Assembly: GCA_014800845.1 (NCBI GenBank)
Contig: JAAVFJ010000003.1
Location: forward strand, 89,438-153,437
Source of the DNA: Bacteroidales bacterium
GTDB taxonomy: Bacteria; Bacteroidota; Bacteroidia; Bacteroidales; Muribaculaceae
Direction of reading: 5' to 3'
DNA: 64,000 nucleotides
Under the pieces are notes generated by a model that worked only from the letters and a program-made list of their open reading frames with translations, had not been told where the DNA came from and ran no database searches. The position numbers were made by a program, and so were the translations under genes. Below, in pieces: positions 1-64,000 of this stretch; position 1 is the first letter of the stretch; every line of letters starts with the position of its first letter.

Positions 1-24
1 CAGTTGAGCACTAATATTTTCATG

Positions 25-63
25 GGGTATGGGTTACGGATTATGGGTTATGGGTTACGGGGG
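25..63 (+). repeat. Heptamer G-rich array, copy A1
   Basis: Units of the form GGGTTAY (GGGTTAC, GGATTAT, GGGTTAT, GGGTTAC) follow one another with a 7-bp period. On the plus strand a stop codon (TGA at 5-7) ends one reading frame just upstream, so the array may follow the stop of a plus-strand gene lying outside the window; that is inference. It resembles four other arrays in this window. Confidence 0.7.
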
Positions 64-143
64 TGTTCAAAATAGCTGAGTCAGCTTGGGGCATTTAGGC
101 TCCGCACCGGTGCGCTTGCGGCAATTGTAATTTTGACACACCC
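62..143 (-). terminator. Possible terminator region downstream of pta
   Basis: An imperfect inverted repeat pairs GGTGTTCAAAAT with ATTTTGACACACC. It encloses two smaller dyads, AGCTGAGTCAGCT and CGCACCGGTGCG (103-114, a perfect 12-bp palindrome). It lies directly after the pta stop codon in the minus direction. The GTGTGTCAAAA type of arm recurs at two other intergenic sites in the window. There is no clear U-run, so the terminator role is inferred. Confidence 0.35.
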
Positions 144-150
144 TCGGTGA

Positions 151-1164
151 TTAAAGGCCTTTTTCGCCGATGGCCTGGTTGCAGGTTACGAGGATGGTGT
201 TATATACGTCTTCGTCGAGGCAGCCGCGGCTGAGGTCGTTGACGGGAGCGCCCAGACCCTGCAGGATGGGACCTACGGCGCCGGCACCGGCCAGACGCTG
301 CACGAGTTTGTAGGCGATGTTGCCCACTTCCAACGAGGGGAACACGAGGGTGTTGGCATGGCCTGCCACGGTGCTTTCAGGTGCTTTTGATGCGCCTACG
401 CCGGGCACGAGGGCTGCGTCGCTCTGCAGCTCGCCGTCGATTTTGATTTCGGGGGCAAGTTCGTGTACCATCTCGGTGGCGCGAATCACTTTGTCCACGC
501 GCTCGTGGCGTGCGCTGCCCTTGGTTGAGAAGCTGAGCATGGCCACTACGGGATCAATGCCGGCTATGTTCTTGGCGGTGGCAGCGGTTGAGATAGCTAT
601 CTGAGCGAGCTCCTCGGCTGTGGGGTCAGGCACTACGGCGCAGTCGGCAAACACGAGCATGTGGTCTACACCATAGGGGAGATGCTCGGGGAGCAGCATG
701 ATGAAGGCACCGCTCACTACTGAGATGCCGGGTTTAGTCTTCAGCACCTGGAAAGCAGCGCGAAGCACGTTGCCGGTAGTGGAGAGCGCGCCGGCCACCT
801 GGCAGTCGGCATCGCCGTTCTTAATCATTAGGCAGCCCAGGTAGAGGGGATTCTTCACAGTGTAGCGTGCATCTTCAAGAGTCACGCCCTTCTTTTTGCG
901 AAGTTCGTAGAAGAGATTGGCGTAGGGCTCTGTAAACTCCTTGTCGTCAGGGTCTACGATGGTAGCCTTGTCTATGTTTTTCAGACCGTTTTCGGCAGCT
1001 ACGGCGTGGATATCGTCGGCCTTACCGATGAGGATAATCTTAGCGAGTTCCTGCTCGAGCACCTTGTCAGCAGCACGAAGAGTGCGGGGTTCGGTACCTT
1101 CGGGGAGTACGAGACGCTGCGGGTGCTCCTTAGCCTTTGCGGCCAATCTTTCAAAAAGTGTCAT
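151..1164 (-). CDS. pta: Phosphate acetyltransferase
   Basis: Converts acetyl-CoA and phosphate to acetyl phosphate in the cytoplasm, the first step of the acetate-forming, ATP-yielding branch with acetate kinase. The 337-residue protein has the short single-domain PTA_PTB form. Recognisable family signatures include VFADCAVVPDPTAEELA in the middle and GLGAPVNDLSRGC at residues 303-315. It starts MTLFERLAAKAKEHPQRLVLPEG, which is a typical start for the short Pta. No acetate kinase gene is visible; the sequence beyond position 150 is only repeats, so ackA is elsewhere or past the window edge. A TAATTTTG promoter motif lies upstream at 1228-1235. Confidence 0.95.
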   Translation of the reverse strand: MTLFERLAAKAKEHPQRLVLPEGTEPRTLRAADKVLEQELAKIILIGKADDIHAVAAENGLKNIDKATIVDPDDKEFTEPYANLFYELRKKKGVTLEDARYTVKNPLYLGCLMIKNGDADCQVAGALSTTGNVLRAAFQVLKTKPGISVVSGAFIMLLPEHLPYGVDHMLVFADCAVVPDPTAEELAQIAISTAATAKNIAGIDPVVAMLSFSTKGSARHERVDKVIRATEMVHELAPEIKIDGELQSDAALVPGVGASKAPESTVAGHANTLVFPSLEVGNIAYKLVQRLAGAGAVGPILQGLGAPVNDLSRGCLDEDVYNTILVTCNQAIGEKGL

Positions 1165-1227
1165 TATGGTATGCTTTAATTAGGGGTTATGAAGCAATTA
1201 GGTTTGTGGGGAATTTTCCCCGCATTG

Positions 1228-1235
1228 CAAAATTA
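1228..1235 (-). promoter_or_regulatory. Bacteroidetes-type -7 box for pta
   Basis: CAAAATTA on the plus strand reads TAATTTTG on the minus strand, matching the TAnnTTTG consensus. It ends 63 bases before the pta start codon. No good TTTG -33 box is visible. A short dyad GGGGAA-TT-TTCCCC lies next to it at 1209-1222. Confidence 0.5.
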
Positions 1236-1289
1236 CAAAAAAAGTGGGTGGCAAGTGCTAAAATCCCCGTATTTTTTCAGCGTAGTATT

Positions 1290-1324
1290 AAAAAAGGCAT
1301 CTCCCCGGGGTGCGGGAAGATGCC
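1290..1324 (-). terminator. Rho-independent terminator of the amylase gene
   Basis: On the minus strand GGCATCT pairs with AGATGCC around a GC-rich loop and is followed by a run of six T. It sits 36 bases past the amylase stop codon, so it most likely ends that transcript before pta. Confidence 0.75.
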
Positions 1325-1359
1325 GATATGTGTTGTTTGCCGGAAGGTTCCGGAGTGAA

Positions 1360-4353
1360 TTAGCGCACTATGAGCTTAGTGTTGCCTACGATGTAGAAGC
1401 CGGGTGTGAGGTCGCTGAAGATGTTGCGACCCTCCTGCACGGGGCGTACGATTGCACGGCCGTCGAGGGTCACGATAGTCACTTGACCCTCGCAGGGAGC
1501 ATCAACAATCACAGCTGAACCTGCGGCGAAAATTCGCATGCCTGCCATGCCGGTGATCTCCTTCACGCTTACTGAGCCGAGGCCTGTTTCGGTGTAGTTG
1601 CCGCCGTTGATGGCTTCGAAGTCAGCAGTCTGAGCACCGTTGCCACCATTGTTGAAGATAATCATGGGCTTCACAAGGGTGTCAGAGGTCTTGAAGGAGA
1701 TGGTGTACTTGTTGTCGCCTACCGATTTCATGGCAGTGCCGGGCCAAGAGCCGAGATAGGTCTTGTTGCCGTTGCCTGCATCCCAGTGATAGGCGTAGAC
1801 GCTGCTCCAGCCTGAGTTGGTGTTGTCGAACGTGTAGATGTATTCAACCTCCTGACCGGGTTCTACGGGGGGATCTACGATTTCGCCGCTGCCGGGGATG
1901 GTCTTGAGGTAGCCTGAGGCGGTGTAATAGCCACCGTTAACGAAGGGGAAACCATCCTTAGTGCACTGGTCGTTGCCACCGTTGGAGAAGATTACCTTAG
2001 CGCTTTCGGGGATTTTGCCGGTGCCGGTAAATGTCCATTTATATACGTTGTTACCCAGGTAAGTCATGTCCTGACCGGGCCAGTTGCCGCCTGTGTAGTT
2101 GCTGCTGTCGCTCCAGATCCAAGCGGTGGTCACGGGCCATGATTCATGCTCGAAGAACACAGCCTGTTCCCCTTCGGCCATGGAGGGCTCTATGGGATTC
2201 TCGGGTTCCACACGGTCGCCTCCGACTACGGGGCCGCTGCCGTTGGGCTTTACAGTCCAGGTCTCATCGGGCATAGTTTCATCGGGCCATGTCTGCCAGT
2301 CAGCCTCCACGGGAGCTGAGGCGTAGAGGTATTTGCCATCGGTGCCAACCTTGCCGGGAGCGGGAGTCTTGGCGGTGGAGAGCACATAGACACGCAGGTT
2401 GCCTTTGCCTGAGCATTTAGCTGTTAATTTTCCGTCGGTCACGGTCTGCACGTCACCTGTGATTGCATCGGTGTATGTGCCGTTGAGCACGCCGGTGAAG
2501 GTGGCGTCGCCGCTGATGGTTACGAGTACGTAAGAGTCGGTCTTAGAGTCGGTGTAACGGCGCTTGAAAGCCATCTTGCCTGTGCAGCCCTCGTTGCTAT
2601 ACTGACCTTTGCGAAGCGCGGGCACAGCAGCGCGAATCTTGTTGAGGCGCTGAATGTGGAGTGCGAGGGGATAGGTCAGTGTTGAGGCCATGTTGCCGGT
2701 GGCGTTGGAGTAGTCAGCGAAGTCCTTGACGTCGACTGAACCCTCTATGTAGCCGCCGAAATATGCGCGGCCGGTTTCCTTAAGTGCGAGCACGGCACCT
2801 TTGTCTATATCCTTGCCCTTCTGGAATTCCACCTCGGAACCGTAGTAGATACAGGGGATGCCGCGGAAGGTGAACATCAGCGAGAGGTTTTCAGCCCATG
2901 TGGCCTGGTCACCCTTGAAGCGGTAATTGCTGTCGGGAGCATAGTCGTGAGAGTCTACATAGACCACATTATAGGTTGCGTCATTGTAGAGGTCATCCTG
3001 ATTGCGCACGCCGTAAGCTCCGGAGGCTGAATTGAAATTCCAGTGCATGGCGAAGTCAATCACGTTCAGGCCGGAGTGGTCGGTGTAGTCAGGGGTGTGA
3101 TATTCGTTGCCGTTGAGTTGGTGGTTGGTGCTGTGGCGCAGGATGGATGAGGAGTGTCCCATGTCGTCCTTGGCTGACTGCAGCACAGAGTCCCAGTTGG
3201 TGTGCCCGCTTACAGTGAAGTAGTCCTGAGAGCCCTCGGTCTGTGTGGGGATAGCTACTACGGAATCCCAGGATTTAGGGTCCATGTCCCAGGGGTAATC
3301 CTTGCTCTCTTTCCAGGTGTAATAGCAGGGAGAGCAGTTGTAGTTGTCACCGCGGTAGATGACCTCCATGGAGCGGGCGCAAACCTCGCCATACATGAAG
3401 AAGGGAGAGCCGCCGCGGTTCTCTTTAGCCTCTTTGGTTTCTGAAGCGGCTATGAACTGCGGAATGAACATCTTGTTGAAGGAGAGGCGGGGAATATGTC
3501 CGGCGGTGTCAATACGGAAACCGTCGACACCCATTTTGATGAAGCGGGAGTAGCACTCCACCAGATAGTTGGTCACGGCAGGGTTCTCAGTGTTGAGGTC
3601 CACGCAGTCACCTGCAATCTGCCCCCACCAGCGAGAGGGGTCGTCCCAGTCGAACCATGCCTTGTGGTGCCAATAGTTATGAGTGTCCTTGTTAGTGAAG
3701 TCAGTATTCTTCATCATGGCCAGACGGGTGCCATATTGGTCAGCCGGGCGAAGAGAATTGTAATTGTCAGGAAGAGCGCCACCCATGCTTATCGTCTGAG
3801 GAATCATGGATGCATTTATGTCGCCCAGGTCCTGACTGTAATCTTTGCGGAACATGCGGCAGAGATTTTCCTCGCCGAAGTTGCCGGTGTGCTGGATTAC
3901 GATGTCGAGTATGAGCTTCATGCCGCGGGCGTGCACTTCATTTATCAGCTCCTGAAAGGCCACGTCGGCATCGGCGGCGGAAGCTGATTTTGACACGTAG
4001 CGGTGGTCTACTTTTGAAAAGTCAAGTGCATGGTAGCCGTGATAGTCCAGACCGGAACCGTTCTCCACAATGGGAGTGATCCACACGGCGGTGAAGCCGA
4101 GAGCTTTGATGTAGTCGAGTTTCTGGATAAGTCCTTTGAAGTCGCCGCGCCACTCGGGGTCATTTATGTTCTTGTCGCCGTCCCAGCAGTAGGTATTGTT
4201 CTGCGGGTCGCCGTCATAGAAGCGGGTGGTCATGGCAAAATAGATGGTCTCGTCGCGGAAGTCGGTGCGGTCACCGACAAATGTAGCCGCAGAGGCCGAG
4301 GCTGCTGTGAGAGCCATGAAACTCCCCAGCATGAAACCTTTAAAAGTTTTCAT
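1360..4353 (-). CDS. Secreted GH13 alpha-amylase with two starch-binding modules and T9SS-type C-terminus
   Basis: Probably hydrolyses alpha-1,4 bonds of starch or glycogen outside the cell. I chose the start at 4353 (MKTFKGFMLGSFMAL), 11 codons inside the track ORF, because it gives a clean signal peptide ending at ASASA. All four GH13 motifs are visible: DIVIQHTG, GFRIDTAGH (nucleophile D282), FMYGEV (acid/base E323) and YVDSHD (D470). After the catalytic and beta-sandwich domains come two similar CBM26-like modules, each with a WPG motif (NWPGQDM, SWPGTAM) and a NGG motif. The last 65 residues resemble a type A T9SS sorting domain (GFYIVGNTKLIVR at the end). There are no SusC/SusD-like genes beside it. 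It is a single-gene transcript with its own terminator. Confidence 0.92.
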   Translation of the reverse strand: MKTFKGFMLGSFMALTAASASAATFVGDRTDFRDETIYFAMTTRFYDGDPQNNTYCWDGDKNINDPEWRGDFKGLIQKLDYIKALGFTAVWITPIVENGSGLDYHGYHALDFSKVDHRYVSKSASAADADVAFQELINEVHARGMKLILDIVIQHTGNFGEENLCRMFRKDYSQDLGDINASMIPQTISMGGALPDNYNSLRPADQYGTRLAMMKNTDFTNKDTHNYWHHKAWFDWDDPSRWWGQIAGDCVDLNTENPAVTNYLVECYSRFIKMGVDGFRIDTAGHIPRLSFNKMFIPQFIAASETKEAKENRGGSPFFMYGEVCARSMEVIYRGDNYNCSPCYYTWKESKDYPWDMDPKSWDSVVAIPTQTEGSQDYFTVSGHTNWDSVLQSAKDDMGHSSSILRHSTNHQLNGNEYHTPDYTDHSGLNVIDFAMHWNFNSASGAYGVRNQDDLYNDATYNVVYVDSHDYAPDSNYRFKGDQATWAENLSLMFTFRGIPCIYYGSEVEFQKGKDIDKGAVLALKETGRAYFGGYIEGSVDVKDFADYSNATGNMASTLTYPLALHIQRLNKIRAAVPALRKGQYSNEGCTGKMAFKRRYTDSKTDSYVLVTISGDATFTGVLNGTYTDAITGDVQTVTDGKLTAKCSGKGNLRVYVLSTAKTPAPGKVGTDGKYLYASAPVEADWQTWPDETMPDETWTVKPNGSGPVVGGDRVEPENPIEPSMAEGEQAVFFEHESWPVTTAWIWSDSSNYTGGNWPGQDMTYLGNNVYKWTFTGTGKIPESAKVIFSNGGNDQCTKDGFPFVNGGYYTASGYLKTIPGSGEIVDPPVEPGQEVEYIYTFDNTNSGWSSVYAYHWDAGNGNKTYLGSWPGTAMKSVGDNKYTISFKTSDTLVKPMIIFNNGGNGAQTADFEAINGGNYTETGLGSVSVKEITGMAGMRIFAAGSAVIVDAPCEGQVTIVTLDGRAIVRPVQEGRNIFSDLTPGFYIVGNTKLIVR

Positions 4354-4616
4354 AAAAATGTAAGAATGTAAGAATTTGGTTAACATTAGCGCTGTGCGCC
4401 TGAAAATAGTTTTGGTACTGCTATGTAGATACTATGGTACAGGGCCTTAAGTATTACTCAAGCTAAATGTGGTGCAAATGTACGAATATTTTTTTAAGTA
4501 TGGGTATAAAAACTGTAAGAATTTTCTGATTTTATCCCGTCAATTAAAAAATCAGCGACTATTGCACCATATTTTAACTTTTATGACTAATTTTACAGTC
4601 CGAAAAAATCAACAGC
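4354..4616. other. Divergent intergenic region amylase/lptF
   Basis: AT-rich DNA between two divergent genes. It holds the amylase promoter motif at 4475-4482. No good TAnnTTTG match was found for the lptF side, so that promoter is unassigned. No small gene is apparent. Confidence 0.6.
4475..4482 (-). promoter_or_regulatory. Bacteroidetes-type -7 box for the amylase gene
   Basis: CAAATGTA on the plus strand reads TACATTTG on the minus strand, a full match to TAnnTTTG. It leaves a leader of about 115 bases before the start at 4353. The -33 box is not convincing. Confidence 0.45.
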
Positions 4617-6515
4617 GTGATTCTCATCAAGCGTCTACATACATTTCTGTTGCGCAGTTTCCTGCCTCTGTTTGCCATGACGTTCTTCATCGTGCTCTTC
4701 ATTGTGCTGATGCAGTTCTTGTGGCGATATATAGATGACCTGGTAGGCAAAGGTCTGGAAATTAAGATACTGGCCGAGCTCTTCTTCTATGCGGCTGTGA
4801 GCATGGTGCCCACGGCGTTGCCGCTGGCGGTGCTTCTGGCTTCGCTCATGACTTTTGGCAATCTCGGCGAAAAATTTGAGCTGACGGCCATGAAAGCCGC
4901 CGGCGTGAGCTTGTTGCGCACCATGTCGCCGCTGATAGTCTTCATCAGTCTGGTGGCTGTCGGTGCTTTCTTTTTCCAGAACGATGTGCTGCCGAAGGCA
5001 CAGGTAAAGATGTGGACGCTACTCTTCTCCGTGAAGCAGAAAAGCCCTGAGCTTGAAATTCCGCAGGGGGTGTTCTATGACCGCATACCGGGCTATAACC
5101 TATATATAAAGGAGAAGAATTCCACCACCGGCATACTGCGCGGTGTGATGATTTACGACATCTCCAAGGGCTACGACGGTGGTACAATCCTGCTGGCCGA
5201 CTCGGCACGTCTTGCTTTTGCCAAGGATGGGAGCCACCTCTATCTCCACCTCTGGAAGGGGGAGCAGTTTGACAATCTTCGCGACCAGGCCACTGCGGGT
5301 CAGAACATGCCCTTCCGCCGCGAGACTTTTGATGACAAGGAGATATTCATACCCTTCAACAATGACTTCAACCGCCTGGACGAACAGGGCATGCGCAATC
5401 AGTATGTGGGTAAAAACATAGCTGAGCTGCAGCACACCATCGACTCCATCAATAGTCGCGTGGACTCCATAGGCGCGCTCAACTCCCAATTCCTGCGCAG
5501 CCGAGAATATGGAGGTGTGCGTGTGGCTACGGACAAGAAGACAAAGGAGCCGTTGCCCTACAGCCCGGTGACTATAAAGGGTGAGCCGCTGAATATTGAC
5601 ACTCTTATGTCCAAGCTTCCGGCCTCCAAGCAGGACCTGATTATCGGCCAGGCTATGCGTCGCGCAGAAATGGGTAAAGCCGATGTGCAGTTTAAGATTG
5701 AGACCATGAAGGATGACAACTCCATCCTGCGCCGCCACCAGATAGAGCTCATGAAGAAATTCACTCTCTCGGTGGCCTGTCTGCTCTTCTTCTTTATAGG
5801 CGCGCCGCTGGGTGCCATCATCCGCAAGGGTGGTTTGGGCACGCCGCTCGTAATCTCTGTGTTCATCTTCATCATTTACTATATAATAGACAACTCCGGC
5901 TACAAGCTTGCGCGCGACGGCAAATGGCCCGTGTGGGAGGGTATGTGGATATCTACCTTCATCCTCGCGCCTATGGGTATCTATGTGACCTGGAAGGCAA
6001 TGAATGACTCCGCTGTCTTCAATGCGGACGCATGGCGAGCTGTCTTTAACCGCGTGATTGGCAAGCATGTAATCCGCAAGGTGGAGTATAAGGAGATTGT
6101 GATAGAGGAGGTCGAGCCGGCTAAGGCGATGCAGATGGTTGAGAGTCTGCAGGCTGATGCGCGGCGCCTGCTTGCTCAGACACCGCGGCCGCAATTCTTT
6201 ATCTCCTATTGGTGGAAGGGGATGAATCTCAAGGAGATAGGTTCGCTTAGCCGCGAGCTGGACGAGACGGTGGATTACCTCAGTAACTCGCGCGACAAAC
6301 AGACGGTAAATCTGCTCATGGACCTGCCAGTAATCAGTCAGCAGTGGATATATCACCCCGCGCCTCGCCGCTGGGTGAGCTGCGTGGCTATGGTGCTCCT
6401 GCCCGTAAGTATTCCTGTCTGGATAGTAGGCGTGCTGCGTCAGCGCCGCCTGATAGCTCAGCTCAAGCAGACTGAGCACACTGCGGGGAGGTTAATTTTA
6501 GGTTTTAGGTTTTAG
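4617..6515 (+). CDS. LptF/LptG family lipopolysaccharide export permease
   Basis: Inner-membrane subunit of the ABC machine that pulls LPS from the inner membrane into the Lpt bridge. The protein has 632 residues with the family layout: membrane segments near the N-terminus (LPLFAMTFFIVLFIVLMQFL and further helices), a long periplasmic beta-jellyroll region, and returning helices (SVACLLFFFIGAPLGAIIRKGG). The C-terminal extension after the last core helix is common in Bacteroidetes members. The start codon is GTG (MILIKRLHTFLLRSF); the reading fits the family start. The last seven residues (LILGFRF) and the stop codon are encoded by the TTTTAGG heptamer array that follows, so the natural C-terminus appears to have been replaced or extended by repeat DNA. 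LptF versus LptG cannot be decided. Confidence 0.9.
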   Translation: MILIKRLHTFLLRSFLPLFAMTFFIVLFIVLMQFLWRYIDDLVGKGLEIKILAELFFYAAVSMVPTALPLAVLLASLMTFGNLGEKFELTAMKAAGVSLLRTMSPLIVFISLVAVGAFFFQNDVLPKAQVKMWTLLFSVKQKSPELEIPQGVFYDRIPGYNLYIKEKNSTTGILRGVMIYDISKGYDGGTILLADSARLAFAKDGSHLYLHLWKGEQFDNLRDQATAGQNMPFRRETFDDKEIFIPFNNDFNRLDEQGMRNQYVGKNIAELQHTIDSINSRVDSIGALNSQFLRSREYGGVRVATDKKTKEPLPYSPVTIKGEPLNIDTLMSKLPASKQDLIIGQAMRRAEMGKADVQFKIETMKDDNSILRRHQIELMKKFTLSVACLLFFFIGAPLGAIIRKGGLGTPLVISVFIFIIYYIIDNSGYKLARDGKWPVWEGMWISTFILAPMGIYVTWKAMNDSAVFNADAWRAVFNRVIGKHVIRKVEYKEIVIEEVEPAKAMQMVESLQADARRLLAQTPRPQFFISYWWKGMNLKEIGSLSRELDETVDYLSNSRDKQTVNLLMDLPVISQQWIYHPAPRRWVSCVAMVLLPVSIPVWIVGVLRQRRLIAQLKQTEHTAGRLILGFRF

Positions 6516-6583
6516 GTCTTAAGTTTTAGAGCGTTCGCTTTGGTTAGGCTCGCGTTCTTAGGTTTAGGGTTTAGACTTTGAGG
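6490..6583 (+). repeat. Heptamer G-rich array, copy A2
   Basis: TTTTAGG, TTTTAGG, TCTTAAG and TTTTAGA units, an interruption rich in CG, then CTTAGG-TTTAGGG-TTTAGAC. The period is 7 bp. The array begins inside the 3' end of the LptF/G gene and supplies its TAG stop codon (6513-6515). The G-rich strand is the coding strand of that gene. Confidence 0.75.
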
Positions 6584-6857
6584 GGTTGCAGCATATTTTA
6601 TCAAAGGTTTAGTTGATAATTATGTCCCTTTCCGGGTACGCTTTTCGGTGTAGTCCTCCGCGAACTTCATTCTCGTTTAACTAAATTTGGGGTACTCCGC
6701 ACCGATATCGGAAGCGCTTAGGTAATATTGATTTTGCCTTTAGATTTTGTATATTGATGTGTATATCTATCTAAAAGTGTATGCAAATTGCATGAATAAT
6801 CGGGGGGGTAAATAACAAATTACGGAATATTCATTTAAGAATTTATAAAGGATTCCC
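6584..6857. other. Intergenic region without a recognisable gene
   Basis: This stretch between the LptF/G gene and the secreted protein has a weak dyad TTATCAA/TTGATAA (6598-6619) and a 10-bp palindrome CCGATATCGG (6702-6711). The end of the gap is AT-rich. I see no coding potential. Confidence 0.5.
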
Positions 6858-6889
6858 TTTGGCTGCGTGGAGGTTTTTTCGTACTTTTG
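6858..6889 (+). promoter_or_regulatory. Promoter for the 7022 secreted-protein gene
   Basis: TTTG at 6858-6861 and TACTTTTG at 6882-6889 are separated by 20 bases, matching the Bacteroidetes -33/-7 promoter. The expected leader is about 125 bases. Confidence 0.65.
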
Positions 6890-7021
6890 CACCACTTTTC
6901 TGTATTTTTTTACTGTATTTTAAGTTTACTGTTTTTAAAATCGGTTACGGAATATGGAATATATAAGTGCTAACTAATAATAAACCGAACCGAGCGGAAA
7001 GTTGCTCGGTGATAAAAGTTA

Positions 7022-10000
7022 ATGATGAATAAAGTTATTCTTTCGACTTTCCTTCTGGCTGCCGCTTTGCCCGCGTGGGTAAACGTTTGTGCAGCTCCGG
7101 CAGAAAGAGTGCCGGTTTACGAAGATCAGAGTGATTTACCCACAATTTCTGCCGACCGTGTTGCCGGTATGGGGTTGGAAGCCGAGACACTTCTGAATCT
7201 CAAACCCGGCCGCCCCATCTACCAGCAGGCTGACAAAGAGGCCAATAATGTGAATTTTGAGGGCCACACATTGCGTTATCTGGCAGTGCAGCGTGCGCTT
7301 GCCGGTGATGGCTGCCATGTTAACCGTGTATGCAATATTGTAGGCGTAGGCTCAGGTACCACTAATATGGGCAATCTGACCGATGAGGATATCACAAATG
7401 CCGCAGACATAGTAGCAGTGGCTGATGTAAACCTTACGACCGGTCCGCTCGTGGGTATCCGCGATGCCAAGCGCTATTATGCCAAGGGCACAAAGGCAGG
7501 TTTCTGCTGCGTGGGTATCGGCTCTCAGGCGTTGAGCCTCGACGTTATCAAGCTTATGACTCTGGCATTTTATCGCGATGGTAAATTCATAGCCGAAGTG
7601 CCTGTGACCGACGGTCAAAACTGGACTGGCGTAAATCTTTCGCTCGTAAGCGTTAACGGCACAAGCGATCAGGCCTCTATGACTTTCAGCGCGGAGGCCC
7701 CCGACGTGTTTGACGAGGTCGTGCTGATGAACACCGGTGGCTTGAATCTTACTGTCGGTTCCGGCTACCGCGTGAAATACGCATTCGTAGGCGAAAATCC
7801 CCAACTTCCCCTGACTCGCGACGGTAAGGATTGGTACGGCCTCGTCAAGGATAAAAATTATGTGGGTGGTATCTCTACCTACAACGAGCTCTATCCCACC
7901 CGCCAAATAAAACTTGCCGATGCTGCTGTGTCAGGCAGTAATTTAGTGACATCTTATCATGATTTGGTGGATGATCCCAAAGAAGGAGTTACCGTGCAGG
8001 TAGGTGCCCTGGTGTCCGCAGGTGGCTCATGTGAAATTCATATGGATCACGCCGACGGATCTGAGGTGGCTGGTGAGCAGGTGTTCCCGGCAGGAAGCGT
8101 GATTACTTTCTATGGTAATTCAGGAAAGGTGCTTGATGTCACCCTCGCTGAGAATGACTACATAGAGCTGTATACTAATGAAGTTTCCAAGAAAGGAACC
8201 CCCGGTATCGTCAGCGATTATGTCGTAACGGAACGAATTCCTTTGAAAACAGATGTCCTGAAGGTTGGTCTTATCGGAGGCGGTAGCTTAGCATATTCTG
8301 CCACGAGCTCTATGCCCTTCTCCGGTGCTAAATTAAGTATTGGCTCCGGTGGTCTTGGCATCGGAGGAACTACTATTCAATACATAACTATACAGGCACC
8401 GGCAGAGCCGCAACATTCTTGCGACTTGGGCGCCGAGGAACTGGTCTACATCCCCGAAAGTGCCAATGAGGTCCTCCTCTCATGGAAGAATGATAGCAAT
8501 CTGGCTGTGAAGTGGTCGCTGATTTCAGTGCCTGAAGGCTCAAATGCTGATATAAATGTCGACGGCAAGCTCTTCAATATTGACCGTATCGGTGAATATG
8601 TGGTGAAACTTGAGGTGACCGGCGAGGGCCACGAGGATTGCGTAAGCTATATCACTGTGAAGAATAATAAGATGGAAACCATCGATGAATGGACCGGCCA
8701 TTGCGGCGAAGCTCTTGTGAACAACTCCATGTGGATAGACCACGAGCTTGAGGGTGAATATGTGCTCTCAAAGGAAATTTATGACGTGGAGGGTAGCGGT
8801 TCGCTTATCACCATTGACAGTCTTGATGGTGCCAACAATATCATTGACAACAACCTTGACAACTATGCCACTTACACCGGTGGTCTGAATCTTGCCGGCA
8901 ATGTGCGCATCGTTGGCGTTCACCGTGTGCGCGATTTCAGCCTCCCCGAGGGCTCAATCGCAGACCCCATAATCAGCGACGGCAAAGAGGCAAAGCGTGT
9001 GGGTTTCGTGATTGAGGAAACAACCAAGGGTCTTAACCTGGGCGCTCTGGAATTTCTGAACATCCGCTGCTATCTGCATGGCAACCGTGTCTATGAGCAT
9101 GTAATCGATGAGGCTAACACAGTGTCGGTAAATCTTATTGGCTCTGAGGAGGGCTCACGTGTGGTTCGCTACTCTATTGAGGTGCCCGAGGGTATTCCTT
9201 TTGATGAGTTCATGCTCTGGAAGAGCGGTGTGCTTGATGTGGAGCTCAGCGGCCTGAAAATCTTCTATCCTTTTATTGAGGCTTCTAACTCCGACTGTAG
9301 CTCAATCTTAGGTTGCGACGGCGAACTGCTTCATCAGAAAGCTACTATTATACCTCAGACAGGTGGCGGCGTAAATGTAGGCCAGGCTGTGACAGACCTC
9401 TCTCACTTTATTGATGACGACCTGGAGAGCGCCATGATGATACTCAACACAGTGTCGTTAGGTTCCGGTGTGACTGTGCGTGTGGACTTCGGCAAAGAGG
9501 TAGGGCGAGAGAAGCAGATAGGCATCATCATGGATGACAAGACTTATCTTGCGGGTGTGAAGGCCGGCGGTTGGCTCACAGTGCGTCTGCTTAAGAAGAA
9601 AGCTGAGGCCTCACAGGTAGCTATGCGTGTGGATGGGGTGACTAATCCCGGCGACACTGAGACTGCCGATGGAAAGTATGAGGTGGTTAAGGAAAACTCT
9701 ACTTGGGGCGTGGCCGATGTAAATGTGGCCGGTCTGGGCGACAAGCGAGTGCTCTACATCAGCGCTGATCGTCCCGTAGATGCTCTGGAGCTGACCTCTG
9801 CCAACATAGCAGGTGTGCTTGATCCTCAGATGTATTACGGCATCTGTACTCGCGGTGACGAGGATGGCGACGGTGTGCCCGACTGTTATGATGAGCGCCG
9901 TCAGTTCCTGACAGGCGTGGACCATATCGAAAGTGTGGCAAACGATTTGGTTGTCAGCACTCGTGGCGGACACCTGAAGCTTAGCTCCGCCTCCGGCTCA

Positions 10001-10159
10001 ATTGACCGCGTACTGGTGTTCACCGTGAGTGGTGAAGTGGCTGACGTGCTTGTGGCCGAGGGTGCCAAGAGCGTAGAAACTGATTTGCCCGAAGGGGTCT
10101 ATGTAGTGAAAGCTGAGATGACCGACGGCAAGAGCCGTGTGCTGAAAGTAGCACTGTAA
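7022..10159 (+). CDS. Large secreted protein with T9SS-type C-terminus
   Basis: A 1045-residue protein of unknown function, likely exported to the cell surface or beyond. The N-terminus MMNKVILSTFLLAAALPAWVNVCA is a signal peptide. Most of the body is beta-rich and I recognise no catalytic domain. Two long segments look related to each other: both carry signals such as VGFVIEE or IGIIMDD and a repeated adhesin-like pattern, suggesting internal duplication. Near residue 940 there is a thrombospondin type 3-like calcium motif, DEDGDGVPDCYDERR. The last 75 residues look like a T9SS sorting domain (LPEGVYVVKAEMTDGKSRVLKVAL). It stands alone, with its own promoter and a hairpin after the stop. An adhesin or matrix protein role is a guess. 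Confidence 0.8.
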   Translation: MMNKVILSTFLLAAALPAWVNVCAAPAERVPVYEDQSDLPTISADRVAGMGLEAETLLNLKPGRPIYQQADKEANNVNFEGHTLRYLAVQRALAGDGCHVNRVCNIVGVGSGTTNMGNLTDEDITNAADIVAVADVNLTTGPLVGIRDAKRYYAKGTKAGFCCVGIGSQALSLDVIKLMTLAFYRDGKFIAEVPVTDGQNWTGVNLSLVSVNGTSDQASMTFSAEAPDVFDEVVLMNTGGLNLTVGSGYRVKYAFVGENPQLPLTRDGKDWYGLVKDKNYVGGISTYNELYPTRQIKLADAAVSGSNLVTSYHDLVDDPKEGVTVQVGALVSAGGSCEIHMDHADGSEVAGEQVFPAGSVITFYGNSGKVLDVTLAENDYIELYTNEVSKKGTPGIVSDYVVTERIPLKTDVLKVGLIGGGSLAYSATSSMPFSGAKLSIGSGGLGIGGTTIQYITIQAPAEPQHSCDLGAEELVYIPESANEVLLSWKNDSNLAVKWSLISVPEGSNADINVDGKLFNIDRIGEYVVKLEVTGEGHEDCVSYITVKNNKMETIDEWTGHCGEALVNNSMWIDHELEGEYVLSKEIYDVEGSGSLITIDSLDGANNIIDNNLDNYATYTGGLNLAGNVRIVGVHRVRDFSLPEGSIADPIISDGKEAKRVGFVIEETTKGLNLGALEFLNIRCYLHGNRVYEHVIDEANTVSVNLIGSEEGSRVVRYSIEVPEGIPFDEFMLWKSGVLDVELSGLKIFYPFIEASNSDCSSILGCDGELLHQKATIIPQTGGGVNVGQAVTDLSHFIDDDLESAMMILNTVSLGSGVTVRVDFGKEVGREKQIGIIMDDKTYLAGVKAGGWLTVRLLKKKAEASQVAMRVDGVTNPGDTETADGKYEVVKENSTWGVADVNVAGLGDKRVLYISADRPVDALELTSANIAGVLDPQMYYGICTRGDEDGDGVPDCYDERRQFLTGVDHIESVANDLVVSTRGGHLKLSSASGSIDRVLVFTVSGEVADVLVAEGAKSVETDLPEGVYVVKAEMTDGKSRVLKVAL

Positions 10160-10200
10160 GAAACTGTAATATGTAAACACTCGTAACATATATATATGTT

Positions 10201-10233
10201 ATGCCCCGACTGCCAATTTAGCGGTCGGGGCAT
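10201..10233. terminator. Bidirectional terminator hairpin
   Basis: ATGCCCCGAC and GTCGGGGCAT form a perfect 10-bp stem with a 13-base loop. It lies between the convergent 7022 gene and dnaJ and can serve both. The T-run after it on the plus strand is poor. Confidence 0.65.
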
Positions 10234-10268
10234 ATTGGTTTATTGATATGAAACGTCAGAGTGTGTCT

Positions 10269-11471
10269 TCAGACGCCCTGATTCTCGCGGTTGAAAATGT
10301 GGCGTAGGCGTGAGAAGATGCGGTGGATGGTGCTCTGTGAGGGTGTCACGTTGGGCTGTCCCTGCAGGCTCTCTATGGCTTTGCGCTCATCGTCGTTGAG
10401 GCTTTCGGGCACGTAGACCATAACGTTTACGAGCAGGTCGCCGTGGTGGTTGCTGTTATACTGAGGCAGGCCCTTGCCGCGCAGGCGGAGAATCTTGCCG
10501 GGCTGAGTGCCGGCCGGAATGTTCAGGCGTGCTTTGCCCTCCACGAGGGGCACCTCAACACTGCCGCCGAGAGCTGCTGTGGGGAAGTCGAGCATGAGGT
10601 TGTAGATCAGGTCATTCTCGTCGCGGATGAGGTTGGGGTCCTTCTCCTCTTCGATTACGATGAGCAGGTCGCCGTTCACACCACCGTGGCGGGCAGCGTT
10701 ACCCTGGCCGCGCATGGTCAGCGTCATGCCATCTTCCACGCCGGCGGGGATGTGGAATTCCACCACCTCGCTCTTCTTCACGATGCCTTCGCCGCCGCAG
10801 ACGCTGCATGCCTGGTCTATAGTCTTGCCCTCGCCGTTACAGTCGGGACAGACTACACGGCTCTGCATTGCGCCGAGCATGGTCTGCTGCACGCGATTGA
10901 CATAGCCGGTGCCGTGGCAGGTGCTGCAGGTGTGGAAGGCAGTGCCATCCTTGGCGCCAGTGCCGTTGCAGGCATCGCAGGCTACCCAGCGGGGTATCTT
11001 GAGCTTCTTGTCGACACCGTTCATTATGTCCTTGAGGTTGACCTTCACCTTGATGCGCAGGTCGGCACCCTTGTTTACGGCCTTGCGCTGAGCGCCACCG
11101 CCGTAGCCGCCGAAGTGTCCGTAGGAACCGGCGCCCTCAAAGGCATCGCCGAAGATGTCGCCGAAGTGGCTGAAGATGTCCTCCATGGAGAAACCACCGC
11201 CAAATCCGCCGCCGAACCCGCCGGCACCGCCACCGAATCCCTGAGGACCCATGGAGTGGCCGAACTGGTCATACTTGGCGCGCTTGTCGGGGTCGCTGAG
11301 GATGTCGTAGGCCTCGGCGGCCTCCTTGAATTTCTCCTCGGCTCCCTTGTCACCCGGATTCTTGTCAGGGTGATACTTGATGGCCATTTTTCTGTAGGCC
11401 TTCTTTATTTCATCGGCTGAGGCTGATTTGCTCACCCCCAGCACTTCATAGTAATCTCTTTTTTCAGCCAT
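10269..11471 (-). CDS. dnaJ: Molecular chaperone DnaJ
   Basis: Hsp40 co-chaperone that delivers substrates to DnaK and stimulates its ATPase. The 400 residues show the full type I layout: J domain with HPD at 34-36, a Gly/Phe-rich linker ([11 protein letters not shown]), four zinc-binding repeats ([32 protein letters not shown]) and the C-terminal substrate-binding domain. It lies 14 bases after grpE on the same strand, so the two are cotranscribed. dnaK is not in the window. Confidence 0.98.
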
Positions 11472-11485
11472 GAGTCAAAAAAGTA

Positions 11486-12061
11486 TTATTGTCCTACCAC
11501 CACTTTGGCGTGACGCATTACCTTGCCGTTGATTGTGTAGCCCTTCTGCACGGTGTCCAGAATCTTGCCTTTCTGAGCCTCGTCGGGCACGGGAACCACG
11601 GAGATAGCCTCATGCTTTTCGGTGTCGAAGTCGCGGTCTTCGGGATCGATTTCCTTGACTCCGTTCTGTTCCAGATATTTTTTGAATTTATTGTAGATAA
11701 GCTCCATGCCCTCCTTTACGGATTGCACATCGGTGGCATCGTCGCCGGCTTTCAGGCCGCGCTCGAAGTCATCGATTATGGGGAGCATGCCTTTGAGCGA
11801 CTGCTCGGCAGCGTTCTTTATAAGCTCGCTTTTCTCCTTGAGGGTGCGCTTGCGGAAGTTGTCGAATTCAGCCATGAGGAAGAGGTATTCCTTCTTCTCC
11901 TTGGCCACCTGCTCCTCGAGCTCGGCCACTTTCTGTTCAAGAGTCTGCTCCTCGGCTTGGGCCTCGGCCACTTCTTCGTTCACCTCCTCCACGGTCTCGG
12001 GATCAGCTATTACCTCTTGTTCCAGATCTTCAGCCTTAAGGTTGTCTTTATCGTTGCTCAT
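11486..12061 (-). CDS. grpE: Nucleotide exchange factor GrpE
   Basis: Releases ADP from DnaK in the heat-shock chaperone cycle. The 191-residue protein has an acidic, charged N-terminal tail, a long coiled coil (about residues 30-80, containing LFLMAEFDNFRKRT, the family signature), and a C-terminal beta domain ending VMRHAKVVVGQ. It is the first gene of a grpE-dnaJ operon. The upstream 150 bases show neither a CIRCE element nor a clear TAnnTTTG box, so heat-shock control could not be read. Confidence 0.97.
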   Translation of the reverse strand: MSNDKDNLKAEDLEQEVIADPETVEEVNEEVAEAQAEEQTLEQKVAELEEQVAKEKKEYLFLMAEFDNFRKRTLKEKSELIKNAAEQSLKGMLPIIDDFERGLKAGDDATDVQSVKEGMELIYNKFKKYLEQNGVKEIDPEDRDFDTEKHEAISVVPVPDEAQKGKILDTVQKGYTINGKVMRHAKVVVGQ

Positions 12062-12212
12062 AATATGTAAATGTTTTTATAATCTGAGAAATAATGCGTG
12101 CGCTTTACAAGAATCGCTCCAAAAAATGTTAATGTCAGAGCAGACACCGAATTTCGCGCCCGTTCAGAGTATAAACGCATAAACAGGGGCTAACGTTCAC
12201 CACGCAGCCCAC

Positions 12213-13067
12213 TCAGAGATTAATAATTGTGGCGAAAGCCGTGGAGGCCCCTTCCAGCGCACTGAGGGCAGCTTCGCGGTCGGCGTAGATGCCAAAGAAG
12301 GCGGAGCCGCTTCCGGTCATAGAGGCGTAGAGGGCGCCGGAGCCGTAGAGGTACTCCTTTATGTGGATGAGGTGAGGATGGATTCTGAACATGGCGGCTT
12401 CAAAATCGTTGACAATCAGGGCGCGCCATTGCTCTATAGGTAGGCGTATCGCCTCGGTGAGCTTCACTTTGGCCGGGTGAGGTGTGATGTTGGCAAACGC
12501 TTGTGCGGTGCTGATACCCTCCGAGGGTTTCAGAATAAGGGCTGTCTTGCCGCGGAGCTGAGGAATCTCCAGCGGTGTGAGCCGCTCACCTATGCCGGTG
12601 GCGAAGCAGGGGCGGTTGTAGAGGAAGAATGGCACATCGGCCCCCAGCGAGCGGGCTATCTCTGCCAGCTGCGTGGCCGACAGGGGAGAGCCGTTGATTT
12701 CGTTGAGCATGCGCAGCGCGAAACCGGCGTCGGCAGAGCCGCCACCCATACCGGCGCCTGAGGGCAAGCGTTTGTCCAGGATTATCCTCACCGGCTGCGC
12801 CTCCGGAAACGCGCGGCGGAAAGACTGCAGAGCGCGCCACACCAGGTTCTGCTCCAGAGGGCAACCGGCGTCGGCGCCTAAGGTCTCAAAGGAATCGGCG
12901 GCTGCCGGCACCATTTCCAGAATGTCGCAAAGGGTGCCCGGTTCGTGCGGGAGACCGCAAAGTTCGCCGGCGGGGATGAAGATGGTTTCGAGGTCATGAT
13001 AGCCATCCTCGCGTTTGCGCACCACGCTCAGGCCCAGGTTCAATTTAGCATTGACAAATGAAATCAT
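12213..13067 (-). CDS. ispE: 4-diphosphocytidyl-2-C-methyl-D-erythritol kinase
   Basis: Phosphorylates CDP-methylerythritol in the non-mevalonate isoprenoid pathway, using ATP in the cytoplasm. It is a GHMP kinase of 284 residues with the ATP-binding signature LPSGAGMGGGSADAGF and the C-terminal MTGSGSAFFGIY motif. The start MISFVNAKLNLGLSVVRKREDGYHDL is typical. It appears to be transcribed on its own from a TAATTTTG box at 13091-13098, upstream of grpE. Confidence 0.96.
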   Translation of the reverse strand: MISFVNAKLNLGLSVVRKREDGYHDLETIFIPAGELCGLPHEPGTLCDILEMVPAAADSFETLGADAGCPLEQNLVWRALQSFRRAFPEAQPVRIILDKRLPSGAGMGGGSADAGFALRMLNEINGSPLSATQLAEIARSLGADVPFFLYNRPCFATGIGERLTPLEIPQLRGKTALILKPSEGISTAQAFANITPHPAKVKLTEAIRLPIEQWRALIVNDFEAAMFRIHPHLIHIKEYLYGSGALYASMTGSGSAFFGIYADREAALSALEGASTAFATIINL

Positions 13068-13090
13068 AATAGGACAACTAAAGATTGCTG

Positions 13091-13098
13091 CAAAATTA
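13091..13098 (-). promoter_or_regulatory. Bacteroidetes-type -7 box for ispE
   Basis: CAAAATTA on the plus strand, read as TAATTTTG on the minus strand, lies 23 bases before the ispE start codon. Confidence 0.5.
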
Positions 13099-13162
13099 GC
13101 ACATTAATTCCTAATCAACAGCCTCAATATTCAAAAATCGCCAACCATGTGCTGTCACCCTT

Positions 13163-13193
13163 TTTGATTTTCGGCTAAGTTTTCGTAACTTTG
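13163..13193 (+). promoter_or_regulatory. Promoter of the HEPN/MNT pair, almost abutting the start codon
   Basis: TTTG (13163-13166) and TAACTTTG (13186-13193) are separated by 19 bases. The ATG follows only four bases after the -7 box, so the mRNA should begin at or next to the start codon. Confidence 0.65.
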
Positions 13194-13197
13194 CCTC

Positions 13198-13503
13198 ATG
13201 ATGAAAATAATTGAGCAAAATATAAGTAGGATAATTGAGCTGTGCCGGCGCTTCGGTGTCAAGAAGCTTTATGTCTTTGGGTCTATCCTTACCGATAGAT
13301 TCAATGAGCAGAGCGATGTGGATTTCTTGTTTAATTTTAGTGATAGTGTTTCCTATCATGATTATGCTGATTGTTTTTTCGGATTGCATGATGGATTGCG
13401 CCGCCTTTTTGGCCGGAATATAGACCTTGTAGATGAATCTGCAATAAAGAATAAGTATTTTCGCGAAGAAGTGGAGGAAACCCGACAACTGATTTATGGA
13501 TAG
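13198..13503 (+). CDS. MntA-type minimal nucleotidyltransferase (antitoxin)
   Basis: Likely the antitoxin of a type VII HEPN/MNT toxin-antitoxin pair. In characterised relatives MntA adds AMP to a tyrosine of the HEPN toxin and silences it. The 101-residue protein has the polymerase-beta-like motif: GS at residues 28-29 followed by SDVDF with D40 and D42, and a third acidic site in NIDLVDE. The two in-frame ATGs at 13198 and 13201 make the exact start uncertain by one codon. It overlaps the HEPN gene by 8 bp. Base composition looks more AT-rich than neighbours, which suggests horizontal gain. Confidence 0.88.
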   Translation: MMKIIEQNISRIIELCRRFGVKKLYVFGSILTDRFNEQSDVDFLFNFSDSVSYHDYADCFFGLHDGLRRLFGRNIDLVDESAIKNKYFREEVEETRQLIYG

Positions 13504-13831
13504 GAAAGTAAAAAAATATCTTGCCGACGTTTATAACGCCATTCTGGAGATAGAATATTTCATGGAATCGCGCCCTAAGGAGTATCAGACCTTTTGCGAT
13601 GATCTGTTATTTCGTCGTGGGGTAGAACGCAATATTGAAATCATGGGTGAGGCTATGAATAAGGCCTTAAAGCTTGAGCCGGAACTTTCAATAACCTCTG
13701 CTCGCAAAATAGTGGATACGCGGAATTTCGTGATTCATTCCTACGATTCGCTCAGAGCAGACATATTATGGGCCATCGTAGTTATACATATGCCTAAATT
13801 GAAAGAAGAAATCGAACAGTTGCTGGACTAA
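13496..13831 (+). CDS. HepT-type HEPN ribonuclease toxin
   Basis: Partner of the preceding nucleotidyltransferase; family members are RNases that act when not AMPylated. The 111-residue all-helical protein carries the HEPN active-site motif R-x4-H-x-Y as RNFVIHSY (R76, H81, Y83) and the typical RGVERNIEIMGEA helix. The 8-bp overlap with the upstream gene indicates translational coupling. It ends 15 bases before the MATE gene, which may therefore be read through from this promoter. Confidence 0.88.
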   Translation: MDRKVKKYLADVYNAILEIEYFMESRPKEYQTFCDDLLFRRGVERNIEIMGEAMNKALKLEPELSITSARKIVDTRNFVIHSYDSLRADILWAIVVIHMPKLKEEIEQLLD

Positions 13832-13846
13832 GTAGGTTTTTGTGGC

Positions 13847-15166
13847 ATGAATTTGAATAGGCAGATACTTCGGCTGGCTATCCCTTCGATTGTCAGCAAT
13901 ATTACGGTGCCTTTGCTGGGGCTGTGTGACACGGCCATTTCCGGGCACCTCGGCTCAGAGGTGTTTCTGGCGGCGATATCGGTTGGTACCGTCTGGATTA
14001 ATGCTCTGTTTCTCACTATGATATTTCTGCGCATGGGCACCACGGGCCTCACTGCGCAGGCTTACGGCGCCGGTGACAAGGTCGGCGCGGGTGTGCTGCT
14101 TACTCGCGGACTGTTGTTAGCAGGGGGTATCGGTTTGCTGTTCATCGTGGCGCAGCGGCCGCTCCTTGCGTTGCTGTCACATGTGGTGGGTGCCTCGCCG
14201 GAAGTGAGCGCTTCGGCCGGTGAATACTTCTCGATAGTGATTCTGAGCGCGCCGGCTATGCTGATGACTATGGTGGCCAATGGCTGGTTTATAGGTATGC
14301 AGACGAGTGTGCAGCCTATGGTTATAGCCGTGACTACCAATGTGCTGAATATCCTGCTGAGTCTGTTGGCTGTGTTCGGCCTGAAGCTCGGTTTTGCAGG
14401 CACAGCCGCCGGCACATGCGTGGCCAACTGGCTCGGCTTGCTGCTCGTGGTCATTCTGTTGAGGCGCTTTGGCCGGTGCGGCTTCCCGGGAGCGAGCGTG
14501 TGCCGCGCTTTCAAAGGTGGCGGGTGGGGACGCTTTTTCAATGTTAACATCTACATCTTTCTGCGCTCATTCTGCATCATGGGTGTCACAGTGAGCTTGG
14601 CAGCTTTCGGTGCGCGTCTTGGCAACGATGTGCTTGCCGGCAATGCTGTAATGATGCAGTTCTTCACCTTTTTTGCTTACTTCATGGATGGCTTCGGGTT
14701 TGCTGCAGAGGCGCTTACCGGAAAGGCAAAGGGGGCCTCAGATTCGCGTCTGCTTCGCTCCGTCATCAAGCGGATGCTTGCGTGGGGCGCGTTGGTTACA
14801 GGCATATTCGCCCTCTGCTATGCCATGGGAGCGTCGGGTATCTCCACCTTAATTACCGACAATCTTCACACCCTGCAAATTATTGAAAATCAGAAGCTAT
14901 GGGTGGTGTTGACTCCGATATGTGGCGGCTTGGCGTTTATACTCGACGGGGTCTTCATAGGCCTTACGCGCACGCGAAGCATGATGCTCTCCACGCTTTT
15001 AGGCTTGGTGAGTTTTCTGGTGGTGGCGGGTGCCAAACTGCTGCCGGGAGCGGCCGGCCTGTGGCTTGCCTTCGACTCCTATCTGCTCGTGAGGGGAGTG
15101 GTGCTCGGCTGTGCGCTGTTTGTTAAAAAGTGTAATAAGGGTAAAGAAGTCAGTAAAATTTCTTAA
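13847..15166 (+). CDS. MATE family efflux transporter
   Basis: A 439-residue inner-membrane protein with about 12 helices that likely exports drugs or cationic compounds using an ion gradient. The first helix sequence ILRLAIPSIVSNITVPLLGLCDTAISGHLG is a classic MATE/DinF start, and the second half repeats the fold (LAAFGARLGNDVLAGNAVMMQ). The substrate cannot be predicted. It is close behind the HEPN gene and 25 bases ahead of the sigma factor start. Confidence 0.92.
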   Translation: MNLNRQILRLAIPSIVSNITVPLLGLCDTAISGHLGSEVFLAAISVGTVWINALFLTMIFLRMGTTGLTAQAYGAGDKVGAGVLLTRGLLLAGGIGLLFIVAQRPLLALLSHVVGASPEVSASAGEYFSIVILSAPAMLMTMVANGWFIGMQTSVQPMVIAVTTNVLNILLSLLAVFGLKLGFAGTAAGTCVANWLGLLLVVILLRRFGRCGFPGASVCRAFKGGGWGRFFNVNIYIFLRSFCIMGVTVSLAAFGARLGNDVLAGNAVMMQFFTFFAYFMDGFGFAAEALTGKAKGASDSRLLRSVIKRMLAWGALVTGIFALCYAMGASGISTLITDNLHTLQIIENQKLWVVLTPICGGLAFILDGVFIGLTRTRSMMLSTLLGLVSFLVVAGAKLLPGAAGLWLAFDSYLLVRGVVLGCALFVKKCNKGKEVSKIS

Positions 15167-15191
15167 TTTTACACGATTTTTTTCGCAGTTT

Positions 15192-15761
15192 ATGGCAGCG
15201 CTTCTCCCCATAGATGAAAAGCAACTCATCAAGCAATTGCAGGACCCCAAGGAGTCCCGCACTGCTTTTGATATGCTTATGCGAGCTTACGGAGAGAAGA
15301 TTTATTGGCAGATTCGCCGCATGGTGGTGAACCATGATGATGCGTCTGACCTGCTGCAGAATACCTTTATAAAGGCCTGGAATAATGTGGATAATTTCCG
15401 CGGCGACGCGAAATTGTCGACATGGCTTTACAAGATTGCCGTAAACGAGAGCCTGAATTTTCTGCAGCGTGAGCGCTCGCGTCAGGGTATCTCCATCGAC
15501 GATGATTCACAGGATACGTTTGTGGTCCGCCAACTGGAGGCTGATGATTATTTCGACGGCGATGCGCTGAAGCTCGAGCTGCAGAAAGCTATAGCCGAGC
15601 TGCCTGAACGGCAGCGTCTTGTGTTTAATATGCGCTATTTTGAGGAGATGAAGTATGAGCAGATTTCCGAAGTGCTCGGCACCTCAGTGGGTGCGCTCAA
15701 GGCCAGCTATCACCATGCTGTCAAGAAAATTGAGAAGCATTTCCTCGGCGAAGGATCTTAA
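15192..15761 (+). CDS. RNA polymerase sigma-70 factor, ECF-like
   Basis: A 189-residue two-domain sigma factor. I moved the start to MAALLPIDEKQL at 15192, because the track ORF begins inside the MATE gene. Region 2 contains DLLQNTFIKAWNNVDNFRG and STWLYKIAVNESLNFLQRE; region 4 contains LPERQRLVFNMRYFEEMKYEQI followed by a helix-turn-helix. The target promoters are unknown. Its stop overlaps the apbE stop by 4 bases, convergently. A protein with features of an anti-sigma partner lies 1.9 kb downstream at 17689. Confidence 0.93.
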   Translation: MAALLPIDEKQLIKQLQDPKESRTAFDMLMRAYGEKIYWQIRRMVVNHDDASDLLQNTFIKAWNNVDNFRGDAKLSTWLYKIAVNESLNFLQRERSRQGISIDDDSQDTFVVRQLEADDYFDGDALKLELQKAIAELPERQRLVFNMRYFEEMKYEQISEVLGTSVGALKASYHHAVKKIEKHFLGEGS

Positions 15762-16735
15762 TTGTTGGCGACCAATTTCTTAAATTCCGGCGACATCCAC
15801 ACGCTTCCGTCAGTGAAAATAAGCATGGCGGAGAGCTTCATCTTGCTTATAACTCTCTGAGCTTCAGCGCGGGGCATAGCCATGCAGGCAGTGGCGTAAG
15901 CATCGGCGGTCATGCAGTCGGGCGCCACGACAGTAGCACTTACAGTTTCACCATGAGCCGGATGCCCCGTGAGCGGATTGATAATGTGGCCAATCTTTTC
16001 GCCACCCCTCTCGCGGAAGTTGCGGTAATTGCCCGACGTGGCTATAGCGCAATCGGTGAGTTCCACCACCATCTGCGATTCATGCACCTCGCCGGAAGAC
16101 TCCACCGGCCTGTCTACAGATATACGCCATTTGCCCCCTTTGGGATTTTTGCCGCGCAACACTACCTCGCCACCTATTTCCACCATCATATTCTTCACCC
16201 CATTCTCGGCGAGCACCTGGGCCACGCGGTCGCAACCGTAGCCTTTCGCTATGGCTGAGAAATTAAACTCCATGCGCGCGTCACCTTTTATGAGGCTGTC
16301 GCCGCTCAGGGTCAGCTTGTTGAAACCGATGTAGGGCATCATGGTGTCTATGGCTGCTGAATCGGGAAATTGTCCGCTCTTTGCGCCGAAGCCATAGGCG
16401 TTGATAAGCGGGGCTGCCGAGGGGTCGAAATAGCCGCCGGTGCTGTTCCAAATCTCGCGCGAACGCTTCACCACATCAATCAGCATCCCGCTCCCTTTTA
16501 TGCGCTCGCAGGAGTTGAGAAGGCTTACGGTGGACTGTTTGTTGAAGGGGGAGAGCTCGCCGTCCACACGGTTCATCACCTCCATTATCTCCTCGGCGAA
16601 CGATCTGTCAGACTCATAGACTATGTGGTAAGAGGTGTTCCAGACTATCCCCTCCTCAGTGAGGTAAGAATCGCGGGTGCAAGCTGATAACCAGCATAAA
16701 AGCAGGGAAAGAAGTAAGAGCGGAAAGTGTTTCAC
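15758..16735 (-). CDS. apbE: FAD:protein FMN transferase (ApbE lipoprotein)
   Basis: Attaches FMN to threonine residues of exported or membrane flavoproteins such as Nqr and Rnf subunits. The 325-residue protein has a lipoprotein signal, MKHFPLLLLSLLLCWLSAC, with cysteine 19 in the lipobox LSAC. ApbE motifs are visible: MEFNFSAIAKGYGCDRVA and the IINPLTGHP metal/FAD-binding stretch. No Rnf or Nqr genes are nearby. A TAATTTTG promoter motif sits 27 bases upstream of the start. Confidence 0.94.
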   Translation of the reverse strand: MKHFPLLLLSLLLCWLSACTRDSYLTEEGIVWNTSYHIVYESDRSFAEEIMEVMNRVDGELSPFNKQSTVSLLNSCERIKGSGMLIDVVKRSREIWNSTGGYFDPSAAPLINAYGFGAKSGQFPDSAAIDTMMPYIGFNKLTLSGDSLIKGDARMEFNFSAIAKGYGCDRVAQVLAENGVKNMMVEIGGEVVLRGKNPKGGKWRISVDRPVESSGEVHESQMVVELTDCAIATSGNYRNFRERGGEKIGHIINPLTGHPAHGETVSATVVAPDCMTADAYATACMAMPRAEAQRVISKMKLSAMLIFTDGSVWMSPEFKKLVANN

Positions 16736-16762
16736 GGCTTGGTTAATAAAAATTTATTGTGG

Positions 16763-16770
16763 CAAAATTA
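16763..16770 (-). promoter_or_regulatory. Bacteroidetes-type -7 box for apbE
   Basis: CAAAATTA on the plus strand (TAATTTTG on the minus strand) ends 27 bases from the apbE ATG. Confidence 0.5.
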
Positions 16771-16861
16771 CAAAAAAATAAAAAATTATCAGTAAATTTA
16801 CGCCCAAATTATTTACGAATAGAGAGGCCCGGGTGCCTCCCTCCTAAAATTTTTACAGCTT

Positions 16862-17455
16862 ATGCGAACTTCATTTGTATTTCTTGCCGAGGGCTTTGAA
16901 GATATTGAAGCCATCACCGTAATCGACGTGCTCCGTCGCGCCGGAATGGATGTAAAGACTGTATCCATATCATCATCGCTGCAGGTGCGCAGCGCTCACG
17001 GCAACATTCTTACTGCTGACTTGATCTACGACGCCACCCACTTCACTGATCCCGACTGGTTGATACTGCCGGGGGGTATGCCGGGTGCTACTAATCTCTA
17101 TGAATTCAGTCCGCTTGCCGGGTTGCTGCGCCGTCAGATGGAGTCCCCCTCAGGCCACATCGCAGCCATCTGCGCTGCCCCCGCCGTGGTGCTCGGACAG
17201 CTCGGACTCCTTCAGGGACGCCGCGCCACCTGTTATCCCGGTTTCGAGAAACTGTGTGCCGGCGCTGAAATGATTGACACTCCCGTGGTGGCCGATGAAA
17301 AAATGGTGCTCGGCAATGGTCCTGCTAACGCTCTGGTCTGGGCGCTCAACATCGTCAAAGTGGCCTGCGGAGTCGAGGCTGCCGAGAAGGTTGCCTCCGG
17401 CATGCTCTACTTCGTGCGTGCACGCAAGGAGGATGAGATGTATGATTTCGGTTGA
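16862..17455 (+). CDS. DJ-1/PfpI family protein
   Basis: A 197-residue member of the DJ-1/ThiJ subgroup, proposed in relatives to act as a glyoxalase or protein/nucleotide deglycase; the true substrate is uncertain. The nucleophile elbow is AAICAAPAVV with C104, and the conserved glutamate is E16 in EGFEDIEAI. The size matches the DJ-1 family. The leader holds a short hairpin, GAGGC-N6-GCCTC (16824-16839). A strong terminator follows the gene. Confidence 0.9.
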   Translation: MRTSFVFLAEGFEDIEAITVIDVLRRAGMDVKTVSISSSLQVRSAHGNILTADLIYDATHFTDPDWLILPGGMPGATNLYEFSPLAGLLRRQMESPSGHIAAICAAPAVVLGQLGLLQGRRATCYPGFEKLCAGAEMIDTPVVADEKMVLGNGPANALVWALNIVKVACGVEAAEKVASGMLYFVRARKEDEMYDFG

Positions 17456-17472
17456 TAATCAGCCTTATACAC

Positions 17473-17506
17473 AAAAATGGCAAGCCTCAGCGGTTTGCCA
17501 TTTTTT
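17473..17506 (+). terminator. Rho-independent terminator after the DJ-1 gene
   Basis: AAAAATGGCAA and TTTGCCATTTTT form a stem with flanking A and T runs, 18 bases past the stop codon. Confidence 0.8.
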
Positions 17507-17600
17507 ATGTGTTTTCCATAATACTTTTCGAACTAACCTAACATCATGAAACGATTTCTTGTCTTTATAACGGCCCGACTGCAGATTTAGTTTCTCAGTT

Positions 17601-17617
17601 GTGAAAAATTTTTTCAC
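17601..17617. promoter_or_regulatory. Palindrome upstream of the anti-sigma-like gene
   Basis: GTGAAAAATTTTTTCAC has perfect 8-bp arms about a central T. It lies 72 bases before the start codon at 17689, where a promoter or operator would be expected. A link to the sigma factor at 15192 is conjecture. Confidence 0.4.
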
Positions 17618-17688
17618 TAAAAATATGTGAGGTGGATTAAACCTTGTGCCGCTATCGCGGTCATACGTGTGTATTTAACTGATAAGCA

Positions 17689-18204
17689 ATGAAAACCGAA
17701 AACCGTCTTAAAGAAAAAATAGGCACAGAGGCCGGTTTCAAGGTTCCGGAAGGTTACTTTGACGAGATTTACGCCAAAATCTCCGAGTCGCTGCCGGAGC
17801 GCAAGGCACCCGCCCCTCTGAAGCTGTCGACATGGCAGCGGCTTAAGCCCTATGTCTATCTGGCAGCCATGTTTGCCGGAATCTGGTGTACGCTTAAGAT
17901 GGTGTCAATCATAGGCGACCGCGCCCCCGAAGTGGGCAATGTGTCGCTCGACAATCCCCCTGCACTCGTGGCCCAAGCCATTCAGAATGAAGATGTTGTT
18001 GATGCTACCATTCACTCTTCGGCTGTGACTGACGCCAATCTGGCTGCCGCCATCGACGACATGGAGATTCTCCCGGAAGAGGATGACGCCGCTGGCCGGG
18101 CAGATGATTTTGTGGATGTGCCGGACGCCTATGATGTAGACATAAACCAGCTGCAGGCCGCCCTCGATGTCGATGACTATTCAGACTACGACTATTATTT
18201 TTAA
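17689..18204 (+). CDS. Single-pass membrane protein, possible anti-sigma-like partner
   Basis: A 171-residue protein without a confident family name. The N-terminus carries FKVPEGYFDEIYAKI, a motif seen in many Bacteroidetes proteins that sit beside ECF sigma genes. One membrane helix spans about residues 54-76 (YVYLAAMFAGIWCTLKMVSII). The C-terminal half is strongly acidic and ends DDYSDYDYYF. It is followed after 12 bases by the Spy-like gene, so the two form an operon. A regulatory role with the sigma factor at 15192 is inferred from family context only. Confidence 0.6.
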   Translation: MKTENRLKEKIGTEAGFKVPEGYFDEIYAKISESLPERKAPAPLKLSTWQRLKPYVYLAAMFAGIWCTLKMVSIIGDRAPEVGNVSLDNPPALVAQAIQNEDVVDATIHSSAVTDANLAAAIDDMEILPEEDDAAGRADDFVDVPDAYDVDINQLQAALDVDDYSDYDYYF

Positions 18205-18216
18205 ACTCAATCATAA

Positions 18217-18681
18217 ATGAATAGAATTTTACTTTCCATACTCCTCTGTCTGCTCGCTATCTCCCCCGCCTTAGCGGCTGACAAAGCTGATAACGATGCC
18301 TCCAAACGTGAGCAGCAGCGCCGTGAGTTGATTGATTTTAAGATTAAGTACCTCATCAAGGAGGTGGATATTCCCGCTGACAAGCAGGCCGAATTCGAGC
18401 GTCTTTATCGCAAGATGGAAGATGAGCGTCTGTCTCTCTTCCGCGAGGTTTACCGCAAGGCTAAATCTGCGAGCAAGTCCTCTACCGATGCTGAGATTCT
18501 TGCCGCCTCTGACATGATTGCATCTACTAAGCAGCGTGAGGGCGCTATGGAACTCAAATATTATCAGGAGTTTAAAAAGCTGCTTACCCCCCGCCAGCTG
18601 CTTAACCTGAAGCGCGCTGAGGATCGCTTCAACCGCAAGGTCATGGAGACCCGCGGCAAGGCTCCGGCCCGCAAAAATTAA
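18217..18681 (+). CDS. Spy/CpxP-like periplasmic protein
   Basis: A small 154-residue exported protein. The signal peptide is MNRILLSILLCLLAISPALA. The mature part is highly charged and helical, with KLLTPRQLLNLKRAEDRF resembling the LTxxQ motif of Spy/CpxP-type periplasmic chaperones and metal sensors. In related genomes such proteins follow a sigma/anti-sigma pair. It is 12 bases after the membrane protein gene and 39 bases before the alpha-2-macroglobulin gene. Confidence 0.65.
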   Translation: MNRILLSILLCLLAISPALAADKADNDASKREQQRRELIDFKIKYLIKEVDIPADKQAEFERLYRKMEDERLSLFREVYRKAKSASKSSTDAEILAASDMIASTKQREGAMELKYYQEFKKLLTPRQLLNLKRAEDRFNRKVMETRGKAPARKN

Positions 18682-18720
18682 TTAGCGTTTATCCGGCTAC
18701 GGCCATTTTTATGTGTTGTT

Positions 18721-21700
18721 ATGAATAAAAGACTTACTCATATCATGCCTGCACTTTTATTGGTGTTAGGCATGATTTTGCTTTACCTCCCCTCCGCTTC
18801 CGCAGCCAAGCAGACGCCGCGGAACACCTTCGCCTCTCCCGACTTTGCGTATCCGAAGACGGTGGCGGCCAATGCCGATAAAGCTCTGCAGAAGGCGCTC
18901 TCCGATGGCGATGACGTCAATGTAGTCCGCGCGCTCATCCAGCTCACAATAGCTGATAATGATGTAAGCGCCGACAATCTACCTGCCCGCCTCCAAGCTA
19001 TCAGCGACGTGGCCGCCAAAAGCTCGGGCGAGAGGCTGGCAGTCCTGCGTCTGCTGCAGGCAAGATTGCTAAATGAAGTATATCAGTCAGATAGTTACAA
19101 GTATTCTAACCGTAATCTCCCCACTGACAGCTTCCCTGCAGATCCTACCCTCTGGAGTAAAGATCTCTTCGCGCTCCGCATCCATTCGCTTGTGAACGAC
19201 GCGCTTGCCGATGAGGCTATGCTCGCCCGTGCTGACTACTCCAAATGGGCCCCCGTCTTCACCCCTCTCGATGAGCTCTCCGCGCAGTTCTACCCCGATC
19301 TCTATGCCGTGATGAGCAGCATAGGTCGCGGCACTCTGTCAAATTATACCGATGCCACCCAGGTCATACCCTTTACCGCCGCGGAAAATATTCAGTCGCC
19401 GGGTAGGAAATGCGCTGCGTTGAGCAATTCCATCGTGTCCAAAAATATTGAGATGGCCCGTGCCGACCACAACCCGGCGTGGCTCTCTGTGTGGATTAAA
19501 AATGAGAAGGGGAGCGCTGACCCAGAGCAGCGTCTGAAGCAGGTATTAGGTCTTTATAAGGAATGTGCCGCTTCGCCATATAGTTGCGAACTGCTGCTTG
19601 CGGCTTCCGAAATTACCGGTTTGAGCGATGCTGACAATGCTTTGCTTGAGACGTTGCTGACCGAAGCAGTGGAGCGCTATCCGGATTATCCGCGCATCAA
19701 CGCCCTGCGTAACGCTTTAGCGAATATGCAGCGTGCTTATGCCGACCTGAGAGTGCCGGGTCAGGTGATTCCCCGCAAGGAATTTGATATGATCGTGAAG
19801 ACCCGCGGCAAGCATGGACAGCTCTACGCGCAGATTTACGCAGTGGACAATGGCAACAGCGACCTGCGCAAATATCTTCAGACCGGCAAAGGTAAGTTTA
19901 TAGGCGCCTACCCGGTGACCGGTGACACCAGCACGATGCATATAACCCTCGATAAGCCAGGTACTTACGCCGCCGTCATGGCCGGTTCGAATGTGGCTCA
20001 TAAGAATCTTATGCTTGACGCCTACCCCGTCACTTTCGAGGCTTCAGGGCTGGAGGCTTACTACAGTTCCGGCGCTGAGAGCTGCGAGGATTCCCGTCTT
20101 TATATACTGGATGCTCTCAATGGCAAGCCTCTGAGCGGTGTTGAAGTGACGCTCACCCGCTCGGCATATAAGAAACCGACTCTCACCGAAAAGCTGAAAA
20201 CCAACTCCGAAGGGTGGGTGGCTGTAGGTGCCCCCAAGCAGGGCTACCGGGATTGCACCTATCTGGCGCAACTCCGTGGCGACAAGATTGAAAACAGTAT
20301 TTATCAGTATGTAAATCAGCCCTCCAGGCCCGGTGCAACAGCTCGTATTTTCCCCTCACTGAGCATATATAAACCCGGCGCCGAGTGCGATTTCGCTGTG
20401 GTAATGGCTGAGCAGGGGCTGGATACCCGCCGGTTGCTCACCGCTTATCCTATTGAGGTGCGCCTTCTGAACGCCTCCGGCCAGGATGTGGACACCCTGC
20501 AACTTACCACCGATAGCGAAGGCCGTGCTATAGGTCGCTTCACCCTCCCTAAGGATGGTATGATGGGAACCTTTGGCATCACTGTTTACTCCGCCGATGG
20601 CAAGAAACACCTCGGCTATGAGACTATACGCGTGGAGGAATACCGAGTGCCCGGTTTCTATGTGAATCTGGAGAGCGGCAAGCCTGCCTATAAGCTTGGC
20701 GACAGCGTGGAGCTCACGGGCGAAGTGCGCAGCTACTCCGGTATGGCTATGCCCGGCAGCAGCGTGAATATCACGGTGAACTACCGTCAGCCCTGGTGGC
20801 GCAGATATAGTGCCACTGGTACCTATTCAGCTACCGTCACTACCGATGAATCCGGCAACTTCAAACTCACTTTGCCTACCTCAGCCCTCAAGGATACACC
20901 TTATGCGGCCGGCGCTTTTGAGGTGGTGGCCGAAGTCACCTCAGCAGCCGGGGAGACCTGCCGAAGCAACACCGCCGTTTTCTCTCTGGGAAATCTTGCG
21001 CGTGTAATGATTACCTCCCCCTCCTCCATTAAAGTTACAGACAAGACGGTTAAGTTTACTGCCAAAGCTGAAGACCTTCCCGATTCCGCTGCGTTGAGTT
21101 ATAAACTTGTGAGTGCTGACGGCAAGGAGGTCGCTTCCGGTGACTTTCCGCTTACGGGTCTCTCGCTGCCCGCAGCGCAGCTCCCATCCGGCGAATATAA
21201 ACTGACAGTAAGCATCCCCGGCGTTGAGCCGGCTGCCGACAGTGCTTCAATTGTGATTTGGCGCCCCGGTGATGCCCGCCCTCCTGTAAACACACCCCTC
21301 TGGATTCCTGAAAACAGCTATGTGGCAGAGCCCGGAGCTAAGACTGTTGACATCATATTCGGCAGCACGGCCACTGAGCAGTCCGTGCTGGTGACTGTGG
21401 CCGATGAGCACAAAATCCTGTCACGCCAGACTGTGGTGCTCACCGACTGCAATAGGAGAGTGAGTGTCCCGGTGCCTGCCGATGGCCACAAGAATTTTGT
21501 ATGCCTCTTTACTGTTAACGATGCCAAATGCTATCCGGCTACCATCGAGGTAAACGCCCCTCATCGTGAGCTGAAGATGCAGGTTAAGTCCTTCCGCGAC
21601 AAAATCTTTGCCGGTGGCAAAGAGCGCTGGTCGTTCAGCTACGTCGGTGAGAATGTAAGCGCAGCAGACATGCCTGTGATTGCAACCCTCTCTGACAAAG

Positions 21701-24339
21701 CGCTCAACGCGCTCGTGCCCTTCTCATGGCAATGGATTGAGTATAGCTTCCTCAGCCAGGGTGTGAACACCTCCTATTGGTCTACAGGCCTGATGGGCAA
21801 CACATTCAGCCTTGGCGATTCCACCCCTTACACCTATCCCGCTGTCACCGTGCCCGGCTTCTACACTTGGGGCCGAAGCATGTATCCCGTGCAGACGATC
21901 TACGTAAGAGGCACCCGGCGCATGTATGCCGCGGCTGCGCCGACCGCCGCCCCTGCCGCCGGTGCCAACATGATGATGATGAAGCAGAGTCAGACAGCCG
22001 ATTCGGCAGCCGCTATAGAGGAATCTGTAAAAGTAGAGGGTGCAGATGAGGGTGGAGCGCTCCCCGCCGCCGATGTTCAGCTGCGCCCTGCCGAGCTCCC
22101 CCTTGCGTGGTTCAAGCCCGCTTTGATCACCGACGGAAAGGGCCTTCTGGAAATCTCCTTTGACGTGCCCGATTTCAACACTACCTGGCAGCTTCAGCTT
22201 CTCGCTTATACCCGCGACCTGATAACCACCAACTCGGTGCTTTACACCGTGGCCTCCAAACCGGTGATGGTAAAATCGGTTGTACCCCGCTTCCTGCGCA
22301 CCGGCGACAAGGCGCGACTGACGGCCACTCTCTTCAATAACACTGACGCCGTGGCCTCTCCCGAAGCCGAGGTTATAATCTTTAATCCCCTTGACAACAG
22401 GGTCATTGCAAGCCGCAAATATGAGGCGCAGCCTCTGGACTCCATGGGGCAGCGCGTGCTTGACATTGAGCTGACAGTGCCTGCCGATGTTCAGACCTTG
22501 GGCTACAAAGTGCTGGCGCGTTCCGGTGAGTATTCCGACGGCGAGCAGAGCCTGATAGGCATTCTCCCCTCATCTTCCCCCGTGACGGAGGGCTATCCCT
22601 TCTATTTGTCGCCCAGTCAGGATGAATTTACCATGCAGCTTCCGGACCTCAGAGAGGGGAGTGCAGCACTGCAGTACTGCGACAACCCGGTGTGGTATTG
22701 CGTGACGGCATTGCCCACCGTAGCCGCGGAGCAAAATGCTTCTGTGCTGTCAGTAGCCAACTCATTGTTTGCTAATGCAATAACAGCACACCTCGTCGGA
22801 AAATATCCGCGTATCACCGAAGCTGTAGAGCTCTGGAAAGCCACCTCCGACTCCACGCTCATGTCTGCTCTGGAGCGCGATCCGCAGCTTAAGGCCGTAA
22901 TGCTTTCGGCTACCCCCTGGGTGACCAATGCCGAGAGCGAGACGCTCAGAATGGCGCAGTTGGCATCGTTTATCTCCAACTCTAAAGCCGCAAGCGAGGA
23001 GGCCATTAAAGCCCTTATTGACCGCGTAAACCCCGACGGAGGCTGGAGCTGGTGCGATGGCATGCCCTCCTCCGAATACATCACGCGCCGAGTGCTCGCG
23101 CAGCTCGCCAAGCTGAAAGACATAGGCGCATTGCCCGCAGGTTCAGAGCTTGCTGCAGTGATTGATAAGGCCATCGGCTACTGCGAGACACAGATAATCC
23201 GCCAGACTGCAGGCACCAAGAATGTAGACGCTGAGAGTCTGATGAATTGGTTCTACATCCGCAGCTTCTTCCCGGCTCCAAACAGCACAGATACCAAAAG
23301 TCCGGTTGCTGTAATGAAGGCTCTGAAGACCTCCTGCATCAAGAAGATTCGCGCCAACTGGAAGAATTACAGCATAGCTGACGCTGCCACCGCGGCCATA
23401 CTCCTTTATCGCGATGGCTACCCCATGCAGGCGCGCGAAATACTGGAATCGCTCAGACAGCGCGCTGAGACAGCAGCCGAAAAGGGTATGTGGTATGCTA
23501 ACTTTCAGAACGACTTTTCAGGACTTTCAACCCTGCTCACCACCACGCGTGTGCTGGAAGCATTCACAGATATTTCTCCCGACTCCCCGTGCATCGAGCC
23601 CCTGGTGCAGTGGCTTGTGCTTGAGCGTCAGGCTCGCGACTGGGGAGGTAGTGCCTCGGTGGCCGAAGTGGTCTGGGCAATCATCAACGGTGCTCCGAAG
23701 TGGACAGAACCCTCCGAGCCCGCTCAGATTGAGCTTAACGGCAAACGCCTGGATATAAGCAAGATGTCCGCGCTGACCGGTGCGATTACTCTCCCCCTCG
23801 ATGCGAGCGAGGCTTCACGTGCGCAGCTTGCCATCAGCCGCAGCTCTCAGTCGCCGGCATGGGGCGGAATAATCACCCGCTACATTGCCCCCATAGAGGA
23901 TGTCAAGGATTTCAGCAACGGCGCAGTGAGTGTGACCAAACGTCTCCTGCTCGTAGTGCAGGATGAGGCAGGCACCCACACAGAGAACGTAGGCGATCGC
24001 CCGCTCAAGTCTGGAGACAAGGTGAGAGTGCAACTCACAGTTGAATCCGCGCGCGACATAGATTATGCCGTGATTACCGACGAGCAGTGCGGCTGCCTGA
24101 TGCCCGCTGACCAGCTCTCCGGCTACAAGTATGGTGGCGAAGTTGGCTACTACCGCGAGGTGCGCACAGGTGTGACCAATTTCTTCATACCGCGTTTGCA
24201 TAAAGGCAAATTCCTGGTGGAATACGATTGCTACGTGGAGGGGGAAGGAACCTACGCCTCCGGCATAGCCACCCTGCAAAGTCTCTACGCCCCCTCCCTG
24301 ACCGCTCACTCGGCCGGCTCCGACGTCCACGTGCAGTGA
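18721..24339 (+). CDS. Alpha-2-macroglobulin family protein without the thioester cysteine
   Basis: A giant 1872-residue exported protein, likely periplasmic or surface bound, that would trap or block proteases. The signal peptide is of the ordinary type (MNKRLTHIMPALLLVLGMILLYLPSASA), with no lipobox. The MG2-like domain begins near residue 530. The A2M core follows (LPLAWFKPALITDGKGLLEISFDVPDFNTTWQLQ), then the alpha-helical toroid (NPDGGWSWCDGMPSSEYITRRVLAQL). At the thioester position, where CxEQ is expected, the sequence is AAEQ (residues 1335-1338), so covalent capture is not possible by the usual chemistry. No penicillin-binding protein 1C gene is beside it. It could be cotranscribed with the Spy-like gene. 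Confidence 0.9.
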   Translation: MNKRLTHIMPALLLVLGMILLYLPSASAAKQTPRNTFASPDFAYPKTVAANADKALQKALSDGDDVNVVRALIQLTIADNDVSADNLPARLQAISDVAAKSSGERLAVLRLLQARLLNEVYQSDSYKYSNRNLPTDSFPADPTLWSKDLFALRIHSLVNDALADEAMLARADYSKWAPVFTPLDELSAQFYPDLYAVMSSIGRGTLSNYTDATQVIPFTAAENIQSPGRKCAALSNSIVSKNIEMARADHNPAWLSVWIKNEKGSADPEQRLKQVLGLYKECAASPYSCELLLAASEITGLSDADNALLETLLTEAVERYPDYPRINALRNALANMQRAYADLRVPGQVIPRKEFDMIVKTRGKHGQLYAQIYAVDNGNSDLRKYLQTGKGKFIGAYPVTGDTSTMHITLDKPGTYAAVMAGSNVAHKNLMLDAYPVTFEASGLEAYYSSGAESCEDSRLYILDALNGKPLSGVEVTLTRSAYKKPTLTEKLKTNSEGWVAVGAPKQGYRDCTYLAQLRGDKIENSIYQYVNQPSRPGATARIFPSLSIYKPGAECDFAVVMAEQGLDTRRLLTAYPIEVRLLNASGQDVDTLQLTTDSEGRAIGRFTLPKDGMMGTFGITVYSADGKKHLGYETIRVEEYRVPGFYVNLESGKPAYKLGDSVELTGEVRSYSGMAMPGSSVNITVNYRQPWWRRYSATGTYSATVTTDESGNFKLTLPTSALKDTPYAAGAFEVVAEVTSAAGETCRSNTAVFSLGNLARVMITSPSSIKVTDKTVKFTAKAEDLPDSAALSYKLVSADGKEVASGDFPLTGLSLPAAQLPSGEYKLTVSIPGVEPAADSASIVIWRPGDARPPVNTPLWIPENSYVAEPGAKTVDIIFGSTATEQSVLVTVADEHKILSRQTVVLTDCNRRVSVPVPADGHKNFVCLFTVNDAKCYPATIEVNAPHRELKMQVKSFRDKIFAGGKERWSFSYVGENVSAADMPVIATLSDKALNALVPFSWQWIEYSFLSQGVNTSYWSTGLMGNTFSLGDSTPYTYPAVTVPGFYTWGRSMYPVQTIYVRGTRRMYAAAAPTAAPAAGANMMMMKQSQTADSAAAIEESVKVEGADEGGALPAADVQLRPAELPLAWFKPALITDGKGLLEISFDVPDFNTTWQLQLLAYTRDLITTNSVLYTVASKPVMVKSVVPRFLRTGDKARLTATLFNNTDAVASPEAEVIIFNPLDNRVIASRKYEAQPLDSMGQRVLDIELTVPADVQTLGYKVLARSGEYSDGEQSLIGILPSSSPVTEGYPFYLSPSQDEFTMQLPDLREGSAALQYCDNPVWYCVTALPTVAAEQNASVLSVANSLFANAITAHLVGKYPRITEAVELWKATSDSTLMSALERDPQLKAVMLSATPWVTNAESETLRMAQLASFISNSKAASEEAIKALIDRVNPDGGWSWCDGMPSSEYITRRVLAQLAKLKDIGALPAGSELAAVIDKAIGYCETQIIRQTAGTKNVDAESLMNWFYIRSFFPAPNSTDTKSPVAVMKALKTSCIKKIRANWKNYSIADAATAAILLYRDGYPMQAREILESLRQRAETAAEKGMWYANFQNDFSGLSTLLTTTRVLEAFTDISPDSPCIEPLVQWLVLERQARDWGGSASVAEVVWAIINGAPKWTEPSEPAQIELNGKRLDISKMSALTGAITLPLDASEASRAQLAISRSSQSPAWGGIITRYIAPIEDVKDFSNGAVSVTKRLLLVVQDEAGTHTENVGDRPLKSGDKVRVQLTVESARDIDYAVITDEQCGCLMPADQLSGYKYGGEVGYYREVRTGVTNFFIPRLHKGKFLVEYDCYVEGEGTYASGIATLQSLYAPSLTAHSAGSDVHVQ

Positions 24340-24365
24340 GGCATTGAAATTTAATTGCCATTTGT

Positions 24366-24405
24366 GTTGCGTCCACAAATTTTTTATTAACTTTGTGGGC
24401 GCAAC
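24366..24405. promoter_or_regulatory. 14-bp inverted repeat overlapping a promoter -7 box
   Basis: GTTGCGTCCACAAA (24366-24379) and TTTGTGGGCGCAAC (24392-24405) are inverted with a single mismatch (a G-T pair if RNA). The right arm overlaps the -7 box TAACTTTG (24388-24395) of the next gene. It could be an operator, or a terminator for the upstream macroglobulin gene; the T-rich spacer fits neither role cleanly. Confidence 0.6.
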
Positions 24406-24442
24406 TATATTTTCTACCGAAAATACTTAAACACTCTTCTAT

Positions 24443-26446
24443 ATGATGAAAAAACTACTCCTTGCTGCCGCCCTCGTCGCTTCTGCATCTGTGGCCGGCG
24501 CGCAACAATTCCCCGACCTTGAGATTTTTTCTCAGAGCTTCGACGCGGAATCTACCTCGATAGCCCCTTTCACCAGCTGGGCTACCGACGCTGAGCTGAA
24601 CAGCTATTACACTCAGTATTACACCAACAACTGGCAGATTATAGCTCTGGCCAACGGTACCTATTGGGCCGGCTCATGCTCCAGCTTCGCCGATGCCAAC
24701 CAGCAGGCTGACGCCGGCCTCGTGTCTACTAAAATCCATGTGCCTGAGAATGGCGCCATGCTGCAGTTTGAGGGTGTGAACATCGACTCTCAGTATCACA
24801 ATGTGCCCAACATTCTTGATGTAGTGGTGTCTACCACAGGCAATGAGAAGGCCGATTTCACTGAGGAGAATCTTCTGAAGACTATCCGCCTCAATGCTCA
24901 GTCACAGACCGCCGGCGCTACTTTCACTGACAACGCCATCTCTCTGAGCAAATATGCAGGTGAGGACATCTACATCGCATTCATAAACCGCACCACCAAC
25001 GGCGGCCTGCTGCTGTTGCGCGATTTCCGTGTGGTCGACTACATGGCTTCCATGTCTGTTACCTCACAGCAGCTCTACACTGAGCCGGGCGAGTACCCCG
25101 TATCCGTACAGTTTAATCTGCGCACACCCTCCACATGTAAGGGTTATCTGGCTGAGCTTCTGGTAAATGGAGAAGTGGTATCTACCGCCACCTCCGCCCG
25201 CGAGCTCTCCACTGCTTATAACACCTACCGCGCATCGTTCCCCGACAAGCTCAATATAGCCATGGACCAGCGTATCGACTTCACAGTGCGCGTGACTCCC
25301 AACTACGAAGGTGCCAAGTCAATAGAAATCAGCGACTTCATAATCTGCACCGAGGGTTATCCCCAGATGGTAGTAGAGGAGGAGGGCACAGGCGTAGGTT
25401 GCGGCTTCTGTCCTCTTGGTTCAGCCTTCATGGCTTACTTTACTGATGCTTATCCCGAGCAATATATCGGTATTGCCGTTCATGGTGGTAGCTACGCTTC
25501 AGGAGTTATGACTGCACCCAACTATTCTAACCAGTTCCTCTCCGCTTATAACACCGCCGGCGGCTATCCCTTCTGCACACTTAACCGCACAGTGAAGCCC
25601 CAGCCTCACGCCTTCAACAATATTCAGCCTGCTATCGCAGACCTGCTGAAGGCTCGCAGCTCAATGAAGGTAGACATTAACAGAACTATATACTATGAGA
25701 ATGAAAAGAAGGTAACCGTGCACTTCACTCCCGGCATCTGTGCCGACACCGAAACTGCCGACTATCGTGCTGCTGTAGTGCTCGTGGCCGATGACCTGCA
25801 TGGCACTGACAACAACGCACGTTGGGCTCAGAGCAACTATTATTCCGGTTACTCTACCTCTCAGCTCAAGGGCTTCGGAATCACCGAAGAGAACTCAGCT
25901 TATCTCGCTCCCTATTACGAGGTGTACACCAAGAGCGGTAGCTCAATCAAGGGTTGTCGCTTCGACCACGTAGCCATGGGCTGCTGGCCTGACTGGCAGG
26001 GTAATGGTTGCCCGCTCAACAGCACAATGAGCGTGGAAAATCCCGAAATGTACGCTATCACTTTTGACGTTCCCATGCAGACTGCTCTTGACGGCTTCGG
26101 TGTGCAGAAGATGGAGAACACTGCCGTAATCGTGCTCATCTTTGACGCTAAGGGTCAGATCGTAACTGCACGCCGCATGCACTATGCTGACTTTGAGGTT
26201 AGCACTTCCGGCGTAGACGCAGTAACTGCATCTACCTGCATGAAGGCTGAGCGCGTGGCTGACCATATCGCCCTCGAAGCTCCCGCCGGAACACTCGTAG
26301 AGATCTACTCTCTGGAGGGTGCCAAGCTCGGCGCGAAGGTGATGAAGAGCGAGGCCGACGTTATCGCCCCCGTAGGCTACAAGGGTCTCGTAGTGGTTCG
26401 CATGTCAAACGGCAACGACACTTACTTCAATAAGGTAATGTTTTAA
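24443..26446 (+). CDS. Omp28-related secreted protein with T9SS-type C-terminus
   Basis: A 667-residue exported protein. The signal peptide is MMKKLLLAAALVASASVAGA. The N-terminal 190 residues look like a cleaved-adhesin or choice-of-anchor module. The central part matches the Omp28/thioredoxin-like fold with a CxxC site (GCGFCPLGSAFMAYF). The C-terminal 75 residues resemble a T9SS sorting domain (YKGLVVVRMSNGNDTYFNKVMF). The CxxC suggests a redox role, but the Omp28 family is not biochemically defined. It has its own promoter inside an inverted repeat. Confidence 0.85.
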   Translation: MMKKLLLAAALVASASVAGAQQFPDLEIFSQSFDAESTSIAPFTSWATDAELNSYYTQYYTNNWQIIALANGTYWAGSCSSFADANQQADAGLVSTKIHVPENGAMLQFEGVNIDSQYHNVPNILDVVVSTTGNEKADFTEENLLKTIRLNAQSQTAGATFTDNAISLSKYAGEDIYIAFINRTTNGGLLLLRDFRVVDYMASMSVTSQQLYTEPGEYPVSVQFNLRTPSTCKGYLAELLVNGEVVSTATSARELSTAYNTYRASFPDKLNIAMDQRIDFTVRVTPNYEGAKSIEISDFIICTEGYPQMVVEEEGTGVGCGFCPLGSAFMAYFTDAYPEQYIGIAVHGGSYASGVMTAPNYSNQFLSAYNTAGGYPFCTLNRTVKPQPHAFNNIQPAIADLLKARSSMKVDINRTIYYENEKKVTVHFTPGICADTETADYRAAVVLVADDLHGTDNNARWAQSNYYSGYSTSQLKGFGITEENSAYLAPYYEVYTKSGSSIKGCRFDHVAMGCWPDWQGNGCPLNSTMSVENPEMYAITFDVPMQTALDGFGVQKMENTAVIVLIFDAKGQIVTARRMHYADFEVSTSGVDAVTASTCMKAERVADHIALEAPAGTLVEIYSLEGAKLGAKVMKSEADVIAPVGYKGLVVVRMSNGNDTYFNKVMF

Positions 26447-26470
26447 GCTTAAGCCTTAAATAAAACTTAT

Positions 26471-26507
26471 AGGGGTGTCTCGGCGTTAGTCTGTGGACAC
26501 CCCTTTA
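26471..26507 (+). terminator. Hairpin terminator or attenuator
   Basis: AGGGGTGTC and GACACCCCT form a perfect 9-bp stem 25 bases past the stop of the Omp28-like gene, followed by a weak TTT. It ends only 18 bases before the next start codon, so it may also affect expression of the VOC gene. Confidence 0.65.
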
Positions 26508-26521
26508 GCATTATCATACCT

Positions 26522-26911
26522 ATGGATTTCAAATTGCATTTTGACCACTATAATATCAATGTGGCTGACCGCGACCGGTCTCTTAAGTTTTATGCCGAGG
26601 CTCTGGGCCTTCACGAAGTGGGCCACATTGACGCTCCCGACGGCTCCTTTACCATCACATATCTCGGCGATGGAGCGACAGATTTCCGCCTTGAGATAAC
26701 CTGCCTCAAGGAGCATCCGCAAAATTATGACCTCGGAGAAAATGAAACGCATCTCGCGTTGCGTCTCGCCTCTAACCAGAGCTACGCAGATATGTTGGCT
26801 TATCACACGCAGATGGGCGTAGTCTGCTTTGAGAATCCCGCCATGGGTATCTATTTCATAGAGGACCCCGATGGCTACTGGATAGAAATTCTCCCTCCGA
26901 AGAAGGCCTAA
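26522..26911 (+). CDS. VOC family protein (glyoxalase I-like fold)
   Basis: A 129-residue single-domain vicinal oxygen chelate protein. It has the lactoylglutathione-lyase-like pattern: FDHYNINVADRDRSLKFYAEALGL at the start, ETHLALRL in the middle and YFIEDPDGYWIEIL at the end, providing His and Glu metal ligands. A glyoxalase I or related isomerase role is plausible; the substrate cannot be read. Confidence 0.88.
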   Translation: MDFKLHFDHYNINVADRDRSLKFYAEALGLHEVGHIDAPDGSFTITYLGDGATDFRLEITCLKEHPQNYDLGENETHLALRLASNQSYADMLAYHTQMGVVCFENPAMGIYFIEDPDGYWIEILPPKKA

Positions 26912-26954
26912 GAAAGTCTTGCTTCATACGCCATAACTGTTAAAAATTATTAAT

Positions 26955-26990
26955 AACTAAGTTTTTAGTTGTGTAACTAAAAACTTAGTT
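26955..26990. promoter_or_regulatory. Double-dyad operator of the BlaI-like regulator
   Basis: AACTAAGTTTTTAGTT and AACTAAAAACTTAGTT form a perfect 16-bp inverted repeat with a 4-base spacer. Each arm is itself a dyad, AACTAA-N4-TTAGTT, so two dimers could bind side by side. It lies directly before the -7 box TATTTTTG (26992-26999) and covers the -33 region. Autorepression by the BlaI-like protein is the natural inference. Confidence 0.8.
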
Positions 26991-26991
26991 T

Positions 26992-26999
26992 TATTTTTG
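26992..26999 (+). promoter_or_regulatory. -7 box of the blaI/blaR-like operon
   Basis: TATTTTTG matches TAnnTTTG and sits one base after the operator. The leader to the ATG at 27024 is about 20 bases. Confidence 0.65.
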
Positions 27000-27023
27000 C
27001 ACCGTAATCAAAAAAGAATCGCA

Positions 27024-27401
27024 ATGACTCACGACCGCAGACCCCTTTCAAAAAAGGAGGAGGAGATAATGAATTATTTCTGGAAAGAAGGACCGCTCTT
27101 CATCCGAGAGATAGTAGAACGGATGGCGGAGCCTAAGCCGCATGTCAACACCGTGGCTACCTTTGTGCGCTCTATCGAGGCAAAGGGGTGGCTTACGCGC
27201 GAACAAATCGGTAATTCTTACCGTTATTCGCCGGCGGTGCCGATGGAGGAGGTACGCGAGAAATCCATGCGCGGACTCATTGACCGCTTCTTCAATAAGT
27301 CTTATCTGTCGTTTGTGTCAGCCCTGGTGAAGGAGGATAAAATCTCCCCCGAGGAGCTGCGCGAACTGCTTGAGAAAATCGAGCAGGGAAAGGAGGAGTG
27401 A
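27024..27401 (+). CDS. BlaI/MecI/CopY family transcriptional repressor
   Basis: A 125-residue winged-helix repressor. I set the start at MTHDRRPLSKKEEEIMNYFW (27024), because the track start lies too close to the -7 box. The DNA-binding part has PHVNTVATFVRSIEAKGWLTRE, and the C-terminal helix is the dimer and cleavage region. In relatives the partner M56 protease inactivates the repressor. The M56 gene starts one base after this stop codon, so both are cotranscribed and control each other through the operator at 26955-26990. No beta-lactamase gene is in the window. Confidence 0.93.
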   Translation: MTHDRRPLSKKEEEIMNYFWKEGPLFIREIVERMAEPKPHVNTVATFVRSIEAKGWLTREQIGNSYRYSPAVPMEEVREKSMRGLIDRFFNKSYLSFVSALVKEDKISPEELRELLEKIEQGKEE

Positions 27402-27402
27402 T

Positions 27403-28971
27403 ATGGGTGCTTTCTTGAGCTATATGCTGCAGGTGTCAGTGATTATGACGCTGCTTTATCTGGGTTACAAGTGGTTGATGGCGGGCTCTACTTTCCATTC
27501 GCTCAACCGCTTTGCGCTGCTAAGCATCCTCGCTGTCTCCTGGCTTTTGCCACTCGGGTTGCCTCTCTTCAGGGTGACTCACTCCGTTGATATTGAGTTG
27601 GGTAATCCCATGAAATTCATAGTAGTCGAGGAATATGCACCCGCTGCTCCTACCTTTACCTTACTGCATGCATTGCTTCTGCTTTACTTCGCCGGTGTGG
27701 TGGCCACATTCGCATTTACATGCGTTGGAGTTATGCGTGTCTATCGCCTAATCAGTAGCGGCGAGTGCGTGAAGGAGGAAGGGTATATCCTTGTGAAAAA
27801 TCCGAAAGCTCCGGGGCCGATGAGTTGGGGATGCTACGTGATAGTGCGCCCCGAAGATTGCGACTCTGATTTCGAAATGGTGCTTCGCCATGAGCGTGCG
27901 CACCTGAGTCTGCTGCATTGGGTGGACCTGGTTCTTACGCAGCTCAACATTATATTCCAATGGTACAGCCCCACGGCGTGGTTGCTCATGCATGAAGTGA
28001 AGTGCGTGCATGAGTATCAGGCAGATGCCCGAGTGGCCTGCCGGAACGCCACGGCTTATCAACTCATGTTATTAAAAAAGACTGTCGGCTCGAGTTTCCC
28101 GACCTTCACCGACAGCCTGAACCATAGTCAAATTAAAACGCGTATAACTATGATGTTACGTAAAGATTCAGTTTCAGCACGCCGTCTGGCCGTGCTCGCG
28201 CTCCCCGCTATGGCAGCGCTTGGTGTATTCACACTCTCACTTCCGGCAGTGGCAGGAAGCATAGAGGCAGTAAAACAGGTCTCAATGCCTAATTTTTCCG
28301 CCGGCAAAATTACTAATTCTCCTGCACACGTGCAAGAAGATTGGGTAGTGGAGGAGGCAAGCGAAAGCACCGTTCTCCCCGTGCCTTCGGCTTCAGAAGC
28401 TGATTCACCCGCCGATGCGGTAGTGCAAGAAGCGATTCCTGCCTCCGAAACAAATGGGCAGGTTGAAAGCAACGCTGCTCAGGAAACCTCGGCCGCCCCG
28501 GTATATTTCGTTGATGGCATATTGTTTACAGGAAATATCAACTATCTTAAGCCCTCCGAAATCAGGAGCATGAGCGTAGTAAAAAATGACCCGGCTTATC
28601 CTCAGGGCAAAATTATGATTGTGACAGAGAAGGGTGGAGAGAGAGCTGACGCCACTGCAGAAAAGATTGCCGAATTCAAGGGTGGCATGTCTGCGCTGAA
28701 AGAGTATCTCGCCAAGACAGTGACCTATTCCCCCGAAAAGCTCACGAAGCCGGTTCGCGTGGTGGTGCAGTTCACGATCGCCACAGACGGTTCCGTCTCT
28801 GACGCCAAGATTATGCGCGGAGCTCCGGCAGACCTCGGTGAGCTTAATGATGAAGCGCTCCGTGCTGTCGCTGCCACCAGTGGCAAGTGGGAACCTGCGC
28901 AATCTGATGGTCACGCAGTGGCTACCCGTTTCACTGTCCCCGTAACCTTCACTCCGAAGACAGCAAAGTAA
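27403..28971 (+). CDS. BlaR1-like M56 membrane peptidase fused to a TonB C-terminal domain
   Basis: A 522-residue sensor/transducer. Four membrane helices lie in the first 300 residues. The M56 zinc site is HERAH (H163, E164, H167) with the third ligand E204 in CVHEYQADA. A fifth helix follows near residue 270 (LAVLALPAMAALGVFTLSLPAVAG), then a periplasmic linker, a short plug-like segment (VYFVDGILFTGNINYL), and a TonB C-terminal domain (VRVVVQFTIATDGSVSDAKIM). There is no penicillin-binding sensor as in classical BlaR1. This M56-TonB form is common in Bacteroidetes, and its signal is unknown. The start at MGAFLSYMLQV is two bases after the repressor stop. Confidence 0.9.
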   Translation: MGAFLSYMLQVSVIMTLLYLGYKWLMAGSTFHSLNRFALLSILAVSWLLPLGLPLFRVTHSVDIELGNPMKFIVVEEYAPAAPTFTLLHALLLLYFAGVVATFAFTCVGVMRVYRLISSGECVKEEGYILVKNPKAPGPMSWGCYVIVRPEDCDSDFEMVLRHERAHLSLLHWVDLVLTQLNIIFQWYSPTAWLLMHEVKCVHEYQADARVACRNATAYQLMLLKKTVGSSFPTFTDSLNHSQIKTRITMMLRKDSVSARRLAVLALPAMAALGVFTLSLPAVAGSIEAVKQVSMPNFSAGKITNSPAHVQEDWVVEEASESTVLPVPSASEADSPADAVVQEAIPASETNGQVESNAAQETSAAPVYFVDGILFTGNINYLKPSEIRSMSVVKNDPAYPQGKIMIVTEKGGERADATAEKIAEFKGGMSALKEYLAKTVTYSPEKLTKPVRVVVQFTIATDGSVSDAKIMRGAPADLGELNDEALRAVAATSGKWEPAQSDGHAVATRFTVPVTFTPKTAK

Positions 28972-29003
28972 TCATCGACTAATTTCTCATACTAATAAAT
29001 GCG

Positions 29004-29045
29004 TCTGCGGGCGGCTGTTGACAGTCGCCCGCAGATATATCTTTT
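29004..29045. terminator. Bidirectional terminator between blaR-like and crp-like genes
   Basis: TCTGCGGGCG and CGCCCGCAGA form a 10-bp GC-rich stem, extended by partly paired bases, followed by ATATATCTTTT. It lies between convergent genes. Confidence 0.75.
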
Positions 29046-29058
29046 CAGGGAAATGCGT

Positions 29059-29760
29059 TTATCCGAATTTGGAAATCTTGCGGAGCATGGGCTCGTTGAC
29101 AATCTTGATGCGTCGGCCATCCACAATGATAAGCTTCTCACTCACGAAGCCGGCGAGTGTGCGGATAGCATTGGAGGTTGTCATGTTAGAGAGGTTGGCC
29201 AGATCCTCGCGGCTCATGTAGATTCGCAGGGTGGCGCCGTCATCCTCCAGGCCGTAGTTGTCAGCCAAAATTAGCAAAGCCTCGGCGAGGCGGCCGCGGA
29301 TATGCTTCTGGGTGAGGTTTACGATTTTGGTGTCGCTGCCGCCGAGATTACGCGAGAGCTCGTGGATGAAATACATAGCCACCTCCATGTTGCCGCGAAT
29401 CAGCTCCTCCACCACCTGCATGGGGATAGCACCCAAGATAGAGGGCTCAAAGGCCGCAGCGCTTGAAACATAGAGTTCATTGGCGAAATAGGCACGGTAG
29501 CCGAAGTATTGAACGGGGCGATATAGACGCAAAATCTGAACACGATCGCCGATGCCATTCTTGTACATCTTGACCTTGCCTTTAAGCAAACACCAGAGAT
29601 ACTCCGGTTCCTCCTTCTCAGCGTAGATAATCTGATTCTTCTTAAATGTGTGGATTATGAAGTTATCAGTTATTTTGCGCTTTTCAGCATGCGAGAGTAC
29701 GCCCCACAATTCGCTGAGGTCATTGTCAATCACATGCGTCAATGTGCTTTTTTTAAGCAT
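29059..29760 (-). CDS. Crp/Fnr family transcriptional regulator
   Basis: A 233-residue regulator with an N-terminal cyclic-nucleotide-binding-like beta roll (about residues 30-140) and a C-terminal winged helix (MSREDLANLSNMTTSNAIRTL). There is no FNR-type cysteine cluster, so direct oxygen sensing by an iron-sulfur cluster is unlikely; the effector is unknown. It is monocistronic with a well-formed promoter upstream. Confidence 0.92.
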   Translation of the reverse strand: MLKKSTLTHVIDNDLSELWGVLSHAEKRKITDNFIIHTFKKNQIIYAEKEEPEYLWCLLKGKVKMYKNGIGDRVQILRLYRPVQYFGYRAYFANELYVSSAAAFEPSILGAIPMQVVEELIRGNMEVAMYFIHELSRNLGGSDTKIVNLTQKHIRGRLAEALLILADNYGLEDDGATLRIYMSREDLANLSNMTTSNAIRTLAGFVSEKLIIVDGRRIKIVNEPMLRKISKFG

Positions 29761-29872
29761 ATCTATTTACGACTTCTCGATTAATTCTCATTAAACCAAC
29801 CTGTTTGTTTAGGTTTGTCTGATTTACCACGGGGTTTTCAATGAGATTTTTTATCAAAAATGTTATACAACA

Positions 29873-29902
29873 CAAATTTACAACATTTTTTTATAACACA
29901 AA
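29873..29902 (-). promoter_or_regulatory. Promoter of the crp-like gene
   Basis: On the minus strand TTTG (29902-29899) and TAAATTTG (29880-29873) are separated by 18 bases, a good Bacteroidetes promoter. The leader is about 110 bases. Confidence 0.65.
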
Positions 29903-29985
29903 AATTTTTCTTGCGAAATCTCAAAAAATTTTTTATTAACGGCTATTTCAGGTGATATTCCGGGAGATTCATCAGAATTTTTTGT

Positions 29986-29993
29986 TATCTTTG
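29986..29993 (+). promoter_or_regulatory. -7 box close to the DAHP synthase start
   Basis: TATCTTTG ends seven bases before the ATG at 30001, so a leaderless or nearly leaderless mRNA is expected. The -33 box is weak. Confidence 0.55.
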
Positions 29994-30000
29994 CACTCTT

Positions 30001-31080
30001 ATGGATAGTCTGCTTCCTCTGAATCTTCCATCCTCTCCGTTGTTGCCCTCGAGAATAGTAGTGGCCGGCCCCTGTTCCGCCGAATCTCGCGAGGGTATGC
30101 TTGCGTGTGCCGAGGCTATGGCAGCCTGCGGTGTCATCGGTGCGGTGCGTGCCGGTGCGTGGAAACCGAGAACCAGGCCCGGCAGTTTCGAAGGCTATGG
30201 TGCTCCGGCTCTTGATTGGATTCGCCGGGCTGCTTTGGCTGCCAGGGTGCCCTCGGGCACCGAAGTGGCCACTCCGGAGCATGTCAGGGAGGCGGCTGCT
30301 GCCGGCATTGATTTCCTTTGGATAGGGGCGCGCACGTCGGCTAATCCTTTTGCTATGCAGGAGTTGGCCGATGCCATCGCCGAGATCTGTCCCGACAAGG
30401 GTGTGTTAGTGAAGAATCCGCTTAACCCCGACATCGAGCTATGGGTCGGCGCTCTTCAACGACTTTATATGGCCGGGGTGCGCAGGCTGGGGGCTATTCA
30501 CCGCGGCTTCAGCGTATATAATTCCCACCCATACCGCAACGCGCCCCTGTGGCAGATTCCTCTGCAGCTGCACCGACGCTACCCGCACCTGCCGCTGCTT
30601 CATGACCCGAGTCACACGGGTGGCAGCCGCGAATTGATAGCGCCCCTTTCGCAGGCGGCGCTTGATCTGGGGTTTGACGGACTGATGATTGAGTGCCACA
30701 CTGCTCCCGATGAGGCTATGAGCGACGGCGGACAGCAGATCACCCCCACGGAGCTGGCATCAATTCTTTCCTCGCTCCATGTGCGCACCGGACGCGAAGC
30801 TGGTGAGCAGCTCGATGCGTTGCGTTTGCAGATTGATGAGCTTGACAATGAGTTGCTTATGCTGCTGTCGCGCCGTATGCACCTAACTGACAGCATAGGG
30901 GAGTGCAAGAAGCTCAATGATATGCCGGTGCTTCAGCCCGAGCGTTACCGGCGTCTGCTGTCCTTACTGCTTGAGCGGGGCCCGGAGTATGATTTGAACA
31001 CCGAATTCCTGAAACACCTCCTCGAATTGGTGCACGAAGAAAGCGTGCGCCGACAGCTTGCTATTATCAACAAGCTTTGA
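30001..31080 (+). CDS. Bifunctional 3-deoxy-7-phosphoheptulonate synthase / chorismate mutase
   Basis: Starts the shikimate pathway by joining phosphoenolpyruvate and erythrose 4-phosphate, and carries the chorismate mutase of the phenylalanine/tyrosine branch. The first 260 residues are a class I-beta DAHP synthase (IVVAGPCSAESREGM, LVKNPLNPDIELW, LLHDPSHTGGSRE). Residues from about 275 form an all-helical AroQ mutase (LRLQIDELDNELLMLLSRRM). In relatives the mutase domain also mediates feedback inhibition. It stands alone. Its TGA is followed at once by heptamer array A3. Confidence 0.95.
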   Translation: MDSLLPLNLPSSPLLPSRIVVAGPCSAESREGMLACAEAMAACGVIGAVRAGAWKPRTRPGSFEGYGAPALDWIRRAALAARVPSGTEVATPEHVREAAAAGIDFLWIGARTSANPFAMQELADAIAEICPDKGVLVKNPLNPDIELWVGALQRLYMAGVRRLGAIHRGFSVYNSHPYRNAPLWQIPLQLHRRYPHLPLLHDPSHTGGSRELIAPLSQAALDLGFDGLMIECHTAPDEAMSDGGQQITPTELASILSSLHVRTGREAGEQLDALRLQIDELDNELLMLLSRRMHLTDSIGECKKLNDMPVLQPERYRRLLSLLLERGPEYDLNTEFLKHLLELVHEESVRRQLAIINKL

Positions 31081-31140
31081 AGGGGTTATGGGTTACTGGT
31101 TAGGGGTTACGGGTTATGGGTTACGGGTTATGGGGAGGGG
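31081..31140 (+). repeat. Heptamer G-rich array, copy A3
   Basis: The cleanest array: GGGTTAT, GGGTTAC, TGGTTAG, GGGTTAC, GGGTTAT, GGGTTAC, GGGTTAT follow in strict 7-bp register, starting three bases after the DAHP synthase stop. The G-rich strand is the sense strand of that gene. Confidence 0.85.
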
Positions 31141-31183
31141 ATGTGGGTGCTTTCTTTCAAAAAAAAGTCGCTTGCGAAATAAG

Positions 31184-31213
31184 CCGCGCAGTAGGGTTAG
31201 GCCTGCTGCGCGG
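31184..31213. terminator. Hairpin between DAHP synthase and lpxA
   Basis: CCGCGCAGTAGG and CCTGCTGCGCGG form a 12-bp stem with one G-T pair. It lies between two convergent genes. The stem and loop contain another TAGGGTTAGG heptamer-like stretch. T-runs are weak on both sides. Confidence 0.6.
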
Positions 31214-31238
31214 TTATATTCTGTGGGGTTGTTTTTTA

Positions 31239-32012
31239 TCAGATGGCTGAGCGGATTACACCGCGGCCTGAGTTGCGAACGAAGTTGATGATTTCGTCGC
31301 GCAATTCGCAGGGCTCGATTTTCTCCTCCACAAGAGCCAAAGCGTTGGTTACGTTCAGGTCGCTCATGTAGAGGTAACGGTAAATTTCGTGAATCAGGTC
31401 CATATCTTCGCGTGACATGCCTCGGCGAGACATGCCGATGGTGTTCAGTCCCACGAAGGAGATAGGCTCGCGCGCGGCTTTCACGTATGGTGGGATGTCC
31501 TTGTTAACCAGTGCGCCACCCTGCAGCATGATGCCCTTGCCGAGGTGGCAGAACTGATGCACGAGGCTGCCGCCACCAATCACAGCGAAATCATCGACCA
31601 CAACCTCGCCGGCCAACTGTGTGCAGTTGGAGATAATCACACGGTTACCGATTTTGCAGTCGTGAGCTACGTGAGTGTAAGCCATGATCAGGCAATTCTG
31701 ACCCACCTCGGTACACCCTTTTGACGCGGTGCCGCGATTGACTGTCACACATTCGCGAAGCACAGTGCCGTCGCCCACAATTGCAGTGGTCTGTTCACCC
31801 TTGAACTTAAGGTCTTGAGGCACAGCACCTACCACAGCTCCAGGGAAGAGAGTCACGCCTGAACCGATACGGCTACCGGGGAAAATGGTCACATTGTTGT
31901 GAATCACGCAGTTGTCGCCGATAACCACGTCAGCGCCTATGGTGTTGAAGTTGCCAATCTGAAGCCCTGAGCCGATTTGCGCCTCATCGGATATTACGTT
32001 GTAGCTACCCAT
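31239..32012 (-). CDS. lpxA: Acyl-ACP--UDP-N-acetylglucosamine O-acyltransferase
   Basis: First acylation of lipid A synthesis in the cytoplasm. The 257-residue protein is a left-handed beta helix of hexapeptide repeats (SGLQIGNFNTIGADVVIGDN and onward), with the catalytic histidine region MAYTHVAHDCKIGN and the C-terminal helical domain (PISFVGLNTIGMSRRGMS). Its ATG overlaps the stop of lpxC/fabZ by one base (TAATG), so translation is coupled. It is the last gene of the lpxD-lpxC/fabZ-lpxA operon. Confidence 0.97.
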   Translation of the reverse strand: MGSYNVISDEAQIGSGLQIGNFNTIGADVVIGDNCVIHNNVTIFPGSRIGSGVTLFPGAVVGAVPQDLKFKGEQTTAIVGDGTVLRECVTVNRGTASKGCTEVGQNCLIMAYTHVAHDCKIGNRVIISNCTQLAGEVVVDDFAVIGGGSLVHQFCHLGKGIMLQGGALVNKDIPPYVKAAREPISFVGLNTIGMSRRGMSREDMDLIHEIYRYLYMSDLNVTNALALVEEKIEPCELRDEIINFVRNSGRGVIRSAI

Positions 32013-33394
32013 TACTTATTCTTGATTATCTGGGCCATAAATTCGGCCTCACACACTATTTTTTCGCCTACGAAAGCATAGCCCTTCACAGTGGCGCAGC
32101 CGCGGCGGATTTCTGTAGTGAGAGCCACATGGAGCAGCAGAGTGTTGCCGGGCACTACCTTTTGGCGGAACTTCACGTTGTCAATCTTCATGAAGTAAGT
32201 GGAGTAGCGTTCGGGGTCCTCCACATTATTGAGCACCAGCACGCCGGCAGTCTGTGCCATAGCTTCGATGATTAGCACGCCCGGCATAACAGGTTCCTGA
32301 GGGAAGTGTCCCTGGAAGAAGGGCTCGTTGACCGTAACATTCTTGACAGCCACGGCATGCTTCTTGTCCATCTCAATGAGCTTGTCCACCAGCAGGAAGG
32401 GATAGCGGTGGGGGAGCAGAGAGCGGATACCGTTGATGTCAATCAGCGGAGCCTTGTTAGGGTCATAGAGGGGGGCCTGAATTTCAGTGTGCTTCACCTC
32501 CTTGCGGAGCATGCGGGTGAACTTGCTGTTGATGCCGTGGCCGGGGCGAACGGCTACTACGCGGCCCATAAGGGGGCGCCCCACGAGGGCGAGGTCGCCG
32601 ATTACGTCCATGAGCTTATGGCGTGCAGGCTCGTTTTTCCACTGCAGCGGAGTCTCGTTAATGAATCCGAGCTTTGAGAGCTCGCGGTGGGGGATGCCTA
32701 TGATGTCGCAGAGTTTGTCGATATTCTCCTGCGGAGTCTCGCGGTCATAGATCACGATGGCATTGTCGAGGCTGCCACCCTTGATGAGTCCGCTTTCAAG
32801 CAGCGGCTCGATTTCGCGCACGAACACGAAAGTGCGGGCGCTGGCCACCTGCTCGCGGAAGTCGCGCATGTCGTCGAGCACGGCAAACTGGTTGGGCAGG
32901 ATAGGGGAGTTGTATTCCACCATTACCTCCACGCTAAAATGGTCATCGGGGTAGATGGTAATGGTTGAGCCGGTCTCCTCATCGCGAAGAGTGGTCTTCT
33001 GCTTGATGATATAGAAATCTTTGTCAGCTTTCAGTTCCTCCACACCGGCAGCCTCAATTGCATCAAGGTACTGTATGGCAGAGCCATCAAGAATAGGCAG
33101 CTCGGGAGCATTTACCTGAATGAGACAGTTGTCAATGCCTGAGGCGCAGAGCGCAGCCAGCGCATGTTCTACGGTGCTTACGCGCACATCGCCCTTGCCG
33201 AGCACAGTGCCGCGTGTGGTGTCAACCACATTTTCAGCTACTGCGTCAATCACGGGTTGGTTTTCGAGGTCAACGCGCTGGAATTTATAGCCGTGGCCGG
33301 CGGGCGCGGGCAGGAAAGTAGCAGTGATCTGCAGGCCGGTGTGAAGCCCGCGGCCCTCAACAGTAAATTGATTCTTAAGTGTAAGTTGGTTCAT
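32012..33394 (-). CDS. Bifunctional UDP-3-O-acyl-N-acetylglucosamine deacetylase / 3-hydroxyacyl-ACP dehydratase
   Basis: Fusion of LpxC, the committed zinc deacetylase of lipid A synthesis, with FabZ, a dehydratase of fatty-acid elongation. The 460 residues have LpxC from 1 to about 310 (TVEHALAALCASGIDNCLI, zinc histidine in VEHALAAL, and ARHKLMDVIGDLAL with the later metal ligands), then FabZ from about 322 (LPHRYPFLLVDKLIEM, H329; EPFFQGHFPQEPVMPG with the catalytic histidine). This fusion is typical of Bacteroidetes. It is 18 bases downstream of lpxD and overlaps lpxA by one base. Confidence 0.97.
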   Translation of the reverse strand: MNQLTLKNQFTVEGRGLHTGLQITATFLPAPAGHGYKFQRVDLENQPVIDAVAENVVDTTRGTVLGKGDVRVSTVEHALAALCASGIDNCLIQVNAPELPILDGSAIQYLDAIEAAGVEELKADKDFYIIKQKTTLRDEETGSTITIYPDDHFSVEVMVEYNSPILPNQFAVLDDMRDFREQVASARTFVFVREIEPLLESGLIKGGSLDNAIVIYDRETPQENIDKLCDIIGIPHRELSKLGFINETPLQWKNEPARHKLMDVIGDLALVGRPLMGRVVAVRPGHGINSKFTRMLRKEVKHTEIQAPLYDPNKAPLIDINGIRSLLPHRYPFLLVDKLIEMDKKHAVAVKNVTVNEPFFQGHFPQEPVMPGVLIIEAMAQTAGVLVLNNVEDPERYSTYFMKIDNVKFRQKVVPGNTLLLHVALTTEIRRGCATVKGYAFVGEKIVCEAEFMAQIIKNK

Positions 33395-33412
33395 ATCTTG
33401 TGTAGGAGATTT

Positions 33413-34429
33413 TTAATTTTTCTTTAATTCGCGTAAAGCGTCGCGCATGTCGGGAAGATTCTTGAGGCAGACCTGCACCTTAGCGTATTCCTTGATAGGT
33501 ATGGCGGGGGTGCCCATGATTCTGTTGCCATCCTCCATGGAGCGATGCAGTCCGCTCTGCGCGCCTATCTCGTTGCGGCTGCCAATCTTGATGTGGCCGG
33601 CAATGCCTACCTGGCCCCCCACCATATTCCAGTCGCCCAGATGAGCCGAACCGGCTACACCACCCTGGGCGGCAAATACGTTGTGGCAACCGATGGTCAC
33701 ATTGTGAGCCACCTGAATGAGATTGTCAAGCTTAGTGCCGCGCCCTATACGCGTGGCGCCCATAGTGGCGCGGTCTATGGTGGTGTTGGCACCCACCTCC
33801 ACATCGTCGGCTATCTCCACGATGCCGAGCTGCGGAATCTTGTGGTAGCCGTCGGCTGCCGGAGCGAAGCCAAAACCGTCGGCGCCTATCACCGCGCCCG
33901 AGTGGATTATGCAGCGGGAGCCGAGCTTACAATTATTGTACACGCGTGCACCTGCGTATAATATGGTGTCCTCGCCTATTTCCGCATTTGCGCCCACATA
34001 GGTCTGCGGGAAAATCTTGACGCCGCGACCCAGCCGGGCACCTTTGCCTATGTAAGCGAAAGCGCCGATGTAAGCATCTTCAGGCACCTCTACACCCTCG
34101 GCTATGAAGCAGGGTTGCTCAATGCCGCAGGGGAGCACGGTGCTCTGATTGACCATGGCCATGAGCTGTGCTAAAGTCTCGTAGGGATTCTCAACACGGA
34201 GCAAAGTAAGAGTAGGGGGGAGGGGATGCTCCGCCTCGAAAGCCTCCGCCACCAAAGCGATAGTGGCGCCGGTATTGTAGAGAAAATGAGTGTATTTGGG
34301 GTTCGCGAGAAAAGTGAGAGCACCCTCTCCGGCTTCTTCAATCTTAGCGAAGGTATGCACCGAAGCTTTAGGATCGCCCTCAATGCGTCCTTTGGTTATA
34401 GCTGCGAGTTCTGTTGCTGTAATCTTCAT
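33413..34429 (-). CDS. lpxD: UDP-3-O-(3-hydroxyacyl)glucosamine N-acyltransferase
   Basis: Adds the second, amide-linked acyl chain in lipid A synthesis. I set the start at MKITATELAAITKGRIEGD (34429); the 41 extra residues of the track ORF have no family support. The 338-residue protein has the N-terminal uridine-binding domain, then hexapeptide repeats (TTIDRATMGATRIGRGTKLDNL with the conserved core) and a C-terminal helix. It is the first gene of the lpx operon. In many Bacteroidetes an HD-domain gene precedes it; that is absent here. Confidence 0.96.
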   Translation of the reverse strand: MKITATELAAITKGRIEGDPKASVHTFAKIEEAGEGALTFLANPKYTHFLYNTGATIALVAEAFEAEHPLPPTLTLLRVENPYETLAQLMAMVNQSTVLPCGIEQPCFIAEGVEVPEDAYIGAFAYIGKGARLGRGVKIFPQTYVGANAEIGEDTILYAGARVYNNCKLGSRCIIHSGAVIGADGFGFAPAADGYHKIPQLGIVEIADDVEVGANTTIDRATMGATRIGRGTKLDNLIQVAHNVTIGCHNVFAAQGGVAGSAHLGDWNMVGGQVGIAGHIKIGSRNEIGAQSGLHRSMEDGNRIMGTPAIPIKEYAKVQVCLKNLPDMRDALRELKKN

Positions 34430-34545
34430 AATAATTTGGGATCCGGGATTAAGATATGTACCATCAACTAAGAGGGGCAAAGTGGGATTTACCCCTACTC
34501 GGATTGCGTAAAACATAGCTACTTCTCGGAAGCAGTCCGAAATAT

Positions 34546-34573
34546 TGTGCAAATATCGTAAAAAATTTGCACA
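34546..34573. promoter_or_regulatory. Perfect 9-bp inverted repeat between lpxD and the sphingolipid gene
   Basis: TGTGCAAAT (34546-34554) and ATTTGCACA (34565-34573) are exact inverted copies separated by 10 bases. They lie in the divergent intergenic region, about 120 bases from each start codon. An operator is possible. Confidence 0.5.
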
Positions 34574-34683
34574 TAGCCATCACCGACCGCGCGGAATTGT
34601 GAAATAGGCGCTTTGTTTTTGCACTTATCGGACATTTTGTGTAATTTTTCCGATATATAGACCATTATATCGTAAAAAAATAT

Positions 34684-34691
34684 TAACTTTG
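34684..34691 (+). promoter_or_regulatory. -7 box of the serine palmitoyltransferase gene
   Basis: TAACTTTG matches TAnnTTTG and leaves a leader of about 65 bases. No good -33 TTTG is seen. Confidence 0.5.
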
Positions 34692-34763
34692 CAGCCTGAA
34701 CTTATGCGAACACACTATAAATTGTCGCAGATTCAGATAGTTTGAAACCACTACAGTTTAACT

Positions 34764-35951
34764 ATGAAGATTCTTCAAGAGAAATTATCGCGCTACGACG
34801 CACCTCAGCGTGCCAAGGCAGCCGGTATATATCCCTATTTCCGTCCTATTTCCTCAGAGCAGGATACAGAAGTGCTCATGAATGGCAAAAAGGTGCTGAT
34901 GTTCGGCTCCAACAGCTACATGGGCCTCACCAATGACCCCCGCGTGATTGAAGCCGCTGTGGCTGCCACACGCAAGTACGGCACCGGCCTGGCAGGTAGC
35001 CCGTTTCTCAACGGTACGCTTGACATCCATAAAGAGCTTGAAGCGCGTCTTGCTGACTACGTAGGCAAGGAAGACGCTATGCTCTACTCCACCGGTTTCG
35101 GCGTGAATCTCGGCGTAGTGTCTACACTTACCGGACGCGAAGACTATATAATCCTCGATGAGCAGGACCACGCTTCCATCATTGAAGGACGCCGCCTTTC
35201 GTTCTCCAACTATCTGAAATATAAGCACAACGACATGGCCTCGCTTGAGGACCAGCTCAAAAAGTGTGACCCCGACAAGGTGAAGCTCATAGTTACCGAC
35301 TCAGTCTTCTCCATGGAGGGCGACGTGGCTAACCTGCCCGTGCTCACCGAGCTCGCTAAGAAATATAACGCTACCGTGATGGTCGACGAGGCTCACGGCA
35401 TCGGTGTCTTCGGCGAAGGTGGCCGCGGTGTCTGCAACCACTTCGGTGTGACCAACGATGTGGACCTCATCATGGGCACATTCTCCAAGTCATTCGCATC
35501 GCTCGGCGGCTTCATCGCCACCGACAAGGAGATCACCAACTTCCTGCGTCACCACTCACGCTCTTACATCTTCACCGCTTCAATCACCCCCGCAAGCGTG
35601 GCGGCTGTAAATGCTTCGCTCGACATAATGCTCACCGAGCCCGAGCGCCAGAAACACCTTTGGGACATAACCCACTTCGCCCTCGATTCTTTCCGCGAAA
35701 TGGGCTGCGAGATAGGCCACACCTCAACTCCTATCATCCCCCTCTTCATCCGCGATGACTACAAGACTTTCCAGGTGACCCGCGACCTGCTCGACGAGGG
35801 TGTATTCGTAAACCCCGTAGTGAGCCCCGCAGTGGCACCCAAAGATACCCTCATCCGCTACTCGCTCATGGCTACTCACACCAAGGAACAGGTGACCCGC
35901 TCACTTGAAGCCATAGAAAAAGTATTCAAGAAAAACGGAGTACTCAAGTAA
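34764..35951 (+). CDS. spt: Serine palmitoyltransferase (alpha-oxoamine synthase family)
   Basis: Condenses serine with a long-chain acyl-CoA (or acyl-ACP) to start sphingolipid synthesis, a hallmark of Bacteroidales. It is a 395-residue fold-type I PLP enzyme. The PLP lysine is K242 in GTFSKSFASLGG, and the histidine and aspartate that hold the ring are in LDEQDHASIIEGR and VMVDEAHGIGVFG. The segment NSYMGLTNDPRV is also typical. Glycine C-acetyltransferase and AONS are close relatives, but the long match to Bacteroides Spt-like starts (SRYDAPQRAKAAGIYPYFRP) favours this call. It is divergent from the lpx operon. Confidence 0.88.
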   Translation: MKILQEKLSRYDAPQRAKAAGIYPYFRPISSEQDTEVLMNGKKVLMFGSNSYMGLTNDPRVIEAAVAATRKYGTGLAGSPFLNGTLDIHKELEARLADYVGKEDAMLYSTGFGVNLGVVSTLTGREDYIILDEQDHASIIEGRRLSFSNYLKYKHNDMASLEDQLKKCDPDKVKLIVTDSVFSMEGDVANLPVLTELAKKYNATVMVDEAHGIGVFGEGGRGVCNHFGVTNDVDLIMGTFSKSFASLGGFIATDKEITNFLRHHSRSYIFTASITPASVAAVNASLDIMLTEPERQKHLWDITHFALDSFREMGCEIGHTSTPIIPLFIRDDYKTFQVTRDLLDEGVFVNPVVSPAVAPKDTLIRYSLMATHTKEQVTRSLEAIEKVFKKNGVLK

Positions 35952-35996
35952 CTGCCTCCGGCCCCACAGCCGGCTCTGACAGAACAAAACATACAT

Positions 35997-36043
35997 GGCC
36001 GCATGAAATGACCTGACACTCAGTCAGTAAATTTCATGCGGTC
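35997..36043 (+). terminator. Terminator-like hairpin after spt
   Basis: GGCCGCATGAAAT and ATTTCATGCGGTC pair over 13 positions, with one G-T pair. It sits 46 bases past the stop codon. There is no strict T-run. The remaining bases to 36285 hold the promoter motif at 36141 and nothing else I can name. Confidence 0.55.
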
Positions 36044-36140
36044 ACTTCTATTTATTGACGCGGGGTTTCGGCTGTTTGTCCCCTGCGAAAAAAACGCACT
36101 CAATGTAGAAAAAAATTGGCGAAACTTCTGCGCTATATCA

Positions 36141-36148
36141 TAATTTTG
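36141..36148 (+). promoter_or_regulatory. -7 box for the pRiA4b ORF-3-like gene
   Basis: TAATTTTG matches the consensus, with a TTGG about 21 bases before it. A second candidate TAACTTCG follows at 36152. The leader would be about 130 bases. Confidence 0.45.
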
Positions 36149-36285
36149 CATTAACTTCGCAGTGAATTTTTCAACCTGTGTTATCAGGAACCGACGCTTA
36201 AAAGAGGACCATATTTTAATCCGATGCGGTCACTAACTTTTCAGCGCTGCAGATGTTATGATTATTAGAAAAAATTATAGAATCC

Positions 36286-36825
36286 ATGATATACAGATTT
36301 AAAGTCGTTTCTGACGAAGCGGATAATTTCCGACGTGAAATAGAAATTGATGCCGACGCATCATTCCTTGAACTTCGCAACGCTATTCTCGACAGCGTGG
36401 GCTATACGAAGGATGAGATGGACTCATTCTTCCTCTGTGACGATGACTGGAGCAAGCACGAGGAGATAACCCTCGAGGACATGGGCTCCGGTTCCGATGA
36501 GGATGTGTGGATTATGGAAGACACCCACATCAACGAGCTCGTGGAGGAAGAGGGACAGCGCCTCATCTTCGTGTTCGATTATCTTACGGAGCGCAGCTTC
36601 TTCATGGAGCTTAAGAAAATAATCCCCGGCAAGACTCTGTTGGACCCTCTCTGCACTCGCAAGGAGGGCAAGGCCCCTGCGCAGCACGTAAGTCTCGATG
36701 AGTTTGAAGCCAAGGTAGACAAGCGCGCGGCAGCCGCAGCCACCGATATGGACCTGGACGCCGACCTCTACGGTGACTCTCAGTTTGACATAAACGAGCT
36801 CCCCGAGGGCCTCGAAGAATTCTAA
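36286..36825 (+). CDS. Plasmid pRiA4b ORF-3-like protein
   Basis: A 179-residue acidic protein that matches the N-terminal part of the pRiA4b ORF-3/IS1096 TnpR-like family: MIYRFKVVSDEADNFRREIEIDADASFLELRNAI followed by FFLCDDDWSKHEEITLED. The last 60 residues are low-complexity and acidic, with no clear domain. The cellular function of the family is not known. It is monocistronic, flanked by its own promoter motif and terminator. No sign of a mobile element surrounds it. Confidence 0.75.
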   Translation: MIYRFKVVSDEADNFRREIEIDADASFLELRNAILDSVGYTKDEMDSFFLCDDDWSKHEEITLEDMGSGSDEDVWIMEDTHINELVEEEGQRLIFVFDYLTERSFFMELKKIIPGKTLLDPLCTRKEGKAPAQHVSLDEFEAKVDKRAAAAATDMDLDADLYGDSQFDINELPEGLEEF

Positions 36826-36858
36826 AGCCACCCGGCCCCCTAATTCCCCCAAACAAAA

Positions 36859-36900
36859 TTAGCCTCCACCCCGCAACCTTAGCGGTGTGGAGGCTAATTG
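36859..36900 (+). terminator. Terminator after the pRiA4b ORF-3-like gene
   Basis: TTAGCCTCCACCCCGC and GCGGTGTGGAGGCTAA form a 16-bp stem with one G-T pair-type mismatch, 33 bases past the stop. Confidence 0.75.
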
Positions 36901-36952
36901 TCGCTGTATACCTACCCTCCCCCCCCGGAGCTTAGGCTTCCATTCCCCCGAC

Positions 36953-37029
36953 CGCCCCAACATGCGCCGTTGAATGGCTTATGTTGGGGCGCCATGCGTT
37001 TGCCGTTTATGGGGAATAAGTTAAAATGG
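36953..37029. repeat. Dispersed hairpin element, copy R1
   Basis: CGCCCCAACAT (36953-36963) pairs exactly with ATGTTGGGGCG (36981-36991). The right flank GGCGCCATGCGTTT...GGGGAATAAGTTAAAAT is closely similar to the flank of a second hairpin at 50600-50644. It lies between the terminator of the upstream gene and heptamer array A4. Confidence 0.7.
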
Positions 37030-37057
37030 TTGAATATCACCTCTCTGTGGCGCTTCC

Positions 37058-37140
37058 TCTAAAACCTAACAGCCATGTATCAGGACCTAACCCTAAAGTC
37101 TCAGAGAATTAGCGGAGTCTAAACCCTAAACCCTAACCTA
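37058..37140 (-). repeat. Heptamer G-rich array, copy A4
   Basis: On the plus strand blocks such as CCTAACCCTAAAG and CTAAACCCTAAACCCTAACC show a 7-bp CCCTAAA period with interruptions. On the minus strand, the sense of the Sel1 gene, the array is G-rich and begins with the TAG stop codon itself (37140-37138). Confidence 0.75.
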
Positions 37141-37677
37141 TTTCCTGCGGGGGCGCTTCGCCGGTGCGGGTAGGTCTTTTAGCTCGGCTTCGGCTTCGGG
37201 GATACCGGCTTTGGCAGCACGGGTGTAATAGTATCTGGCTTTTTCTATGTCGCGTGGCATTCCCACTCCGTCGCGATAGAGTCTTGCCAGATAGAACGCG
37301 GCGTCGGCATCCCCCTGCTCGGCTGCTCGCCAATACCATTCGCCGGCTATTCGCAAGTCTTGCTGCACGCCGGTGCCCGTCGCAAAACAATAGCCTATCT
37401 CAAACTGCGCCAACGCATGGCCGTTGCGTGCGGCGCGCCTAAACCAATAGGCCGCCTCCTCGGGATTAGATTTCATGCCCAGTCCATCAAGATACATTAG
37501 CCCAAGCTGATACTGAGCATCCCCATTACCCTCCTTTGCAAGACTGCCGAAGCACTTGAAGGCTTCGATGTAGTTACCGGATTGAAGCATGTTGAGACCC
37601 TCATCGTAAGAGGATTGCTGAGCACATGAAAGCAAAGCGGCACCACACATGAGCACCGCACAGATAAATCTTCGCAT
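37138..37677 (-). CDS. Sel1-repeat protein
   Basis: A 179-residue exported protein with a signal peptide, possibly a lipoprotein (MRRFICAVLMCGAALLSCAQQ, cysteine in LLSC). It is built from about four Sel1-like repeats of 36 residues, with signatures such as GDAQYQLGLMYLDGLG, GHALAQFEIGYCFATGTG and GDADAAFYLARLYRDGVG. Such repeats form protein-binding solenoids. It starts two bases after the stop of the sugar-phosphate transferase gene, so the two are cotranscribed and may work together at the envelope. The stop lies in array A4. Confidence 0.9.
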   Translation of the reverse strand: MRRFICAVLMCGAALLSCAQQSSYDEGLNMLQSGNYIEAFKCFGSLAKEGNGDAQYQLGLMYLDGLGMKSNPEEAAYWFRRAARNGHALAQFEIGYCFATGTGVQQDLRIAGEWYWRAAEQGDADAAFYLARLYRDGVGMPRDIEKARYYYTRAAKAGIPEAEAELKDLPAPAKRPRRK

Positions 37678-37679
37678 GA

Positions 37680-39068
37680 TTAATAGGCATTTTTATCGCG
37701 ACCAAAGGCGCTGAGAATGGTGAGGAAGATGATTTTCACATCGAGGAAGAAGTTCCAATGATGTATGTACCACACGTCATATTCCACCCTCTTTTCCATC
37801 TGCCAGAGATGTTTCGTTTCGCCGCGGAAGCCGTTGATTTGCGCCCATCCGGTTATGCCCGGTTTGATGGCGTGACGCACCATATATTTGTCAATCAGGC
37901 GGCTGTAGTCCACCGTCTGCGAAAGCATGTGAGGACGCGGACCTACTACGCTCATGTGGCCCATTAGCACGTTGAAAAACTGCGGCAATTCATCGATTGA
38001 TGTGCGACGCAGCAGGTTGCCGAACTTGGTCTTACGCGGGTCATTTTCAGTGGCCTGCAATTTATCGGCGTCCTTATTCACCCTCATTGTCCTGAATTTC
38101 AGGCAAGTAAAGTCCTTACCCCTTATTCCGGTACGTACCTGCTTGAAGAAAATAGGCCCCGGCGATGAGCGCTTGATGCCTATGATAATTGGGAGCGCCC
38201 AGATAGGGAAGGTCAAGACAACAGGGAGCGACACACATATATCGAATATTCTCTTAATCAGGCTGTTGACAGACCGGTTAAGCGGTGAAACCGTGTGAGT
38301 GAGCGACGGGATGGAGCCAATATTGCCGGGAATAAAATGGCCGTAAAGCGAGCGGGGCAAGTCAGGCAGATAGATAAACTCAATGCCCATCTCGTCAGCC
38401 ACCTCCATAGCCTTGCGCAACTCCTCTTTACGGTTGCCGGAGGGGGAATAGAATATCATGTCGATATTGTTGTTCCTCACAAATTCGCGCAACTCATGAA
38501 GTGGGGCTGTGTAGTAGTCGGCGAAGCGCTGCCGGGCCGTGTGGTCATCGTCGAAGATACCCATGATTCTGTAGCCGTAGCCGGCATCACCCTGCAGCTG
38601 CGAACGCAGGAAATCGGCAGTGGAGTTAGCGCCAACAAGGGCTACACGTCTGAAATTCAAGCCCATGCGGCGCAATTTTTTGAGCAGGGCGTGGGAGGTA
38701 AGCCACCACAGACTCATCAGCACGAAATAGAGCCCCATGAAGTAGCCGCCCGACAACCAGCCGATGTCAAACATATCAAGCAGGTAGACTACGGCCGTTA
38801 TGGTAGCACCGTAGACTATTGTGCTCTTGAAGACCTCGAGCACAAGCCTGTCGGCATAGAGTATCCTGATCTTATGGATATGCGAAAAGAGCAGAGCCAC
38901 AGGCACATAGGCGGCATTGACTGCCAGGAACATGAGCTTGCTTTTGAATTCCGGGGAGACATGCCCGAAAAAAGTGCATACAAGCCAATAAACAAGATTG
39001 ATTACAGCAAAATCGCCTATAATCAACCCTGCTTGCAGATATTTTCCAAGTCGAATTCTTCCGGTCAT
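37680..39068 (-). CDS. Undecaprenyl-phosphate sugar phosphotransferase (polyprenyl glycosylphosphotransferase)
   Basis: Starts surface polysaccharide synthesis by moving a sugar-1-phosphate, often glucose or galactose, onto undecaprenyl phosphate at the inner membrane. I use the ATG at 39068 (MTGRIRLGKYLQ), since the track start at 39143 is a GTG. The 462 residues have four N-terminal helices, a central Rossmann-like domain (RRVALVGANSTADFLRSQL), a fifth helix (VVLTFPIWALPIIIGIKR) and the catalytic domain (FFKQVRTGIRGKDFTCLKFRTMRVN, TSIDELPQFFNVLMGHMSVVGPRP). It is about 16 kb from the export operon at 54.5-62.6 kb, which it may serve. Confidence 0.93.
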   Translation of the reverse strand: MTGRIRLGKYLQAGLIIGDFAVINLVYWLVCTFFGHVSPEFKSKLMFLAVNAAYVPVALLFSHIHKIRILYADRLVLEVFKSTIVYGATITAVVYLLDMFDIGWLSGGYFMGLYFVLMSLWWLTSHALLKKLRRMGLNFRRVALVGANSTADFLRSQLQGDAGYGYRIMGIFDDDHTARQRFADYYTAPLHELREFVRNNNIDMIFYSPSGNRKEELRKAMEVADEMGIEFIYLPDLPRSLYGHFIPGNIGSIPSLTHTVSPLNRSVNSLIKRIFDICVSLPVVLTFPIWALPIIIGIKRSSPGPIFFKQVRTGIRGKDFTCLKFRTMRVNKDADKLQATENDPRKTKFGNLLRRTSIDELPQFFNVLMGHMSVVGPRPHMLSQTVDYSRLIDKYMVRHAIKPGITGWAQINGFRGETKHLWQMEKRVEYDVWYIHHWNFFLDVKIIFLTILSAFGRDKNAY

Positions 39069-39162
39069 GGAGGCTAAACTGTGTGTTGCGCTCTGTAAGA
39101 TTTCAGATGGGGGGCCGCTCTCTTTCGGAAAGGGGCTCACCACTGCTGAAAATAAGATGAAA

Positions 39163-39211
39163 GTGTGTCAAAATAGTTTTGGCTTCTTGAGCCTAACCAA
39201 TCTTGACACAC
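39163..39211 (-). terminator. GTGTGTCA hairpin downstream of the DUF349 gene
   Basis: GTGTGTCA (39163-39170) and TGACACAC (39204-39211) are exact inverted copies and enclose a smaller GGCT/AGCC stem. It follows the DUF349 stop codon in the minus direction. The same arm type occurs near 62-143 and 59207-59234. Confidence 0.45.
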
Positions 39212-39230
39212 CTTATTCTAATACACTTAG

Positions 39231-41144
39231 TTACTTTGCAGTCTTCTCATCGAAGAGTTTGATTTTCTGCTCAAGTTCCTTGATTTCGTCTTTGATTCGC
39301 TGAGTGCGACGCTCCATTTCGCGGAGCATATTGTTGCCCTCTTTGCTCTTTATGTTGAAGAAACCGAGGTTATTTTCAAATGTCTTGAGCTCACCGCGCT
39401 TCTGCTCGAGAGCACGCACGAGACGCTGACGCTCGCTGTTGATCTGGCGGCCGTCGCCACTCATTGATTCCAGGCGCTTCTCGAAGTTGTTCATGCGGGC
39501 GCGGCTCTCGCGTAAATCGAAATTCTCTCGGATGGCATTGAGAGTAGAGCGATACTCATCATAGAGCTTATCCTTCACCTTGAAGGGCACGTGGCCAATG
39601 GCATTCCAGCGTGCCTGCTGTTCCTTGAGAGCTTCGATCACCTCAGAGCGGGAAGCATCAGAGGGGATAGCCTTCAGAGCCTCGATTACGAGACGCTTGG
39701 CAGCCAGGTTTTCATTTTCCTCCTGACGGCGACCGGCCATATCCTTCTTGCGGGCATCGAAGAAGTGATTGCAAGCAGCCATGAAGCGCTGCCAGATGCT
39801 GTCGCTGTGGCGGCGGGCTACGCTGCCGATAGTCTTCCACTCAGCCTGCAGCGCAATGATCTGCTCGGCAGTAGCCTTGAAGTCGGTGCTGTCCTTGAGA
39901 GCCTCGGCGCGTTCGCAGAGCTTGATTTTCTTCTCCAGATTAGAAGCAAGTTCCTCCTTGGTTTTGGTGAAGAACTCAGCCTTGCGGGTGAAGAAGTCAT
40001 CGCATGCCTTACGGAAACGGGTGTAGAGCGCGTTGTTTACCTTGCGAGAAGCAAAGCCGAGCTCCTTCCAGCGGGCCTGCATATTCTTGATAGACTCGGT
40101 TACTTTCTCAAATTCACCGAAAGTCTTGATTTCATCAATATTTATAGCTTCAATCTCTTCACACAGACGGGTCTTGGCCTCCTCGTTGGCCTGTTCCTCC
40201 TGTTTGCGAGCCTCAAAGAAATCCTGATGGCGCTTGTTTACCAGCGTTGAAGCCTCCTTAAACTGCGCCCAGATTTCCTCGCGGTATTCTTTAGCCACGG
40301 GGCCGGTAGCACGCCAGAGGTCATGCAGAGCCTGCAGCTTTTTGAAAGCATTGATCACATCGGCTTCATCGGCAAGCATGCGGGCCTGCTCCACGAGGCT
40401 CTGCTTGATTTCCAGATTCTTCTTGAAGTCAAGCTCGCGCAGCTCCTTGTTCATCTTGAGGCAGTCATAAATCTGCTCCACGATGAGCTGATAAGTCTTC
40501 CACAGGTCGGTCACGGCAGTGGGGGGAACGTCGGCCGGTTTCTTGAATTCCTCCTGCAGCTCGCGCACCTCATTGATGTGGACATTCACATTATCAATGT
40601 CAGCAGCTATTGCCTTGAGGCGGTCGATGATTTCATTCTTCCGAGCGAGGTTGTTCTGACGGCGCTCCTCTTCCTCAGCCAGATAGGCCGCGCGCATTTC
40701 TTTGAAAGCACCTAAGAGGTCCTTAAACTCAATCTCAACGGGATCCGGAGCCGAGGTGAATGACTCACCGGGGGTGGCTTCAGCTGCAAACTTCTCACAT
40801 TCTGCCTCAAGCTCAGCGTTGCGCAATACGTAAAACGCCTGCTTGAGCACAGCCACATTCTTATGATGGTCAGCCTTGCGGTTTTCTACTATATCCTTAA
40901 GCACAGCGACCAGTTCCTCCTTAGACATGGAGAAATAGTTCTGCTGCTCCTCAGCCTGAGCATCGTCAGTCTGAGCAGATTCTGCGGACTCGTCAGCCAC
41001 AGCGGGAGCTGCCTCGGCAGAGGCCTCTTCGGATTCAGTCACAACGGGAGCGGCAGCCTCGGCTGCCTGGGGTTCCTGACCCTCGGCTGAGGGGCGGGGA
41101 GTAGCGGTCTCTTCAGCGGGGATCGCCTTTTCAAGCTCGTTCAT
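39231..41144 (-). CDS. DUF349 domain protein
   Basis: A 637-residue cytoplasmic protein from the start MNELEKAIPAEETATP (41144). A Glu/Ala/Pro-rich tail of about 80 residues comes first. The rest is almost wholly helical coiled coil, with several DUF349 repeats recognisable by the W-x-x-x-G/R patterns (LQAEWKTIGSVARRHSDSIW, EQQARWNAIGHVPFKVKDKLY, MQARWKELGFASRKVNNALY). The molecular function is undefined in Bacteroidetes. It is transcribed alone, from a TAAATTTG box at 41221. Confidence 0.9.
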   Translation of the reverse strand: MNELEKAIPAEETATPRPSAEGQEPQAAEAAAPVVTESEEASAEAAPAVADESAESAQTDDAQAEEQQNYFSMSKEELVAVLKDIVENRKADHHKNVAVLKQAFYVLRNAELEAECEKFAAEATPGESFTSAPDPVEIEFKDLLGAFKEMRAAYLAEEEERRQNNLARKNEIIDRLKAIAADIDNVNVHINEVRELQEEFKKPADVPPTAVTDLWKTYQLIVEQIYDCLKMNKELRELDFKKNLEIKQSLVEQARMLADEADVINAFKKLQALHDLWRATGPVAKEYREEIWAQFKEASTLVNKRHQDFFEARKQEEQANEEAKTRLCEEIEAINIDEIKTFGEFEKVTESIKNMQARWKELGFASRKVNNALYTRFRKACDDFFTRKAEFFTKTKEELASNLEKKIKLCERAEALKDSTDFKATAEQIIALQAEWKTIGSVARRHSDSIWQRFMAACNHFFDARKKDMAGRRQEENENLAAKRLVIEALKAIPSDASRSEVIEALKEQQARWNAIGHVPFKVKDKLYDEYRSTLNAIRENFDLRESRARMNNFEKRLESMSGDGRQINSERQRLVRALEQKRGELKTFENNLGFFNIKSKEGNNMLREMERRTQRIKDEIKELEQKIKLFDEKTAK

Positions 41145-41220
41145 GGAGATGAATTGGGGTTTGATTCGGGTAAGATAATTCTCGTGATTACTGGCCGCCG
41201 GACGCATCCGGGCGGGGTGA

Positions 41221-41228
41221 CAAATTTA
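41221..41228 (-). promoter_or_regulatory. -7 box of the DUF349 gene
   Basis: CAAATTTA on the plus strand reads TAAATTTG on the minus strand, 76 bases before the chosen start. Confidence 0.5.
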
Positions 41229-41302
41229 ATACAAATTTTTGTAACCGCGAAATATTTTTGAAAAACAATGATTTAGGGACTCTTTGCTTGCGCCTCAAGC
41301 GG

Positions 41303-42133
41303 TTATTCCTTGACTACGCGAGCGCTGATGATGCGCACATCCTGCACCGGACGGTCCTGCTGCCCGGTGGGCTCATTCTGTATTTTTTCCACTGTGTCCA
41401 TGCCCTTGATTACTTCGCCGAACACGGTGTACTGGCCGTCGAGATGAGGCGTGCCTCCTACGGTGGTGTAAGCCTCGATGGCTGCCGCGGGCATCTCCAC
41501 AGCTGCCACATTAGCTTCCGTCTGCTCAATCAGAGCTTTCTGCAGTGACTCAAGGCCCACGGAGTCGCCGGCAGCCTGCATCTCGCGGATTTTAGGCATA
41601 TTCTCCTTCACGAGATTGCTGAAATACTGCTGCTTGGCCTCGTCGCCCATGCGCTGTTCGAAGCGTTTAAGCATCTGAGGCTGATACTTCTGGCCGGTCA
41701 CTATATAGAATTGGCTGCCGGAGCTGCGGCGCTCGGGGTTCACCTGGTCGCCGGTACGGGCGGCCGCCAGTGCGCCATATTTGTGGAAATGCTGCGGGTA
41801 ATTAATCTCAGCGGGGAGGGTGTAATCCGGAGAGCCGGCACCCAGACGGGCGTTGCTGTCGGCATTCTTAGAATCCGGGTCACCGGTCTGCACCATGAAA
41901 TCCTTGATTACACGATGGAAGAGAAGTCCGTCATAGTAACCCTCCTTCACGAGTTTCAGGAAATTGTCGCGGTGCGCGGGGGTGTCATTATAGAGTCTGA
42001 TGAGGATGTCGCCGTCGGTGGTGGTAAACAGCACCTCGGGTTCATTGGATCGGTTGTTCATATCCGGAGTCTGGGAATAGGCGGTGAATGTCAGCAACAT
42101 GCACCATATTAAAAATAGAAAATTCTTTTTCAT
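41303..42133 (-). CDS. Periplasmic cyclophilin-type peptidyl-prolyl isomerase
   Basis: Speeds cis-trans isomerisation of proline bonds in exported proteins. The 276-residue protein has a signal peptide (MKKNFLFLIWCMLLTFTAYSQ). Cyclophilin motifs are GLLFHRVIKDFMVQTGDP, RRSSGSQFYIVTG and LDGQYTVFGEVIKGMD. Between the last two lies an extra helical stretch of about 60 residues (roughly 155-215) that ordinary cyclophilins lack. It follows the 42139 gene by five bases and is likely cotranscribed with it. Confidence 0.93.
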   Translation of the reverse strand: MKKNFLFLIWCMLLTFTAYSQTPDMNNRSNEPEVLFTTTDGDILIRLYNDTPAHRDNFLKLVKEGYYDGLLFHRVIKDFMVQTGDPDSKNADSNARLGAGSPDYTLPAEINYPQHFHKYGALAAARTGDQVNPERRSSGSQFYIVTGQKYQPQMLKRFEQRMGDEAKQQYFSNLVKENMPKIREMQAAGDSVGLESLQKALIEQTEANVAAVEMPAAAIEAYTTVGGTPHLDGQYTVFGEVIKGMDTVEKIQNEPTGQQDRPVQDVRIISARVVKE

Positions 42134-42138
42134 GATAC

Positions 42139-42519
42139 TTAAATCGAGCTGGATGGATGAACGCGCTTGTAGATTCTGCGGAAATTGTCGTCAGCTTCAC
42201 GCAGTTCATCGACACGCGAGAGGTAGTCTTCGCCCCAGATGCAGGAAAGCAACGAGGGGAGATAGGCTTTCTCTCTATCCTTGTCAATGGCTATTTTAAG
42301 CAGCGTATCAATCTCTTCTTCAAAGTGAACGGGGTCGATGGCATGCAGGAAGCGTGCGGCGCTTGCAGCAAACTGACCGGTCTGGTCAACGCGGCCTATA
42401 TTCTCCACAGCCAGACCTACTGCCACGGAATTAGTATCTATGTTATTTACCAAATAATCATAGGAAACCATTCCGTCCACGTCCGATGCGAGTAATTTTT
42501 CGGTACTGTTCATATCCAT
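42139..42519 (-). CDS. Hypothetical protein
   Basis: A 126-residue acidic, probably all-helical cytoplasmic protein that I do not recognise. The start is either MDMNSTEKLLASDVDG at 42519 or the ATG two codons later; the longer track start at 42570 would overlap the -7 box. Recurrent EEID, DKDREK and WGEDYL stretches give no family. It is followed five bases later by the cyclophilin gene. The TACTTTTG promoter lies 20 bases upstream. Confidence 0.65.
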   Translation of the reverse strand: MDMNSTEKLLASDVDGMVSYDYLVNNIDTNSVAVGLAVENIGRVDQTGQFAASAARFLHAIDPVHFEEEIDTLLKIAIDKDREKAYLPSLLSCIWGEDYLSRVDELREADDNFRRIYKRVHPSSSI

Positions 42520-42538
42520 AAAAATCTCTTTAACCCTG

Positions 42539-42573
42539 CAAAAGTAGCAAAAATATTTCGGTATTAACACAAA
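42539..42573 (-). promoter_or_regulatory. Promoter for the hypothetical-cyclophilin operon
   Basis: On the minus strand TTTG (42573-42570) and TACTTTTG (42546-42539) are separated by 23 bases, a little long but inside the accepted range. Confidence 0.5.
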
Positions 42574-42587
42574 AAGAGGTAAATTTG
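42557..42587 (+). promoter_or_regulatory. Promoter for the cytidylate kinase-like gene
   Basis: TTCG (42557-42560) and TAAATTTG (42580-42587) are separated by 19 bases. The promoter overlaps its divergent neighbour. The leader of about 118 bases holds a TGTGGCTT-CATT-AAGCCACA hairpin (42669-42688). Confidence 0.5.
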
Positions 42588-42710
42588 TGCGAATTTTGCT
42601 GACAGACTATTTGGAGAGCCCTCTCAGGGACCCCTGATGATGCGCCCTAAATGGTTTATTATTAAGGTTGTGGCTTCATTAAGCCACATAATACTAATGA
42701 GTTGACAAAC

Positions 42711-43346
42711 ATGTCTGACCCGAAATTTGTTATAGTTATAGGTCGTCAGTATGGCAGCGGTGGTCGCAAGCTTGGCAAGCGCTTAAGCGAGCGTCTGGGC
42801 GTGGCCTACTACGACAAGGAACTGCTGAGCGAAGCTGCCTCCCGGCTCGGCTTTCGTGCCGATCTGCTTGAAAAAGCTGACGAACGCCCACCTTCCCCGC
42901 TTCGCTCCATGCTCGGAGCTAATCTGGGAAGCAGCACATGGTTCACAAGCGGCGCTATGCACTCCGACACTATATATAAGGTGCAGAGCGATGTCATTCG
43001 CGCTATTGCCGAGCAGGGTTCATGTGTGATTGTAGGGCGCACGGCCGACTACATCCTGCGTGACCACCCGGGGCTCCTGAGCATCTTCCTCCACGCCGAC
43101 ATCGAGGACCGCGTGAAGGAGGTTATGACTAACGAAGCTCCGGACAAATCCTATCGAGAAGTGCGCGAACAGATTGAGAAGCGTGACGCTGACCGCAAGG
43201 CCTACTATAATAATTACACAGGCCGCAACTGGGGTGTAGCCTCAAACTATCACCTCACCCTCTCAAGTTCCCGCCTTCCGCTCGAAGCCATAGAAGAGCT
43301 GATTCTGTCAGCTCTACGCACCTCCATTCCCCTCTCCGCCGATTGA
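42711..43346 (+). CDS. Cytidylate kinase-like family protein
   Basis: A 211-residue P-loop protein. I prefer the ATG at 42711 (MSDPKFVIVIGRQYGSGG) over the TTG of the track. The N-terminal GRQYGSGGRKLGKRL is the P-loop, and the region EQGSCVIVGRTADYIL and RVKEVM carry lid-like residues. Family members are related to Cmk, but true cytidylate kinase activity is unproven, and a separate Cmk usually exists. It is followed after 48 bases by the HdeD-like gene. Confidence 0.85.
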   Translation: MSDPKFVIVIGRQYGSGGRKLGKRLSERLGVAYYDKELLSEAASRLGFRADLLEKADERPPSPLRSMLGANLGSSTWFTSGAMHSDTIYKVQSDVIRAIAEQGSCVIVGRTADYILRDHPGLLSIFLHADIEDRVKEVMTNEAPDKSYREVREQIEKRDADRKAYYNNYTGRNWGVASNYHLTLSSSRLPLEAIEELILSALRTSIPLSAD

Positions 43347-43394
43347 TTCAGCCATCGTCAACTCTGAAGTAAACACCTTAAGCAAAATAATATT

Positions 43395-43973
43395 ATGAAC
43401 AACAAGTCTTATCTCTACTCCTACCTGCTCACCCTCATAGGGGGCGTGTTGCTGGTAGTAATGCAGGGGCGTGAAAATCTCTTCCAGGCCATCGCAATCA
43501 TAGTAGGGCTGCTCTTCCTCATCCCCGGAATCGCCACACTTTTCAGAGTTTTCTTCCCCTCGAAAGTGGCAAAGATGGCAGGTGAACGGCCGGGCGCCGG
43601 CCTGGTGGTCGTAGCAGCGGCATCGACCATCTTCGGCATCATCCTGGTGGTAGCTCCTCATCTGTTTGTAAACTTCATGGTCTACGCCTTCGGCACACTT
43701 CTGATTATCTGCGGCTTAGTGCAGCTGTTCAACTTCCTACCCGGCCTCAGTAATCTGGGGTTGCCGAAATGGTATCTGGCCACACCAATATTGAGCGTGC
43801 TAATAGGCATCCTCATCATGGTGATCGGTGCTGACAAGATTCTCAACATTTTGGCGCTGATTACCGGCATCGTCCTCATCGTCTACAGCGTGAACGGACT
43901 TATAGGCTTCACTGACCGCTCCAAGAGAGTGAAGCATGGCGGCGTTACTGGCCGTGTGGTCAATATAGAATAA
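43395..43973 (+). CDS. HdeD/DUF308 family membrane protein
   Basis: A 192-residue protein with about six membrane helices, for example YLLTLIGGVLLVVMQG, AIIVGLLFLIPGIATLF and WYLATPILSVLIGILIMVIG. It belongs to the short-helix DUF308 group that includes E. coli HdeD, linked to acid resistance there. The function in this organism is unknown. It is probably cotranscribed with the kinase-like gene and precedes rnpB. Confidence 0.8.
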   Translation: MNNKSYLYSYLLTLIGGVLLVVMQGRENLFQAIAIIVGLLFLIPGIATLFRVFFPSKVAKMAGERPGAGLVVVAAASTIFGIILVVAPHLFVNFMVYAFGTLLIICGLVQLFNFLPGLSNLGLPKWYLATPILSVLIGILIMVIGADKILNILALITGIVLIVYSVNGLIGFTDRSKRVKHGGVTGRVVNIE

Positions 43974-44005
43974 TCTCTCATCCCCCCCTCTCTCCACAAA
44001 ATAAA

Positions 44006-44390
44006 ATGCAGTGGGCCGGTCTGTCGCCTGTCTCTGAGACAGGAGGAAAGTCCGGGCAACACAGAGCACCATATTTTCTAACGGAAAGCTGCGGGCGACC
44101 GCAGAGCGAGTGTAACAGAAAACAACCGCCCCGAAGCCCCGCTTCGGAGTAAGGGTGAAAAGGTGAGGTAAGAGCTCACCGGCCCTATGGCGACATAGTG
44201 GCGTCAGTACATCTTATGGGTTGCAATGCCAAATACACCGGCACTTGAGGGTGGCTCGCCCGATGCCGGGGGGTAGGCAGCTGGAGCCGGGGTGTGAGCC
44301 CCGGCGTAGATAAATGACAGACGCGCGAAGGAGTCACCTCCCGAGCGTACATAACCCGGCTTACAGGCCCACTGCATTTTTTCTTTTTTA
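44006..44390 (+). ncRNA. rnpB: RNase P RNA, bacterial type A
   Basis: Catalytic RNA that matures the 5' ends of tRNA. The universally conserved GAGGAAAGTCCGGGC (44043-44057) and ACAGAAA (44115-44121) are present, as is the 3' ATAACCCGGCTTAC strand. The outer P1 helix pairs GCAGTGGGCC (44008-44017) with GGCCCACTGC (44366-44375). A T-rich tail (44377-44389) serves as terminator. It lies between the HdeD-like and YihY genes. Confidence 0.97.
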
Positions 44391-44414
44391 AGCACACCGA
44401 CATCTCTATATACT

Positions 44415-45767
44415 ATGAAACTAAAAGTACGCATCACCAACCTCATTGACAAGAGCATAGCCTTTGGTCGATACTGCTGGCAGGGTGTTTGGCGCGACCC
44501 TTCTACTTCAATGAAAGTGCGTATCATCAAGATACTAAACCTATGCGTGCGAACATTCCTTGACACCGATTTGCAGAAAAAAGCAGCCGCACTCGTCTAC
44601 AGCACGTTGCTGGCTATTGTCCCCGCTTTTGCGCTGCTCTTCGCTATCGGACGCGGATTTGGCCTTCAAAACATTCTTTCCGACGAAATATACCGCTTTT
44701 TCCCCTCGCAATCTAAAGTAATACATGCTGCCATGGGATTTGTAGACAGCTACTTATCCCAAGCATCACAGGGAATCTTCATAGGCGTAGGCATTGTCTT
44801 CCTGCTTTGGACTCTTATCTCCCTGCTCTCCGACATAGAAAGCGCGTTTAACTCCTTGTGGGGCATAAAAACCGGACGCAACCTGTATCGCAAAATCACT
44901 GATTACACGGCCCTGTGCCTACTCGTACCCATTATGATGCTCTGCTCTGCCGGCATAAGCATATTCATGGCTACAACAATGAACTCCGTATTCGGACACT
45001 CCTTTCTCTCCCCGCTGGTGAATATAGCGCTCGACTGTGCTCCGTTTCTGTTGAGTTGCCTGGCTTTCACAATCTCTTTCCTCATAATCCCCAACACTCA
45101 CGTAAGGCCTAAATATGCCGCAATCTCAGGCTTCATCTGCGGCATAGCGTTTCAGTTGCTCCAGACGCTGTTTATCAACGGACAGATTTATGTAGCAAAG
45201 TACAATGCCATCTATGGCTCCTTCTCCTTCCTCCCACTGTTGCTCATCTGGCTGCAACTCTCCTGGCTCATACTCCTGTTCGGCTGTACACTCACCTTCT
45301 CGATGCAGAACATTTTCCACTTCACCTACTCCGAAGAGAGCCTGGAGGTGTCGCCGGCCTATCTGCGAAAAATAACCCTGGCCATAGCCGCCATCATCGC
45401 CTCCCGCTTCACTCACAATCAGAAACCTATGACGCTGAGAGAGCTCTCCTTAGGCTACGGGCTCCCCATACGTCTGCTCCGACGCATAACCTCCACTTTG
45501 CATAGTTCCGGAATTATTTACTATGTAGAGGTTAAGGGCGAGGAACGCGCGGTAGCCCCCTCCGTGGAGCTCGCCACATTCACCGTAGGTGAGCTGCTGA
45601 AAAGAGTAAGACAGGAGGGTGACCAAGACTTTATCCCCGGATTTTCCGAAAAATATACAGCTGTGATAGCTACGGCCGAAAAAATAGAAAATGCAGAAAT
45701 CAGGGAGGCTTCAACCATTCTGCTGAAGGATGTGGAAGTGCCCGAAGCAGAGGCAATTAAGGATTAA
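44415..45767 (+). CDS. YihY/BrkB family membrane protein
   Basis: A 450-residue inner-membrane protein with about six helices in its first 320 residues. Signatures include DLQKKAAALVYSTLLAIVPAFALLFAIG, SDIESAFNSLWGIKTGRNLYRKITDY and YNAIYGSFSFLPLLLIWLQLSW. The C-terminal 110 residues look like a cytoplasmic winged-helix-like extension (PMTLRELSLGYGLPIRLLRRITS). Members have been annotated as RNase BN in error; the function is unknown. It is monocistronic, directly behind rnpB. Confidence 0.9.
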   Translation: MKLKVRITNLIDKSIAFGRYCWQGVWRDPSTSMKVRIIKILNLCVRTFLDTDLQKKAAALVYSTLLAIVPAFALLFAIGRGFGLQNILSDEIYRFFPSQSKVIHAAMGFVDSYLSQASQGIFIGVGIVFLLWTLISLLSDIESAFNSLWGIKTGRNLYRKITDYTALCLLVPIMMLCSAGISIFMATTMNSVFGHSFLSPLVNIALDCAPFLLSCLAFTISFLIIPNTHVRPKYAAISGFICGIAFQLLQTLFINGQIYVAKYNAIYGSFSFLPLLLIWLQLSWLILLFGCTLTFSMQNIFHFTYSEESLEVSPAYLRKITLAIAAIIASRFTHNQKPMTLRELSLGYGLPIRLLRRITSTLHSSGIIYYVEVKGEERAVAPSVELATFTVGELLKRVRQEGDQDFIPGFSEKYTAVIATAEKIENAEIREASTILLKDVEVPEAEAIKD

Positions 45768-45856
45768 GAGGCCTAAAAAATCTAAAAAGTGACTATAACT
45801 GAAGAGGTTTTACAAAATAAAAAAGAAAAAATAGTGTTAATTCGGAGAAAAAGAAT

Positions 45857-45864
45857 TATATTTG
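45857..45864 (+). promoter_or_regulatory. -7 box of the 1506-residue secreted protein gene
   Basis: TATATTTG matches TAnnTTTG and leaves a leader of about 90 bases. The -33 box is weak. Confidence 0.5.
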
Positions 45865-45961
45865 CGCACTCATATCACACTCAAAATGGAATTGCTTGGC
45901 TGTAAATAAATCCTTGCGGTCCCTCAAATTTTTCGCAAAACCAATTTTTAATTAATCTAAT

Positions 45962-48900
45962 ATGAAATTTTTTACCTATCTCAGCAGTGTGCTGACGATG
46001 TGCCTGCTCGGCATAATCAGCGCACATGCCGATGTGGCTCCCCCGAAGTCACTCTACGCCTTTATGAACAATAGAGCCGAATGGAGTGAAAACGGCAACA
46101 CTGAGCCCTATTACGGCATCTATGCTTTCGCACCTGACGGGAGCACAGGCTTCACAGCTATTTCCCCGACAGGCATCAACAACGACTGGGCATGTACTGC
46201 CGAAGGCGGTGGTGGCGGCGTCTATGAAGATGGCTACTACTATTGCTTCACCCTCTATGGCGACTACCGCACCTATCAAGTAGTGTACAATAAGGTTGAC
46301 ACCCGCACATGGAAAGTAGTGGCCAAGAACACTGTTTCAAGCGTAAACGGCAACTGCAAGCTTGTGCCGGTAGACGTGACCGCCAACCCTATCGATGGCA
46401 AAATCTATGCTATCTGTGATCCGAAAGTCAACAATGGTGATAACACAACTCTCTGTGAAGTAAACCGCGAGACAGGCGAACTCACCCCCCTCTTCACCCT
46501 TCCTCACGTGCGCACCCTTGCATCTGATGCCAAGGGTCAGCTCTATACTATTGAAGCAGGTTTCGGACGCAATTTCGGCAAGCTCCACAAAATTAATCTT
46601 GATACAAAATCTTTAGAATATGTAGGCTCTACTACTCTTTGCTTCAAAGACAAGCTTCAGTCTACCACTATTGATTTCCGTAGCAACAAGATGTATATTA
46701 CCCATCTTGGCTACCTTGTGGAAAACGGCGAACCCAACTTCAACTACGGCGTAAACGGTCTTTATGAAATAGACCTTGAAACCGGTGCATCCACCCTTTG
46801 CCACATGTATTCTGACGGCGAAGACCTCACCGCCCTTTCTGCACCCAACAGCCACCCGGCTTCTCCCGACATGCTCACCGACCTCACGTTCACCCCTACA
46901 GGTGTGGCTGAGCTTCGCGGCACTGTTAAATTCACTACTCCCACATTAACTTTTGGTCAAACTCCCCTTTCCGGCGAAGTTGAAGTAAACATCAGCATTG
47001 ACGGCGGCGAGACCGTGACGGCCAAAACTACTGCCGGCGCAGTTTTCTCTCAGGATTTCGATGTTGAAGGCGACGGTATGCACACAGTGGCAGTGAATCT
47101 TGCTGCCGGCGGTCACCTCGGCGAAGCTAATACTGTCAGCAACTACTTCGGTAATGATACCCCCAGCAGAATCACTAACCTCAAGCTCACCGCTTCTGAT
47201 GACCTGATGACTGCTACCGTAACATGGGATGCTCCCACCGGTGCAGCCCACGGTGGTGCCTACCAGCCCGATAAGGTGCGCTACCAGATTGTTCGCATGC
47301 CCGGCAACGTAACCGTGGCCCGTTCTGCTAAGGAAACCACTTTCACCGAAGAAATACCCCACTCATACGCCGCTACTTACTACAAGGTTACACCCTACAT
47401 TGAGGGCGATACCAACAAGCGCGGTGAGACCTCCGATTCCAACAAAATCAACATGGGTTCTGCCTGGTCACTCCCCTATGTTGAACCCTTCAACCCCGGC
47501 TGCTGGAGCGCATACACTGTAATCGACGCTAACGGCGATGGCGGTGCATGGGATTGGGAAGACCCCGTATGGAAGTATGACGATGTTTATTACTGCGCAT
47601 TCTTCTACCACTTCTACCTCGCCGGTCCCTCTGACGACTGGTTGATCACTCCGAAAATCGCATTCGAAGAGGGTAAGCTCTACCGTATGACTTTCCAGGC
47701 TTACGGTTACTACACTACTACCACCAATGACTTCGAAGTAGCTTTCGGTAACGCTCCCACCGTAGATGGCATGCACACTGTGCTCGGTCACCAGACCCTC
47801 AACGGCACTACCATCAACGACCGCGCTCAGATCAGCTACATCTTCGCACCCCGCGCAGGCGACCAGTTCGTAGGTTTCCACAACCTCACTGAAGTTCCCA
47901 ACCACCTGAGCATCGACAACCTGCTCATCGAGGAGATCGGCGTGTCTTCAGTACCCGCAGCTGTCAACAACCTCAAGGCCACTCTCGTGGACCGTTCAGG
48001 CATCGTAGACCTGTCATTTGACGCTCCTATCCTCGACGCAGCCGGCAAAGCCCTCAAGGGCAACATGGACATCGCTCTCTACCGCGCCGATGCTGCCACC
48101 CCCTTCAAGACCCTTAAGGATGTTAAGCCCGGCGAGCACGTTGCCTTCACTGACAACGAGGCTTATCCCGCACTCAACATCTACCGCGTGGTTACCTCTA
48201 ACGCCGACGGCGAGGGCCTCAGCGAATCCGTAAGCATCGACCTGCGTGCCGGCACTCCCCAGCCCGTAACAAATGTTAAAGCTGCTCTCATCAACGCTAA
48301 TCAGGTAGCTCTCACCTGGGAAGCTCCCACAGCTATTAAGGATGAAAACGGCAATGATATCGACACTCAGAACATCCACTACAACGTTTACCGTCCCAGC
48401 ATCTATGGCGACCTCGACGTAATCGGTCGTTCTATCTCTGACTGTTCATTCATCGACAATGACCCCTGCTTCATGTCAGGCGACAACCAGTCTACTATGG
48501 TTTACTATATAACCGCTGTAAACGGCGATGGCGAAAGCTCACAGACTGCTTCTAACGTGGTAACTATCGGTGACACCTACAAGCTCCCCTTCGCTGAAAC
48601 CTGGGCTAACGGCGCCAACGCCACCAGCCCCTGGCTCCAGTCTAACGCTACTGCCGGATGGACCATCACCAGCCAGGGTTACAACCCCATGACACCCGGT
48701 CAGGATGGCTTCGGTCTCCTCAGCATGGAGCTCGGTGTAGGCGGTGAGGAATATGACCTGCTCGACCAGAGCACCGGCATCATGTGGTCTCCCCGCGTTG
48801 ACCTCAGTAATGTTAAGGACGCAACCCTCACATTCTACCTCTTCGGTCAGAACACTTATCACGCCAACGACTGCATGACCATCTACCTCGACATCGAGGG

Positions 48901-50482
48901 CGTAGGTCAGAAGGAACTTGGCAAATTCCAGCCCCGCACCTTCGCAGGTTGGAGAAAGTGCGAGCTCGACCTCACTCCCTATGTAGGTTACGACCGCGTA
49001 TCAGTGGTGCTCTACGGCGTTCTCAACCGCAAGCCCACCGACACCGAAGCGCCCCGCATGCACATCGACAACTTCAGCATCACCGGCACTCCCGTAGAGA
49101 AAGAAGTTAAGATTTCTGCTATCAAAGGTCCCGGCGAAATCCGCTCTGAAGTGCCCTCTGTCTACAAGGTATCTGTGACTAACCTCGGTATCTCCGACGC
49201 TCAGAATGTACCCGTATCTCTCTACGCCGACAACGAGCAGGTGGCCAAGCAGACTGTTGACATCATCAAGGCCGGCGAAACTAAGGTTATAGAATTTGAA
49301 TACACCCCCGCCGGTGCTTCTGACGACCTCGTAGAGGTACTCGCCGAAATCACCTACAACGAAGCATACGACAATGTGAACAACAACAATACAATGACTA
49401 TGCTCGTGAAGGTGCTCCCCATCAACCTCCCCTACGTAACTGACCTGAACGGTATCTACTATCAGGACAACCAGGAGGCCGTGCTCTCATGGAGCTATCC
49501 CTCAGTGGCTGACGAATTTGAGACAGTGATTGACGGTGCTGAGGCTTACGACGCATTCGCAATCAACGACTTCGGTTGCTGGACTGTAAACGACGTGGAC
49601 GGCGTTCTCCCCTTCAAGTTCTCTGACCCCACCACCGAGAAGCCCCTCGCTTGGGACAACAACGATCAGCCCCAGGCTTGGATGGTATTCAACCCCTCAA
49701 ACGTAACCTCTGACCGCACCTTCTATCCCTACACCGGTGCACAGGTATTCACCAGCTTCGCAGCTGCTACTCCTAACGGTAACGACGACTGGTTGATTTC
49801 TCCCGAGCTCTCAGGCGAGGCACAGCTCATCTCATTCGTAGTGCGCCGCCTCAACGAACGCGACTCTTCTGAGAAGTACAACGTGCTCTACTCAACCACT
49901 GACACCAACCCCGAGTCATTCCGCCGCCTGAATGGTGCAAATCCCCTCTACGCTCCCTTCGAATGGGAAGTTAAGAACTTCGCTCTCCCCGAGGGTGCCA
50001 AGTACTTCGCTATCCAGTACGTAGGCGTAATGCAATCAGCTATGATGGTGGACGACCTCCAGTTCGAAGGCTATCCCACTCACGTTCGTCCTGACGGCTA
50101 CCGCATCTACCGCGACGGTAAGCTCCTCAACAGCTCACTGACCTCTCGCACATCGTTCACCGACAGCAACGTGGCCGACGGCGTTTACACCTACGAGGTA
50201 CGCCCCGTCTACAACGGTATCGAAGCGCCCTCCAGCAACATCTTCACGCTCGACACTTCCGGCGTAGGCACCATCGGTTCGCAGGAAGTTGTAAGCGTAA
50301 TGACCTCTAACGGCTACATCCACGTGATGAACGCACAGGGCAAGCACGTAAGAGTTGTATCAATCGACGGCAAAGTGCAGGCATCTCGCACAATCAACGG
50401 CAACCGTGAAGCCATCGCAATGGCCCCCGGCATCTACGTTGTAAGCATTGAAGGCAAGAACTTCAAAGTAATCGTGCGCTAA
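45962..50482 (+). CDS. Multi-domain secreted adhesin-like protein with T9SS-type C-terminus
   Basis: A 1506-residue exported protein. The signal peptide is MKFFTYLSSVLTMCLLGIISAHA. Residues 25-320 look like a beta-propeller-type region (TANPIDGKIYAICDPK, TIDFRSNKMYITHLGYL). Then come fibronectin III-like modules alternating with three cleaved-adhesin/choice-of-anchor modules marked by DDWLITPKI, GIMWSPRVDLS and DDWLISPEL. A CARDB-like module lies near residues 1050-1150. The last 70 residues form a T9SS sorting domain ending PGIYVVSIEGKNFKVIVR. From about the middle the codons become strongly biased to C-ending forms, which hints at high expression. Likely a surface or outer-membrane-vesicle protein; ligand unknown. 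Confidence 0.85.
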   Translation: MKFFTYLSSVLTMCLLGIISAHADVAPPKSLYAFMNNRAEWSENGNTEPYYGIYAFAPDGSTGFTAISPTGINNDWACTAEGGGGGVYEDGYYYCFTLYGDYRTYQVVYNKVDTRTWKVVAKNTVSSVNGNCKLVPVDVTANPIDGKIYAICDPKVNNGDNTTLCEVNRETGELTPLFTLPHVRTLASDAKGQLYTIEAGFGRNFGKLHKINLDTKSLEYVGSTTLCFKDKLQSTTIDFRSNKMYITHLGYLVENGEPNFNYGVNGLYEIDLETGASTLCHMYSDGEDLTALSAPNSHPASPDMLTDLTFTPTGVAELRGTVKFTTPTLTFGQTPLSGEVEVNISIDGGETVTAKTTAGAVFSQDFDVEGDGMHTVAVNLAAGGHLGEANTVSNYFGNDTPSRITNLKLTASDDLMTATVTWDAPTGAAHGGAYQPDKVRYQIVRMPGNVTVARSAKETTFTEEIPHSYAATYYKVTPYIEGDTNKRGETSDSNKINMGSAWSLPYVEPFNPGCWSAYTVIDANGDGGAWDWEDPVWKYDDVYYCAFFYHFYLAGPSDDWLITPKIAFEEGKLYRMTFQAYGYYTTTTNDFEVAFGNAPTVDGMHTVLGHQTLNGTTINDRAQISYIFAPRAGDQFVGFHNLTEVPNHLSIDNLLIEEIGVSSVPAAVNNLKATLVDRSGIVDLSFDAPILDAAGKALKGNMDIALYRADAATPFKTLKDVKPGEHVAFTDNEAYPALNIYRVVTSNADGEGLSESVSIDLRAGTPQPVTNVKAALINANQVALTWEAPTAIKDENGNDIDTQNIHYNVYRPSIYGDLDVIGRSISDCSFIDNDPCFMSGDNQSTMVYYITAVNGDGESSQTASNVVTIGDTYKLPFAETWANGANATSPWLQSNATAGWTITSQGYNPMTPGQDGFGLLSMELGVGGEEYDLLDQSTGIMWSPRVDLSNVKDATLTFYLFGQNTYHANDCMTIYLDIEGVGQKELGKFQPRTFAGWRKCELDLTPYVGYDRVSVVLYGVLNRKPTDTEAPRMHIDNFSITGTPVEKEVKISAIKGPGEIRSEVPSVYKVSVTNLGISDAQNVPVSLYADNEQVAKQTVDIIKAGETKVIEFEYTPAGASDDLVEVLAEITYNEAYDNVNNNNTMTMLVKVLPINLPYVTDLNGIYYQDNQEAVLSWSYPSVADEFETVIDGAEAYDAFAINDFGCWTVNDVDGVLPFKFSDPTTEKPLAWDNNDQPQAWMVFNPSNVTSDRTFYPYTGAQVFTSFAAATPNGNDDWLISPELSGEAQLISFVVRRLNERDSSEKYNVLYSTTDTNPESFRRLNGANPLYAPFEWEVKNFALPEGAKYFAIQYVGVMQSAMMVDDLQFEGYPTHVRPDGYRIYRDGKLLNSSLTSRTSFTDSNVADGVYTYEVRPVYNGIEAPSSNIFTLDTSGVGTIGSQEVVSVMTSNGYIHVMNAQGKHVRVVSIDGKVQASRTINGNREAIAMAPGIYVVSIEGKNFKVIVR

Positions 50483-50511
50483 CCACCCGTCAAATTCCCT
50501 ATCTCTAAATA

Positions 50512-50545
50512 AGAGCCGCGTCCCCCCGACGCGGCTCTATTTTTA
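50512..50545 (+). terminator. Strong rho-independent terminator
   Basis: AGAGCCGCGTC and GACGCGGCTCT form a perfect 11-bp stem with a C5 loop, followed by ATTTTTAT. It lies 30 bases past the 1506-residue gene. Confidence 0.9.
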
Positions 50546-50566
50546 TCCCCCTGCCACCAATACAAT

Positions 50567-50644
50567 TTCCCCTTAAGTGTAAAACGCAGGCGCCCGAATG
50601 GCGCCTGCGTTTTACACTTAAGGGGAACAAGTTAACATTAATGG
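50567..50644. repeat. Dispersed hairpin element, copy R2, with a perfect 28-bp inverted repeat
   Basis: TTCCCCTTAAGTGTAAAACG... (50567-50594) and its exact reverse complement (50600-50627) are separated only by the five-base loop CGAAT. The right flank GGCGCCTGCGTTT...GGGGAACAAGTTAACAT matches copy R1 at 36988-37029. Like R1, it sits between a plus-strand terminator and a heptamer array at a minus-strand stop codon. Confidence 0.8.
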
Positions 50645-50709
50645 TGCCCGTGCCGGTACAGTCCGGAATTTAGGTAGCAGACTTTTTTAGCTAAATCGTT
50701 TTGGCTACG

Positions 50710-50740
50710 CTCTAACACCTAAACACTAACACCTAAATTA
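50710..50740 (-). repeat. Heptamer G-rich array, copy A5
   Basis: On the plus strand CTAACAC-CTAAACA-CTAACAC-CTAAATT has a 7-bp period. On the minus strand, the sense of the HAD gene, it starts with that gene's TAA stop codon. The array continues more loosely towards 50687 and shares TTAGAGCGT with array A2. Confidence 0.65.
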
Positions 50741-51385
50741 GACTCCTATGAGCTTGAGGATTTCGGCGGGGGTGGAGACTATGTGGTCGGCGTGGGCGCC
50801 GCGTAGGTGGCTGACGGGGCTGAACCCCCAGGTTACGCCACAGCTCTCTACGCATGCGCGACGGGCCGTTTCGATGTCTACGGCTGAGTCACCTACGTAA
50901 AGTACGTCGCTCTTTGAGGTGGGGCAGTCCGCAAGCACCTGGAATACTATCGAGGGGTCGGGCTTCACATTGCGTCCTTCAATCTGACCTAAGACAGCTA
51001 CAAAGGGTATGTCTGGGAAGAAGTGGCCGATGATGCGCGTCACTGCTTCCTGATACTTGTTGGAGGCCACCGCCAGTTTCACGTCGGCATCACGCAGGGT
51101 GTGAAGCATATCCTCAATGCCGGGATAGGGCACAGAGGAATCGTAAGAGTGCTCATCGTAATGCTCCTTGAACTTCTCGGTAATTTTGTCTACAATCTCC
51201 GGCGAAGCGTCCGGCTGGGCGCGCTCTATCAGCTTACGCACACCGTTGCCCACCATGAAGGGGTAAGCACTCAGCGGGTGAGGATTGAAGCCGAGTTGCT
51301 CCAAAGCGTAGTTGCAGGATGTGCCCAGGTCATTGATGGTGTTGAGCAGAGTGCCGTCGAGGTCAAAGATTACTAATTTTTTCAT
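50738..51385 (-). CDS. HAD family phosphatase, phosphoglycolate phosphatase-like
   Basis: A 215-residue cytoplasmic hydrolase. The start MKKLVIFDLDGTLLNTINDLG at 51385 is clear from the catalytic motif I (FDLDGTL); the track ORF was too long. Motif II/III and the cap follow (AVASNKYQEAV, GRNVKPDPSIVF, VLYVGDSAVDIETARRA). The Gph-like layout fits phosphoglycolate or a related small phosphate ester, but HAD substrates cannot be read from sequence. Its ATG overlaps the TamL stop by one base (TGATG), so translation is coupled. Confidence 0.92.
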   Translation of the reverse strand: MKKLVIFDLDGTLLNTINDLGTSCNYALEQLGFNPHPLSAYPFMVGNGVRKLIERAQPDASPEIVDKITEKFKEHYDEHSYDSSVPYPGIEDMLHTLRDADVKLAVASNKYQEAVTRIIGHFFPDIPFVAVLGQIEGRNVKPDPSIVFQVLADCPTSKSDVLYVGDSAVDIETARRACVESCGVTWGFSPVSHLRGAHADHIVSTPAEILKLIGV

Positions 51386-53727
51386 CAGAATGGGTAGCCT
51401 ATAGAGAAATGAAAACTTGAGTCGCGCCCCCAGCGAGGATGAATCAGAGGCCACGGTTCCTGCCCTTCAGCGGGATTATGAGCCTTCATGCCGAGGTCGA
51501 AGCGGAGTAGAAAATATGTGAAATCCAAGCGTATGCCGAGGCCGTAGGCCGCAGCAAGCTGCTTGTAGAATCGATTGAAGTGGAACATGCCCCCCGGCTG
51601 GGATTCATAATTGTGGATGGTCCAAATATTGCCGGCATCTATAAACGCACCCAGCTCAACGATCCAGAAGAGCTTGGCGCGATATTCCACTGAGAGGTCA
51701 AAGCGTATGTCGCCACACTGGTTGATGAATGAGCGCATGTCATTGGTGGCGTTATAGGAACCGGGGCCGAGAGTACGCACGTCCCAGCCACGCACACCGT
51801 TGGCGCCACCGCCGTAGAAGCGCTTCTCAAAGGGGGCCATGCGCGAATTACCGTAAGGGAAGATAATGCCGAACCCGGCGTGGAAGGCCACAGAGTTGCG
51901 GTGGTCGAACATGTGCGTAAACGTGTAGTCCACCTCCCCCTTCAGGTACTGGGAGTAGCGTATGCCGAACACCTTGTAGGGGTCAGACTGTGGATGCTTG
52001 TGGTTGTTTATGATGGAGTTGAGCACATAAAGCAGGTTGCCGGCACTTTCGGCGTTGGCTCTCACCGTCCAAACATTTGTCTGCAGCCTCTTGCGGTAGG
52101 GGGTGTCGGCACGCTTTGAAGTGGCATAGAAGCGGTAGGCCATGCTCATGATGAAATGGTCCTCATAGGAGTAGCGGAGCAGCGGATTGTCAGGCGCTAT
52201 CTGGTTGATGAAATCGCTGGTGCTCTCAGGGAGATAGACGTAGTTGATGTCCAGCGGAGTGAAGGTGTGGCGCATGCGGCCATTGTGTCGGCTCCAGATG
52301 TAACTCCATCCGGCCGCGCCTATCACGCGGGTGTATTCCGGTCGCTCCTGATAGGTGAGAGCCATGTTGAGCTTCGTGGTGGCAATGATATTCTGCTTCA
52401 CAGCCGAGGAGAGGAAGGGTGCCTTGAAGCGCGGGAAGCTCAGGCTCATGTCGAGCGAATACTCCATGTAGCGGTTGTGAATGAGGCCTTCGAGATTGCC
52501 TGACAGGCTTTCGTAGGCGCCACGCATCTTTGCCGAAAAGGTCTCGGCTCCCGACCCTATATTTCTGTGAGTGTAACCTACGGAAGCTGCTATGCCCAGG
52601 TCACCTTCGGAGTTGGTGCCTTCAAGCTCCAGCGTCAGACTCTGAGGCTTGCCGGGAGTGAGGAGCACAAAGGCGTCGAGCACCCCCACGGGTCCCGAGG
52701 TGCTCACAGGCTCCATGCGTATGCCGGCGAAGTTCAGAATCTCTAAGCGCCCCAACGCCTGATAAGTGCGCGTAACCTGGCGGGCATTGTAGAGCTCGCC
52801 GGGGCGTATCTTAATGTTTTCGGCTATAATGTTAGGGCGAAGGTAGGGCTTGCCGTTGGAGAGGATATGTATGTTGTCCACAGAGATAGTGTCGGTAGAT
52901 GCGTATGCAGCCGTGGAGCTCATGGTCACCGGGTCATAGTTCATCACCACGTAGACATTGCGCACCATGAAGGGCATGTTCTGCGACAGCGACGGAGAGC
53001 TGCCGGGTTGCTGCACCGGGTTGTTGATCATCACCGTGAGGTCCACGGCGGTGCTCCCCTGCGTGGTGTCGGCATTAAAGGTAATCAGATCCTTGGTGAA
53101 AGCAAAGTAACCGTGGTTGCGAAGGTCGTCGGTTATGCGTTCGCGCTCCGTCTCCAGCAGATTGAGGTCAAGATAATCACCGGAGGCCACCATGGAGCGT
53201 GAAAGGCGCCTATTGATGAGCTTGGCTATGGAGTCATCCTGAATCTGATAGTCTATGTTTTGAATTATGTGGGGTATGCCGGGGTAGAGGTTATAGGTCA
53301 CATCCATCTTCTTGCTGCCCGGCTTGCTCACGGTGTCGGCCACTACCTGCGCGCCGAGGAAGCCACGGTTGGTCATGGCACGCTGCAGCTGCGCTACGGA
53401 TACTTCCGTCAGGCGCGAATCATAGATTACGGGAGCCTCGCCGAGCGACTGTATCCAGCGGTTCCACCATTTGGTGGTGTCCTTGCCGCTGAGGTTGTAG
53501 ACGCCGAGCTGGAATTTGGCGCTCCACAGCAACTTGTGGTTGGGCTGCTGACGCACATAGAGCAGCATCTCCTCCTCAGAGAGGGTGTGAGTGGAGTCGT
53601 CTATGTTGACTTTGACCTTGTTTAACAGATACTTACCGTCGGGCACATGACGTACGCTCGAACATGCCGCCCCGAGCAGGAGCAGCAGAAGCATTGCGAC
53701 AGACCATACGGTACCTTTTTTCTGCAT
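51385..53727 (-). CDS. tamL: TamL-like outer-membrane assembly lipoprotein (BamA/TamA family)
   Basis: A 780-residue Omp85-family protein. The N-terminus is a probable lipoprotein signal (LLLLLGAACSSVRHVPDG) with an unusual Gly at -3 of the lipobox. Several POTRA-like domains follow (LTEVSVAQLQRAMTNRGFLGAQV, ITDDLRNHGYFAF, RQVTRTYQALGRLEI), then a C-terminal 16-strand barrel with the Omp85 signature GGANGVRGWDVRTLGPG and the closing strand SSFHFSIGYPF. In Bacteroidetes this lipoprotein type is called TamL and works with TamB in outer-membrane assembly. tamB is not in the window. The -7 box TAATTTTG lies only nine bases before the ATG. Confidence 0.9.
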   Translation of the reverse strand: MQKKGTVWSVAMLLLLLLGAACSSVRHVPDGKYLLNKVKVNIDDSTHTLSEEEMLLYVRQQPNHKLLWSAKFQLGVYNLSGKDTTKWWNRWIQSLGEAPVIYDSRLTEVSVAQLQRAMTNRGFLGAQVVADTVSKPGSKKMDVTYNLYPGIPHIIQNIDYQIQDDSIAKLINRRLSRSMVASGDYLDLNLLETERERITDDLRNHGYFAFTKDLITFNADTTQGSTAVDLTVMINNPVQQPGSSPSLSQNMPFMVRNVYVVMNYDPVTMSSTAAYASTDTISVDNIHILSNGKPYLRPNIIAENIKIRPGELYNARQVTRTYQALGRLEILNFAGIRMEPVSTSGPVGVLDAFVLLTPGKPQSLTLELEGTNSEGDLGIAASVGYTHRNIGSGAETFSAKMRGAYESLSGNLEGLIHNRYMEYSLDMSLSFPRFKAPFLSSAVKQNIIATTKLNMALTYQERPEYTRVIGAAGWSYIWSRHNGRMRHTFTPLDINYVYLPESTSDFINQIAPDNPLLRYSYEDHFIMSMAYRFYATSKRADTPYRKRLQTNVWTVRANAESAGNLLYVLNSIINNHKHPQSDPYKVFGIRYSQYLKGEVDYTFTHMFDHRNSVAFHAGFGIIFPYGNSRMAPFEKRFYGGGANGVRGWDVRTLGPGSYNATNDMRSFINQCGDIRFDLSVEYRAKLFWIVELGAFIDAGNIWTIHNYESQPGGMFHFNRFYKQLAAAYGLGIRLDFTYFLLRFDLGMKAHNPAEGQEPWPLIHPRWGRDSSFHFSIGYPF

Positions 53728-53736
53728 AATCGACTA

Positions 53737-53744
53737 CAAAATTA
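53737..53744 (-). promoter_or_regulatory. -7 box close to the tamL start
   Basis: CAAAATTA on the plus strand reads TAATTTTG on the minus strand and ends nine bases before the tamL start codon, so the leader would be only a few bases. Confidence 0.55.
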
Positions 53745-53757
53745 GTGATTTTTTCAG

Positions 53758-53765
53758 TAACTTTG
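53758..53765 (+). promoter_or_regulatory. -7 box almost touching the thioesterase start
   Basis: TAACTTTG ends four bases before the ATG at 53770. Together with the divergent box at 53737-53744, the whole 42-bp intergenic region is taken up by promoters. Confidence 0.6.
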
Positions 53766-53769
53766 CGGC

Positions 53770-54543
53770 ATGGATGATATAAAAGAGCTCTCACAGTCAT
53801 ATATCCTCACTCCCGGAGCGAGCAACGCTGCTCGCCGACTCCCTTTATCGCTGCTTGCCACTCAGATTATTGACCTCGCCACGCGCCATGCCAACATGCT
53901 CGGTTTCGGCTCGGAGGTGATGGATCCGCAGGGGATAGGCTGGGTGTTGAGCCGCCTCACGGTGCAGATGGAGCGTTGGCCACAGACAGATACTTCCTAC
54001 TCCATCACGACTTGGATTGAGAATTGGAACCGCCGTTTTTCCTCCCGCTGCTTCAGCGTGAATGATGCGGAAGGAAACGTCATGGGCTACCTCCGCACAA
54101 TCTGGATGGTGATTGATGTGAACACCCACCGAGGCGTGAGCACTGATACGCTTAATTTCAGAGAGGAATTGATTTCATCGCGCCCCTGTCCCATCCCCTT
54201 GCAGAGTCGTCACACCACGCTTGAGAAGCTTGCCGGTGACACGGAGAGTGGCGCGCTGAGCCGCTCGACTTATACCTTCCGCTACACCGACATAGATTTC
54301 TATCGCCATGTCAACACAGTGCGCTACATAGAGCTGCTCCTTAATCAGTACACCCTCGAGGAGTTCGACAAATGGATGATTGAGCGCTTCGAGATAGCCT
54401 TTATGCGCGAGGCGCTTTATGGTCAGGAGGCTGTGATTCACCGCCTTTCGCATTATGGCGATGTCCCGTCAGATGACTACGTGCTGACCGTAGATGATAC
54501 CCCGGTGCTCCGCTCCCGCTTCAGGCTGATGCCAGTATCTTAA
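53770..54543 (+). CDS. Acyl-ACP thioesterase
   Basis: Releases free fatty acids from acyl carrier protein. The 257-residue protein has two hotdog domains of the FatA/FatB type. The first holds MLGFGSEVMDPQGIGWVLSRL, and the second holds DIDFYRHVNTVRYIELLLNQY, the stretch with the conserved Asn/His-type catalytic pocket. Chain-length preference cannot be predicted. It converges on the ThiF-like gene with a 4-base overlap of stop codons. Confidence 0.92.
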   Translation: MDDIKELSQSYILTPGASNAARRLPLSLLATQIIDLATRHANMLGFGSEVMDPQGIGWVLSRLTVQMERWPQTDTSYSITTWIENWNRRFSSRCFSVNDAEGNVMGYLRTIWMVIDVNTHRGVSTDTLNFREELISSRPCPIPLQSRHTTLEKLAGDTESGALSRSTYTFRYTDIDFYRHVNTVRYIELLLNQYTLEEFDKWMIERFEIAFMREALYGQEAVIHRLSHYGDVPSDDYVLTVDDTPVLRSRFRLMPVS

Positions 54544-55250
54544 ATCCTGATGATTTGCGTCTCGGCTGTCAAACCATTATACATAAGCAGGCGTGAGGAA
54601 AGCGGTTCCCCGGCGCCGGTTATCAGCTTGATTACTTCGGCTGCTTGCATTGACGCTATCACGCCGGGGAGCGGCCCGAGCAATCCGCCGAGGCTGCAAG
54701 GAGTGAAGGCGTCGTCAGCGGCCGGCTTCGGAAAGAGCTCCAGATAACCCGGTTTGCCGGGCAAGGAGGTTGTGACCTGACCGTTCCATCCCTGCACACC
54801 GCCGGTCACGCAGGGTATCTGCAGCTCTCGGCAGGCCAGCGCTATCATGTGCTTGGTGTATGGGTTGTCGGAGCCTTCCACCACCACATCGTGGCCGCGG
54901 AGTATCTCTTTGACGCAGCTTCGTGTGAGCGTCAGGTCAAGCGGGGTTATTTCTATCTCCGGATTTATTTCGCGCAGACGCTGGGCTGTGGCTTTCACCT
55001 TCTTTTCACCTAACTTGTCAGTGGTGAAGGAAAGTTGCCGCTGAAGATTGGAGATGTCTATGGTGTCATAATCCACAATTGTCAGATGCCCCACACCCGA
55101 GCCGGCCAGATACATAGAGGCGATGGAGCCTAACGCCCCGCATCCCACTATGAGCACGCGGCTGTCGAGAAGCTTCTGCTGCCCCTCTTTGCCTATCTCA
55201 TCAAGCAGGATGTTGCGGGAGTATCGGCGGCGTTGTTCAGCGGTTAGCAT
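54540..55250 (-). CDS. HesA/MoeB/ThiF family E1-like protein
   Basis: A 236-residue protein of the ubiquitin-activating E1 superfamily that adenylates the C-terminus of a small carrier protein. The nucleotide-binding site is VLIVGCGALGSIASMYL with GSDNPYTKH as the second motif. The two CxxC pairs that bind zinc in MoeB and ThiF are absent; one cysteine remains in FTPCSLGGLLGPLPG. No ThiS or MoaD gene is visible. It overlaps rmlB by 14 bp and so is the last gene of the exopolysaccharide operon. Its carrier, and its link to sugar metabolism, are unknown. Confidence 0.85.
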   Translation of the reverse strand: MLTAEQRRRYSRNILLDEIGKEGQQKLLDSRVLIVGCGALGSIASMYLAGSGVGHLTIVDYDTIDISNLQRQLSFTTDKLGEKKVKATAQRLREINPEIEITPLDLTLTRSCVKEILRGHDVVVEGSDNPYTKHMIALACRELQIPCVTGGVQGWNGQVTTSLPGKPGYLELFPKPAADDAFTPCSLGGLLGPLPGVIASMQAAEVIKLITGAGEPLSSRLLMYNGLTAETQIIRI

Positions 55251-56313
55251 ACATGTCGTCGTAATAACGTTCGTATTCTCCGGAGGTGATGCGATCCATC
55301 CATTCCTGATTTTCCAGATACCACTTCACGGTGCGCTCCAGCCCCTCCTCAAATTCCAGGGAGGGCTTCCATCCAAGCTCGCGGTTGAGCTTACGGGCAT
55401 CTATGGCATAGCGTAGGTCGTGACCCTTGCGGTCGGTCACGTATGTGATAAGCTTTTCCGACGCCCCCTCTTCCCGGCCTAACAGTCTGTCAGTCACTTT
55501 GATAAGTGCGCGGATGAGGTCTATGTTCCGCTTCTCGTTAAAGCCACCTATGTTGTATGTCTCTCCCGGGGTGCCGCGATGGAAAATAAGGTCAATGGCC
55601 TGCGCATGGTCCTCCACAAAAAGCCAGTCGCGCACATTGAGCCCTTCGCCGTAGACAGGGAGGGGACGGTTGTGACGTATGTTGTTGATAAAGAGGGGAA
55701 TCAGCTTTTCAGGAAACTGGTAAGGCCCATAATTGTTCGAGCAGTTTGTGACTATAACCGGCATGCCGTAAGTGTCATGAAACGCTCTTACGAAGTGATC
55801 GCTCGAGGCCTTGGAGGCCGAATAGGGTGAATGAGGGGAGTAGGGGGTCTTCTCTGTGAATAATGTGTCGTCGAAGCCCAGAGAGCCGTAGACCTCATCG
55901 GTGGAGATATGATAGAAGAGTTTGCCGGCGTAGCCCTGCGGCGAAGCTTCCCACACAGTGCGTGCGGCCTGAAGCAGCGAGAGCGTGCCCATCACATTAG
56001 TGCGCGCAAAGGTGAAGGGATCCTTTATGGACCTGTCCACGTGGCTCTCGGCGGCAAGGTGTATTATACCTGTCACGGAGTAGCGGCGCATGAGCTCCGC
56101 TATCTTTTCGTGGTCGCAGATGTCGAGGCGTTCAAACAGATAGTTGGGCGCAGACTCTATGTCCTTCAGGTTCTCCAGATTTCCCGCATAGGTGAGTTTG
56201 TCCACATTGATTATGCGGTAGCCGGGGTAATTTTTTACAAGGCGGCGCACAAGGTGGGAACCTATGAATCCGGCGCCTCCGGTGACTATTATGCTACGTG
56301 AAAAGTCTGTCAT
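55237..56313 (-). CDS. rmlB: dTDP-glucose 4,6-dehydratase
   Basis: Second step of dTDP-L-rhamnose synthesis: makes dTDP-4-keto-6-deoxyglucose using bound NAD. The 358-residue short-chain dehydrogenase has GGAGFIGSHLV at residues 12-22, the catalytic ISTDEVYG and the YSASK motif of the active site. It overlaps rmlC at its start (ATGA) and the ThiF-like gene at its end. Extended SDR family members are alike, but the operon context with rmlA and rmlC secures the name. Confidence 0.95.
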   Translation of the reverse strand: MTDFSRSIIVTGGAGFIGSHLVRRLVKNYPGYRIINVDKLTYAGNLENLKDIESAPNYLFERLDICDHEKIAELMRRYSVTGIIHLAAESHVDRSIKDPFTFARTNVMGTLSLLQAARTVWEASPQGYAGKLFYHISTDEVYGSLGFDDTLFTEKTPYSPHSPYSASKASSDHFVRAFHDTYGMPVIVTNCSNNYGPYQFPEKLIPLFINNIRHNRPLPVYGEGLNVRDWLFVEDHAQAIDLIFHRGTPGETYNIGGFNEKRNIDLIRALIKVTDRLLGREEGASEKLITYVTDRKGHDLRYAIDARKLNRELGWKPSLEFEEGLERTVKWYLENQEWMDRITSGEYERYYDDMYANR

Positions 56314-56870
56314 AGCTTGAATGTTAATGACTCCTTGATGTCGGCAAGGAGGGGACGAACGAGGTCTTTAGGGGAGAGGATGGCCTGCTCGTGGTTTGTT
56401 TGCCAGTCAATTCCCAAAGCCGGGTCAAAGGGGTGGATACCCCCCTCGAAGTCAGGCGCGTAGAGAGCATCGCATTTGTAGACGAATGTGGCGTGCTCGC
56501 TGAGCACTGCGAACCCGTGGGCCATCCCTTTGGGGAGGAAGAGCTGCCGTTTGTTTTCCGCCGAGAGCTCCACACTTATGTGCTGCCCGAAAGTAGGGGA
56601 GTCCTTGCGCAGGTCTACCGCCACATCGAGCACAGTCCCCTCGGTGCAACGCACCAGTTTGCTCTGAGCGTGAGGGGGGAGCTGAAAATGCAACCCGCGC
56701 ACCACTCCGCGCGAGGAGCGGCTTTCGTTGTCCTGCACAAATTTTATGTCTCCTATGTGGGCGGAAAACTCACGCTCGGAGTAAGTCTCCATGAAATACC
56801 CGCGGGAGTCGGAATGTACCGTGGGCTGTATGATGAAAACGCCCGGTATATGTGTAGGTGTGAATTCCAT
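56310..56870 (-). CDS. rmlC: dTDP-4-dehydrorhamnose 3,5-epimerase
   Basis: Third step of dTDP-rhamnose synthesis. The 186-residue cupin has the catalytic VRGLHFQLPPHAQSKLVRC and DLRKDSPTFGQ motifs, plus FLPKGMAHGFAVLSE. It lies 18 bases after rmlA and overlaps rmlB by four bases, giving the order rmlA-rmlC-rmlB. No rmlD gene follows. Confidence 0.96.
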   Translation of the reverse strand: MEFTPTHIPGVFIIQPTVHSDSRGYFMETYSEREFSAHIGDIKFVQDNESRSSRGVVRGLHFQLPPHAQSKLVRCTEGTVLDVAVDLRKDSPTFGQHISVELSAENKRQLFLPKGMAHGFAVLSEHATFVYKCDALYAPDFEGGIHPFDPALGIDWQTNHEQAILSPKDLVRPLLADIKESLTFKL

Positions 56871-56888
56871 CTGGCAGACAGAGTTATT

Positions 56889-57794
56889 TTATTCGGCGAA
56901 GGGCAAGTTGTCCTCGTCGTGTTCCTTTAATACTTTCATCAGATACTGACCGTACTGATTCTTTATCATGGGGAGGGCCACCTCTTCCACTTTCTCGCGT
57001 GAAATCCAGCCCTTACGGAAGGCTATCCCCTCCAGACAAGCAATCTTGAGCCCCTGCCTCTTCTCAATTACCTCCACAAAGATGGAGGCTTCGGCGAGTG
57101 AGTCATGAGTGCCGGTGTCGAGCCACGCAAATCCCCGTCCGAGTGTGAGGACACGCAGGCGGTCGCTGCCGAGATATGCTTGATTCACAGAGGTTATCTC
57201 CAGTTCGCCGCGTGCCGAGGGCTTAATCTCAGAGGCTATCTTCACCACATCGTTAGGGTAGAAATATAGCCCCACCACAGCGTAGTTAGACTTCGGGTGC
57301 TCTGGCTTCTCCTCTATGGAAAGGCATTTGCCTGAAGCGTCAAATTCCGCTACGCCATACCGCGAAGGGTCATTTACGCGATATCCGAATATGGTGGCTT
57401 CATCCAGTTTGTCGGCACTCTTCACGGCGCTCGCCAGCAGTTCCTCAAAACCGGAACCGTGGAAAATGTTGTCGCCAAGCACGAGGCACACCGAATCATT
57501 GCCTATGAAGTCTTTGCCCAGAATGAAAGCCTGCGCAAGCCCGTCGGGTGAGGGTTGTACCGTGTAGCTCAGCTTCACGCCGAAGTCGGAGCCATCGCCG
57601 AGCAGGCGGCGGAACGATGAGTGGTCCTCGGGGGTGGTGATGATGAGAATCTCCCTGATGCCGGCACGCATTAAGACCGAAATGGGATAATACACCATCG
57701 GTTTGTCATAGACGGGAAGCAGCTGCTTGCTTACGCCTTTGGTTATTGGGTAAAGGCGTGTGCCAGAGCCACCTGCAAGGACTATACCTTTCAT
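56889..57794 (-). CDS. rmlA: Glucose-1-phosphate thymidylyltransferase
   Basis: First step of dTDP-rhamnose synthesis from glucose 1-phosphate and dTTP. The 301-residue nucleotidyltransferase has [36 protein letters not shown] split over the family start, and [17 protein letters not shown] and [12 protein letters not shown] further on. It is 56 bases after ugd on the same strand. Confidence 0.96.
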
Positions 57795-57850
57795 GATTTA
57801 TGTGAGTGTTAATGCGTTTGTGATAGGCGTAAGTGGGAAGGGGCTGGGGA

Positions 57851-59185
57851 TTATTTGCCCAATCCGTAATAAGTGAAACCGGCAGCGGTGAGTTCGGGAC
57901 GGTCGTAGATGTTTCGCCCGTCGAGCACCGGCGGGTTGAGGCAGACGGTATTCTCACGCATTGCTTTTCGCACGACGCCCCATGAGGGCATACGGAATTC
58001 CTTCCATTCCGTCACAAGCATTATAGCGTCGGCCTCCAGCGCTGCGTCGTAAATGTCGGAGGCATACTCCACCTTGTCGCCCACTATGCGTTTACATTCG
58101 TTCATAGCCACAGGGTCATAGACGCGCACGGAGCCGCCGGCTTTTATGATGCTGTCAATAAGCACCAGCGAGGGCGCCTGACGCATGTCGTCGGTCTCGG
58201 GTTTGAAAGCCAGTCCCCACAGGGCAATCCGTTTGCCGGTGATGTCGCCGCCGAAGTGCTTCATGAGTTTGTGGAAAAGTAGATGCTTCTGAGCTTCGTT
58301 GACCTCCTCGACGGCGCGGAGTACACGCATGTCGTAGCCATGCTGATGCGCGGTGCTGATTATGGCTTTCACATCTTTGGGGAAGCAGGAGCCGCCATAA
58401 CCGCAGCCGGGATAGAGAAATTTGGTGCCTATGCGAGCGTCGCTACCTATGCCCTTGCGCACCATATCCACGTTAGCACCCACAAGGTCGCAGAGGTTTG
58501 CTATGTCGTTCATGAATGAAATGCGGGTAGCGAGCATGGCGTTGGCCGCGTATTTAATCATTTCCGCCGAGGGTATGTCGGTAATAAGCAGTCGGTCACT
58601 GGAGATGAGGAAGGGCCGATATATGCGCTTCATGAGCTGCGCTGCTCGTTCGCTGTCTACACCCACCACCACTCTGTCGGGACTCATAAAGTCCTTGATG
58701 GCTGCCCCCTCTTTCAGAAATTCGGGGTTGGAGGCCACGTCAAACTCTATTCCGCCTCGGGCCGCCTCATCGAGAGCGGAGGCCACCTCCCGGCGGACGA
58801 GCTCGGCAGTGCCCACAGGCACCGTGCTCTTGGTGACAACAAGCTTATAGCTCTGCATGCTCAGACCTATCTCCCTCGCCACTCCTAAGACATGGGTGAG
58901 GTCGGCACTCCCATCCTCGTCGGGAGGGGTGCCTACGGCGATGAAGATTACGTCGGCCTGAGCAATACCCTCAGGAAGAGAAGTAGTGAAAGCCAGGCGC
59001 CCTGCCTCATGGTTCTTTTTAACCAGAGGGGAGAGTCCCGGCTCGTAGATGGGTACGATACCTTTGCGCAGGTCTGCGATTTTCTCCCGGTTGACGTCTA
59101 CACAAGTCACCTGCATACCCATGTCAGCAAAACATGTTCCGGTGACTAAACCTACATATCCGGTGCCGATAATCGCTATATTCAT
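57851..59185 (-). CDS. ugd: UDP-glucose 6-dehydrogenase
   Basis: Oxidises UDP-glucose to UDP-glucuronate with NAD, supplying acidic sugars for the polysaccharide. I take the start MNIAIIGTGYVGLVTGTCFADMG at 59185. The 444-residue protein has the N-terminal NAD domain, the active-site cysteine C267 in GYGGSCFPKDVKAI, and the C-terminal UDP-sugar domain (GLAFKPETDDMRQAPSLVLID). The operon gap to wzc holds the 59207 hairpin. Confidence 0.95.
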   Translation of the reverse strand: MNIAIIGTGYVGLVTGTCFADMGMQVTCVDVNREKIADLRKGIVPIYEPGLSPLVKKNHEAGRLAFTTSLPEGIAQADVIFIAVGTPPDEDGSADLTHVLGVAREIGLSMQSYKLVVTKSTVPVGTAELVRREVASALDEAARGGIEFDVASNPEFLKEGAAIKDFMSPDRVVVGVDSERAAQLMKRIYRPFLISSDRLLITDIPSAEMIKYAANAMLATRISFMNDIANLCDLVGANVDMVRKGIGSDARIGTKFLYPGCGYGGSCFPKDVKAIISTAHQHGYDMRVLRAVEEVNEAQKHLLFHKLMKHFGGDITGKRIALWGLAFKPETDDMRQAPSLVLIDSIIKAGGSVRVYDPVAMNECKRIVGDKVEYASDIYDAALEADAIMLVTEWKEFRMPSWGVVRKAMRENTVCLNPPVLDGRNIYDRPELTAAGFTYYGLGK

Positions 59186-59206
59186 ACTCTTAGAAATATT
59201 GAAGAG

Positions 59207-59234
59207 GCGTGTCAAAAAAACTTTTCTGACACGC
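59207..59234 (-). terminator. GTGTCA hairpin between the tyrosine kinase gene and ugd
   Basis: GCGTGTCA (59207-59214) and TGACACGC (59227-59234) are exact inverted copies around a loop with seven A. It sits inside the operon and may lower the transcription of downstream sugar genes, or be an RNA-processing site. Confidence 0.45.
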
Positions 59235-59248
59235 TCTCCTGTTTAATA

Positions 59249-61699
59249 TTATTTATCGTCGTCGTCATCGTTGATGTAATAACCGCTGTGGCCTCGGTAG
59301 CCGTAGACGTTCTTGTAGCCGTAGCGATCATTATAGTAACTCTTCGTCGGGTCTATGCCGTTGAGTATGACAGCCATGTGCGGGAGTCGGTTCTCTTTGT
59401 AGACCTCCTCAAGCTCTGACAGCATTGACTTGCTGAACAGGCCTGCACGAATCACGAAGATGGTCATGTCTGCCACGCGGGCCAAAATTGAAGTATCGGC
59501 CACGAGGTCGTAAGGCGGACAGTCAAGCACAACGTAGTCGTATTCTTTCTTCAGCTCGCTGATGAGGTTGTCGAACTCCGGGGTGAGCAGCAATTCCACG
59601 GGGTTGGGAGGAATAGCACCCACGGGGAGCACATCAACACCGAAGTGGGCATCGCTCTTCACAATCAGGTCGTGAACATTGATAGTCTTGCCCGTGAGGT
59701 AAGTAGATACACCCTGAGCTGCGTTGCCGGCATATTTAGAGAGTGAGGCACGACGAAGGTCGACGTCAACCACCACCACTTTCTTGCCCTTGAGCGCGAG
59801 GGATTTGGCCAGGTTCATTGAGATGAATGTCTTACCGGAACCGGGGTTGAACGAGGTGAGCATGATTACTTCTGACTGGTCTTCGCGACCTAAGGTCATG
59901 AAGTCGAGCTGAGTACGTATCATGCGGAATGCCTCATTGATATAGCTTCGTGAGCGCTCCTTCACCACAATCTCAAGCTCGGCATCATCAGCCTTACGAG
60001 AGTTGGGGTGCAGCAAGCGGCGAATGGTCCATTTGCGCTTTTTGCGCTTGGGCGAAAGGGGCATCTCGCCAAGGAAGGGCACAGACAGATTAGCCAGGTC
60101 ACTCTTGCGGGTCACAGTGGTGTTGAACTGCATCATCAGGAAGATGATTGCCAGGGGGATGAGCATGCCGACAAGGATACCGGTGCCGAGTGCCTTGGTG
60201 AGCTGCATCTGGTTAGAGCTGCTTGCCGAGGCGGGGCGGAGCACTCGGATATTGTTGGCGGTCACCATGCGTGAGAGCTCTGTCTCCTCGCGCTTCTGCA
60301 ACAGATAGAGGTAGAGGTTTTCCTTTACTTTCTGCTGGCGCTCGATTGAGAGAATCTGTTTCTCCTGAGCGGGCACGGAGCTTGCTTTGCTGCCGAAATT
60401 GCTGCTTCGGCCGGCGGCGCGGCTTATCTGAATCTGATAGTTGGAGATTACGTTGCTGAGACTCTGGAGAATCAGCGCACGGTTGGAAGCGAGGTCGCTG
60501 TTCATCTGCGCTATTACGGGGTTGGCGGAAGTTGAATTCTGCAGCAGGTTGTCGCGCTTAATGAGCATCTTGTTGTATTCCTGAATCTGCGCTTCAATAG
60601 AGCCGGAAGCACCTGTGTTAGCGGGGATAAGACCGTCGGGGTTGCTGGTGATGTGGTCACGCAGGAACTTGGCGATGCTGAGCTGAGTGGTCACCTCATA
60701 GGCCTGAGCGTCATAATTCATGGACTGACCATAGAGCGAAGAGGCAGCGCTGGCTATGTCACCGGTGGGGGTAGAGCTCTTCACGTTAGATATGTCAGTG
60801 TCAATGCCGTTCAGGTCCTTTTCGATTACGGCCAGACGCTCGTTGATGAACTTGGCGGTGTTGGCAGCAGAGCGGTTTTGCTCCTCAACCCACATCTCAT
60901 TGTAAGCCTCAACCAGAGCGTTTACCACAGCGTTGGCGCGAGCACGGTTGATGTCGGTGTAGGAGATGGTCATGATTGAGCTGTAATTCTCGGGCATGCT
61001 GGTATTGACAGACTGTGACATGGAATTGGCCATAGCAGCCACAGGCACTCTGCGCACATAAAGCACCTCGGGGAAGTTGCTGTAATCGGATGCGGCCGAG
61101 ATAGATACCTTGCCCAGAGGGGTGTTGACCACCGAGCCGACAGGGATGCGAAGCGGTTTGCTCTCAATGATTGTGCCGTTGAGCATGAAGTCCGTGGCAA
61201 TCAGGTGATTGTCTCCGCTTTTTCTCAGAGTGAGCGCCACGCTTTCATCCTTGGGGCTGTCAAGGAAGCCGACTATCACGGGCATATCGCCATAGAGGTC
61301 CACCTGATGACCGAAGCCGTCGGTGGTGTAGGTAGTATTGAGGTTAAGGCGCTCCACCACGTCAGCCATCAAAGAGGGGGAGTGGAAGATAGCCATCTCA
61401 TTGTACATGTTCACATTGCCGTTGGCAATAGTACCGAGATCCTGCAGGGCGGCCAGCGGGTTAGAGGAGCGGGCCGTGCCGGCATTTCCTGAGAGGAAGA
61501 GCACTTCGGTGGTGGAAGTGTAGACCGGAGCCTGCAGTTTGAATCGATAATAAGAGTATCCGCAGCAGATCAGTACTGAAAGTATTATCCAATACTTCGC
61601 ATTCATCACTCTGCCCAAAAATTCTCTGTAATCAAAGAATGAGGAGGCTGAGGCCTTTTCTGTGGATGATGATTCTTTTTTGTTTTCTTCTGATGCCAT
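59249..61699 (-). CDS. Wzc-like polysaccharide co-polymerase / tyrosine autokinase
   Basis: Controls chain length and export of exopolysaccharide at the inner membrane. The 816-residue protein has an N-terminal Wzz domain between two helices (YWIILSVLICCGYSYY; LGTGILVGMLIPLAIIFLMM), a long coiled coil (LAVIEKDLNGIDTDISNVKS) and a C-terminal BY-kinase. The Walker A is FNPGSGKTF with K623, Walker A' is VVVVDVDLRRASLS, and Walker B is YVVLDCPPYD. The tail YYNDRYGYKNVYGYRGHSGYY is the tyrosine cluster that becomes phosphorylated, followed by DDDDDK. It follows the Wza-like gene by 67 bases. Confidence 0.94.
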   Translation of the reverse strand: MASEENKKESSSTEKASASSFFDYREFLGRVMNAKYWIILSVLICCGYSYYRFKLQAPVYTSTTEVLFLSGNAGTARSSNPLAALQDLGTIANGNVNMYNEMAIFHSPSLMADVVERLNLNTTYTTDGFGHQVDLYGDMPVIVGFLDSPKDESVALTLRKSGDNHLIATDFMLNGTIIESKPLRIPVGSVVNTPLGKVSISAASDYSNFPEVLYVRRVPVAAMANSMSQSVNTSMPENYSSIMTISYTDINRARANAVVNALVEAYNEMWVEEQNRSAANTAKFINERLAVIEKDLNGIDTDISNVKSSTPTGDIASAASSLYGQSMNYDAQAYEVTTQLSIAKFLRDHITSNPDGLIPANTGASGSIEAQIQEYNKMLIKRDNLLQNSTSANPVIAQMNSDLASNRALILQSLSNVISNYQIQISRAAGRSSNFGSKASSVPAQEKQILSIERQQKVKENLYLYLLQKREETELSRMVTANNIRVLRPASASSSNQMQLTKALGTGILVGMLIPLAIIFLMMQFNTTVTRKSDLANLSVPFLGEMPLSPKRKKRKWTIRRLLHPNSRKADDAELEIVVKERSRSYINEAFRMIRTQLDFMTLGREDQSEVIMLTSFNPGSGKTFISMNLAKSLALKGKKVVVVDVDLRRASLSKYAGNAAQGVSTYLTGKTINVHDLIVKSDAHFGVDVLPVGAIPPNPVELLLTPEFDNLISELKKEYDYVVLDCPPYDLVADTSILARVADMTIFVIRAGLFSKSMLSELEEVYKENRLPHMAVILNGIDPTKSYYNDRYGYKNVYGYRGHSGYYINDDDDDK

Positions 61700-61766
61700 A
61701 TTAAGCTATGGGATAGTAAGGATTGCTATATATGAGGGAAATAAGCTTCGGGGGAATGTGATTCAA

Positions 61767-62588
61767 TTACTTGGTAATCACAGCGATGAGAGAGATTACA
61801 GAACCGGCAAAACCGACGAGGCCCATCCATGTACTGATTTGGCGCCACTGGTTAGCGTTATTGTCGCTTTGTGCGGCCTTCTGGCTGTTGGGGGTTACAT
61901 ATATAATGTCGTTCTGCTGAAGGTAATACACCGGTGAGTCAAAGAGGTCCTTGCTCTTCAGGTCCACTTCGTAGACTTCGCGCTTGCCGTTCTTTTCGCG
62001 GATTACGGTTATGTTGCGCTTACCGGTGATGTTGAGGTCGCCGGCATCGGCAAGTGCCTGAAGAATGGTGTACTTGTCGTCCTTAAATTCGTAGTTGTGG
62101 GGAGAAGATACGTCGCCAAGTATGGTAATCTGTGCGTTAAGGAAGCTGACTGAGACGGTGAAGTCTTTCAGCAGCCCCTCTTTCAGAATACGGCTCTTGA
62201 TGAGCGCTTCGAGCTGAGTGCGTGTGAGGCCTTCAACATGAAGTGTGCCCAGAAGAGGGAAGACGATGTTGCCCTGAGCATCAACACGATAGCCATAGTC
62301 GCGCTTCTGAGACGCAGAGTTTGAAGTGGAGCCCATTCCGGTCATGTCAGAAGTGATAGTACCCGGCTGCAGATTGAAAAGAGTGCCCAGTTCGGGGTCT
62401 TTAGTGGTGACAACTATGCTCAGCAAGTCATCGGGTTCAATGAGAAGACCCATAGGGGAGGATGCTTGTGACACAGTTCCCGGCACAATGTCCTGCATGT
62501 ATTGCACCTCTTTGGGCGCTTTGCATGAAGTGAGAGTGAAAGCTGCCAGGAGAATGGCGGTCATGACGTGTAGGGCGTTACGCTTCAT
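61767..62588 (-). CDS. Wza-like polysaccharide export lipoprotein
   Basis: Outer-membrane exit channel of the exopolysaccharide system. The 273-residue precursor has a lipoprotein signal (LLAAFTLTSCKAP, lipid on the cysteine of LTSC). A Poly_export domain follows (LLIEPDDLLSIVVTTKDPELG), then an SLBB-type domain (AQITILGDVSSPHNYEF). The C-terminus ends in a hydrophobic helix (WMGLVGFAGSVISLIAVI), as in Bacteroidetes members. It is the first gene of the seven-gene operon wza-wzc-ugd-rmlA-rmlC-rmlB-thiF-like. Glycosyltransferases, flippase and polymerase are not in the window. Confidence 0.93.
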   Translation of the reverse strand: MKRNALHVMTAILLAAFTLTSCKAPKEVQYMQDIVPGTVSQASSPMGLLIEPDDLLSIVVTTKDPELGTLFNLQPGTITSDMTGMGSTSNSASQKRDYGYRVDAQGNIVFPLLGTLHVEGLTRTQLEALIKSRILKEGLLKDFTVSVSFLNAQITILGDVSSPHNYEFKDDKYTILQALADAGDLNITGKRNITVIREKNGKREVYEVDLKSKDLFDSPVYYLQQNDIIYVTPNSQKAAQSDNNANQWRQISTWMGLVGFAGSVISLIAVITK

Positions 62589-62710
62589 ATATTTCCGGAA
62601 TTAAATCAGTAGAGTGTAACTCTTTGATTGTTAATGCGATATTAGTTTTTAATCATGCTTGGACCGGCGTGATTTCAAAGAGCTGAAATCTTAGGACACG
62701 GTTTTGGGCG

Positions 62711-62718
62711 CAAAATTA
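62711..62718 (-). promoter_or_regulatory. -7 box of the exopolysaccharide operon
   Basis: CAAAATTA on the plus strand reads TAATTTTG on the minus strand. It leaves a leader of about 115 bases to the wza-like start, and is divergent from the rpiB promoter. The -33 box is not clear. Confidence 0.5.
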
Positions 62719-62741
62719 GCAAAAAAATCGCAGAAAATTTG

Positions 62742-62749
62742 TAACTTCG
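62742..62749 (+). promoter_or_regulatory. -7 box of rpiB-folB
   Basis: TAACTTCG is one base away from TAnnTTTG. It lies about 75 bases before the rpiB start and 23 bases from the divergent box for the exopolysaccharide operon. Confidence 0.4.
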
Positions 62750-62823
62750 CCAAAAATTTTGGTGCTAATTGATTGAAGCAGGTATGACGCTTTCGGTTGG
62801 TAGTACCTGAAAATAATGATATT

Positions 62824-63258
62824 ATGGCGAAAATAGCATTTGCCGGGGATCATGCCGGCTATGAATTGAAGAAACATCTCATGGATCGGGCCGTATCTAT
62901 GGGATATGAGGTAAAGGATTTCGGTACCTTCAGCGAGGACTCATGCGATTATCCTGACTATGCTCACCCTGCAGCCGAGGCTGTGGAGAGTGGCGACTGC
63001 GACTTTGGGATTGCTATGTGCGGCACCGGCAATGGTATCCAGATGACGCTTAACAAGCATCAGGGCATTCGCGCGGCACTCTGCTGGCAGCCCGAACTGG
63101 CTGTGTTGGCAAAGGAGCATAACAATGCCAATATACTTGTGCTCCCCGCCCGCTTTATCACTCGCGAGATGGCCGATAAGATTATGGACGCCTATCTGGA
63201 GGCAAAGTTTGAGGGTGGCCGCCACCAGCGCCGCATCGACAAGATACCCGTGAAGTAA
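62824..63258 (+). CDS. rpiB: Ribose 5-phosphate isomerase B
   Basis: Interconverts ribose 5-phosphate and ribulose 5-phosphate in the pentose phosphate pathway. From the start MAKIAFAGDHAGYELKKHL (62824), the protein has 144 residues. The RpiB/LacA fold shows GDHAGYELK and the catalytic cysteine/glycine loop MCGTGNGIQM. It overlaps folB by one base (TAATG). Confidence 0.96.
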   Translation: MAKIAFAGDHAGYELKKHLMDRAVSMGYEVKDFGTFSEDSCDYPDYAHPAAEAVESGDCDFGIAMCGTGNGIQMTLNKHQGIRAALCWQPELAVLAKEHNNANILVLPARFITREMADKIMDAYLEAKFEGGRHQRRIDKIPVK

Positions 63259-63644
63259 TGCCGCTGCTTTATATTCAGCTGAGAAACGTAAGGTTTTACG
63301 CTTACCACGGCGTGGGGGAGCAAGAGACCAGGGTTGGCGCAGAATATGTGGTCAACCTGAAGGCCGGGCTCCCTATGCCTCCTGGATGTTTCTCAGACAA
63401 TGTGGCGCAAACGCTGAATTATGCCGAGCTTTATGAGGAGGTAAGGCGAGAGTTTGAGAAACCTTGCCGCCTCATAGAGCATCTGGCCACAAATATAGCC
63501 GCAGCTTTGGCTCGACGCTTTGAGGAACTTGAAAGGCTTGAAATTGAGATTGTTAAGGTTCATCCGCCTATTCCCGGTTTTACAGGTTCGGCTGCGGTCG
63601 AGATTTTTTTTGAAAAAAAGGAGCTCAAAAATTTGGTCAACTGA
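63258..63644 (+). CDS. folB: Dihydroneopterin aldolase
   Basis: Cleaves dihydroneopterin to the pterin of folate. The 128-residue protein has the family pattern IQLRNVRFYAYHGVGEQE (the conserved YHGV), LNYAELYEEV, RLIEHLATNIA and the lysine in IVKVHPPIPGF. It is translationally coupled to rpiB, though the two pathways are unrelated. Confidence 0.94.
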   Translation: MPLLYIQLRNVRFYAYHGVGEQETRVGAEYVVNLKAGLPMPPGCFSDNVAQTLNYAELYEEVRREFEKPCRLIEHLATNIAAALARRFEELERLEIEIVKVHPPIPGFTGSAAVEIFFEKKELKNLVN

Positions 63645-63747
63645 AAATTTAGCAGTAATTTTGCAGCGTCAAAACAGAAGTGCTTAACTTCAAGTTTAAG
63701 GTAAGCGTTTTGATAATAGTTTTGATTTTTGAGTTGATAAGAGTAAT

Positions 63748-63821
63748 GGTTCGCTAGCTCAACTGAATAGAGCATCTGACTACGGATCAGAAGGTTACAG
63801 GTTTGAATCCTGTGCGAATCA
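63748..63821 (+). tRNA. tRNA-Arg (anticodon ACG)
   Basis: A complete 74-base cloverleaf. The acceptor arms are GGTTCGC (63748-63754) and GCGAATC (63814-63820) with discriminator A. The anticodon stem TCTGA/TCAGA encloses the loop CTACGGA, giving the anticodon ACG, which reads CGN arginine codons. The T arm is ACAGG-TTTGAAT-CCTGT. CCA is not encoded. Confidence 0.95.
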
Positions 63822-63832
63822 CAGTAAAACCC

Positions 63833-63869
63833 AGGAGTTGGAAGCAGTCAAAAGCTTCCAACTCCTTTT
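63833..63869 (+). terminator. Terminator after tRNA-Arg
   Basis: AGGAGTTGGAAGC and GCTTCCAACTCCT form a perfect 13-bp stem with an 8-base loop, followed by TTTTG. It begins 12 bases past the tRNA. Confidence 0.85.
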
Positions 63870-63924
63870 GTATAAGCGAGTTATTTAGGGTTCATATTGT
63901 ATATTAGGGCTCAGTAGAAAATCA

Positions 63925-64000
63925 ATGGGGATAAGCAAAAAGATTTGCGATACGGAAAAGGAAGAACTTCCTGTCAGCCACACCTCTGAGATTAGCACGG
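63925..64000 (+). other. Open frame running off the window end
   Basis: An ATG at 63925 opens 25 codons (MGISKKICDTEKEELPVSHT...) with no stop before the window end. This is too short to judge; it could be the start of a gene beyond the edge or chance. Confidence 0.2.

Follow-up and report, generated by a model that had tools for sequence, protein, structure and literature searches.

The 64,000-nucleotide stretch analysed here (the window) contains a perfect 16-bp inverted repeat upstream of a blaI/blaR-like operon. The questions raised by this locus are what the repeat does, which part of it is conserved and which genes it reaches. A first-pass annotation, made from the letters of the window, had read it as a double-dyad operator of the BlaI-like repressor, abutting the -7 box of the operon, and had offered it as a sequence for finding the regulon.

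Sequence and promoter geometry

The whole element, AACTAAGTTTTTAGTT-GTGT-AACTAAAAACTTAGTT, occupies positions 26955-26990, directly 5' of the -7 box and the blaI/blaR-like operon. It consists of a distal dyad (AACTAAGTTTTTAGTT, 26955-26970, forward strand) and a central dyad (AACTAAAAACTTAGTT, 26975-26990, forward strand), separated by GTGT (26971-26974). The two dyads are exact reverse complements and both read AACTAA-N4-TTAGTT with 0 mismatches, so the perfect 16-bp repeat with dyad arms is present as annotated. At the base composition of the window, a genome of 2.45 Mb would by chance hold about 0.09 single dyads, and pairs at the spacing seen here would number about 3e-8. The -33 box TTG (26969-26971, forward strand) combines the final TT of the distal dyad with the G that follows it. 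The -7 box TATTTTTG (TAnnTTTG; 26992-26999, forward strand) follows one base after the central dyad, and this gap of 1 nt bears out the claim that the operator abuts it.

The same register, TTG-N3-dyad-N1-TAnnTTTG, was found in homologous promoters. In promoters with a -7 box, the box begins exactly 2 nt after a dyad (53 sites), and the TTG offset from the central dyad, determined in 52 promoters, is -6 in 39 and -5 in 9. Given this offset, the spacer that separates the -33 box from the -7 box is taken up by the central dyad. Promoters with two dyads fall into two layouts. In one, the second dyad covers the -33 box from a position 20-21 bp upstream, and the -7 box comes right after the downstream dyad in 26/31 pairs. 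In the other, the second dyad lies 28-33 bp downstream, close to where transcription starts, and the -7 box comes right after the upstream dyad (25/32). The window promoter has the layout with the second dyad upstream, over the -33 box. Among seven congeners, the half-sites, those of the distal dyad included, and the promoter boxes are kept and the flanks are not.

The 16-bp inverted repeat exists largely because each arm is already palindromic, and only the 4-bp cores add information. Complementarity of the cores is complete in 8 of the 31 same-layout pairs. The conserved unit is a single 16-bp dyad in fixed promoter register, and the annotation's inverted repeat does not hold as a unit. In 9/28 same-layout promoters, a further left half-site AACT stands at a constant 20 bp from the distal dyad, on its upstream side. 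The window promoter is one of these, with AACT at 26935, and congeners keep it. This recurrence suggests a degenerate third operator site, for which AACTGTTAAAAATTAT (26935-26950, forward strand) is the candidate in the window.

Association with blaI genes in relatives

For 130 distinct BlaI genes, mostly from the same family and order and each with at least 150 nt of upstream sequence, up to 250 bp before the gene were searched for AACTAA-N4-TTAGTT, allowing one mismatch. Shuffling these regions by dinucleotide provided the control. An exact dyad was found upstream of 67/130 genes (shuffles: 0), a dyad with up to one mismatch upstream of 82/130 (0.6 expected from shuffles) and two dyads within 45 bp in 62/130 (0.05 expected). 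When spacer lengths were compared, ACTAA-N4-TTAGT stood far above all others; N5 came second (12 genes) and the remaining lengths were at noise. The N5 variant has full half-sites at these 12 of 130 BlaI genes, for example at loci L106, L109, L111 and L049. The N4 dyad with up to one mismatch was absent from 48/130 genes, 26 of which had the version with a 5-bp spacer and 22 neither.

Whole genomes were also searched. Exact dyads occur in 71 of the 198 family genomes, namely in 65/118 with a BlaI match versus 6/80 without (Fisher p = 7e-13). Among the matches listed in these 198 genomes, 67/75 exact sites are found immediately 5' of a blaI; at three of the loci behind this count, blaI coordinates were read from the locus sequence instead of the search table. 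All exact double dyads in the family (11/11) precede blaI. Across the class (395 genomes), 15 sites combine the dyad with a -7 box after it; 13 of them precede blaI, and the reversed control gave none. On these counts (82/130 versus 0.6, 67/75 of the listed sites, 65/118 versus 6/80 and 13/15 class-wide), the annotated operator function is strongly supported at the level of sequence, and the double dyad is very probably the operator of the blaI/blaR-like operon.

The repressor and its membrane partner

The first gene of the operon (27024-27401, forward strand) encodes a 125-aa repressor of the BlaI/MecI/CopY family. It matches PF03965 (Penicillinase_R) over residues 8-121 of 125 (E 5e-30; 104.6 bits, cut-off 22.6), is the only PF03965 protein of the genome and is matched in sequence by MecI and BlaI chains of the PDB with E values of 1e-7 to 3e-6. 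As judged by sequence and conservation, a palindromic operator lies in its own promoter. The NCBIfam BlaI/MecI models gave 25-35 bits, below their cut-offs of 180-250. The protein contains no cysteine and hence no C-terminal Cys-X-Cys as in CopY, and the CopY_TcrY model gave 50 bits (cut-off 122). Residue N43 of the recognition helix (MecI numbering) was found in 106/108 BlaI proteins whose genes have an N4 or N5 dyad and in 13/22 of the others, which is in keeping with a changed half-site. BlaR1 of S. aureus cleaves BlaI between N101 and F102 (PMC9834060). The residue matched to P1' of this cut is L or F in 128/130 proteins, and L in the window.

The second gene (27403-28971, forward strand) begins 1 nt after the blaI stop and encodes a 522-aa BlaR1-type membrane metallopeptidase with an M56 domain (PF05569) and a TonB C-terminal domain (PF03544). 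It is the only M56 protein of the genome, and the operon the only one of its kind there. The HExxH motif reads HERAH (residues 163-167), and H163, E164, H167 and E204 are conserved, giving the gluzincin pattern HExxH...E. A structure model (mean pLDDT 84.5) best matched S. aureus BlaR1 (8EXQ), and its C-terminal part matched a TonB C-terminal domain (6I97). The blaR-like label thus stands for the BlaR1 protease half of the protein and fails for the other: by domain search and model, the penicillin-binding sensor domain is absent and the C-terminus is TonB_C. In relatives, M56 is the next gene after blaI in 103/110 loci (HExxH in 102), and 49 of 60 M56 partners carry TonB_C. An association of M56 proteins lacking the TonB domain with the GLPGLI/outer-membrane cassette described below was considered and discarded (Fisher p = 1).

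Alternative explanations and reach of the operator

Upstream of the operator lie a glyoxalase-family gene (26522-26911) and a gene for an Omp28/choice-of-anchor protein; further upstream, 18721-24339 encodes a 1872-aa bacterial alpha-2-macroglobulin-like protein (MG2, A2M, bMG10). The glyoxalase-family gene runs in the same direction and ends 43 bp before the repeat, which could then be its intrinsic terminator, with a 16-bp stem, a GTGT loop and a T-rich tail. A terminator-like match was indeed reported at the repeat, and its RNA folding reached z = -3.8. Against this, the stem is nearly all A-U with 3 G-C pairs, the layout with 28-33 bp places the dyads further apart, and the upstream genes of relatives differ in identity, 58/99 of them pointing the opposite way. 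The dyads themselves are kept and stand in fixed register with the promoter boxes. Because the complementarity of the cores is not conserved, a terminator fails to explain the conservation; this reading is very unlikely, and a role of the repeat as terminator or cruciform was rejected on the same ground. In this one genome, a weak terminator effect could exist besides the operator role. Another perfect 16-bp inverted repeat, possibly a terminator, was seen at 50577-50617 (GTGTAAAACGCAGGCG arms, G+C-containing, loop of 9). That the dyad serves some other regulator, one unrelated to BlaI whose targets happen to include blaI genes, is more improbable still: repressor binding at the dyad is a prediction, but the sites concentrate in BlaI-bearing genomes and adjoin blaI, and both the 16-bp length and the ACTA-N6-TAGT frame recall MecI/CopY-type operators (RNYKACANNTGTMRNY, PMC7253601).

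The operator of the BlaI-like repressor might belong to a broader set of targets, reached through weaker sites, with resistance genes such as a beta-lactamase among them. The genome does encode one class A beta-lactamase (PF13354, contig C34), and a few sites in relatives precede other envelope genes: at L165 one dyad stands before a GLPGLI/outer-membrane cassette with no blaI near, a candidate trans target, and at L247 (1501-1525) a dyad with a -7 box immediately precedes the gene of a MacB/FtsX-type permease that has no blaI as neighbour. The search of the own genome argues the other way. With 0-1 mismatch allowed, the pair is the only hit, against 11 matches of the reversed control pattern, and therefore the detectable target is the own operon; as a finder of the regulon, the sequence could be put to use as proposed, but at this threshold it returned only its own promoter. 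At 2 mismatches, 58 sites besides the pair were found versus 149 for the control, so that sites with 2 or more mismatches are within noise; weak targets may be among them. No dyad is present at the promoter of the beta-lactamase: the closest sequence in the 150 bp searched carries 3 mismatches and lies outside the spacer. A beta-lactamase repressor in the strict sense would control a beta-lactamase or PBP2a gene from its operator, and no such site was found at up to one mismatch in this genome. The genome also lacks GLPGLI genes. We consider a wider regulon of this kind unlikely.

A minority of the modules in relatives have envelope genes in the operon or at the site. Near blaI-M56, GLPGLI-family genes (PF09697) recur in 8 loci and CarboxypepD_reg outer-membrane proteins in 16; one or both stand beside the pair at L158, L165, L178, L180, L182, L056, L061, L068, L070 and L076. 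At L158, a double dyad precedes the gene run GLPGLI-outer-membrane-blaI-M56. GLPGLI genes were dismissed as general targets, a dyad with up to one mismatch being present at 2/30 GLPGLI loci. In one genus of the family (L191, L192, L193), ahpC-ahpF is divergent to blaI with a double dyad in between; shared control of ahpCF is uncertain, as ahpC begins about 125 bp beyond the dyads. Within the window, 32012-33394 encodes an LpxC fused to a FabA/FabZ-like domain, adjoining lpxA and an lpxD-like gene.

Proposed mechanism

From the sequence, its register and conservation, the target search and the domains of the two proteins, we infer the following steps of binding, repression, cleavage and signalling. 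Two repressor dimers would bind, one per 16-bp dyad. A dimer sitting on the central dyad would occupy the -33/-7 spacer and so block the Bacteroidetes housekeeping sigma factor, and the distal dyad, covering the -33 box, would strengthen occupancy. The operon would thus be repressed by its own product; it is the sole target detectable in the genome at 0-1 mismatch. On an envelope signal, the M56-TonB membrane protein is predicted to cleave the C-terminal dimerisation region of the repressor and so derepress the operon. The replacement of the penicillin sensor by a periplasmic TonB domain points to an outer-membrane or envelope cue as the signal. That the double dyad is the operator, the operon autorepressed and the protease its means of derepression on an envelope signal is highly probable.

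A more far-reaching version is a two-gene circuit in which the sensor is also the output. The M56-TonB protein would both inactivate the repressor and act, through its TonB domain, as an envelope effector, the amount of which rises on derepression; there would be no further target, and the fixed-register operator would be the signature of the module across the class Bacteroidia. This version is speculative and, on balance, doubtful.

Comparison with known systems

The system resembles BlaI/MecI-BlaR1 of S. aureus (1SAX, 2D45, 1XSD; 8EXP, PMC9834060) in the fold family of the repressor, assigned by sequence, in the operon of a repressor and an M56 gluzincin protease, and in the hydrophobic P1' at the position of the cut. 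It differs in the operator, where the S. aureus core is TACA/TGTA and that of the window AACTAA/TTAGTT, and in the recognition helix, where K43 and R46 of S. aureus are N and A. It also has neither a penicillin-binding sensor nor a beta-lactamase or mecA under the operator. With the CopR-CopY copper repressors (operator RNYKACANNTGTMRNY, PMC7253601) it has in common an operator of 16 bp with an identical outer frame, often present twice, but the window repressor, having no cysteine, lacks Cys-X-Cys and its operon lacks copper export genes.

The closest design is that of C. thermocellum, where DAP-seq and gel shift identified two inverted-repeat pairs upstream of the BlaI_1845 operon, its only target, and three targets of BlaI_0696 (PMC8457756). 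There, as here, paired inverted repeats at the own operon leave room for four protomers (PMC8457756), regulons are very small (one operon for BlaI_1845, three for BlaI_0696), BlaR1 genes lie within the operon, and the half-sites GACTAT/GTCTAT resemble AACTAA. The exact half-site sequence and dyad spacing differ, as do the TonB-bearing partner and the Bacteroidetes -33/-7 promoter setting of the window. Given the C. thermocellum and CopY precedents, the double operator at the own operon is an already known design. No published BlaI operators or M56-TonB proteins of Bacteroidetes were found in a search that covered mainly open-access papers, and an earlier description may exist; in the literature searched, the BlaI-type family of Bacteroidia appears uncharacterised. 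What this analysis adds is the consensus for Bacteroidia, its constant position relative to the promoter boxes, and the two layouts. The consensus and layout TTG-N3-AACTAANNNNTTAGTT-N-TAnnTTTG apply to a BlaI-type repressor widespread in Bacteroidia, and what BlaI/M56-TonB modules sense becomes directly testable. The name BlaI misleads in this case: no beta-lactamase gene lies behind the operator, and the sensor carries a TonB domain in place of the penicillin-binding one.
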